Virus record (IMG/VR): IMGVR_UViG_3300048672_000469
Location: 1-35,575 of that record
Direction: 5' to 3' (one strand)
DNA from: a virus
Length of the DNA stretch: 35,575 nucleotides
Part shown: in pieces, positions 1 through 35,575 of the stretch
Position numbering within the stretch: position 1 is the first letter of the stretch
Layout: each line of letters opens with the position of its first letter
The notes under the pieces: generated by a model
The model's database searches: none
What the model was told of the DNA's origin: nothing
The model's input: the letters and a program-made list of their open reading frames with translations, nothing else
Program-made: the position numbers and the translations under genes

Positions 1-127
1 TTACATCTGCCTTGGGTTATACTCCATATAATAATTCTAATCCACTTGGCTTTATAAGTGGTATCACTGCGTTAGATGTTACTACTGCGTTGACATATAC
101 GCCTTATAATGATACTAACCCTGCTGG
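1..127. repeat. Terminal direct repeat, copy 1 (contig overlap)
   Basis: These 127 bases are repeated exactly at 35449-35575. They lie inside the fibre gene and preserve its frame, so the simplest reading is the overlap left by an assembler on a circular or circularly permuted molecule rather than a biological terminal repeat. The length equals a k-mer size widely used as the largest one in metagenome assembly (inference). Confidence 0.9.
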
Positions 128-826
128 TTTTATAAGTGGTATTAATAGCAGCGATGTTACTACTGCTTTAGGTTATGTCCCGTATAGTAATACCAACCCA
201 AGTGGTTACATATCTGGTATCACAAGTGGTGACATTTCAACTGCACTTGGATTTACTCCTTACAGCAATACCAACCCAAGTGGTTACATATCTGGTATCA
301 CTGCGTTAGATGTTACTACTGCGTTGACATATACGCCTTATAATGATACTAACCCTGCTGGCTATATTTCGGGAATTACAAGTGGTGATATTTCAACTGC
401 ACTTGGATTCACTCCATACGATAATACTAACCCAAGTGGTTACATATCTGGTATCACTGCGTTAGATGTCACAACTGCTTTAACCTATACTCCATACGAT
501 AATACTAACCCATTAGGCTTTATTAGTAGCATAAATGGTTCTGATGTTACTACTGCTTTAGGATATACTCCATACAATGCAACTAACCCTGCAGGTTTTA
601 TTAATGGTATTAATAGCAGCGATGTTACTACTGCACTTGGATTCACCCCATACGATAATACTAACCCAAGTGGTTATATAAGTTATATTACCGGAACCGA
701 TGTTACTACTGCACTTGGATTCACCCCATACGATAATACTAACCCAAGTGGTTACATATCTGGTATTACTTCTTTTGATGTTACCTCGGCATTAGGTTTT
801 GCTCCTTATAGTTCTGCTAACCCAGC
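1..826 (+). repeat. Tandem 78-bp (26-residue) coding repeats of the fibre shaft
   Basis: About eleven units of 78 bp follow one another in frame, and the array continues backwards across the join to about 35370. Units keep the pattern ALG(Y/F)TPY.NTNP.G(Y/F)IS.I....(D)VT. Some copies are nearly identical at DNA level: bases 59-127 equal bases 293-361 exactly (69 bp). Such arrays change copy number by recombination and can mislead short-read assembly. Confidence 0.9.
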
Positions 827-2357
827 AGGATATGGAACTGCAAACAATGTTCCACTAATAATCAATACAGGTGATACTTTTACTGTTCCGAGTAATACAC
901 AGGTGATTTATTCAGAGCCAATTACAGTTATTGGTGATCTTGTAATTACAGGAGATTTAATAGAATTTAACCCGGCTTCTATTGTAGAAACATCAAGTGC
1001 TATCTCACAGACACCAACGCTTATTGCATCTACCGAAACATTTACAATACATAGCGATAAGCAGGTACTATTTGCAGAACCAATTACAGTAAACGGGTAT
1101 CTTAATGTGGTTGGTGATCTTATTGATGTTACACCATATCTACCAACACCAACACAACCTGCCGGCACAAACCACCAAATCCAAAGAAACGAAGGTGGTG
1201 TATTTTATGCAGATGATCAATTAACATTTGATAGTACTGGTTTTTATGGATCGCCGTTATTTAACCTTAAAGATACAGTCGGTGGTTTAGACATAGCAAC
1301 TTATTACGGTTACACACGGTTAACAAGTAATAATATCTATGATCCGGTATTTAATGCAACAACGAGCAATTTATCAATATCAACTGCTCAGATTACAAAC
1401 CCGATAGGTTCTGCCACTAATGATCTGTCGATTAGCGTAGGCCAAATCGAGAATGCAATTTATGGTGGTAATGGTGGTAATATTACTATGACTGCTGGCA
1501 CATTTAAGGCAGGCCCTGCGACCACTGCAACCGGCCTTCAAGGTGGCGGATTTATCTTCTATGGTGGCGACGGCGATGCAGCATCAAATACAACACTTAG
1601 TTACATCATTGGTGGAAATTTCGGTGTAGGCGCTGGTAGAGCCATAAATCAGTATGGTAACCCTAATGCTTACACGCAAGGTGGTTCTTGTGGTTTTCAG
1701 GGAGGTCACTCCCAAGCCGCATCACAGCAAACAGGTAGTAATACCGGTGGCCCTCTTACAATGCTTGGTGGAGGGGCATATGGGTCTTTTAACGGTACAT
1801 CTGGGTCTGAATCAGCATCAAGCCAAGGCGGGACTGTTACAATCACTGGTGGCCCTGCTGACAATTCAGCAACAAATATCGGTGGCGATATTGTATTCCA
1901 GGGTGGTGCTGCGGTTGCACCAGCAACAGGCACATCTACTGCTCAGGGCGGTAATATCACATTCACTGGAGGTACCGCAACTGGTGGTGCTACAAACACT
2001 CAAGGCAATATTACTTTCTCTACAAGTGGATATCTAAACTTTAGTGCAGCAAGTTTACAAATTGGATCCACAGTACCATCAGTTAACGGGCAGGTAATTG
2101 CAGCGACCACAAGTGGTGCACCTTATTGGCAGAATGGGATTATTTCTTCGGGATTCGCTACATTAGTTGCTGGGGTTATTACAGTAAGTGATACAGCAGT
2201 CACTGGAACTAACAAGATACTAATTACAGCGCAGGATCCAAATGGCGGAACACCCGGCTATCTGTGGGTAAGTAATATTATTGCAAGTACAAGTTTCGAT
2301 ATTAACTCTGCAAGTATTTTAGATACAAGCATCATCGCTTACACAGTGATAACCTAA
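1..2357 (+). CDS. Tail fibre/adhesin, 3' part of a gene crossing the contig join
   Basis: This is the continuation of the gene that starts at 35163. Joined through the 127-base terminal overlap it encodes about 880 residues. The frame at base 12 opens only at a TTG, so it should not be called as a separate gene. Seen here: about ten tandem 26-residue units of the type TALGFTPYDNTNPSGYISGI, then two copies of a beta-rich unit containing EPITV.G.L.V.GDLI, then a glycine-rich stretch (about bases 1450-2010) with recurring GG.ITFTGG-like motifs, then a C-terminal tip (VITVSDTAVTGTNKILI ... DTSIIAYTVIT). The tip resembles the C-terminus of the fibre encoded at 32890-35163. ALGYTP-type repeats are common in phage fibre shafts. 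Role inferred: host-receptor binding on the virion tail. The receptor is unknown. Confidence 0.85.
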   Translation, partial: TSALGYTPYNNSNPLGFISGITALDVTTALTYTPYNDTNPAGFISGINSSDVTTALGYVPYSNTNPSGYISGITSGDISTALGFTPYSNTNPSGYISGITALDVTTALTYTPYNDTNPAGYISGITSGDISTALGFTPYDNTNPSGYISGITALDVTTALTYTPYDNTNPLGFISSINGSDVTTALGYTPYNATNPAGFINGINSSDVTTALGFTPYDNTNPSGYISYITGTDVTTALGFTPYDNTNPSGYISGITSFDVTSALGFAPYSSANPAGYGTANNVPLIINTGDTFTVPSNTQVIYSEPITVIGDLVITGDLIEFNPASIVETSSAISQTPTLIASTETFTIHSDKQVLFAEPITVNGYLNVVGDLIDVTPYLPTPTQPAGTNHQIQRNEGGVFYADDQLTFDSTGFYGSPLFNLKDTVGGLDIATYYGYTRLTSNNIYDPVFNATTSNLSISTAQITNPIGSATNDLSISVGQIENAIYGGNGGNITMTAGTFKAGPATTATGLQGGGFIFYGGDGDAASNTTLSYIIGGNFGVGAGRAINQYGNPNAYTQGGSCGFQGGHSQAASQQTGSNTGGPLTMLGGGAYGSFNGTSGSESASSQGGTVTITGGPADNSATNIGGDIVFQGGAAVAPATGTSTAQGGNITFTGGTATGGATNTQGNITFSTSGYLNFSAASLQIGSTVPSVNGQVIAATTSGAPYWQNGIISSGFATLVAGVITVSDTAVTGTNKILITAQDPNGGTPGYLWVSNIIASTSFDINSASILDTSIIAYTVIT

Positions 2358-2365
2358 AGGATACT

Positions 2366-2626
2366 ATGGCATTACAATTTACATACGAAACAATAAGCGG
2401 CATAGTGATAACTGAAGCCTATGCCCATATTACACAATTTGTTGGCGATAAATCACAGATTAGTGTTAAGATAGATATTTACAAAGACAAAACATGTCGA
2501 TTAGCCGGCAAGATACCAGTTGATAAGGTACAAGCATTATTGCAAATAGGTAATGGTGCATCTTATCAACAGATGTACACGGAATTAAAGACAAAACCGT
2601 TATTCAAAGAAGCAACTGATATTTAA
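2366..2626 (+). CDS. Hypothetical small protein following the fibre gene
   Basis: This 86-residue protein starts with ATG eight bases after the fibre stop and has an AAAGGA ribosome site. I do not recognise a family. The sequence is mixed alpha/beta in character, with no membrane segment and no signal peptide. Its place between two fibre-related genes on the same strand suggests a small virion component or a fibre-assembly chaperone, but nothing in the sequence proves this. Confidence 0.75.
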   Translation: MALQFTYETISGIVITEAYAHITQFVGDKSQISVKIDIYKDKTCRLAGKIPVDKVQALLQIGNGASYQQMYTELKTKPLFKEATDI

Positions 2627-2635
2627 GGAAAACCT

Positions 2636-2899
2636 ATGCCGATTATTAATCAAAACATTACAGCAGCCAGCGTGCCAGCACCAGCAGCAGGTAACACAAC
2701 ATTCTTTGTGGATGCCGATGTGCCATATCTTAAAGATTCATCGGGTAATCTTATTCCTATGATGACAACAGTTTCAGGCACACCACCAGTGACTTCTACT
2801 GATCCCGGGGCTCCTGGTCAACTGGCTTATGATGCAAATTACTTCTATGTATGTATTGCAACAAACTCATGGATTCGCGCTTACTTCAATCCATTCTAA
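2636..2899 (+). CDS. Small structural-type protein
   Basis: This 87-residue protein has an AAGGAAAA ribosome site. The second half, GAPGQLAYDANYFYVCIA followed by a Trp-Arg turn, resembles a short module found in many phage fibre and baseplate proteins (GxPGQ.AYD...LYVC.A...W). A small accessory tail or fibre protein is therefore likely. Codon use matches the neighbours. Confidence is good that it is a gene and moderate for the structural role. Confidence 0.78.
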   Translation: MPIINQNITAASVPAPAAGNTTFFVDADVPYLKDSSGNLIPMMTTVSGTPPVTSTDPGAPGQLAYDANYFYVCIATNSWIRAYFNPF

Positions 2900-2903
2900 A
2901 GTA

Positions 2904-2910
2904 ATAAATA
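2904..2910 (+). promoter_or_regulatory. TAAATA box (candidate late promoter)
   Basis: ATAAATAT lies between the stop at 2899 and the ATG at 2925. It matches the recurring intergenic box. The predicted start of transcription would leave only about nine bases of leader, so this is one of the weaker members. Confidence 0.4.
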
Positions 2911-2924
2911 TACCAAAGGAAGCC

Positions 2925-3590
2925 ATGGAAAAATTCTTAGCAGCACTTGATAATCTATTACAGCATGTGACTTTCCCACGGGTATTAGCAATTGGGCTGC
3001 TATTCATTATCTCTATGGTTTTCATAGCAGCATATGAAAATCGTCAAAAAGTCTATGCTACTGTAATATCGCGCACAGTGGGTGATTATGTACTTGCTCA
3101 GCCAAGTGCTAAAGGCAAGCAACTAATGCAAAACTTGGTTGACAAGTATCCAAATATTGCGATGATCTCAGTTATTGATGCTGATCCTATTAGTAATAGA
3201 CGCACTGCAACCTATCGTTTATTTAATGATAGCGTATTAGAAAGCATTGTAAAGAATGTACTTGCTTTTCATCCATCAGCAGGCGATAGCATACTATTTG
3301 GTGCTGACGAGAAAAGCAATAAAGAAGTTCTTGCTGTAATGGCAGGCGAGTTTTTATGCACTCCAAATAAGAGTACTGTTCTTACAAATAGTTTTCCTGG
3401 ATCTGAAAAGATTGTAGTTTACAGTTGCAGAGTTCCACTTCCTCCAGCATTTAACAAAGCAACTGGGTGGTTTACTTTACAACTTAAATCATGGCCTGAG
3501 AGTAGAATAGAAGAATTAAAAGTCGATGCTCTTAGTATGAGTTTAACTTACTACAATACAGAGATCTTAATGCAAGACCCAGTAAAATAG
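2925..3590 (+). CDS. Single-pass membrane protein with a large soluble domain
   Basis: This 221-residue protein starts at 2925, chosen because AAAGGAAGCC precedes that ATG; an earlier in-frame ATG overlaps the upstream gene and has no ribosome site. One hydrophobic segment (about residues 18-38, VLAIGLLFIISMVFIAAY) follows a short N-terminus. The remaining 180 residues are soluble and look globular, with no motif I can name. The layout could suit an inner-membrane anchor with a periplasmic domain, as in some lysis-control or superinfection-exclusion proteins, but that is speculation. It sits between fibre genes, and a TAAATA box immediately precedes it. Confidence 0.8.
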   Translation: MEKFLAALDNLLQHVTFPRVLAIGLLFIISMVFIAAYENRQKVYATVISRTVGDYVLAQPSAKGKQLMQNLVDKYPNIAMISVIDADPISNRRTATYRLFNDSVLESIVKNVLAFHPSAGDSILFGADEKSNKEVLAVMAGEFLCTPNKSTVLTNSFPGSEKIVVYSCRVPLPPAFNKATGWFTLQLKSWPESRIEELKVDALSMSLTYYNTEILMQDPVK

Positions 3591-3594
3591 CAGC

Positions 3595-3601
3595 ATAAAT
3601 A
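3595..3601 (+). promoter_or_regulatory. TAAATA box (candidate late promoter)
   Basis: CATAAATATAC lies just after the stop of the membrane-protein gene and 23 bases before the ATG of the S74 fibre. It has the same context and spacing as the boxes at 21085 and 32859. Confidence 0.6.
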
Positions 3602-3624
3602 TACGCTAAGTCAAAGGAAACTAA

Positions 3625-6000
3625 ATGAGCACACCCGTAACCCTAAATGGTATTCTATATAACATCCCTAACACAGGTGAAGTTGGTTATGGTACCTCAC
3701 TAACAAACTTTCTTGTAGCAGTTGGCTCAGGTGCGGTATTACCACTCAGTGGTGGTGCATTCACTTTAACCAATGATCTTAACTTTGGTAGCAACTTCGG
3801 CCTTCATAGCAAGTATTACAAAGGTCTTGGTACAACTGAAGCAGCATCGGGTGTTGTAAGACTTAGTAATACAGAAACAGTAGCATGGCGCAATGCTGCT
3901 AATACTGCTGATCTTGCATTAAGCATTATCGGCGATAATCTTTATTTCAATGGTGCTCCTATTGGAGGAGGAGGTGGAAGTAGCCCACTTACAACCAAAG
4001 GTGACCTATATACATATTCAACATTCAACACACGCCTACCAGTTGGTATAAATGGCCAGGTGTTAATGGTTGACTCAAGCACATCAACGGGACTTGCATG
4101 GGGTTCTGTTGGTGGATCTGGGTCTGGAACAGTAACAGGCGTGAGTGTTGTTACAGCAAATGGAGTAAGTGGTACTGTAGCAACATCAACCACTACTCCA
4201 GCAATCACATTAAGTCTTGGTGCTATTACGCCTACAAGCGTAGCGGCATCTGGCACCATCACTGGTAGTAACCTAAGCGGTACTAACACAGGTAATCAAA
4301 CCATCACATTGACCGGAGATGTAACAGGGTCTGGAACAGGAACTTTCGCAGCAACATTGGCAACAGTGGGTATCGCAAAAGGTGGAACTGGACAGACTAC
4401 TGCTAATGCAGCGTTAAATGCGCTACTACCAACTCAAACCGCCAATAGTGGTAAGGTGCTCTATACCGATGGTACAAATACTTCATGGCAATCAGTTAGT
4501 GGTGGTAGTGGCGTAAGTTCAGTAAGTGGAACAAATGGTGTAACAGTAAGTAACCCAACCACAACACCGGTGATTGGATTAGGTGCAATCACTCCTACAA
4601 GCGTTGCAGCAACAGGAACAGTCACTGGTAGCAATATAAGCGGAACAACAAGTGGAACAAATACAGGTGACCAGGCAATATCACTTACAAACGATGTAAC
4701 CGGTACTTGGAGTGCAGGTACAATCACTTCTACTCTTAAGACAATGGTTGGTTTAAGTGCTGGCACATATTCACTTGCTACCGTTACAGTTGATACAAAA
4801 GGTCGTGTGACTGCTATTGCATCAGGTAGTGCAGGTAGTGGAACTGTAACAAGCGTTGGCCTAACTGGCTCTGCTGATGTAACAGTAACAGGTACTTCAC
4901 CTATTACTTCAAGTGGTTCATTTGCTTTAGCATTGAGCAACACAGGAACACCAGGTACATATAATAATGTTACAACTGATAGTAAAGGTAGGGTAACAAG
5001 TGGTTCTAATGTATCTTACATCACTGGTAATCAAAGTATTACTCTAAGTGGTGATATAACAGGTAGTGGAACAACTGGTATTGTTGGAACATTAGCAAAT
5101 ACAGGTGTGACTGCTGGTAGTTATACATTACCTACTATTACAGTAGATGCTAAGGGTCGTATTACAAGTGCTGCTAATGGCGGAACAAGTGTTTCTAACC
5201 TAATAACAAATAGTTCAACAACAGCGGTAGGTATTAATGCAGCAGTAGGTATTACAAGTGCAGCATATAACACCGCTGTGGGTAATAATGCACTGAGAGT
5301 TGATGCAACTGGTCAATATAATACAGCAATCGGTGATCAATCGATGCGTAACAATACAGGTAATAGTAATACAGCGACTGGTTATCTAAGTTTATATACA
5401 AATACATCCGGATTTAGTAATGCAGCATTTGGCCGTGAATCATTATACTCATTACAAACAAATGGTCAAAATACAGGTATAGGTTCTGGTTCTGGTTATA
5501 GTATTACAGGTAGTAATAATACAGCAGTAGGTTATAATGCTCTATGGGCTTCTACTACTGGTAGTAATAATACCGGTTTAGGTTATAATGCTGCAAGTTC
5601 TACAGCAACAGTTTCTAATGAAATAACATTAGGCAATAGTTCTATTGCTACATTACGCTGCCAAGTAACTTCTATTACTGCATTGTCAGATATCCGTGAT
5701 AAGACTGACATTACACCACTTGCGTATGGACTTGATTTTGTTAACAACCTAAAGCCTGTTGCATTTACATGGAACATGCGTGATGGTGGTAAGGTTGGTG
5801 TTAAGTCAAGTGGCTTTATTGCACAAGATTTACAAAAGACAGAAAATGAGTTTGGTGCTAAAGAAACACTTAACTTAGTAATGGACTCTAATCCAGACAA
5901 ACTTGAAGCAACATACGGTCATCTTATCCCCGTATTAGTAAAAGCAATCCAGGAACTCAAGGCGGAACTCGATGCCTTAAAACTTAGCATAAATACATAA
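3625..6000 (+). CDS. Tail fibre with C-terminal peptidase S74 (intramolecular chaperone) domain
   Basis: This 791-residue fibre has three parts. The N-terminus (MSTPVTLNGILYNIPNTGE) resembles that of the fibre at 32890, suggesting a common attachment site. The middle holds repeats such as GTVTSVG and T.T(V)D.KGR(V/I)T, then AVGYNA/TAIG units resembling trimeric adhesin head repeats. The last 106 residues look like an S74 chaperone: the segment begins LSDIRDKTDI with the candidate catalytic Ser near residue 688, continues with LKPVAFTWN and GFIAQDLQ, and ends in the coiled AIQELKAELDALK. In this family the chaperone trimerises the fibre and then cuts itself off. The ribosome site is AAAGGAAACTAAATG. 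Confidence 0.92.
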   Translation: MSTPVTLNGILYNIPNTGEVGYGTSLTNFLVAVGSGAVLPLSGGAFTLTNDLNFGSNFGLHSKYYKGLGTTEAASGVVRLSNTETVAWRNAANTADLALSIIGDNLYFNGAPIGGGGGSSPLTTKGDLYTYSTFNTRLPVGINGQVLMVDSSTSTGLAWGSVGGSGSGTVTGVSVVTANGVSGTVATSTTTPAITLSLGAITPTSVAASGTITGSNLSGTNTGNQTITLTGDVTGSGTGTFAATLATVGIAKGGTGQTTANAALNALLPTQTANSGKVLYTDGTNTSWQSVSGGSGVSSVSGTNGVTVSNPTTTPVIGLGAITPTSVAATGTVTGSNISGTTSGTNTGDQAISLTNDVTGTWSAGTITSTLKTMVGLSAGTYSLATVTVDTKGRVTAIASGSAGSGTVTSVGLTGSADVTVTGTSPITSSGSFALALSNTGTPGTYNNVTTDSKGRVTSGSNVSYITGNQSITLSGDITGSGTTGIVGTLANTGVTAGSYTLPTITVDAKGRITSAANGGTSVSNLITNSSTTAVGINAAVGITSAAYNTAVGNNALRVDATGQYNTAIGDQSMRNNTGNSNTATGYLSLYTNTSGFSNAAFGRESLYSLQTNGQNTGIGSGSGYSITGSNNTAVGYNALWASTTGSNNTGLGYNAASSTATVSNEITLGNSSIATLRCQVTSITALSDIRDKTDITPLAYGLDFVNNLKPVAFTWNMRDGGKVGVKSSGFIAQDLQKTENEFGAKETLNLVMDSNPDKLEATYGHLIPVLVKAIQELKAELDALKLSINT
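5989..5995 (+). promoter_or_regulatory. TAAATA box (candidate late promoter)
   Basis: CATAAATACATAA overlaps the stop codon of the S74 fibre gene and lies 18 bases before the ATG at 6014. It precedes the long virion block that runs to 16700. Confidence 0.6.
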
Positions 6001-6013
6001 TCGGAGATACAAA

Positions 6014-6298
6014 ATGGACCAATCAAAAGAAATACAAATGAAGCAACACGTTCTTAATATGTTGCATGACTTTATGATGGAGGGCGAGGGTGGTAAGTTT
6101 AAGCCTAAGTCGATCGAAGTCGAGATGACAGATGAGCCAAAGGAAGGTAAAGAAGGTCTCGGCGATTTTCTTAAAGAAGCATCTGCACATGCTGATGAAG
6201 AATCTCCAATGGAAGACAAAGGCGAGTCTGAAGAAATGGAAGAAGCAGAAGACGAACCAAAGAAAATGTCACCACGCGAGTTCTTCAAGCGTAAGTAA
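6014..6298 (+). CDS. Small acidic protein with a scaffold-like C-terminal peptide
   Basis: This 94-residue protein is strongly acidic between about residues 35 and 82 (many Glu and Asp) and ends in a basic tail, MSPREFFKRK. The probable scaffold protein at 28038-28883 ends in TSPREYFKRR, also exactly at its stop. In P22-type phages the basic scaffold C-terminus is the coat-binding element. The shared peptide therefore suggests that this protein also docks on the inside of the capsid shell, as a second scaffold, chaperone or packaged protein. That role is inference; the peptide match is direct. It is followed eight bases later by the connector-like gene, so it belongs to the head-tail junction block. 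Confidence 0.8.
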   Translation: MDQSKEIQMKQHVLNMLHDFMMEGEGGKFKPKSIEVEMTDEPKEGKEGLGDFLKEASAHADEESPMEDKGESEEMEEAEDEPKKMSPREFFKRK

Positions 6299-6306
6299 GG
6301 AGTCTT

Positions 6307-7362
6307 ATGGACTATAATACAGCAGGCTTAATAAGCCTTGTCAAAATGAAAGAAACGATCCCGGATAGTGGTGCAGCCTATGATGATGCAACACTATTGC
6401 AGTATCTTGACATGTCGCTTAAAGGATTTATTGTTCCTACTGTAGAGTCTACATTGGAAGAACACTTTGTAGTAACACATGATACGCAAATGGGTGCCCA
6501 ACCACAATATAGTGGTTCTAACCCACCAGTTAATGTTGATAATGTTATTATGATCCCAGGTGAGAGTACAGGTCTTCGTTTACGCGATGTTTATATGGTT
6601 GGCACTGATGGTAGTTTCTATAATCTACCACGCTTAACACCATCTCAAGCAGCCGCACAAGGATTTGGATCAGTAAACTGGTCAATGAGTTACAATAATC
6701 AAACAAGTGCTATTGGTGGATTCTTCCTTCAAGGCAATCAAATGCAAATATTCCCATACGGACTTGCAAGCAATAAGATTATTCGTATCAGTTATCAAAG
6801 AGCCCCTAATGATTTATGTCTAACAACAGCCGCTGGACAAGTAGTGTCTATCGTTGGTGATGTTATTACAATGGACAAAGTTATTCAGTGGTATGGTAGC
6901 AGTCAAGTAAGTAGCAATTTAGTTACTCACGTAAATGCTATCAGTGGTGCTCTACCTCATGATTTTGTGCAAGATGCAACAGTACCAACAACTGTATATA
7001 CAAGTTATGCACCGTTAAACGATATGCCCTTAGTAAATTGCGTAGGAAACGTTATTACACTACCTGCAGGATTAGGGGCCAATATACAAGTAGGTGATTG
7101 GATATGCCCGGTGGGTCAAAGCGTCTTTGCACAAAACATACCTAAAGAGTTATACCCAGCACTTATTCAGAAGGCTGCTTCTATGTGCATCCACGCAGCC
7201 GGTGATGCTGAAGGGTATAAGATTGCTCAAGCAGAGTATAATGAACTAATGAAACTTGGTTTGTTACAGATTGCACCACGGGTAATCGGAAAACCTATCA
7301 AGATATTACCAACAAATAGTGCATTCAAAGCCAGCCGCATTCGTGGTTGGGGACGCCGTTAA
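6307..7362 (+). CDS. Probable head-tail connector/adaptor protein
   Basis: This 351-residue protein has a TAAGGAGTCTT ribosome site. The N-terminal 60 residues look helical (LISLVKMKETIPD ... LLQYLDMSLKGFI), as in adaptor proteins that dock under the portal. The rest is beta-rich, and the C-terminus is basic (SAFKASRIRGWGRR). The position just before the nozzle-like gene fits a P22 gp4 or T7 gp11 type role, but similarity is by layout only and it is longer than those proteins. It would join portal and tail after packaging. Confidence 0.65.
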   Translation: MDYNTAGLISLVKMKETIPDSGAAYDDATLLQYLDMSLKGFIVPTVESTLEEHFVVTHDTQMGAQPQYSGSNPPVNVDNVIMIPGESTGLRLRDVYMVGTDGSFYNLPRLTPSQAAAQGFGSVNWSMSYNNQTSAIGGFFLQGNQMQIFPYGLASNKIIRISYQRAPNDLCLTTAAGQVVSIVGDVITMDKVIQWYGSSQVSSNLVTHVNAISGALPHDFVQDATVPTTVYTSYAPLNDMPLVNCVGNVITLPAGLGANIQVGDWICPVGQSVFAQNIPKELYPALIQKAASMCIHAAGDAEGYKIAQAEYNELMKLGLLQIAPRVIGKPIKILPTNSAFKASRIRGWGRR

Positions 7363-7370
7363 GGAAATAC

Positions 7371-9956
7371 ATGTCAGCACCAAGTCAACCAACAGCAATC
7401 GTACTTGCAATTAGTGGTTTAATATTAAACCCAAGTACCTTTGACCCAAAAGCAGCAAACGGGTCTCTAACAGTCGCTAATAATGTGGTGATTGATCGCC
7501 CATCTGTGGTTGCAACACGCCGCGGATTCAGTAACGACTTTGTAACACTAACTCATGATGGTGCATTAAGTCTATTTCAGTATAACAACTATATGCTTAT
7601 CAACACATCTGATGATGATATGCACGCGGTTAAGTATGATGTAAGTAATAATCCATATCTAACAACATATACCGGTATATATAGCGTACCAGATGGCACT
7701 AATCCAGAAAGTAGAGTGCGTGGTATCGAAGTTAATAAGAACTTCTACTTTATTACACAAGATGGTACATATAGACTTGATCATATCGATGGTGAGCCAC
7801 GTAGAGCAGGTGCTCCTGCAGGCTTAAGCGGCACTGGCATACCAGTCTCGGCGCCAACTACTGGATTCTTACCAAATAACACCAATATTGCTTATAGAAT
7901 TGTATTTGGTTATAAAGATTACAATGAACAACTTGTATTAGGTGCACCAAGTAGCCGTATTATTGTTAAGAATACATTAGGTAATGCTGCAACAACAACT
8001 ATTACATTCCAAATACCCAAAGAGATTCAAAGTTCTCCAGTAGACTTCTTCTTCCAAGTATATCGCGGTAATGCTTCACCGGATTTAGCAACACAGCCAG
8101 ATGACGAAATGGCCCTATGCTATGAAGGTATTTGTACCGGTACAACCACAATGAGTGTCGATGATATCACTGGTAGTAACCTGCTTGGTGCAAGTTTATA
8201 TACAAATCAAGGCCAAGACGGTATTCTACAATCTAATTATCGTCCACCATGGGCTTTAGATATTTGTACATTCAAACAATATGCTTTCTATGCAAACACT
8301 CGTAGTGTTATGAATGCACCTATTACGCTTATTGCAGCAGGTGCAAGTAATGGTGCTGGCGCATTACAACCAGGCGATACTATTACATTTACTGCAACAG
8401 AAAGTGGTGGCCCAAGTTTCTTATTAACAGCAGTATCTGGTGCTAATAATGAAGCACTTGGGTGGTTTAATGTAAGTAATACAACTAACCCAGCATTTGA
8501 TATTCAAACAACAGCAATGAATATTGCACTTGTTGCTAATGCATATGCCGGTAATACATTTATTGCAGCATATTACACATCCAGCGACCAAGATCTACCA
8601 GGTCAATTACGCTTTGATAGACTGACATTATCACCTGATGCATTTACTGTTACATCAAGTCGCCCTGTTACTTGCTGGAATGAAAGTTTGCCTATTACAT
8701 CTGTGAATGACGCAAGAGCAAATAGAATCTATTATAGCAAGTTTAACCAGCCTGAAGCCGTGCCTATTGTAAACTATATTGAGGTTGGTAGTGCTAATCA
8801 GCCTATTAGACGAGTTGTTCCTTTACGCGATGGTGTTATGGTTCTCAAGGACGACGGTGTTTTTCGTATTAGTAATGCCGCCCCACCCTTCACTGTTACA
8901 CCTATTGACTACAATGTACGTATCCTTGCAGCAAATACAGCAGCCGAACTTGATAACAAAGTGTACTTTTTATCTGATCAGGGTGTAGTTGCATTAAGTG
9001 ACTCAGATGCACAGATTATGTCGTTTGTTTTAGATAGAGCAATCATTGAAAACACATCACCCGATTTGTTCCCTAACTTACGCAGTGTTTCTTGGGGTAT
9101 TGCGTATCAATCTGATCGTAAGTATATCTTATTCATGCCACAAACAGGATCTGATACACAAGCAACACAGCAATATGTGTATAATCACTTAACACAACTT
9201 TGGACACGCTGGACTCGTGGTGCAACCTGTGGACTTATCCTTAAGCGTGACGGTAAGTTCTATATGGGTAGTGTTTTAGGTAGTGCTAATGCAGCAGGTG
9301 ATAGTTATGTATATCAGGAACGTAAAACATTCACTAATAATGATTATGCAGATAATCAATATACAGTAACAAGTGTTGCCTCTACCACATCTACACTGGT
9401 TATATCTAATCCAGTATTGCCACCTAATATTACTATTCAGCCAGGTTGGTCGGTTGCACAACCTGCTACAGGTAATCTTGCACGTATTGTAAGTGTTACA
9501 GTGGATGAGTCCACTACATTAGTATTAGATAATGCTAACCTAACTTGGAATGGTACAGATGTAATTCTTTATACACCAATCCTATCCGAAGTACAAACAA
9601 TTCAACTCGATTGTGATAATCCTGCAATGAATAAACAGTTCAGTGAGATTGTTTATATATTTACAGAACAGGGTTTTACCTCACTTGCTGCAAGTATTAG
9701 CAGCAATACAGCAGGCATACCGATACTTGATACACTTATCCCAACACAACGAGGTGGATGGGGTAATAGTGCATGGGGTACATCACCATGGGGTGGCGGT
9801 ATAAGTGGTCAAGGTAAGATTCGTCGATATGTTCCGCAAGCAGTTCAACGTGCTGGGTGGTTATACCTAAATCTAGTAAACAACGAGTGCTTTACATCCT
9901 TTGGTTGGTCGGGAATCGAGTTGCATTATAAGCAAACATCTACAAGGCAGAAATAA
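7371..9956 (+). CDS. Probable tail nozzle/hub protein (beta-propeller type)
   Basis: This 861-residue protein starts at 7371, chosen for AAGGAAATAC before the ATG; the frame stays open upstream into the previous gene. The N-terminal half has short beta blades with alternating aromatic and polar residues (NNVVIDRPSVVATRRGF, NKNFYFITQDGTYRLD), typical of P22 gp10 or T7 gp12-like nozzle proteins in which the first 300 residues form a propeller-like platform. Near the C-terminus there is a Gly/Trp-rich segment, GGWGNSAWGTSPWGGG. The location after the connector-like gene supports a distal tail-tube role. The family assignment is by pattern, not by alignment. Confidence 0.72.
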   Translation: MSAPSQPTAIVLAISGLILNPSTFDPKAANGSLTVANNVVIDRPSVVATRRGFSNDFVTLTHDGALSLFQYNNYMLINTSDDDMHAVKYDVSNNPYLTTYTGIYSVPDGTNPESRVRGIEVNKNFYFITQDGTYRLDHIDGEPRRAGAPAGLSGTGIPVSAPTTGFLPNNTNIAYRIVFGYKDYNEQLVLGAPSSRIIVKNTLGNAATTTITFQIPKEIQSSPVDFFFQVYRGNASPDLATQPDDEMALCYEGICTGTTTMSVDDITGSNLLGASLYTNQGQDGILQSNYRPPWALDICTFKQYAFYANTRSVMNAPITLIAAGASNGAGALQPGDTITFTATESGGPSFLLTAVSGANNEALGWFNVSNTTNPAFDIQTTAMNIALVANAYAGNTFIAAYYTSSDQDLPGQLRFDRLTLSPDAFTVTSSRPVTCWNESLPITSVNDARANRIYYSKFNQPEAVPIVNYIEVGSANQPIRRVVPLRDGVMVLKDDGVFRISNAAPPFTVTPIDYNVRILAANTAAELDNKVYFLSDQGVVALSDSDAQIMSFVLDRAIIENTSPDLFPNLRSVSWGIAYQSDRKYILFMPQTGSDTQATQQYVYNHLTQLWTRWTRGATCGLILKRDGKFYMGSVLGSANAAGDSYVYQERKTFTNNDYADNQYTVTSVASTTSTLVISNPVLPPNITIQPGWSVAQPATGNLARIVSVTVDESTTLVLDNANLTWNGTDVILYTPILSEVQTIQLDCDNPAMNKQFSEIVYIFTEQGFTSLAASISSNTAGIPILDTLIPTQRGGWGNSAWGTSPWGGGISGQGKIRRYVPQAVQRAGWLYLNLVNNECFTSFGWSGIELHYKQTSTRQK

Positions 9957-9957
9957 T

Positions 9958-10380
9958 ATGATACCTGTCTTTCGAAGATTTACTCAGGGTGATGTTCCTA
10001 CTGCACCTAACTGGATTAATTATATTTTTAATCCTCTTAATACATTCTGCGAGCAAGTAGTTCAGGCGTTAACTAAGAATTTAGTTATTGGCGAAAATGT
10101 ACAAGGTATGAAATATACCTTTACTTTTACAACAGGGGTACCATCAGGTGGCCTCGGTGAAGGTGTATTTTTACCCGTTAAATTTCAATATACAGGTGGT
10201 GGTAAACCTTCTTGTCTAATGTTAGGGCAACTTACTAATAATATGGGCTCTGTATTGTTATCTTCACCTATTATTGAGTGGAACTTAGATGTTAATACTA
10301 ATCCTTATACTATTAATATTACTAATATACATAATCTGGATCAGAATATCAAATACACTGCAACAGTGGTGGTTTTATAA
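9958..10380 (+). CDS. Hypothetical virion-block protein
   Basis: This 140-residue protein starts at ATG 9958, two bases after the nozzle stop; a longer reading would start inside the nozzle gene without a ribosome site. It opens with MIPVFRRFTQGDVPTAP and becomes beta-rich, ending YTATVVVL. No membrane segment is visible. Tight packing between nozzle and internal-protein genes suggests a small tail component. I do not recognise the family. Confidence 0.75.
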   Translation: MIPVFRRFTQGDVPTAPNWINYIFNPLNTFCEQVVQALTKNLVIGENVQGMKYTFTFTTGVPSGGLGEGVFLPVKFQYTGGGKPSCLMLGQLTNNMGSVLLSSPIIEWNLDVNTNPYTINITNIHNLDQNIKYTATVVVL

Positions 10381-10384
10381 GCCG

Positions 10385-10391
10385 CTAAATA
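10385..10391 (+). promoter_or_regulatory. TAAATA box (candidate late promoter)
   Basis: GCTAAATACATAA lies in the 26-base gap between 10380 and 10407. Transcription from it would give a leader of roughly ten bases beginning at the AGGA of the ribosome site. Confidence 0.5.
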
Positions 10392-10406
10392 CATAAAAGG
10401 ACTAAT

Positions 10407-12341
10407 ATGGCATTTGTGACTAACTATAATCCACTTGATGATGAAACAGAGACTACCGGTAGTACAACTGGCCAGAATCAGAACACACCATCTATAATTT
10501 CCCCAATGGCAAATGCAGAGTCCAATGATTCTAATGCAGTATTGCAACAAAATGCTGGTACTTATAACACAGCAGTTCAACCAGATATTCAACCACTAAA
10601 TGCTCCAAGTGCTAATGCAACAAAAGGTAGTGGATTTACTAATCTATCTACTTACTTAAATGCAAACAAGCCAGGTGCTGAAAACTTAGGAACTCAAGTA
10701 GCAGGTGGGATTAATACAATGGGTAATACTGCAATGAATAAGATGCAGAATGTTAACTCATGGGCTGAATCTAACCCAACGGGTGACCTATATAATACAC
10801 AAGAAGCAAAAGATGCCCAGGGTGCTATTACTGCCGCTAATGATAAGGCTAAACTAACACAAAATGTTGGTGGGCAAACTGCTCTAATTAGAGAACTTAA
10901 CCCTAATGTATCAACTGGTGGTGCTAACTTAGATCAAAACCTAATGGGCAACAGTCAGCGTGGTATGCAACAAATAGCACAATCTACTCAAGCAATATCA
11001 CCACTACAAGATCTATATACAAAGCAAGCAAGTACACTACAAGAAAATGCTCAGTTACGTCAAGCATTAGCACGCCTACAACAGCAAAATATGGGTGCTC
11101 AGACAAATCCAGTTTCTACCCAAACATACGGTGGCACTGAACAAGTACCAAACTCAGCAGCAGGATCAATATCACCTGGTATGCAAGGGTTAACTGCTGA
11201 TCAGATTGCATATCTAAAAACATTACAAGGTAATGCAGCAACTGGTGGTGCAGGTGGATTAGGTAGTCTTGCAAATTCAACAACTAATAGTATTTCTAAT
11301 GCTATTAGTAGTGCAACAGCAGGGATGACAGATGCTCAAAAGGCAGCAGTTATATCTGGTCTTGTAACACAAGGTGTTATCAGTGGCTCATTTGGTAAAT
11401 CATACCTAAATGATAGCGGTGGTGGTACAGTAAGCACATCAGGTGGTACTAATGCTAATGGCGGTACAGGTGGTGCAGATTCAGTTGGTACTGGCTTAGG
11501 TGGATTCAGCCTTGATGCTAATGGTAATGTTACTGCAAATACAACTGGTATGAGTAACACCGTTGCTAATGTGATTGGTACTGTTATTGGTGCTATTACA
11601 GGTATTCCGGGCTTAGGTTATTTAGGGTCGTGGTTAAACACAAGAACAAATAACAATGCTAATGCAGCAGCAGGTAGTTTCAGTCAAGCAATTGCTGATA
11701 GCAACCCAAATACTAATGGAACAGTAGGTAATAACACAAATGCCACAGCAACAGCAGGTCAAGCAGGTACTGGTGGTCAGGCAGCAAACGCAGCAGCAGC
11801 GGCGGCAGCAGCAGCAGCATCACAAGGATTGAGTGCAGAAGCCCAAGGTGCAGCAGCACAAGCAGCAGCAAATGCAGTAATGGGTGGTTTATCACCAGCA
11901 GATGCGGCAGCAGCGGCAGCAGCAGCAGCAAGTGCAGCAGACCCAGCAGGACAACAGGCAGTAGATAATGCAGTTCAAGCAGCAGCAGATGCAGCAGCGG
12001 CTGATAATGCAGCCAATGCTAATGCTGACCCAACTGATGCTGATGTAAGTGCGGCAACTGATACAAGTTCAGACACATCCTCTGATACATCAGGTTCTGA
12101 TACATCAAGCGCAAGCAGTGATAGTGGTAGCACAAGTAGTTCAACAGGTTCTGATGGCGGCGATAGTGGTGGCAGTACTGGCGGTGGCGATAAAGACGGC
12201 GGCTATATTAGCGGCCCTGGTACATCACGTTCTGATTCTATTCCACGTATGCTATCTAACGGCGAGTACGTCATAAATGCAAAGGTTGTCGCTGCTTTAG
12301 GCAAAGACTTTTTCGACAAACTAAATAACAGCGTAAAATAA
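10407..12341 (+). CDS. Ala/Gly/Gln-rich internal virion-type protein with GGYISGPG C-terminal motif
   Basis: This 644-residue protein has AAAGGAC before the ATG. Residues 1-270 are Asn/Gln-rich and probably helical; residues about 330-400 are Gly-rich. A poly-Ala tract follows (about bases 11785-12010, with runs of nine to ten Ala) and then a Ser/Asp/Gly linker. The last 45 residues carry GGYISGPGTSRSDSIP then SNGEYVINA, a motif I know from many phage structural and tape-measure-like proteins. The set of four such proteins (10407-16700) after the tail genes is where P22-like phages keep ejection proteins that form a channel across the host envelope. That function is inferred. GCA-rich codons in the tract could slip during replication. 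Confidence 0.7.
   Translation: MAFVTNYNPLDDETETTGSTTGQNQNTPSIISPMANAESNDSNAVLQQNAGTYNTAVQPDIQPLNAPSANATKGSGFTNLSTYLNANKPGAENLGTQVAGGINTMGNTAMNKMQNVNSWAESNPTGDLYNTQEAKDAQGAITAANDKAKLTQNVGGQTALIRELNPNVSTGGANLDQNLMGNSQRGMQQIAQSTQAISPLQDLYTKQASTLQENAQLRQALARLQQQNMGAQTNPVSTQTYGGTEQVPNSAAGSISPGMQGLTADQIAYLKTLQGNAATGGAGGLGSLANSTTNSISNAISSATAGMTDAQKAAVISGLVTQGVISGSFGKSYLNDSGGGTVSTSGGTNANGGTGGADSVGTGLGGFSLDANGNVTANTTGMSNTVANVIGTVIGAITGIPGLGYLGSWLNTRTNNNANAAAGSFSQAIADSNPNTNGTVGNNTNATATAGQAGTGGQAANAAAAAAAAAASQGLSAEAQGAAAQAAANAVMGGLSPADAAAAAAAAASAADPAGQQAVDNAVQAAADAAAADNAANANADPTDADVSAATDTSSDTSSDTSGSDTSSASSDSGSTSSSTGSDGGDSGGSTGGGDKDGGYISGPGTSRSDSIPRMLSNGEYVINAKVVAALGKDFFDKLNNSVK
11785..12200 (+). repeat. 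Low-complexity Ala then Ser/Asp/Gly coding tract
   Basis: A run of GCA/GCN codons encodes poly-Ala helices, followed by a Ser/Thr/Asp then Gly/Ser linker (for example SSDTSGSDTSSASSDSGS). It is one continuous frame within the 644-residue protein. The leucine-rich reading on the other strand is an artefact of these codons. Confidence 0.8.
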
Positions 12342-12351
12342 GAGAGACTAT

Positions 12352-13788
12352 ATGGCAATACAATATGATTCATTTGGCAACCCGTACGACGATACGGAAT
12401 ACGAACTCGACATGTACGGAAATGCGGTGCCAATCGGTGATGGCGTATCTGCACAAACAGGCTCCACTATCGACGAAAATACTCAAGTAATGCCATATCA
12501 AGGTGTTGGCACAAGCCCAGCATCTGGTGCTGGTACCGATGCTGCTCCGGCAGGTGCAACAGGTGTGAGTGTCGATGGTAAGAGTTGGATTGATGCTGCA
12601 GGGCGTATTATTGCCCCTATTGCAGTTTCAGCACTTACACCATACCTAAATAACCTACAAAGTGGCGGATTATTAAGCACTGGTACTGATATGCTTAAGA
12701 ATGCAGGTAATGCACTTAACGGTATTAGTGCACCAGATTTAACAAAACTTATTCCACAACTTCGTTTACAAGTAATGCAAGGGCAGATGACACCTGCTCA
12801 AGCAGCGGCTGCTATTCAAGAAGCATCTGGTATGCAAAATGTAAACACTGATGCACAAAGTTTGCAAGGCCAACGTGATGCATTAGCAAGACTTGCTAAT
12901 ATCGGCGAAAACAACGGTATGACTGAAGCAGATCGTGCTGCACTTGCTGCAACAATGAATCAAACAGCGGCTAAGACTGCTTCTGATCGTGCTGCTCAGT
13001 TACAACAAATGCAGATGCAAGGTAATGCTGGCACTGGTGCTGAACTTGCAGCACGTTTAAGTGGTGTTCAAGGTGGTGCTAATGCTAATGCAGCAGCAGG
13101 TGCTTCTACAGCCCAAGCAGCCCAACTTAGAGCATTACAAGCAATCCAAAGTGGTCTACAAGGCAATGCTGCATTAAACACACAACAGTTTGATCAGGCT
13201 GCTAAGAAAGCCGCTGCACAAGATGCTGTAAACTCGTTTAATGCTCAAGCACGCCAGAATACTAATCTTTCTAATGCTGGTTGGCAACAACAAGCAAATA
13301 CAAACAACTTTGATACAGCAAATCAGATTGCTAAGACAAATGTTGGTATTCAGAATCAACAAGCAATGATGCCGTATGAAGCCACACAGAAGAACTTCAG
13401 CAATCAGTTGGATCTTGGTAAGGCACGTGCTGGTGTTCAAGTACTTGGTGGTACTCCACTTGTTAAAGCAGCAACTGAGCAGATTGCTCGTAGTGCTGGT
13501 GCAGGCGCTGCTCAAGCAGCCAATGGCGGAAGTGGAACAGCAGGTACTGGCGGAACAGGCCAAACAGTGGATCCAATCACTGGTGCTATTACTAAAGGCA
13601 TCACTGGTGCTGTAACAAGCGGCTTAGGTGGGCTGATTGGTGATGGACTTAGTAAAGTGGCTGATTGGCTTGGATTTGCAGATGGTGGTTATGTGCAACC
13701 GGTAAGTAGCAGTGAAATGTCAGATCAAGATATCGATCATATGATTGCTAAGATGACTGACTACAAATATCGTAGAAAAGGACAATAA
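12352..13788 (+). CDS. Gln/Ala-rich internal virion-type protein
   Basis: This 478-residue protein starts ten bases after the previous stop. Residues about 130-360 form a long Gln/Ala-rich helical region (for example AAQLQQMQMQGNAGTGAELA). A small hydrophobic glycine-rich stretch (ITKGITGAVTSGLGGLIG) and a FADGGYV motif sit near the C-terminus. The composition resembles internal head proteins of podoviruses that leave the virion with the DNA. A stop-proximal TAAATA at 12322, just inside the previous gene, could act as an extra promoter but may be chance. Confidence 0.68.
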   Translation: MAIQYDSFGNPYDDTEYELDMYGNAVPIGDGVSAQTGSTIDENTQVMPYQGVGTSPASGAGTDAAPAGATGVSVDGKSWIDAAGRIIAPIAVSALTPYLNNLQSGGLLSTGTDMLKNAGNALNGISAPDLTKLIPQLRLQVMQGQMTPAQAAAAIQEASGMQNVNTDAQSLQGQRDALARLANIGENNGMTEADRAALAATMNQTAAKTASDRAAQLQQMQMQGNAGTGAELAARLSGVQGGANANAAAGASTAQAAQLRALQAIQSGLQGNAALNTQQFDQAAKKAAAQDAVNSFNAQARQNTNLSNAGWQQQANTNNFDTANQIAKTNVGIQNQQAMMPYEATQKNFSNQLDLGKARAGVQVLGGTPLVKAATEQIARSAGAGAAQAANGGSGTAGTGGTGQTVDPITGAITKGITGAVTSGLGGLIGDGLSKVADWLGFADGGYVQPVSSSEMSDQDIDHMIAKMTDYKYRRKGQ

Positions 13789-13791
13789 TAT

Positions 13792-15438
13792 ATGGCATTA
13801 TCACAAAGCGATACCGCTAAGTTTGCAATGGCAGTTAAGAACGCACGCCCCGACATCACTGATGAAGAACTAAGCGCATTAGTAAAAGAAGCAGGCGATG
13901 TTAATGATGACCCAGTTAAGAGTCAAGCATTAGCAATGAAAATGCTTCCACAACTTAATACACAACTTGCTGATCCATATGCTGGTGCAGGTCATACAGC
14001 AGCAGATTCAATGCGTCAGTTTAGCCCCGAACAGTTAAAGGCTGCATACGCACAACAGCAAGCAGCATATCAGCAAAATCAACCAAGTAGAGCCATTGGC
14101 GGCATACTTGCGGGTGGTAGCGGTAGTGCTGATGTAATGAATAAGAATAAGGCTGATTGGGATGCTATTGATAAGCAAAACATGCTTCAAAGCATTGACC
14201 AACAAGTTGCATTGCAAGACCAAGCAACTAAAGGCCTTGCTGGCGCTAAGAGCGTGCAAGATATGGCTCAGACTGCTGGAAAGTATTCTGGTACTCAACT
14301 TGAGCAGCAACAAAAGATACAAGGTACACAGTTTACACTTGATCAACAAAAGCGTATGAATGATCCTAATAGCAACGAAACTGCATTAGCAAAGTCATTG
14401 ATATTAAGCCAAGTCGGCAGCATGGATAATGTATCTAAAGCACAGATGCAGAAAATTGTATCTCAGCCCGGTGTAACTGCACAACAATTATTACCAGCAA
14501 TGGCACAATGGGCTCCCGCAGCACAAAAAGCATTTATGGAGAAGGTTAATGCTGGTAAGACAGTTGCTGATACTGCTAAGGCATATGCAGATGCTTCTAA
14601 AACAGGTGCAGAAATACCTGGTGTTGTGGCAGAAGGCAGAATTGGTACTGCGACCGCTAATACAATTGCACCTAGTGTCCAGCAAGAACGCGATCGCGAG
14701 TCATTAGCAATCTTAAAATCGGAATATGATAAGTTGCCAGATGGCCACCCAGATAAGGCAAGTGTATTCCGTGAGATTACACGACTTGTAGATAGTTCAA
14801 AAGGTACATTGCAAATTCCACAAGGCATGAATATGTCTGTTAGTGGCGGAAAAGCAAGTTTAACACCTAGCCCGCTGGTTACCGGTGCTCAAACTGCTGG
14901 CGCAACCGAAGACGCTACAGGCCGTAATCAAAGTGCTGTGTCTACCAAATACGGGCTTGAAGGACTCACTGGCTCTCTTGCTAAACAATCAGCAGATGCG
15001 GTTAAGGCAGGTAAGGCATCCGCAACAGGTAGCATCGCTAATTGGGTGGCTAATCTTACACCAGGCGAAAGCGAAAGAGTACGTACTGATATTAATAAAT
15101 TAGTTGATGCTAAGATTGCTTATGGAACTGCTGCAGGTAGCAACCCAATTAAGGATCGTGATGCTGAGGTTGCTCGTATTATGAAACTAAGCCCTAGTGC
15201 GTTCCAAAACGAAGTGCTTAATTCTAATCAAGAAGTTGCACGCAATGAAGCACGTCAAAAGGCATATACAGATTACATTCAGAAGAATGGATCACCTACT
15301 GGGTTTGACGATAGTAAGATAAAAGGTGCCACTTATATGTATAATCCATCAACTGGTGCTAATGCATTAGTTAATCCTGCTAAAGTGGATCAGTATCGCA
15401 AGCAAGGTTTTGTACAACTTAATGAACTTAATAGGTAA
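13792..15438 (+). CDS. Internal virion-type protein, helical
   Basis: This 548-residue protein starts at 13792 after AAAAGGACAATAAT, three bases after the previous stop. It is mostly charged helix (LSQSDTAKFAMAVKNARPD at the start) with a QQQAAYQQNQ segment and no membrane span. Codon use matches its neighbours. It is probably one of the ejection or internal proteins. I do not recognise an enzymatic motif; in particular no lytic transglycosylase Glu context is apparent. Confidence 0.66.
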   Translation: MALSQSDTAKFAMAVKNARPDITDEELSALVKEAGDVNDDPVKSQALAMKMLPQLNTQLADPYAGAGHTAADSMRQFSPEQLKAAYAQQQAAYQQNQPSRAIGGILAGGSGSADVMNKNKADWDAIDKQNMLQSIDQQVALQDQATKGLAGAKSVQDMAQTAGKYSGTQLEQQQKIQGTQFTLDQQKRMNDPNSNETALAKSLILSQVGSMDNVSKAQMQKIVSQPGVTAQQLLPAMAQWAPAAQKAFMEKVNAGKTVADTAKAYADASKTGAEIPGVVAEGRIGTATANTIAPSVQQERDRESLAILKSEYDKLPDGHPDKASVFREITRLVDSSKGTLQIPQGMNMSVSGGKASLTPSPLVTGAQTAGATEDATGRNQSAVSTKYGLEGLTGSLAKQSADAVKAGKASATGSIANWVANLTPGESERVRTDINKLVDAKIAYGTAAGSNPIKDRDAEVARIMKLSPSAFQNEVLNSNQEVARNEARQKAYTDYIQKNGSPTGFDDSKIKGATYMYNPSTGANALVNPAKVDQYRKQGFVQLNELNR

Positions 15439-15446
15439 GGAGCCAT

Positions 15447-16700
15447 ATGGCAATATTAGATCTCGATGATGATGGTAAGAAACCTGTTAAAGCAACAGCA
15501 CCCGCAGTAAAGCCCGGCTACTTCGATCAAGGTGGTCAGGGTGATGCTGCTATACGTGGGTTTGCTAATGGTGCAACATTTGGTCTTGCACCTAAAATTA
15601 GTGCTGGTATAAATTCCTTGTTCGGCAACGGTGATTACCAGACAAATCTTAAACAGTATCTTGATGCTAATAGAACTGCTCAGGCCTCACACCCTACAAC
15701 AAGCCTTGTTGGTAATGTAGTAGGTAGTCTACCAAGCACAATAGTCGCAGGTGCCGGCTCTCTTCCTGCACAGATTGCTAAAAGTGCTGCATTAGGTGCA
15801 GCAGATACATATGGATCATCAACCAAAAGTGGTGTTGGTGCTGCAAAAGATGTTGCTACAGGTGCTGTCATTGGTGGTGCTGCACCAGCAGTGTTACCAG
15901 GTCTTAAAGTAGTTGGTAAAAGTCTGTCAAATATTATACGTGGTGTTCCGGATGCTGAGAAGATTGCTGAAGCAGCAATTAAATATAAAAATGCTCCTCT
16001 GCCTTCTTCTAAAGGATTAGAGAAAACAGGCGCTGCTAATAAAGCATTTAAAGATTTAAAATCACTTGATGTTAATGGTAATCCTGCAGTAGGAGATCAA
16101 CTTATACGTGAGACAGGTGTTAAATCACTTGATAAGGCTACATTAGATGCAGTCATTAAGAATGCTAATGCAACAAGACCAAGTATGTTAAAAGAAGTTA
16201 TCCCATCAATGGCTCAACACTCGGCATATGGTGCAGGTGCTGGATTTGTTACTTCGGGCGGAGATATCGATACAGCATTAGCAGGCGGACTTGCTGGTTT
16301 AGGTACAGGTGCTGCTACAGGGGTTTCAAGGTCGCTAAGTGGACCTGCTGCTAAACTTAGAATGCCAGACCAGCCAAGGGCCGCATCCAAGTATGATGTT
16401 ATAGGTGACACAATTCAATCAGTTGGTGATCCACTTGTTAAGATGGGTGTACAAGGTGCGGTTAAGGACGTTAAGGAAGTTACAGGAACATCAACCAGCC
16501 CGTTTGGTAAGTTAACCAGTTACATAAATCAAGCAGCAGGTGCAACTAACCCAGCAGTGCAACAAGTGGCCGAACAAGCGCAAGGTATTGCTGAGAGTAA
16601 TGACTCGGATGCAAAGCGTAAAGCAGCAATGGTACTACAGGATACACCAGAGGGCCGTGCTGTGGGCAACTCTTCAAGTAATGTACGTGACTTGGATTAA
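15447..16700 (+). CDS. Internal/ejection-type protein with amphipathic glycine-rich segments
   Basis: This 417-residue protein has a TAAGGAGCCAT ribosome site. Near residues 30-65 it has IRGFANGATFGLAPKISAGI followed by a Y...L..Y.D.NR pattern, which I associate with phage and prophage internal virion proteins. Several hydrophobic glycine-rich segments (VVGSLPSTIVAGAGSLPA, GAVIGGAAPAVLPGLKVVGK, ALAGGLAGLGTGAATGV) could insert in membranes. This suits a P22 gp16/gp20-like DNA-ejection role (inference). It is the last gene of the long virion block. Confidence 0.68.
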   Translation: MAILDLDDDGKKPVKATAPAVKPGYFDQGGQGDAAIRGFANGATFGLAPKISAGINSLFGNGDYQTNLKQYLDANRTAQASHPTTSLVGNVVGSLPSTIVAGAGSLPAQIAKSAALGAADTYGSSTKSGVGAAKDVATGAVIGGAAPAVLPGLKVVGKSLSNIIRGVPDAEKIAEAAIKYKNAPLPSSKGLEKTGAANKAFKDLKSLDVNGNPAVGDQLIRETGVKSLDKATLDAVIKNANATRPSMLKEVIPSMAQHSAYGAGAGFVTSGGDIDTALAGGLAGLGTGAATGVSRSLSGPAAKLRMPDQPRAASKYDVIGDTIQSVGDPLVKMGVQGAVKDVKEVTGTSTSPFGKLTSYINQAAGATNPAVQQVAEQAQGIAESNDSDAKRKAAMVLQDTPEGRAVGNSSSNVRDLD

Positions 16701-16704
16701 GTAG

Positions 16705-16732
16705 TTGACAAGTCCTAAAGTGATGTTACAAT
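16705..16732 (+). promoter_or_regulatory. Sigma70-type promoter (TTGACA-16-TACAAT)
   Basis: TTGACA at 16705-16710 and TACAAT at 16727-16732 are separated by 16 bases, with transcription expected to start near 16739. It drives the 98-residue gene at 16764. This is a host-type promoter in a genome whose rightward units mostly carry TAAATA boxes, so it probably serves early expression. Confidence 0.72.
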
Positions 16733-16758
16733 ACATACATCGCAACACACTTTAGGAC
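16712..16758. promoter_or_regulatory. Perfect 11-bp inverted repeat: operator and/or ribosome-site switch
   Basis: GTCCTAAAGTG (16712-16722) and CACTTTAGGAC (16748-16758) are exact reverse complements. The left arm lies between -35 and -10, upstream of the predicted start. The right arm contains the AGGA ribosome site of the gene at 16764. In DNA it could bind a dimeric repressor. In read-through RNA from the virion block both arms are present and could hide the ribosome site, while RNA from the local promoter lacks the left arm. Confidence 0.65.
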
Positions 16759-16763
16759 ACAAA

Positions 16764-17060
16764 ATGCAAGTTACTATTGAATCACTAATCGAAGAAGTTA
16801 GTTACATCAACCAAAAAAACTTCTATGTATTTGCGAAAACACCCTCTGCAAAAAGAATGCTTAAAAAATACGGGCAAATGAATGCGTCTTCTATCTATGA
16901 AGAAACACAAAAACAAATTGCTAATGCAATTATTGCAAATGGATGGACTAAAGAGCAGTATGAAAAAGTGCGTAGTAGTACCGGTGGGCTAATCGTGAGT
17001 AATGCCTATGCTAAAGGTGATGCACGAGCATATTTTGAAGTTAATAAAACACAAAAATAA
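16764..17060 (+). CDS. Small early-type protein, unknown function
   Basis: This 98-residue, basic, helical protein (MQVTIESLIEEVSYINQ at the start) has AGGAC seven bases before the ATG. It has no membrane segment and no recognisable motif. Its own sigma70-type promoter with an overlapping inverted repeat suggests an early, tightly controlled product, possibly autoregulatory or acting on the host. Placement after the virion genes but under a separate promoter separates it from structural genes. Confidence 0.8.
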   Translation: MQVTIESLIEEVSYINQKNFYVFAKTPSAKRMLKKYGQMNASSIYEETQKQIANAIIANGWTKEQYEKVRSSTGGLIVSNAYAKGDARAYFEVNKTQK

Positions 17061-17065
17061 AATAT

Positions 17066-17131
17066 ATGATCTGGGTTATTATCTACTGCCTAATATGTTT
17101 GGGTGTTTATCAAGTATATACACAGGACTAA
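17066..17131 (+). CDS. Candidate 21-residue hydrophobic peptide
   Basis: The frame encodes MIWVIIYCLICLGVYQVYTQD, a single hydrophobic segment, and ends one base before the next ATG at 17133. There is no clear ribosome site; it could be translated by coupling from 17060, six bases upstream. Membrane mini-proteins are common in phage early regions, but a frame this short could be chance. Confidence 0.35.
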   Translation: MIWVIIYCLICLGVYQVYTQD

Positions 17132-17132
17132 C

Positions 17133-17321
17133 ATGATTGCAAAACTTAATAGATTTTGGATTTGGCTTAACAGTCTCGAGATGCCAGAGAATAAACCATA
17201 CTATAAAATGCGGCAAGAAAGGCAAGCAGAAATTCGTGCATTGCAACTTGCGTTGATACCAACCGACCAAGATATCTTAAATGCTAAACAACGAGCATAC
17301 ATGAAAGAGGGGCACTGGTAA
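17133..17321 (+). CDS. Small hypothetical protein
   Basis: This 62-residue protein starts at 17133, chosen because AGGAC precedes this ATG; the longer reading begins in a non-coding-like stretch. It has Trp-rich start residues (MIAKLNRFWIWLNSLEMPEN) and a charged helical remainder. No family recognised. Its stop overlaps the next start as TAATG. Confidence 0.6.
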   Translation: MIAKLNRFWIWLNSLEMPENKPYYKMRQERQAEIRALQLALIPTDQDILNAKQRAYMKEGHW

Positions 17322-17389
17322 TGGAACACATTCTATTCTTCATCCTGGGCTTAATTGCCTTTCCTGATAAGCCCAAAGACAACGGGTAA
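17321..17389 (+). CDS. Candidate 22-residue membrane peptide
   Basis: The frame encodes MEHILFFILGLIAFPDKPKDNG and starts in a TAATG overlap with the previous gene, with GAGGGG upstream. It has one hydrophobic segment and a charged tail. Its stop codon is the TAA of the TAAATA box at 17387. Coupling and composition support translation; size limits confidence. Confidence 0.42.
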   Translation: MEHILFFILGLIAFPDKPKDNG

Positions 17390-17392
17390 ATA
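17386..17392 (+). promoter_or_regulatory. TAAATA box upstream of a gene-free terminator
   Basis: GGTAAATATAA is followed within 90 bases by a strong terminator with no gene between. It would therefore produce only a short RNA (17398-17483). Confidence 0.5.
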
Positions 17393-17397
17393 TAATT

Positions 17398-17483
17398 AAC
17401 CCTTACCTTAGGGACCGTGATAGTTGCATCCAAGCAGGCGTCACATTAGAAAACCCCTACTTGCAATTTAGGGGTTTTCTTTT
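17398..17483 (+). ncRNA. Candidate small RNA between TAAATA box and terminator
   Basis: The transcript would be about 86 nt. It can form a hairpin from GTGA to TCAC (around 17417-17444) with an inner TGC/GCA pairing, then the terminator stem. There is no reading frame with a ribosome site. The same arrangement (box, about 80 nt, terminator) recurs at 20301-20393. No known family recognised. Confidence 0.42.
17449..17483. terminator. Intrinsic terminator between convergent units
   Basis: GAAAACCCCTA (17449-17459) and TAGGGGTTTTC (17469-17479) pair perfectly over 11 bp with a nine-base loop and TTTT after the right arm. The A-rich left arm gives a T-rich end on the other strand too, so it may act on both the rightward and leftward clusters. 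Confidence 0.88.
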
Positions 17484-17493
17484 GACTAAGTGA

Positions 17494-17616
17494 TTAGTTA
17501 AACCACTCACGACTCACACGATACATTTTCTTTTTGTATTTCTTCGCTTGTTTTAACCAGTAGCCACTTGGTACTTCATGAAGCATCGCCCAATAACAGG
17601 TTATTCTTCTATTCAT
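17494..17616 (-). CDS. Small basic protein, last gene of leftward cluster A
   Basis: This 40-residue protein begins MNRRITCYWAMLHEVPSGYW and continues Lys/Arg-rich. GAGGA lies about six bases before the ATG, which overlaps the previous stop as ATGA. No family recognised. Tight coupling to the upstream gene and terminator placement just downstream support a real gene. Confidence 0.62.
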   Translation of the reverse strand: MNRRITCYWAMLHEVPSGYWLKQAKKYKKKMYRVSREWFN

Positions 17617-17867
17617 TTTGTCCTCGCATCGTTAATTTTATTCACCCATCGAATAACATCGTCATATGTTACAAAGAAACCTACAGGTTCATTATCTAAT
17701 AATACATCTCCACCTAACGAGAAAGAGAGATTATCTGGACAATTATATAGTTCAATGCCCGGTTCTCCTGATTCAACATCGGACATCGAATTCCAAAACA
17801 TTTTAGTCCCATCTTTCTTTGTCCCTACTACTGCAAGGTGCATTACCGCTCGTGAGATATGACTCAT
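17613..17867 (-). CDS. Hypothetical protein, cluster A
   Basis: This 84-residue acidic protein has a beta-rich middle (MFWNSMSDVESGEPGIELYN) and ends YDDVIRWVNKINDARTK. The start overlaps the stop of the 47-residue frame upstream as TAATG, with GAGAG as ribosome site. The ending INDARTK recalls the TNDARV ending of the gene at 18421-18804, so the last residues may be related. No known family. Confidence 0.7.
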   Translation of the reverse strand: MSHISRAVMHLAVVGTKKDGTKMFWNSMSDVESGEPGIELYNCPDNLSFSLGGDVLLDNEPVGFFVTYDDVIRWVNKINDARTK

Positions 17868-18010
17868 TATTGCACTCTCGCGTCGTTGGTTCTACTAAGC
17901 AACTCACTGAACATCTTGCCAGTGAGAGCATCATATTCACCCACTGCACGTATCGCTATAATGTAACACCACGATACTGACACACTGGTATGTCCCTTTC
18001 TATTAAACAT
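17867..18010 (-). pseudogene. Chimeric 47-residue frame carrying a duplicated 3' gene end
   Basis: The frame starts MFNRKGHTSVSV and then, from SWCYIIAIRAVGEYDA to DARVQ, repeats the C-terminus of the gene at 18421-18804. Over the homologous 102 bp (17874-17975 against 18428-18529) I count six differences, all synonymous. The first 14 residues overlap the gene at 17956-18126 in another frame, and there is no clear ribosome site. It is best read as the remnant of a paralogous gene whose end still couples to the next start. A functional mini-protein is possible. Confidence 0.55.
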
Positions 18011-18126
18011 GCTGATCTGATTAACTTCTCTGTTTTTGATAATCTTAAGTCTGTTATGCCGAACTTTCGTACCATATCGTACAATTCATTCTTACCATTT
18101 GATATTTCATCTATTGTTATTTTCAT
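17956..18126 (-). CDS. Small hypothetical protein, cluster A
   Basis: This 56-residue protein starts at 18126 because GAGGAGATAGA precedes MKITIDEISNGKNELYDM; an earlier ATG at 18171 lies inside the upstream gene. The same leader GGAGATAGAATG occurs before the gene at 18403, suggesting local duplication. The last residues (CQYRGVTL) run into the duplicated segment in a different frame, so the original C-terminus may have been replaced. No family recognised. Confidence 0.6.
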   Translation of the reverse strand: MKITIDEISNGKNELYDMVRKFGITDLRLSKTEKLIRSACLIERDIPVCQYRGVTL

Positions 18127-18139
18127 TCTATCTCCTCGT

Positions 18140-18403
18140 TTATTTAGTGTAGAATTTAACCCATCTCTCATATGATACTGGTGTTAGTTTTACTGAGTAG
18201 GTATCTGGTTCATAGTTGTTAAATGTTCCCCACCCACTTCTTGTCGTTGATATCAATTTACCTTTATGGACTATTTGATTTTCATCTTTGGGTATCTTAT
18301 CTTCTTTAAGAAGTTTCGCATACATAGAATGTGCTTCATCTATGTTACCATCTTCATCTCTTGCTAATAATCTATCTGTTGTTGTGTCATATCGTATGTT
18401 CAT
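18140..18403 (-). CDS. Hypothetical protein, cluster A
   Basis: This 87-residue protein has AAGGAGATAG before its ATG. It begins MNIRYDTTTDRLLARDEDGN and has a conserved-looking end, SVKLTPVSYERWVKFYTK. No membrane segment and no recognised domain. Seventeen bases separate it from the upstream gene, within the same leftward run. Confidence 0.7.
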   Translation of the reverse strand: MNIRYDTTTDRLLARDEDGNIDEAHSMYAKLLKEDKIPKDENQIVHKGKLISTTRSGWGTFNNYEPDTYSVKLTPVSYERWVKFYTK

Positions 18404-18420
18404 TCTATCTCCTTGTTATA

Positions 18421-18804
18421 TTAACTAACTCTCGCATCATTGGTTCTACTAAGCAACTCACTGAACATCTTACCAGTGAGAGCGTCATATTCACCCACTG
18501 CACGTATCGCAATAATATAACACCACGATCCATTTTCGTCAATGAAGAACGCAATGCTGCGGGGTATGTATGAATAGCCCTCTGGCACGCATGTTAGCAC
18601 AGCATCAACAATAGCATCTACCGGTTTAACGGCAAAAAACAGGTTGATTTGTGCGGTTTTTAGCACCATAACCGCGGCACTTGGCATCGTAGCACTATGC
18701 TCGGTTAGATGCGTGTCTAAACGGTTCAAAATTTCGAGTTCTTTTTCCGTAAGCACATGCCGTGGCTTGTATTGCTTGTTGAATAGTTTAGTTAACCATT
18801 TCAT
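18421..18804 (-). CDS. Hypothetical protein with a duplicated C-terminal segment
   Basis: This 127-residue protein is basic at the start (MKWLTKLFNKQYKPRHVLTE) and then mixed, with a hydrophobic central beta region. It starts in an ATGA overlap with the GIY-YIG gene. Its last 34 codons are repeated as a fragment 554 bases further along the cluster (17874-17975), with only synonymous differences. That indicates that both copies were under protein-level selection while they diverged. No known function. Confidence 0.72.
   Translation of the reverse strand: MKWLTKLFNKQYKPRHVLTEKELEILNRLDTHLTEHSATMPSAAVMVLKTAQINLFFAVKPVDAIVDAVLTCVPEGYSYIPRSIAFFIDENGSWCYIIAIRAVGEYDALTGKMFSELLSRTNDARVS
18428..18529 (-). 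repeat. 102-bp coding segment duplicated at 17874-17975
   Basis: The two segments align without gaps at 96 of 102 positions. The six differences fall at third codon positions (Asn, Asp, Gly, Asp, Ile and Tyr codons) and change no residue. Confidence 0.85.
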
Positions 18805-19223
18805 TTTAGATCCTTTATTTTCTGCTTGAGCATCGCCACTTTAGCCTTTGCTTTGTCTGCTTTGATTTTCTTATTTGCATTTCGTTTTGCACTATTAAGT
18901 TTCTTTAATAGTGTTCCACGAGTTTTGTATTTGCCCTTCAGCCCGCCACACATTTGATTTAGGCACATTGGGTCATAAAGGGCTTCATGTGGAACAAGCA
19001 ACTCCTCACAATCGTATGCTTCCGTTTCAGTAGCAAATGTCTGTAATAACACAGTGGTCCAAGTATCCCACGCATAATCGGGTAGTTGAAGCGATAACTT
19101 AAATGCTATCCCACTTCCTTTGTATGTGCCATTTAGCACGTTAGCAGTTTTCGCCTTACCAGTGTAATATAGCCCGGTTGGGTGCGTAGTTTTATAACAA
19201 CACCACTCAAGTGTTAGGTTCAT
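18801..19223 (-). CDS. GIY-YIG-type endonuclease, possibly a homing enzyme
   Basis: This 140-residue protein shows the features of phage GIY-YIG nucleases: Y10-KTT followed by LYYTGKAK (YIG position), then NGTYKGSG (usually DGY.GSGK), a candidate metal-binding Glu at 73 or 74 in AYDCEELLV, and a CLNQMCGG segment matching the usual YN...GG. The helix Arg seen in many members is not obvious (Lys 42 is near), so activity is uncertain. The C-terminus is a lysine-rich helix, likely DNA binding. Such free-standing enzymes cut related phage genomes and spread their own locus. It is coupled to the next gene by ATGA. Confidence 0.75.
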   Translation of the reverse strand: MNLTLEWCCYKTTHPTGLYYTGKAKTANVLNGTYKGSGIAFKLSLQLPDYAWDTWTTVLLQTFATETEAYDCEELLVPHEALYDPMCLNQMCGGLKGKYKTRGTLLKKLNSAKRNANKKIKADKAKAKVAMLKQKIKDLK

Positions 19224-19326
19224 ATATCACTACCTGTTGATGATTTTTAGCATAGATGCTTATGCTACTAAGCATAACCGGGAACATTACTAATAATGTT
19301 ATTAACACAAATAATTTAAGTTTCAT
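19207..19326 (-). CDS. Candidate 39-residue membrane or secreted peptide
   Basis: The frame begins MKLKLFVLITLLVMFPVMLS and ends in a short polar tail. AAGGA lies five bases before the ATG at 19326. It overlaps the end of the zinc-finger gene and the start of the GIY-YIG gene. The Lys-flanked hydrophobic stretch looks like a signal peptide or single membrane span. It fills the only gap in cluster A, which favours a real gene. Confidence 0.55.
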   Translation of the reverse strand: MKLKLFVLITLLVMFPVMLSSISIYAKNHQQVVIYEPNT

Positions 19327-19924
19327 CTTTATCCTTTGCTTCTTTTGCAAGTCTACGTGCTTTCTGCTTTCTAAACATATCGGCTTTCTGTTCTGGTGTT
19401 AGTCTTGCATAACGCTCACGTTCTTTGGCTAATCTATCTGAATGCTTTTCTTCAGATGTTCTTGTATCTAATAGACGCTTTGTTCTCGGTGGTCTTGCTT
19501 CACCTGGCTCACGTGGTGGGCGAGGATGCTTCTCTTTATATCTGGCATACACCTCACGTGACTTTTCTTTACGTTCCTCAGGTGTCATTGAGAACCACTT
19601 AGATGAGTTTTTCTTTGCAATGACAGCCTTACGCTCTGGCTTTGCATTATACTTGGATGTATATTCTTTTACCTTATCTTTGTTTCTTGCATTCCAACGC
19701 ATTGATGCTGCAACTGCTCCTGCTGCTTTCTCTTCTGGAGTTCTCTTTGGTGGCTTTGGGTTGATTAGGTAGATGTATAACTCATCTTGAGTTAGTCCCA
19801 ACTTATCACCTTTGTTGCACATCATGCAGGTGCGGTCAACGTGGCGTAAGTTTGTTCCATCTTCCTTTTGATGACCATGACGCCTACATGGCTTTCCCCA
19901 AAATAGTTTATCCTTTGTTATCAT
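19316..19924 (-). CDS. Zinc-finger/HNH-like basic protein, cluster A
   Basis: The 202-residue protein has an N-terminal Cys/His knuckle, GKPCRRHGHQ followed by NLRHVDRTCMMC, a pattern seen at the N-terminus of phage endonuclease VII/HNH-type homing enzymes. The rest is highly charged and helical (TPEERKEKSREVYARYKEKH), with no complete HNH or endonuclease VII active site visible. It may be a DNA-binding relic or a recombination-associated protein. Its start overlaps the end of the upstream NUMOD-type gene by 17 bases. Confidence 0.7.
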   Translation of the reverse strand: MITKDKLFWGKPCRRHGHQKEDGTNLRHVDRTCMMCNKGDKLGLTQDELYIYLINPKPPKRTPEEKAAGAVAASMRWNARNKDKVKEYTSKYNAKPERKAVIAKKNSSKWFSMTPEERKEKSREVYARYKEKHPRPPREPGEARPPRTKRLLDTRTSEEKHSDRLAKERERYARLTPEQKADMFRKQKARRLAKEAKDKDET

Positions 19925-20201
19925 ATGTGAATCCCTCTCCTTTGTGTATCTGGTTGTAAATCCACTGAACAGTTTTGCCGTGTGCTACCGCGGCTGCTCT
20001 GACTGATGGAAATGTTCCCAAGGGTGTTGTTAATGCACGAGCATTTATTGCAGCGGCATTAGGCTTATTGACTTTCTCTTTTTGTGTACGAAAGTCAATG
20101 ATGCGTCTTTTGGTATGCAAGTTTATTTCATATTCAGGGATGACTGAATCTTTTCTAACTGCATAACCCTTTATCGCTTCTTCAAACAATTTCTGCTCCA
20201 T
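19908..20201 (-). CDS. NUMOD-type DNA-binding protein, first gene of cluster A
   Basis: This 97-residue protein has a C-terminal module TTPLGTFPSVRAAAVAHGKT followed by a helix (VQWIYNQIH) and GEGFTY. This resembles the NUMOD1/intron-encoded nuclease repeat DNA-binding module. The same outline (.PxGxF, ... I...., GF) ends two proteins in cluster B (29050-29487 and 29925-30338). No nuclease domain is present. It may be a leftover of a homing endonuclease or a sequence-specific regulator. Confidence 0.7.
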   Translation of the reverse strand: MEQKLFEEAIKGYAVRKDSVIPEYEINLHTKRRIIDFRTQKEKVNKPNAAAINARALTTPLGTFPSVRAAAVAHGKTVQWIYNQIHKGEGFTYDNKG

Positions 20202-20219
20202 AGTGACCTTTCGTATTGT

Positions 20220-20225
20220 TATTTA
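20220..20225 (-). promoter_or_regulatory. Leftward TAAATA box before cluster A
   Basis: On the minus strand TGTAAATAAC lies 18 bases before the ATG at 20201. No convincing -35/-10 pair is seen nearby; a CATAAT at 20239-20244 lacks a good -35. Cluster A may therefore follow the same control as the rightward units. Confidence 0.4.
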
Positions 20226-20300
20226 CATACATTTATGTATTATGGTGCTCAAATGGCTGAAAAATCGGTTCTTTTTAATATGTCATGTTTTATCAAGATG

Positions 20301-20307
20301 ATAAATA
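20301..20307 (+). promoter_or_regulatory. TAAATA box before a short RNA
   Basis: GATAAATATTG lies in the divergent gap and is followed 50-90 bases later by a terminator without a gene. Confidence 0.5.
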
Positions 20308-20312
20308 TTGTT

Positions 20313-20393
20313 GTATTCCTTGCACAACTGAAATACACGCGGCTGGGGAGTCGCAACTAACCCGTATCAGATTCTATTTGATGCGGGTTTTTT
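20313..20393 (+). ncRNA. Candidate small RNA (about 80 nt)
   Basis: Between the TAAATA box and the terminator the sequence can fold a compact hairpin, GCGGCT-GGGG-AGTCGC (around 20338-20353), followed by the terminator stem. There is no reading frame with a ribosome site. The size and architecture parallel the candidate at 17398-17483. Function unknown. Confidence 0.45.
20359..20393 (+). terminator. Intrinsic terminator
   Basis: AACCCGTATCA (20359-20369) pairs with TGATGCGGGTT (20379-20389) over 11 bp including one wobble, followed by TTTT. No rightward gene lies between 20202 and here, so it most likely ends the small RNA. Confidence 0.87.
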
Positions 20394-20403
20394 ATGGGCA
20401 ATG

Positions 20404-20410
20404 ATAAATA
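20404..20410 (+). promoter_or_regulatory. TAAATA box before the large structured RNA
   Basis: GATAAATACAAG lies 11 bases after the terminator T-run, the same arrangement as at 23130 and 32859. Transcription would begin near 20416. Confidence 0.58.
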
Positions 20411-20415
20411 CAAGT

Positions 20416-21080
20416 AGACAAACAAAGTCTCTAAACTGGAAACGCAAGGCGAAATACCCTAAAAGGCCCCGAGTAAAGTGTATCGCAAGGAAATAAACTA
20501 AATGTGCCTAATCAGCATCTTCCGAGCACTTATGTAACGCACCAAGTTACTTTTACTAATAGACTTGGGAGTGGTCTACCATTTTGATTAAAAACAAACT
20601 GTTATGTTCAGTCGCTTAAGAATCCTTTCAAACAACTTGCGTTATAGTGGTGGGGGAACTTGATACTATATGTTTTTAATCAATACAACAAATGCCTGAC
20701 TTAAGAGCGATAGCGAATGCTTACAAGTAGATAGAGCGATAGCGAATATCTACGCAGTGAGCCCGACTGCGCGTAGCGTAGTTCGGCTTTACCCAAAACA
20801 TAATATAAAGTTAATATCAAAAAGTAACAGGGAGCCCTGATCTGGAGATCGAGACAGACAATTCTCTTGCAGAGACATTTGTCATTCGGGCTGCTGCCCT
20901 CATCGAGTTCTCTTATCGCTACGCTCAAGACAACTCAAGGATTGATACTCAAGTCGCTGCGCTCTTCCTTGAGTATCAATCCAAGGGGTAAACCCCAAAA
21001 CCGCTTGAGTCGCTGCGCTACCTCAGCATATTTTGGACGATGCCATCGTAACTCATTTTAGAATCTGCCGACCTGCCCAA
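20416..21080 (+). ncRNA. Large structured non-coding RNA candidate (about 650 nt)
   Basis: No long frame fits, but stems are dense. TTGATTAAAAACA (20584-20596) pairs perfectly with 20671-20683. An AGCCC...GGGCT junction (20833-20892) encloses GATC-TGGA-GATC and TCTCT-TGC-AGAGA. A 29-base hairpin with 12 of 13 pairs spans 20760-20788. A perfect 15-bp stem pairs 20939-20953 with 20968-20982, followed by GGGG-TAAA-CCCC (20985-20996). Three successive hairpin loops carry TCGCT(A/G)CGCT (20916, 20954, 21010). A 15-base sequence AGAGCGATAGCGAAT occurs twice (20704, 20733) and could pair with those loops. Size and phage context recall the GOLLD/ROOL class of large ornate RNAs; I cannot confirm the family. 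A mini-frame MCLISIFRALM (20502-20537) with an AAGGAA site lies inside. Confidence 0.7.
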
Positions 21081-21083
21081 CGA

Positions 21084-21090
21084 ATAAATA
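21084..21090 (+). promoter_or_regulatory. TAAATA box before the methyltransferase gene
   Basis: AATAAATATAG is 27 bases before the ATG. The ribosome site and start (CAAAGGAAACTAAATGA) are identical to those of the S74 fibre gene at 3625, which also has a TAAATA box. Confidence 0.58.
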
Positions 21091-21117
21091 TAGATGTATT
21101 GCTACAAAGGAAACTAA

Positions 21118-22335
21118 ATGAATACAAAACAAATCACAGCGGGTGATAACTTCACTCTGCACCTTGGCGATAACCTCGCAACTCTTAAAGCCTACCCTGA
21201 TAACACATTTGACTCTATCGTCACTGACCCGCCGTATGGCATTGACTTTTTAGGTAAAAAGTGGGACTCACATACGGGCACAGTTGAACTATACAAAGAA
21301 TGTCTACGAGTGCTTAAACCCGGTGGATACTTACTTGCATTCAGTGCAGCAAGAACATATCACAAACTTGCTTATTCAGTTGAGTTAGCAGGTTTTGAGA
21401 TACGCGATCAACTAATGTGGCTTTACAGCAGTGGCTTTCCAAAAGCACAGGACATTGGTAAGGCGATTCAGAAACGATTAGGCGTTAAAGAAACTGTGGC
21501 CCACAAATACAATAAGCCCGGTGTGGCTAATTCAAATGATGTATTCTACACAGAAAACCCACAACAAACTGTATGCACAGATGATATTGCTAAAGAATGG
21601 GAAGGATTCAAGACAGCACTCAAACCAGCACACGAGCCAATCGTTATGGCACGCAAACCATTCAAAGGTAGCACCATTGATAATGTGTTAAAGAACGGTT
21701 TAGGTGCTATGAACATTGATGCTACGAGAGTGCCGTGGGTTGATGATCAGCCAAAGCCACAACCACTCAACGGTAATGGTGGTGTAATATTTCAAGGCAC
21801 TGGTTACATACCCGCAGATGAAGATGCAGAAATGAGTGTCGTAAGTGACGCCGGTCGCTATCCATCTAATGTCATCGGTGAAGTGGCTGAAGGGTATCAA
21901 AAGTATTTCTACTGCCCCAAGGTTAGCCGCAAAGAGAGGCACAGTGGATTTGAAAAGGAAATAGAAGGTATTCGTTTTGCACCAGAACCCAAAGATGGTT
22001 GTGCTGCTATTATCGAAGGCCACGAAGATCAGCGATGTGGTGATGCTAAGATAACCATCGGTAACAACCACCCAACCGTGAAGCCAGTTGCACTTATGGA
22101 ATACTTAATCAAATTGGTAACACCACCGTCTACACCTACTCTACAACGCAAAGTCTTGGACCCGTTTAACGGTAGCGGCTCAACTGGTATGGCTGCAACT
22201 AAATTAGGTCACTACTACACCGGATGTGAGTTGGACCCTAAGTATATTGCCATCAGTGAGAAAAGGATTGAAGCGTGGAATGCACCTGAACCAGAAGATA
22301 ACCCACTACCCGATGACCTTTTCGGCGATATTTGA
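21118..22335 (+). CDS. DNA methyltransferase, beta-class N4-cytosine/N6-adenine
   Basis: This 405-residue protein carries DPPYG at residues 37-41 (catalytic motif IV) and PFNGSGSTGMAA near residue 350 (AdoMet-binding motif I), followed by CELDPKYI. The order DPPY then FxGxG marks the beta class. KPGGYLLAFSA and QLMWLYSSGFPKAQDIG are further conserved blocks. The region between (about residues 120-300) would hold target recognition. It would methylate phage DNA, most likely against host restriction; no partner nuclease is nearby. Cys/His residues in the middle (YFYCPKVSRKERHSG) are typical of this phage subfamily. Confidence 0.93.
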   Translation: MNTKQITAGDNFTLHLGDNLATLKAYPDNTFDSIVTDPPYGIDFLGKKWDSHTGTVELYKECLRVLKPGGYLLAFSAARTYHKLAYSVELAGFEIRDQLMWLYSSGFPKAQDIGKAIQKRLGVKETVAHKYNKPGVANSNDVFYTENPQQTVCTDDIAKEWEGFKTALKPAHEPIVMARKPFKGSTIDNVLKNGLGAMNIDATRVPWVDDQPKPQPLNGNGGVIFQGTGYIPADEDAEMSVVSDAGRYPSNVIGEVAEGYQKYFYCPKVSRKERHSGFEKEIEGIRFAPEPKDGCAAIIEGHEDQRCGDAKITIGNNHPTVKPVALMEYLIKLVTPPSTPTLQRKVLDPFNGSGSTGMAATKLGHYYTGCELDPKYIAISEKRIEAWNAPEPEDNPLPDDLFGDI

Positions 22336-22361
22336 CCTATTCGAGCCACTTAGTATATAAT
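22332..22361 (+). promoter_or_regulatory. Sigma70-type promoter (TTGACC-18-TATAAT)
   Basis: TTGACC (22332-22337) overlaps the methyltransferase stop codon and TATAAT (22356-22361) is a perfect -10. A TAAATA box follows at 22368, so the two downstream genes may be expressed both early and late. Confidence 0.72.
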
Positions 22362-22366
22362 AAGTG

Positions 22367-22373
22367 ATAAATA
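22367..22373 (+). promoter_or_regulatory. TAAATA box downstream of a sigma70-type promoter
   Basis: GATAAATACTATT lies seven bases after the TATAAT and 21 bases before the ATG at 22394. Confidence 0.55.
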
Positions 22374-22393
22374 CTATTGATAGTAAGGAAACT

Positions 22394-22564
22394 ATGCGTA
22401 TTAATCTAAAAGTATCATTTGCTGATAAAGATAAAGTTAAGTGGCTCGGAGCAAAGTGGGACATCGCCCGCAAATGCTGGTATATCACTAACCAAGAAGA
22501 TCTAAGACCATTCTTACCTTATATGGATCTAAACCCCAAACTAACGCAAAGGAAGAACAAATGA
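22394..22564 (+). CDS. Small DUF5710-like protein
   Basis: This 56-residue protein starts at 22394, chosen for GTAAGGAAACT before the ATG. The pattern INLKVSFADKDKVKWLGAKW followed by WYIT matches the short module I know as DUF5710 (VPF.EKD.AK.LGA.WD...K.WYV). This module often accompanies phage or plasmid DNA-processing proteins, but its function is unknown. It couples to the next gene by ATGA. It is predicted to be early because of the TATAAT promoter. Confidence 0.8.
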   Translation: MRINLKVSFADKDKVKWLGAKWDIARKCWYITNQEDLRPFLPYMDLNPKLTQRKNK

Positions 22565-23037
22565 AAACAGTTAAGTACAAGATTAAAGAAAACAATGCTA
22601 ATACAGAATACCGCGAAGTAAGCAAAGAAGATAAGGAGTGGGTACTATCTCAAGCACAACGTATAAGCAACTTAGCAGATGACTGCGCTAAAAGCACCAA
22701 CCAAGATATCTTAGATGCTGGCAGAGAACTCACTAAGACACGTAAAGAACTTATTAGACAAGGCACCGGTACATTAAACAGTGTAAAGACATTAGTAGAC
22801 GGTGTTATAAAGAATATGGTCCAAGGTGGTCAAAGAGACTTTAGTGATAGAACATGTAAAGGACTTCAAGGCGCATTTAAGATAGCAAGTGAAGTATTTA
22901 ATACTATCGAAGAAGTAGAGTGGGAAGAAAGCACAACTCTTAGAAACGATCCATATACGATGGACCCTATTCAAACAACACTAAGTGATCTGTGGGATAC
23001 TCAAGTTTACGAAGTGACTGTTAAGAGAAAGCGATAA
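22561..23037 (+). CDS. Hypothetical helical protein
   Basis: This 158-residue charged protein is largely helical (EWVLSQAQRISNLADDCAKS, ELTKTRKELIRQ) and ends with basic VKRKR. No catalytic motif is recognised. It shares an operon and promoter with the DUF5710-like gene and is closed by a terminator about 55 bases later. A DNA- or RNA-binding early protein is possible. Confidence 0.75.
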   Translation: MKTVKYKIKENNANTEYREVSKEDKEWVLSQAQRISNLADDCAKSTNQDILDAGRELTKTRKELIRQGTGTLNSVKTLVDGVIKNMVQGGQRDFSDRTCKGLQGAFKIASEVFNTIEEVEWEESTTLRNDPYTMDPIQTTLSDLWDTQVYEVTVKRKR

Positions 23038-23092
23038 GTAAGTATGCAGAGTTGTTAACTGCGTGTAAAAATCCTTCCTCCTTGAAGCGTGG

Positions 23093-23122
23093 TGCCCCGA
23101 CTTAATCCATCGGGGCATTTTT
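23093..23122 (+). terminator. Intrinsic terminator
   Basis: TGCCCCGA (23093-23100) pairs perfectly with TCGGGGCA (23110-23117), followed by TTTTT. It ends the operon 22394-23037 and is immediately followed by a TAAATA box. Confidence 0.9.
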
Positions 23123-23128
23123 ACGATT

Positions 23129-23135
23129 ATAAATA
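23129..23135 (+). promoter_or_regulatory. TAAATA box before the packaging genes
   Basis: TATAAATACAAG is the closest match here to the T4 late core TATAAATA. It lies seven bases after a terminator T-run and 67 bases before the terminase small-subunit gene. Confidence 0.65.
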
Positions 23136-23201
23136 CAAGCATCAGTAACTTATTTTGAGCCTGATAACAAGAGTGGCATCCAAATTGGACCACATTGGAT
23201 T

Positions 23202-23660
23202 ATGACTAAAAAAGACATTGCTTCCTATATTCAAAGTGACCCTGACAATAGGGCCACATCCGCCACTGCACAATCTAATGTCGCAGTGATACTCTCCCAA
23301 CTTGCTTTTGTTCAACCATCCACTGAGATGATAGAAAATCTTGCTGCAAGTGGTATTAGCCTAAAGAATATCTGTGGTATCATTGGTAAGAACTTTTCTT
23401 ACTTCAGTGACAACCCAACTATGAAGGAAGCATTTGATCGTGGTCGTGCCACAGTGGGTTCAAGAGTACGAGCAAGGTTATTAGATGCTGCCTTAGAAGA
23501 AAACTCTATGCAAGCAGCAATGTACCTTGATAAGATCTATGGCGGTGATACTGTAGCCTCGGAGGTTAATGTCAATGTGACATCTACACCACTCGAGAAT
23601 GTATCCACTGAAGACCTACTTAATGTGGCATTCACGGTTAAAGATGACGAAACAGATTAA
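23202..23660 (+). CDS. Probable terminase small subunit
   Basis: The 152-residue protein has a helix-turn-helix-like region (about residues 45-75, IENLAASGISLKNICGIIGK) and the helical sequence FDRGRATVGSRVRARLLDAA followed by MQAAMYLDKIYGG, a signature of many small terminase subunits. It would recognise phage DNA and feed it to the motor. The gene overlaps the start of the large subunit by 17 bases, the standard order. Its ribosome site is weak (TTGGA). Confidence 0.82.
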   Translation: MTKKDIASYIQSDPDNRATSATAQSNVAVILSQLAFVQPSTEMIENLAASGISLKNICGIIGKNFSYFSDNPTMKEAFDRGRATVGSRVRARLLDAALEENSMQAAMYLDKIYGGDTVASEVNVNVTSTPLENVSTEDLLNVAFTVKDDETD

Positions 23661-25122
23661 AGCCACTGCTACTCAAGTTAAGCAGGAACTCTTCCGCCGT
23701 GGCGAACTATCGTGGTTGCTATATAAGCACCAACGCCCTATCTACGATAAGATCCGTGAAGTCCTAAAGTCAAGTGAAACCGATGACAACAGTTATGTAA
23801 TCGACTGTGCTAGACAGTACGGTAAGAGTTTCACTATGTTTACAATCGCAGTGGAAGAATGTCTACGCAGCCCGTTTCATACTATAGTGTATGTTGCACC
23901 ACTGAAGTCTCAAGTGGTTGAAATTGTTACAGAGAAAACATTCCGCACTGTATTTGAATTTGCACCCAATGAATGCATCCCTAAGTTAGATGGCTCAGCA
24001 TTAGTATTCCCCAATGGTTCTCGCATTAGACTTGCTGGTACTGATAACAAAAATTATGCTAACCTCCGTGGTGGTATTGCACATCACGTATTGCTAGATG
24101 AAGCAGGATTCATGAGTGACTTAGACACAGGTGTTCTACCATCGGTTACACCTATGCTTAAGACAACTGGTGGTAAGATTATCTTTGCATCCACACCACC
24201 CGAGAACCTTGATCACCCATACTTAGAAATCCTACGTGAGCACGACGAGAGTGGCCACATCAGCACCTATACCATTTGGGATGATAAGTCACTTACAGAT
24301 AAGCAACTACAAAAGATTATCAGCGATTGTAAAGGCCGCGACACCACGCTGTTCAAACGTGAGTATGAGTGTAAGCGTATTGCAGAGAGTAGTCAACAGG
24401 TGTTGCCAGAACTCAGCCTAGAAGTATCACAGCGCATACTGTATAAAGATAACCGCTATAAGGAAGATGATCTATTACAGTATTGGCAAAAGTATGTTGT
24501 GGCAGATTGGGGCGGTAAAGACTTCACTGCTATTATATTTGCACACTATAACTATCACACTAAGAAAGTAGTGGTAGAAGACCAACTTAACCTAACTGGC
24601 TCACTTATAAGCAGTGGTCGCATAGCAGCGGAGATTAAGGCTAAAACCACCGAATTATGGCCAGATCCTAACTATAGAAGGCAAGTGCAATACTACTGTG
24701 ACTCTAACAATGTGCTTATACAAAACGACATGATAAACACCTATCACTTGCCATTTGTTAGCACAAGCAAGGATAGATTAGCAGAGCAAATGGTACAGAA
24801 AGTACGTGACTGGATATACGATGATCGCATTGACTTTGCTCAAGCAGCGGAGTTTACTATGAAAAGTTGTATGTCAGGTTGGTGGAGCAAAGGCAAAGAT
24901 AAGTTTGCCCACAGTAAGATCTATGGTCACTATGATCACTTAGCAGCATTGATATACTTAATACGCAACGTGAATACCAATGCTGACCCACTGCCTCGCA
25001 CATTGGGTCTAAACCCGCATACACACTTTATTGACCCACTATATGGTAGTGATAAGGTAGGTGTACAAAAAGAGTTGAGAGAAATATTTAACCCCCGCAA
25101 GGGACTATCGTTTAGGAAATAA
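23644..25122 (+). CDS. terL: Terminase large subunit (packaging ATPase and nuclease)
   Basis: This 492-residue protein starts at ATG 23644, in the overlap with the small subunit; an earlier ATG lies well inside that gene. The ATPase domain has a Walker A-like CARQYGKS (residues 55-62), Walker B VLLDEA (149-154) and a FASTPP coupling motif (181-186). The nuclease domain has Asp 288 in VADWGGKDFT, Asp 353 in YYCDSNN and Asp 431 in YGHYDHLAALIY, the expected three-acid arrangement. It would cut and translocate DNA through the portal encoded at 25937. The length is typical. Confidence 0.96.
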   Translation: MTKQIKATATQVKQELFRRGELSWLLYKHQRPIYDKIREVLKSSETDDNSYVIDCARQYGKSFTMFTIAVEECLRSPFHTIVYVAPLKSQVVEIVTEKTFRTVFEFAPNECIPKLDGSALVFPNGSRIRLAGTDNKNYANLRGGIAHHVLLDEAGFMSDLDTGVLPSVTPMLKTTGGKIIFASTPPENLDHPYLEILREHDESGHISTYTIWDDKSLTDKQLQKIISDCKGRDTTLFKREYECKRIAESSQQVLPELSLEVSQRILYKDNRYKEDDLLQYWQKYVVADWGGKDFTAIIFAHYNYHTKKVVVEDQLNLTGSLISSGRIAAEIKAKTTELWPDPNYRRQVQYYCDSNNVLIQNDMINTYHLPFVSTSKDRLAEQMVQKVRDWIYDDRIDFAQAAEFTMKSCMSGWWSKGKDKFAHSKIYGHYDHLAALIYLIRNVNTNADPLPRTLGLNPHTHFIDPLYGSDKVGVQKELREIFNPRKGLSFRK

Positions 25123-25123
25123 A

Positions 25124-25348
25124 ATGAAACTACCAGACATGAGAACATCAGTGGAAAGTCTTAAGGCACGCCCAGAGACAATGGAAACATTAAACAATCT
25201 ATTAGAGCGTAAGCAAGATCTTGAGGACTATGTTGCAGTTATTCAACCACTGCTGTATGAGTTAAGTATGAAACTATGTGGCGATAAGACAGAAATGCCA
25301 CTTAGAGACCTTGTTGACTTAAGCATTAAACATATCAAAGGAGAATAA
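25124..25348 (+). CDS. Small hypothetical protein in the packaging operon
   Basis: This 74-residue helical protein (LNNLLERKQDLEDYVAVIQP) has an AGGAAATAAA leader and starts two bases after the terminase stop. No family recognised. It lies between terminase and portal together with three other small genes. Confidence 0.75.
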   Translation: MKLPDMRTSVESLKARPETMETLNNLLERKQDLEDYVAVIQPLLYELSMKLCGDKTEMPLRDLVDLSIKHIKGE

Positions 25349-25349
25349 T

Positions 25350-25484
25350 ATGAATACAATATTATACTATTGGTATAGGCTTACAGATCCAGCATATACA
25401 TTGGATAAGTTAGCACGCCCGATGACAAGAGCAAAGTGGGTTGCTCAAATGAAAGCACATAACGAATATTTTAAGGGGAAATAA
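25350..25484 (+). CDS. 44-residue hypothetical protein
   Basis: The frame begins MNTILYYWYRLTDPAYTLDK and ends EYFKGK. AAAGGAGAATAAT precedes the ATG, one of the best ribosome sites in the window, and it fits exactly between its neighbours. It is Tyr/Trp-rich at the start and then basic. Function unknown. Confidence 0.68.
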   Translation: MNTILYYWYRLTDPAYTLDKLARPMTRAKWVAQMKAHNEYFKGK

Positions 25485-25485
25485 T

Positions 25486-25695
25486 ATGAAAGAACTAAGT
25501 GGAACATTTCACCGCATTTATAGAGTAAAGGGCGGTTTGTATGGCATAGAAACAATCACTGTATCTAAGGGTAAAGTGACTGAGTCAGTTATTGCAGAGG
25601 AAAACTATCCAACTGTTACAATGGCGAAATTCAACAAAGTATGCTTTGCTGAAGCACAGGACAAGTTTGATAAGGACTCGCAGGAGGTATCCTAA
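25486..25695 (+). CDS. Small hypothetical protein
   Basis: This 69-residue protein has AAGGGGAAATAAT before its ATG, one base after the previous stop. It looks like a small beta-sheet followed by a helix (KELSGTFHRIYRVKGGLYGI). It ends in a TAATG overlap with the next gene. No family recognised. Confidence 0.7.
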   Translation: MKELSGTFHRIYRVKGGLYGIETITVSKGKVTESVIAEENYPTVTMAKFNKVCFAEAQDKFDKDSQEVS

Positions 25696-25937
25696 TGGAA
25701 TATCTTGCTTTAGCATTGGTAATAGTGGCAGCAATGGCTTATACATTAGTTGATAAGTGGCTGGATCAGAAGCAGTCACTAAATACAGCAGCATCGGAAG
25801 ATGCCCTCACTGCGGCCGTGGATGAACTATCAAAGAAGTTGGACTCACGGATAAACAAATGCTTCGAGAATCACCAGTTCATCAAAACGGAACTGGACTC
25901 AATGAAGTTGCAGTTCGGCTTAAAGGTTAGAAACTAA
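25695..25937 (+). CDS. Membrane-anchored coiled-coil protein
   Basis: This 80-residue protein has an N-terminal membrane segment (LALALVIVAAMAYTLV) followed by a polar helix with heptad spacing (LTAAVDELSKKLDSRI). Single-span proteins of this build include some holin-like, spanin-like and anchoring proteins, but no motif decides. It is coupled at both ends by TAATG overlaps, to the previous gene and to the portal gene. It is one of the few candidates for a lysis or envelope role in this genome. Confidence 0.72.
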   Translation: MEYLALALVIVAAMAYTLVDKWLDQKQSLNTAASEDALTAAVDELSKKLDSRINKCFENHQFIKTELDSMKLQFGLKVRN

Positions 25938-27976
25938 TGGACGACTATAAAAACGACGATTTAGAATATTGGGCTGCCGCTGATACGCGCACCTGTGCAG
26001 ATGAAGTAATAAAAAGATGTGACGATTATTGGCGCTTCTGTAAAACAAGTAACTGGTTTGAAAACTGGAGAAAACTTTACTATGCATACAACCCAAATAG
26101 ATACATTGCGGGACAAACTGTTATGGCAGGTGAGTCCAATGAGTACCGCACTATTAAGGTGAATCACTTTCATAATCTACTTGAACACATTCAAACCTTA
26201 TCTATTACAGATCGCCCAGCGTGGCAACCACAAAGCAGCAATAGTGATTCTAAGTCACAGAAGCAAACTATTATCGCTAATGGTGTTCTTGATTATATGA
26301 TGCGTGAGAAACGTGTTGAGCGCCACTTACGTGATGCCACTCGCAATGCATTATTGTTCTGTGAGGGATTCGTATCTGAGCAGTGGGATCCAGCCAAAGG
26401 TGATGCATTAGCAACAGATCCCGAGACTGGTGACACAAAGCACCAAGGTGACTTACTGTATAACAGCCACGAACCAGTGGATATCATCCGTGATCCTAAC
26501 TTGAAGCATTTCAGCCAACGTTCGTGGGTTACTGTGCGTACATATGAAAACAAGTATGACATAGCAGCAAAGTATCCTGAGTATGCAGAGGAAATCATTG
26601 GTTGCACAATGGATATCTCCGCAGTGAATCACTACATGGCTGGACAGTTCATGGACCGCAGTCTCGAAACTGATCAAATCGTTATACTCACATTCTATCA
26701 CGTTAAGTCAGCAGGATGCCCAGACGGTAGACAAATGGTTATGTTGCAAGACGGAACTGTTCTAAGTGACAGTATCTTATTGTACAAACACATCCCAGTG
26801 CACCGTATTGTTATGGCTGACCAAGTTGGTACACCAATGGGTATGAGTGTAAGCATTGATCTATTACCGTTGCAAGAAATGTTAGATGCTCACTTTAGCA
26901 CAATCTTATCTATTAATGAAAACTATTCTATTCCTAAGGTGTTGTTGCCTATTGGTAGTGATATTATGACAGATAGTTTAAGTGCAGGTTTTCAAGCAAT
27001 CAGTTATAACAGCAATGCTGGTAAGCCAGAAGTTATGACGATGCCCACAGCGCCAGATGGATTATTCAAGGCAATGCAACTATTACAACAAGATATGGAA
27101 ACTATTAGTGGTGTGAATAGTGTATCACGTGGTAATCCTGAAGCAAGTCTTAAGAGTGGTAGCGCATTGGCACTTGTACAAAGCATGGCAATTCAATTCC
27201 ACGCACCATTGCAACAGTCTTACATTCAACTGTTAGAAGACGTTGGCACAGCGACAATCCAAATCATGCAAGATTATGCAGATAGTCCTCGCATTATACA
27301 GATTGCAGGTAAGCGTAACAAAGGCATCATCCAACAAAGTTTCAGTAATAAAGACATTGATGGTATTAGTCGCGTACAAGTTCAGGTTGGTAATCCACTA
27401 AGCAAAACAGTTTCGGGTCGTTTAAGTATTGCTCAAGACTTACTTGCTAATCACATTATCACTAATGCAGCAGAATATCTAATGGTACTTGAAACAGGTC
27501 AGTTAGAGCCAATGATACAAGGTCCAACCAGTGAGTTGCTCAACTTAGCATCTGAGAATGAGATGTTGCTTGATGGTACTAACATTCCTGTGTTATTTAC
27601 GGATAATCATGTGTTACACATACAAGAGCACTCTGCATTAGCAAGTGACCCACAAGTACGTGGAAATCCTGAACAATTTGGCATTATTGCAGCCCACTTA
27701 CAAGAGCATATTGCAATGCTAAGTGACCCAACCTATGCTAACTTTAGACAACTAATGGGACAACCAAGTTTACCACCACCGATGCAACCGGGGATGCCAC
27801 AGGCTGGAGCACCTGCCCCAGGAGCCCCTCAGGGTGGAAACCCAGGACAAGTTGTTTCACCAGGTAATCCAATGAGCGGTGGTGATATTCAAGCAAAAGC
27901 AGCAACAATCAAAGGCCCACAAGCGCCTGCGAATGCAATGACGGGTGAAAGAGCACCGTTAGCGAAACCAGTGTAA
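25937..27976 (+). CDS. Portal protein, P22-like podovirus type
   Basis: This 679-residue protein follows the terminase and precedes the scaffold, the classic portal position. Recognisable stretches include LLEHIQTLSITDRPAWQPQS (N-terminal), DPNLKHFSQRSWVTVRTYE, and RGNPEASLKSGSALALVQSM, followed by a helical crown and a proline/glycine-rich tail (about bases 27765-27860). The length is in the range of P22-like portals (about 700). The dodecameric ring would form the DNA channel and bind the connector. Assignment is by pattern and gene order. Confidence 0.88.
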   Translation: MDDYKNDDLEYWAAADTRTCADEVIKRCDDYWRFCKTSNWFENWRKLYYAYNPNRYIAGQTVMAGESNEYRTIKVNHFHNLLEHIQTLSITDRPAWQPQSSNSDSKSQKQTIIANGVLDYMMREKRVERHLRDATRNALLFCEGFVSEQWDPAKGDALATDPETGDTKHQGDLLYNSHEPVDIIRDPNLKHFSQRSWVTVRTYENKYDIAAKYPEYAEEIIGCTMDISAVNHYMAGQFMDRSLETDQIVILTFYHVKSAGCPDGRQMVMLQDGTVLSDSILLYKHIPVHRIVMADQVGTPMGMSVSIDLLPLQEMLDAHFSTILSINENYSIPKVLLPIGSDIMTDSLSAGFQAISYNSNAGKPEVMTMPTAPDGLFKAMQLLQQDMETISGVNSVSRGNPEASLKSGSALALVQSMAIQFHAPLQQSYIQLLEDVGTATIQIMQDYADSPRIIQIAGKRNKGIIQQSFSNKDIDGISRVQVQVGNPLSKTVSGRLSIAQDLLANHIITNAAEYLMVLETGQLEPMIQGPTSELLNLASENEMLLDGTNIPVLFTDNHVLHIQEHSALASDPQVRGNPEQFGIIAAHLQEHIAMLSDPTYANFRQLMGQPSLPPPMQPGMPQAGAPAPGAPQGGNPGQVVSPGNPMSGGDIQAKAATIKGPQAPANAMTGERAPLAKPV

Positions 27977-27983
27977 GAGAACA

Positions 27984-28010
27984 AGGGAGGTAACCATAGT
28001 GGCCCTCCCT
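27984..28010 (+). other. Hairpin between portal and scaffold genes
   Basis: AGGGAGG (27984-27990) and CCTCCCT (28004-28010) pair over 7 bp with a 13-base loop. There is no T-run, so it is not a classical terminator; it could set relative expression by RNA processing or partial pausing before the highly expressed scaffold. Confidence 0.4.
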
Positions 28011-28037
28011 ACATAACGCAACCCGAAAGGACGCAAA

Positions 28038-28883
28038 ATGGAAGAAAATGTAAGCGGTGGCGTAGCAGCCCAATCAGAAGGTCAAACAACAAATACTATC
28101 CCAGGTGCCGCACCAGGTGAAACAGTATCTGAGACAATGAAACGTATGTATAAGGTCACAGTTGATGGCCAAGATATGGAAGTTGATGAAGATGAACTCC
28201 GCCGTGGTTATGCTCATAACAAAGCAGCATCTAAGCGTATGGAAGAAGCATCAATGACACGCAAGGAAGCAGAGCAAGTATTACGTATCTTCAAAGAAAA
28301 CCCACGTGAAGCATTCAAGATGCTTGGCAGCGATGCTCGTAAGTTTGCAGAACAAGTTATCAATGATGAGTTAAGTGAAGCCTTATTAAGCCCACAGGAA
28401 CGTGAGTTACGTGACTATAAATCAAAGGTAGACAAGTATGAATCAGAAAGTCGTAATGCTAAAGAACAATACGAACGTGAACAACTTGAAGCAAGCATTA
28501 GTCAACAAGCAGAAGCAATTCAAGCAGACATTATTGGAACACTCGAATCAGCAGGTTTGCCAAAAACTGAGAGAACAGTCGGAAGGATTGTGTACTACCT
28601 TCAGGCCGCGTTGCAGGCAGGTTTTAACGTACAGCCCAAAGATGTAATTGATCAAGTTAGGGCTGATTATAAAGCCGACTTGAATAGTATGTTGGGTGGT
28701 TTACCAGAAGATGCATTAGAAGCATTCTTAGGTGCAGACGTTGTTAAACGCATTGCTAAGAGCACAGTCAAGACAGCAATGCCTATTAGATCAGTTGATA
28801 AAAGTGTCAACCTTAATAAAGCACCGCGTGCAGTGGATGGCAAGAAACCAACCAGCCCACGTGAGTACTTTAAGCGTCGTTAA
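28038..28883 (+). CDS. Capsid scaffold protein
   Basis: This 281-residue protein is acidic in the first half and helical throughout, with DEDELRRGYAHNKAASKRME followed by a long coiled-coil (SPQERELRDYKSKVDKYESE). This is the typical build of scaffold proteins encoded next to portals. It ends in a basic peptide, TSPREYFKRR, probably the coat-binding element; the same peptide ends the 94-residue protein at 6014. It would assemble the procapsid and then leave. Unusually, the capsid gene does not follow directly: cluster B lies between. Confidence 0.85.
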   Translation: MEENVSGGVAAQSEGQTTNTIPGAAPGETVSETMKRMYKVTVDGQDMEVDEDELRRGYAHNKAASKRMEEASMTRKEAEQVLRIFKENPREAFKMLGSDARKFAEQVINDELSEALLSPQERELRDYKSKVDKYESESRNAKEQYEREQLEASISQQAEAIQADIIGTLESAGLPKTERTVGRIVYYLQAALQAGFNVQPKDVIDQVRADYKADLNSMLGGLPEDALEAFLGADVVKRIAKSTVKTAMPIRSVDKSVNLNKAPRAVDGKKPTSPREYFKRR

Positions 28884-29053
28884 TACGATGTGAAGTGTTC
28901 GTACGCCATTCTAATTTCATATGTTAAATCAAATGGTGCATTATGCTCAATGGCGTAGTCTAATGCATCCTTTAATAGGTCTATGTCATCAATTTCAGAG
29001 TTGGCAAACAGCATCACCATCATTGACAGTACATCAAACTCTTAGTCGGTCAT
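28880..29053 (-). pseudogene. 58-codon frame interrupted by TAA at codon 4
   Basis: The frame starts in an ATGA overlap with the upstream NUMOD-like gene and reads MTD, stop, EFDVLSMMVMLFANSEID... to a final TAA. The downstream 54 codons stay open with gene-like composition (KDALDYAIEHNAPFDLTYEI). A single CAA-to-TAA change would explain the break. Alternatively translation starts at the internal ATG pair (codon 11), though its ribosome site is poor. It overlaps the end of the scaffold gene by four bases, tail to tail. Confidence 0.55.
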
Positions 29054-29487
29054 TTTAATGTGCGGGAGAAACCGTTCTTACCATCGGCTACCCATCTTTT
29101 AATTCTATTAGGTTTGTATTCATCGGCAAATGCACTAAACATATCAATCATTGATGTAAAGGTGCCTTTGTTTGAATGATAGATATATGGAGTATTACGA
29201 CCTTTAGATGTTTCGCTGATTCGTTGTTTACGAGCATCAGACAACTTAGGGCCAGCAATACCTTTATTCCATGCATCTTTACCGGTAGGTTTCCCTTTCT
29301 TAGGGCTTGTCCCTAATTTTCTTCCTACTAATTTTGCACGTACCTTTTCAACAGTTTCGGGCAAACGTACAGATCCTCTCCTGGAATCCCCGATCCTCTG
29401 TCGCCTTATTTCTTCGTTAATCTGCTGATCATTAATATCAATGCTTGCAATTAACGTATTAATTTCATCTTGTGTTAGATTAGACAT
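29050..29487 (-). CDS. NUMOD3-like protein, third paralogue of cluster B
   Basis: This 145-residue protein opens with NLTQDEINTLIASIDINDQQ, shared with the next two genes. Its centre has a NUMOD3-like DNA-binding repeat (KLSDARKQRISETSKGR), and its C-terminus has the module HSNKGTFTSM...I(K)RWV...GFSRTLK. NUMOD3 repeats normally sit beside GIY-YIG or HNH nuclease domains; none is present here. The gene overlaps the preceding one by eight bases (ATGTCTAA). It probably binds DNA; the target is unknown. Confidence 0.78.
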   Translation of the reverse strand: MSNLTQDEINTLIASIDINDQQINEEIRRQRIGDSRRGSVRLPETVEKVRAKLVGRKLGTSPKKGKPTGKDAWNKGIAGPKLSDARKQRISETSKGRNTPYIYHSNKGTFTSMIDMFSAFADEYKPNRIKRWVADGKNGFSRTLK

Positions 29488-29932
29488 CTTTTAATTTTGC
29501 CTCTCTAATTTTAGCCCATCTTGCTTTTTGTGCTTCGGAGTTTTTCCGTTTATGTTCATCACTTGCAAGAGTGCCTTTAGTTGGAGAAGGGCGGCCCTTC
29601 ATTGATTTAGAAATTTTCTCTCTTGTTTCGTCGGATATTAAATTACCCTTAAGTGCATCAGAAATCTTTTGTTTTGTTTCATCTGATTTAGGTTTTCCTA
29701 TTATACCTGCAATAGATTTATCAATTGATTCTTGCGTTCTTTTTCTACCAGTCTGCGCTTTAGAATTTTTCTTCTTATGCTCATCACTTGCTTCCCTGCC
29801 TTTAAGTGCTGATGGTCTACCCTTACCTGCTTCAGATAGTTTCTGAGATATGGTATCTTTCTTAATTAATTCATCATCGACCTCGATACTTGCAAGGATA
29901 GCATTAATTTCATCTTGAGTCAACTCAGACAT
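29480..29932 (-). CDS. NUMOD3-repeat protein, second paralogue of cluster B
   Basis: This 150-residue protein starts at 29932, chosen because AAGGAGA lies nine bases before ATG and the sequence MSELTQDEINAILASIEVDD aligns with its paralogues. It carries several NUMOD3-like repeats (REASDEHKKKNSKAQTGRKR, KSDETKQKISDALKG, ISDETREKISKSMKGRPSP, ASDEHKRKNSEAQKARW) and lacks the .PKGEF C-terminal module of the other two. It ends KLKDV, echoing RLKDV of the gene before. No catalytic domain. It is a strong candidate for a nuclease-free DNA-binding protein. Confidence 0.78.
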   Translation of the reverse strand: MSELTQDEINAILASIEVDDELIKKDTISQKLSEAGKGRPSALKGREASDEHKKKNSKAQTGRKRTQESIDKSIAGIIGKPKSDETKQKISDALKGNLISDETREKISKSMKGRPSPTKGTLASDEHKRKNSEAQKARWAKIREAKLKDV

Positions 29933-30338
29933 CTTTAAGTCTCCTTGAAAATCCATCTTTATTTCTGCATACTCTGTACATGCATTGGTCAAATGTAAAA
30001 ACATCTTTATAAGCATCAATCATACCCATACGATCAGCAAATTCTCCCTTCGGTGTAATATACATATAGATACTATCTCCCGAAGCAATACCTTTCTTTT
30101 TACTTATTTTACCTATATGTGCGTCTCTATTCTTTTGTTTGGTTTCTTCGGTATGCTTACCACGAAACCCACTTGTACTATAATCGCGAGTTGCAGCCTT
30201 ACCTTTTCTGGGACTTTCTCTCCCGGATAAGGCTACACTCACCTTGCTATATCTATCATCTTTAGCAATCTGTGCATCATCAACTTCAATTGACGCAAGA
30301 ATAGCGTTAATCTCGTCCTGTGTATATTCTTGCGTCAT
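29925..30338 (-). CDS. NUMOD-like protein, first paralogue of cluster B
   Basis: This 137-residue protein has AAAGGACCAT before its ATG, eight bases after the ATPase gene. It opens YTQDEINAILASIEVDDAQI, nearly identical to its neighbour, then has a basic linker with one NUMOD3-like stretch (GKHTEETKQKNRDAHIGK). It ends with YITPKGEFADRMGMIDAYKD...FSRRLKDV, the module also found in cluster A (19908-20201). The start of the next gene lies inside its last codons. No nuclease motif. Confidence 0.78.
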   Translation of the reverse strand: MTQEYTQDEINAILASIEVDDAQIAKDDRYSKVSVALSGRESPRKGKAATRDYSTSGFRGKHTEETKQKNRDAHIGKISKKKGIASGDSIYMYITPKGEFADRMGMIDAYKDVFTFDQCMYRVCRNKDGFSRRLKDV

Positions 30339-30346
30339 ATGGTCCT

Positions 30347-31297
30347 TTAGATAAGTGTATTAGCCCACAGTGTTGTATAAGTTTCTGGGAAATTAAGCAT
30401 TTTTGCTGCATATTCCTTTACTGCACGCATACTTGGGTCAGGGAGTCTTACCCAATTAGTATGCATCCAATCAAGTAGAATATGCTTCTGTGCTTCTGTT
30501 AGATCCAGAATTGGGTTAGTCATAACAACACTTGCCAACCAACCCCATGATTGGTCATTATCAAGGTTGAATGCTTCATACTGTACACGACTACGGATAG
30601 CAGCCTCATGCATTAATTTAGCCGGCGGCTTCCAAAATGGTTTATCGGGCTTACGCAATGCACTACTTGGTGATAATTGCAAGTTAGATGTAATAATAAA
30701 CCGTACATTATCTGTAGGAATCTCAATACCAACATTGCCCGGCACAACAAATGATTGGAGTGCATTACCAATGAGTTGCAAGTTACGATCTTCACTATTA
30801 ATGTAATTGATGATTGTATTGCTTAGGTTCTTGTTGTACGACCAAACATTACGTTCAGCATCCAGCGCACCCTTCATGATATTCAGACTGTCTGCATCTG
30901 TAAACAAACTGTCGCAGTCATCAATCCATACAGTGATTGGTTTACCCTTAGCAAGATATACCGCGGTAGCCAACTTAGCCGTAACTGCACTAATAGACGC
31001 AACACCCATAATTTCATGCAACTTAATGTTATTATGCTCTGCAAGTGTCTTTACGGTAAATGTCTTACCAGCGCCAGGTGGGCTGTAAATATAGCAGTGA
31101 CGCTTTGTCTCATATTCCAGTTGTGATAGTCCGAGCCCGGCAAGGATCTTATTTTGTAAATCCTCTGTAAATAATTTGCCCTGACTGATAAGGAAGTCCT
31201 CAGCAGTGGTAAATGGCTTGAATCCAAAGTTGCCATTTGTTGCTGGTGCATGTACTTGCTTATGTTGCGGTACAATCGATAATTGTTTAGTAGCCAT
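30347..31297 (-). CDS. AAA+ ATPase, first gene of leftward cluster B
   Basis: This 316-residue protein has Walker A YSPPGAGKTF (residues 71-80), Walker B ITVWIDDCD (121-129) and sensor-1 FIITSN (200-205), the layout of an AAA+ ATPase with one module. The N-terminal 45 residues and the C-terminal helical part do not identify a subfamily. It is transcribed from a good sigma70-type promoter and so is probably early. Because no helicase or loader partner is visible, roles in DNA replication initiation, remodelling or counter-defence are all open. The RNA continues into the NUMOD-like genes. Confidence 0.88.
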   Translation of the reverse strand: MATKQLSIVPQHKQVHAPATNGNFGFKPFTTAEDFLISQGKLFTEDLQNKILAGLGLSQLEYETKRHCYIYSPPGAGKTFTVKTLAEHNNIKLHEIMGVASISAVTAKLATAVYLAKGKPITVWIDDCDSLFTDADSLNIMKGALDAERNVWSYNKNLSNTIINYINSEDRNLQLIGNALQSFVVPGNVGIEIPTDNVRFIITSNLQLSPSSALRKPDKPFWKPPAKLMHEAAIRSRVQYEAFNLDNDQSWGWLASVVMTNPILDLTEAQKHILLDWMHTNWVRLPDPSMRAVKEYAAKMLNFPETYTTLWANTLI

Positions 31298-31320
31298 ATA
31301 ACTCCTATGTGTATGTTTTT

Positions 31321-31349
31321 ATTGTATTAGCATACATTGATATCGTCAA
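31321..31349 (-). promoter_or_regulatory. Leftward sigma70-type promoter (TTGACG-17-TACAAT)
   Basis: On the minus strand TTGACG (31344-31349) and TACAAT (31321-31326) are separated by exactly 17 bases, followed by an AGGAG ribosome site and the ATG at 31297. It drives cluster B. Confidence 0.82.
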
Positions 31350-31353
31350 CCGG

Positions 31354-31360
31354 ATAAATA
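31354..31360 (+). promoter_or_regulatory. TAAATA box before the capsid gene
   Basis: GATAAATAACC lies back to back with the leftward sigma70-type promoter and 175 bases before the capsid ATG. It is the only box found between cluster B and the capsid gene. Confidence 0.5.
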
Positions 31361-31365
31361 ACCAT

Positions 31366-31535
31366 GAATGGACACGGCCCACATTGGCAACCAAATCCAT
31401 AAAAGTTATCAATCTAACAAGACAACAGGACGGTACTGCCTAATCCTTTATCGAGTGAGATGAGATATTGGAGATATTGATCATAGGTTTGATCAGCATC
31501 TATTCTATTTTGTTTTATTATTAAAGGAGCCTATC
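31366..31535 (+). other. Long untranslated leader of the capsid mRNA
   Basis: About 170 bases separate the predicted start from the capsid ATG, whereas other TAAATA leaders are mostly under 30. I see no credible gene. Small stems are possible, such as GATCA-TAGGTT-TGATC near 31480-31495. A stable or regulated leader for the most expressed gene is plausible, but the sequence does not show how. The ribosome site AAAGGAG lies at its end. Confidence 0.45.
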
Positions 31536-32801
31536 ATGGCCGGAACTACAACAACAGACCTTAATGGTCTATTTAAGGAAGTATACGCTTCCGATCTTAT
31601 CAACTTAATCCCTGACGAATCTTTGCTTGTTAAAGCAATCAAATTCCAAGGACGTGAACACCTATTAGGTTTAACATATAACCAACCGGTTATCGTTCGT
31701 TCAGAACAAGGCTTTACATACAGCCGCCCTGACAATGGTGCGTTCGCAATCTCCGTACCAAGTTCAATGAAAACACGTAATGCATCTTTAGGCGCATTCC
31801 AAATCATCGAAAACAGTGGTATTTCTTATGAAGCAGTAAGCCGTTCTAACAACGCTAACAGTTTCAAGGAAGCAACAGCATTGGTTATGCAAGACGCAAT
31901 GGAATCTTTCGGTCGTCGTATCGAAATTGCATTGTTATACGGTCAGTCTCCAACTGGCTTAGGTACAATTGCTACATCCACAAACGTTTCTGCAACAGAA
32001 ACAACAATCTCCTTTGCAACTGGTGCATGGAGTTCTGGTCTTTGGACACCACTTGAAGGTGCTTCTTTAGATATCTATACATCCGCTGGTGTTGCTCTTA
32101 ATACAGTAGGCCCAATGGTTGTTGCATCTATCGACGTAACAAACAAGACAATCAACGTAACTGGCGCTGCTGCTGACGTTACAGCAATCGATGCTACTAC
32201 AGTAGTTAACGGTGGTTACCCACGTTTCTACTCCGCTGGTACAGACGGTGCTGATGAGGCTTGTGGTTTAGATCGTATCATGACTAACACAGGCACATTG
32301 TTTGGTATTGATGCATCTGTTTACTCTCTATGGAAAGCAAACACATATGCAGTTGGTGGCGCATTGACATTGGCTAAGATCCAAGCAGGCGTTGCTATTG
32401 CTGCACAACGTGGCTTGTCAGAAGATGTATCTTTGTATGTCAACCCAAGCGTATGGCAAGAGTTGTCAACAGAGCAAGTTGCATATCGTATGCTTGACTC
32501 TTCGTACTCCAGCAAGAAACTTGCTAACGGTACAGAAGCCCTTGAGTTCTTCAGCCAAAACGGCAAGATCTCCGTACATGCTCACAAGTATGTTAAAGAA
32601 GGTGATGCGTTCTTGTTACCAACAGACCGTTGCGTTCGTATCGGTTCTACTGAAGTTTCGTTTAACATCCCAGGTACAGACAATGGCCAGGTGTTCATCC
32701 AAAACCCAGGTACTGCTGGATTTACATTCCGCTTGTATTCTGCACAATCGCTATTGGTTGAAAAACCAGCAGCATGTGTTAAATTCACTGGCGTAGTTTA
32801 A
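31536..32801 (+). CDS. Major capsid protein (probable)
   Basis: This 421-residue protein has a strong AAAGGAG ribosome site and its own leader and terminator. Codon use differs visibly from the neighbours, with many ATC, TTC, AAC, CGT and GGT codons, as expected for a very abundant product. An N-terminal helix region (LFKEVYASDLINLIPDESLL) is followed by a beta-rich centre with an Ig-like or insertion-type Thr/Val-rich stretch (about residues 140-230). The C-terminus is conserved-looking (GQVFIQNPGTAGFTFRLYSA). An HK97 fold is expected for tailed phages but is not proven by the sequence. The position after portal and scaffold supports the call. Confidence 0.85.
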   Translation: MAGTTTTDLNGLFKEVYASDLINLIPDESLLVKAIKFQGREHLLGLTYNQPVIVRSEQGFTYSRPDNGAFAISVPSSMKTRNASLGAFQIIENSGISYEAVSRSNNANSFKEATALVMQDAMESFGRRIEIALLYGQSPTGLGTIATSTNVSATETTISFATGAWSSGLWTPLEGASLDIYTSAGVALNTVGPMVVASIDVTNKTINVTGAAADVTAIDATTVVNGGYPRFYSAGTDGADEACGLDRIMTNTGTLFGIDASVYSLWKANTYAVGGALTLAKIQAGVAIAAQRGLSEDVSLYVNPSVWQELSTEQVAYRMLDSSYSSKKLANGTEALEFFSQNGKISVHAHKYVKEGDAFLLPTDRCVRIGSTEVSFNIPGTDNGQVFIQNPGTAGFTFRLYSAQSLLVEKPAACVKFTGVV

Positions 32802-32823
32802 TCTAAGTTAGACTAAGAATAAG

Positions 32824-32850
32824 AGCCCTGCCCAAAAGGTGGGGCTTTTT
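32824..32850 (+). terminator. Intrinsic terminator after the capsid gene
   Basis: AGCCC (32824-32828) pairs with GGGCT (32842-32846), extended inward by wobble and two more GC pairs, then TTTT. It isolates the capsid mRNA from the fibre genes. Confidence 0.8.
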
Positions 32851-32857
32851 CACGATG

Positions 32858-32864
32858 CTAAATA
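32858..32864 (+). promoter_or_regulatory. TAAATA box before the fibre genes
   Basis: GCTAAATACACT lies eight bases after the terminator T-run and 25 bases before the fibre ATG. Confidence 0.62.
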
Positions 32865-32889
32865 CACTAAGAATATCGGAGATTAATCA

Positions 32890-35163
32890 ATGTCGACGCC
32901 CATTACAGTATTAGGAATCACATCACTTTGGCCATCGACCGGCGAAACTGATTATGCAGCACAGACACTGCAACTTCAACAATCGTTGGCTTCCGCTGTG
33001 GCACCAATCTCGGGATTGTATAACGGTAATACAGGCCATGTCGGCAACTTATCTCTAAGTGATACTGATGAACTATTATTAAATGGTACACCTATCACAG
33101 GCGGTGCAACAGGTGTAACAAGTTTCAATAGCCGCACTGGCGCAGTAACATTAAATGGTGGCGATATTGTAGCAGCATTAGGTTATACACCTGGCTCAGT
33201 ATCATCTATTTCAGTTAATGGCACAACAGGCAATCTAACATCAACTGGTGGCCCTGTAACAGGTGCTGGCACAATCACATTAGATCTTGCTACCACAACA
33301 GTGACAGCAGGCTCTTATACTAATGCTAACATAACAGTTGATGCATATGGTAGAATTACTTCAGCAAGTAATGGATCTGGTGGTGGCGGTGGTGGCGTAA
33401 CAAGTTTCAATACAAGAACAGGTGCAGTTACTTTAACTTCATCTGATGTTACTACTGCTTTAGGATATACACCAGAAACTGGTAGTCCATATGCAACAGA
33501 CATCCTTGTTAATAGTCTTACTGTAGGACAAGGTCTTACAAATTCAGTTTACAGTACTGCGTTAGGTATTAATGCATTAGCAGCAAACGTTGCAATAGGT
33601 AATACAGCAGTAGGTTATCATGCTGCACAAGCAACAGGGTTTTTAGGTACACTTAATACCGCAGTAGGTTATGAAGCATTAGCAGCAAATACATCGGGTT
33701 ATATTAATACTGCAATTGGTGCTGGTGCATTAAAACTTCATACCACTGGTTATGGCAATGTAGCGGTAGGTTATGGCACTGGCGATTCACTTGTTTATGG
33801 AACATCTAATACTTTTATAGGTACTAATGCTGGAACAGCAATAACAGCAGGTAGTTTTAATGTAGTTATTGGTGGCAATACTGGTAGCACAATTGCCACA
33901 AGTAGTAATAGAATTATCATTAGTGATGGCGGCGGCGCAATCAGAATGTCTGTTGATAGTTATGGTGCAACAACATTTACTGGAACAGTAGCAGCAAGTA
34001 ACCTAAGCGGCACCAACACCGGCGATCAAACATTAAATAGTTTATTACCAAGTCAAACAGGTAATAGTGGAAAGTATCTAACAACAGATGGAACAAATAG
34101 TTCTTGGGCTACAGTTTCAGGTGGCGGCAGTGGAACTGTAACTTCGGTTGGTTTCACATCAACCACATTAACTGCAACTGGTGGGCCAGTAACAACAAGT
34201 GGAACATTAAACGTCGAACTACCAGCAACAGCAGTTACACCAGGTAGTTACACAAGTGCAGATATTACAGTAGATGCATATGGACGTATAACAGCAGCAA
34301 CAAACGGCACCCCAGGTGGTGTAACAAGTTTCAATACAAGAACAGGAGCAGTTACACTTTCATCATCTGATGTTACTACTGCCTTAGGTTATACTCCAGG
34401 AACTGGTAATGGAACAGTAACCTCCGTAGCAGTGTCGGGCGCAAATGGTATTGGTGTTTCAAGTAGCCCTATTACAACGAGTGGTACTATTGCATTAAGT
34501 TTAGGTGCCATTACACCAACTAGTATTTCTACTCCCGGTAATTTAACATTCAGCAGTATCGGACAAATTATTAGTGGCGACTTAAGTAGTGCTACAGCAA
34601 CAAATAGAGTATATTTCCAAAGTTCAACAACTAATGGACAATCAATAGTTGGTATTAAACCAAACGGTACTGGGTTAACGGCCGCTGTAAGTATTGAAAA
34701 TAATTCAACTGTAGGTAATAATGCAGTATTAACAACCAGAATTAATTCCACAACTGCACAAGTATATTCACTGATACGAGGTTCTGGCACTACTCTACCA
34801 CTTGAGGTCGGTATTGCTAACGCTTCAGCAGTTATGACATACGGACTTACTTTTGCAACTGCTGGAGGTATTTCATCAAATACTGATTTATCTATTAGTG
34901 TAGCAGGTAAAGGCTTAAAGATTAAAGAAGGTAGTAATGCTAAGATGGGAACCGCAACATTGGTTGGCGGCACTGTTACAGTAAGTAATACATCCGTTAC
35001 AGCAAGTAGCAGAATATTTTTATCTATTGCAAGTTTAGGAACTGTGACTGTTCCAACCACTGTAGCAGTAACCGCAACAACCGCCGGAACAAGTTTTGTC
35101 ATTACTTCTGCTAATGCAATCGATACAAGTGTTATTAACTGGCAAATATTTGAACCCGCATAA
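32890..35163 (+). CDS. Tail fibre/adhesin with repeated shaft modules
   Basis: This 757-residue protein has an N-terminus (MSTPITVLGITSLWPSTGE) similar to that of the S74 fibre at 3625. The body mixes GVTSFNTRTGAVTL.S.DV..ALGYTP units (three copies), TAVGY.A/AIG head-like repeats, and T.GSYT.A.ITVDAYGRIT units also found in the S74 fibre. The C-terminal 60 residues (GTVTVSNTSVTASSRIFLSI ... DTSVINWQIFEPA) match the tip of the next fibre. It lacks an S74 chaperone. It is coupled to the following fibre gene by TAATG. Host-binding role inferred. Confidence 0.88.
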   Translation: MSTPITVLGITSLWPSTGETDYAAQTLQLQQSLASAVAPISGLYNGNTGHVGNLSLSDTDELLLNGTPITGGATGVTSFNSRTGAVTLNGGDIVAALGYTPGSVSSISVNGTTGNLTSTGGPVTGAGTITLDLATTTVTAGSYTNANITVDAYGRITSASNGSGGGGGGVTSFNTRTGAVTLTSSDVTTALGYTPETGSPYATDILVNSLTVGQGLTNSVYSTALGINALAANVAIGNTAVGYHAAQATGFLGTLNTAVGYEALAANTSGYINTAIGAGALKLHTTGYGNVAVGYGTGDSLVYGTSNTFIGTNAGTAITAGSFNVVIGGNTGSTIATSSNRIIISDGGGAIRMSVDSYGATTFTGTVAASNLSGTNTGDQTLNSLLPSQTGNSGKYLTTDGTNSSWATVSGGGSGTVTSVGFTSTTLTATGGPVTTSGTLNVELPATAVTPGSYTSADITVDAYGRITAATNGTPGGVTSFNTRTGAVTLSSSDVTTALGYTPGTGNGTVTSVAVSGANGIGVSSSPITTSGTIALSLGAITPTSISTPGNLTFSSIGQIISGDLSSATATNRVYFQSSTTNGQSIVGIKPNGTGLTAAVSIENNSTVGNNAVLTTRINSTTAQVYSLIRGSGTTLPLEVGIANASAVMTYGLTFATAGGISSNTDLSISVAGKGLKIKEGSNAKMGTATLVGGTVTVSNTSVTASSRIFLSIASLGTVTVPTTVAVTATTAGTSFVITSANAIDTSVINWQIFEPA

Positions 35164-35575
35164 TGACTGATGTTCTAAATAACTGGGGTAACTTAAGTGT
35201 TCAAGGTCGTGTTGATCTTGAACAACTAACTGTGGCTGGATTAAATATTTCAGCCATTCTTACATTTGATCAAGTAGTTAATGCTCTTGGATATACACCG
35301 GGTAATAACTCAGCAGGTGTTGCATCATTTAATACAAGAGTGGGAGCAGTAAGTTTACTAAACACAGATGTCACAACTGCACTTGGATTCACTCCATACG
35401 ATAATACAAACCCAAATGGTTATATATCTGGTATTACAAGTGGGAATGTTACATCTGCCTTGGGTTATACTCCATATAATAATTCTAATCCACTTGGCTT
35501 TATAAGTGGTATCACTGCGTTAGATGTTACTACTGCGTTGACATATACGCCTTATAATGATACTAACCCTGCTGG
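35163..35575 (+). CDS. Tail fibre/adhesin, 5' part of the gene crossing the join
   Basis: ATG at 35163 overlaps the previous stop (TAATG). The first residues (MTDVLNNWGNLSVQGRVDLE) differ from the other two fibre N-termini. They are followed by GVASFNTRVGAVSLLNTDVT and the first TALGFTPYDNTNP units. The frame runs off the end of the window and, through the 127-base overlap, continues without a break to the stop at 2357, giving about 880 residues. Confidence 0.88.
   Translation, partial: MTDVLNNWGNLSVQGRVDLEQLTVAGLNISAILTFDQVVNALGYTPGNNSAGVASFNTRVGAVSLLNTDVTTALGFTPYDNTNPNGYISGITSGNVTSALGYTPYNNSNPLGFISGITALDVTTALTYTPYNDTNPA
35449..35575. repeat. Terminal direct repeat, copy 2 (contig overlap)
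   Basis: Identical to bases 1-127. The final base coincides with the end of a 69-bp internal exact repeat of the shaft (59-127 equals 293-361), the point where the copies diverge. This is compatible with a graph cut in a repeated region and is the reason for some caution about circularity. Confidence 0.9.

Follow-up and report, generated by a model that had tools for sequence, protein, structure and literature searches.

The window analysed here is a 35.6-kb (35,575-nt) record of an uncultured phage in IMG/VR, in which a P22-like portal and a terminase are present. A gap of 915 nt separates its leftward genes, which end at 20201, from a rightward DNA methyltransferase gene at 21118, and the RNA region under study sits in this gap. 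The junction is divergent and modules have been exchanged there; the genes beside the RNA are syntenic across the phage clade. No tRNA was found in the window with ARAGORN, and no HNH/IsrB-type annotation appeared among the proteins neighbouring the RNA. Within the adjoining leftward cluster, the gene at 18801-19223 matched the homing endonuclease family phrog_314, and this gene is conserved in three related contigs (L003, L017 and L212).

The window contains nine copies of the motif ATAAATA, each on the plus strand and either between genes or at a gene end just before the next start (3595, 5989, 20404 and 21084 among them). From this placement, it looks like a promoter element of the phage's own; it resembles T4-type late promoters, NATAAATA being a term that turns up with cyanophage papers. 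One copy (20404-20410, plus strand) follows a terminator-like hairpin (20359-20389, plus strand) at the head of the region, in agreement with the first-pass annotation, which had placed a promoter-like box directly after a terminator. Another (21084-21090, plus strand) separates the RNA from the methyltransferase gene. The homologous RNA of contig L212 is bracketed in the same way (13583 and 14439), and that of contig L014 has the downstream box (213). The RNA would probably be transcribed rightward, as its own unit, from the box at 20404. Neither in the window nor in L212 could a terminator be detected downstream of the RNA, so that read-through or processing is possible.

Other noncoding stretches in the window also begin with ATAAATA. 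The box at 20301 and the terminator-like hairpin ending at 20389 possibly delimit a small RNA of about 75 nt just upstream of the large one. The stretch at 23129-23201 is shared with L003 (7763). At 31354-31535, a leader directly precedes a 421-aa gene (31536-32801), presumably the capsid gene; this leader is found across the phage clade, with two hairpins of differing stems and similar-looking apical loops (AGCC..GGGUAA), and has no Rfam match.

All features of the RNA described below are on the plus strand. In the 5' part of the presumed transcript (20416-20690, boundary and structure uncertain), two long-range stems are visible, the perfect 13-bp stem reported earlier (20584-20596/20671-20683) and a second one at 20441-20448/20636-20643. 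The 3' part comprises a row of hairpins. An anti-loop segment, the first of two AGAGCGATAGCGAAT copies (20704-20718), is complementary to loops D, E and G and absent from L212; the second copy is at 20733. Hairpin A (20727-20753) has the loop GAGCGATAGCGAA. Hairpin B (20760-20788), with an imperfect stem, has the loop GCGCGTAGCGT, which forms 8 perfect base pairs with loop D; at this position L212 also forms a hairpin, but with another sequence. The core contains H1, GATC-TGGA-GATC (20839-20850), inside the conserved run CTGATCTNGAGATCGAGACAGAC, and H2, GGGC-TGCT-GCCC (20888-20899), inside the invariant run GTCATTCGGGCTGCTGCCCTCATCG, as identified by homologue comparison. Hairpin D (20904-20936), with TCGCTACGCTC in its loop, is followed by hairpin E (20939-20982), a perfect 15-bp stem (20939-20953/20968-20982) with the loop TCGCTGCGCTCTTC, by hairpin F, GGGG-TAAA-CCCC (20985-20996), and by hairpin G (21007-21024), which bears the third TCGCTGCGCT loop and in whose place L212 and L014 have another hairpin. 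A 3' tail, GGACGATGCCATCGTAACTCATTT (21035-21058), is common to L212 and largely also to L014. The first-pass annotation had listed the 15-bp hairpin, the hairpin at 20760-20788, three TCGCT(A/G)CGCT loops and two near-complementary upstream copies; all were located, the loops at 20916, 20954 and 21010. Both TCGCT(A/G)CGCT and its near-complement are limited to the gap that holds the RNA and occur nowhere else in the window.

The fold of the whole region was more stable than that of shuffled sequence (z = -3.8). The two parts contributed unequally: z was -4.7 for 20690-21075 but +0.3 for 20416-20690, as compared with a mean of -0.7 (sd 1.2) for 380-nt control tiles of the same genome. Only the 3' part is therefore structured beyond expectation. 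The corresponding domain of L212 gave z = -3.2. The earlier description of a highly structured RNA of about 650 nt therefore holds for the 3' portion of about 370 nt, which is conserved and stable, and not for the 5' portion of about 275 nt, whose sequence is not conserved in L212 and whose stability is no greater than that of shuffled sequence.

Protein scans, with the terminase, the portal and the methyltransferase as queries, yielded the phage clade and other loci. Two further contigs of uncultured phages carry relatives of the RNA, in each case at the gene junction that it occupies in the window. L212, located by a pattern derived from hairpin E, has the whole RNA (nhmmer E = 1.5e-25 against the window RNA); L014 begins inside the RNA, so that its 3' end only is available, in which the two loop hairpins recur. 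From these three members we built a covariance model, R1, of the 3' part; it scored 201 bits for L212, 167 for the window and 117 for L014, and picked out no other convincing member in the contigs of the phage clade. An additional R1 match on the minus strand of L212, at hairpin A (17.6 bits), arises because hairpin A mirrors hairpin D. Employing an alignment (A4) to scan for the downstream gene, we obtained the L212 and L014 contigs only. BLASTN searches with the window and L212 RNAs against INPHARED phages, and with the window RNA against PLSDB plasmids, gave no meaningful match, and exact core patterns were absent from GTDB genomes. In IMG/VR, L212 was the sole true match to the core pattern, three others being due to chance; a loop-pair pattern gave at least 119 matches there, none homologous by HMM among those examined. 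In L003, whose terminase is 97% identical to that of the window, the junction has a different gene block and about 180 nt with no RNA, though this contig is 13 kb long, so that another part of that genome might in principle carry the RNA.

Several candidates were rejected. A 908-nt noncoding stretch of L017 (1910-2817) lies at the same divergent junction, folds with z of about -2.5 and contains two TCGCT..CGCTC motifs; it was matched by neither R1 nor nhmmer, and is perhaps a different RNA in the same slot. A weak match in L104 falls inside a gene, and motif matches in three contigs (L054, L083 and L091) appear, on reading by eye, to be coding.

Comparison of the members provided evidence for structure. 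Between the window and L212, CTGATCTNGAGATCGAGACAGAC and GTCATTCGGGCTGCTGCCCTCATCG are near-invariant, whereas stems A, D, E and F have changed extensively in sequence without losing their pairing. The stem of hairpin A is wholly changed in L212 (AAGTATC/GATACTT), with 5 of 7 pairs compensatory; hairpin D has an A-T to T-A compensation in L212; the 15 pairs of hairpin E show compensatory changes in L212 and L014, with one broken cell; and hairpin F reads GAGG/CCTC in L212 and GGAT/ATCC in L014. Across helices A, D, E and F, a hand-made structural alignment of two or three sequences (three members, two of them complete) has 51 cells, of which 24 are compensatory, 1 one-sided, 25 unchanged and 1 broken. 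In an uncorrected MAFFT alignment, evaluated for the structure minus hairpin A, 86.7% of cells were paired and 5 pairs had changed on both sides, as compared with 25-49% and 0-2 pairs when the partners were slid. The covariation in related phage contigs that the first-pass annotation had proposed looking for is seen in these alignments. A protein-coding region was rejected: no ORF of at least 60 aa has a conserved homologous frame in the region, all frames being interrupted or unconserved, and three single-base indels between the window and L212 in the conserved core exclude a common reading frame. From these comparisons, selection has very probably kept the hairpins, and the case for a new family of structured RNA in phages is good.

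Every altered pair in helices A, D, E and F is Watson-Crick; G-U pairs are absent. Such compensation, and the location of the region at a divergent site of module exchange, would also suit a palindromic element acting at the DNA level (an origin, or a packaging, recombination or transcription-collision site), with selection on DNA hairpins. We consider this improbable. Unpaired stretches and loops are near-invariant, and the sense strand of the 3' domain folds better than the antisense strand relative to shuffles (z = -4.7 vs -2.5). An essential origin would not be missing from the closest relative, L003, and the GC skew lacks a sharp switch at the element itself.

In the structured RNA that we favour, the 3' domain is, as the homologues show, a row of hairpins around the near-invariant core, with loops that bear two mutually complementary motifs: a GAGCG(A)AGCGA-type motif in hairpin A and TCGCTNCGCTC in hairpins D and E. 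In the window only, the former recurs in the upstream segment and hairpin B, and the latter in hairpin G. The complementarity of the hairpin A loop to the TCGCTNCGCT loops, over 11-12 nt, is kept in both complete members. For the duplex of loops A and D, the predicted energy was -18.2 kcal/mol in the window and -18.9 kcal/mol in L212, and none of 500 loop shuffles was as good; for loops A and E, it was -17.7 and -16.6 kcal/mol, respectively. At most 2 of 500 shuffles matched the A-D or A-E pairing in either member. Relative to L212, the window has an extra TCGCT loop (G) and an extra anti-copy (at 20704), giving 3 TCGCT-type loops against 2-3 anti-type segments, as compared with 2 against 1 in L212. 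The conservation of the loop pairing is suggestive, although the pairing does not itself covary.

TCGCTNCGCTC is not peculiar to this RNA. In unrelated phage contigs, 11 of 188 sites lay in hairpins with arms of at least 6 bp, as did 6 of 940 random positions. The motif is thus about ten times commoner than random in short-hairpin loops, with instances in nine unrelated environmental phages (L236, L242, L253, L262, L266, L269, L282, L288 and L292), and for this reason the repetition of the loops does not by itself prove kissing contacts. The TCGCTNCGCTC loops might instead represent a dispersed short repeat inserted into hairpins in both orientations, with complementarity as a by-product. The occurrence of the motif in hairpins of so many unrelated contigs speaks for this explanation, which concerns the loop contacts only, is compatible with a real RNA and has a probability that overlaps with those of the other readings. 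We regard it as a distinctly weaker possibility than contacts between the loops, since the window phage has the motif in the RNA only, loops D and E have been retained in all three members despite their rewritten stems, and the A-D pairing stays at about -18 kcal/mol in both complete members. Of the earlier proposal of loop-loop contacts, the conserved complementarity in the complete members stands as support, and the repetition of loops is not sufficient by itself.

The RNA is followed directly by a same-strand gene in all three members, with no terminator found in between. It could accordingly be a very long structured 5' leader, riboswitch-like or attenuator-like, that controls the downstream operon in cis. 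However, the gene concerned is the methyltransferase in the window and a homologue of g22561 in L212 and L014, which have no methyltransferase between the RNA and that homologue, and an ATAAATA box separates RNA and gene in every case. A leader is therefore unlikely, and the variable downstream gene speaks more for action in trans than for a leader specific to one gene. Because L003 lacks the RNA at the junction, the RNA is, on this comparison of contigs, an accessory module; nor does it have a fixed downstream gene. Its presence and absence in very close relatives offer a natural comparison for examining its role.

Taken together, the region appears to encode a stand-alone structured noncoding RNA of a new family, organised by loop-loop contacts, a reading that we hold to be the more probable one, with some reserve as to the contacts. 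The complementary loops most likely kiss and thereby fold the domain, and the RNA may act in trans during infection in a scaffold-like manner, by analogy with what has been proposed for GOLLD and ROOL. GOLLD forms an RNA-only cage of 14 molecules and ROOL one of 8. The assembly of both RNAs into multimeric RNA-only cages, of unknown purpose, was shown in 2025 in a study that does not settle whether large natural RNAs commonly form cages. In the present RNA, a motif and its complement on several hairpins per molecule would let copies be joined multivalently, as a cage or a network. That it forms such an oligomeric assembly, as a third independent phage RNA class self-assembling via many kissing loops, is a speculative and rather unlikely proposition. 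As an unrelated phage RNA with conserved complementary loops, it nevertheless provides a direct test case for multimeric RNA; if it also assembles, multimeric RNA would be a recurring phage strategy.

The first-pass annotation had named GOLLD, ROOL, HEARO and OLE as candidate families, with a new class as the alternative. No family in Rfam 15 matched the whole window at the gathering score, and none was matched in a permissive cmscan (E up to 10) of the RNA region, L212 and L017. Targeted searches of the carriers for GOLLD (RF02032) and, without a positive control and hence with less weight, for ROOL (RF03087) found nothing at E up to 10. Membership in a known family was therefore not borne out, and the covarying helices and conserved loop complementarity point to what is probably a new class. 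OLE, HEARO and raiA are likewise large structured bacterial RNAs, but none of them reached E = 10 in the cmscan of the region. ROOL is similar in being phage-borne, about 600 nt long and built on loop-loop contacts, which in the window RNA are predicted; it differs in the lack of an RF03087 match (in the search without a positive control) and of any tRNA in the window. GOLLD, also large, phage-borne and noncoding, is a parallel in that it is rich in kissing loops, as predicted for the window RNA, and combines a conserved 3' region with a variable 5' region (PMC12286853), as does the RNA described here. Size, phage location and this layout might suggest a divergent GOLLD or ROOL member, which the failure of all these searches renders very improbable. 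GOLLD is, moreover, often near or contains tRNA genes, whereas the window RNA has none nearby or inside, and its conserved core sequence is another one. The RNA resembles GOLLD in layout only and is not a member; we read it as a new family of ornate-type phage RNA.
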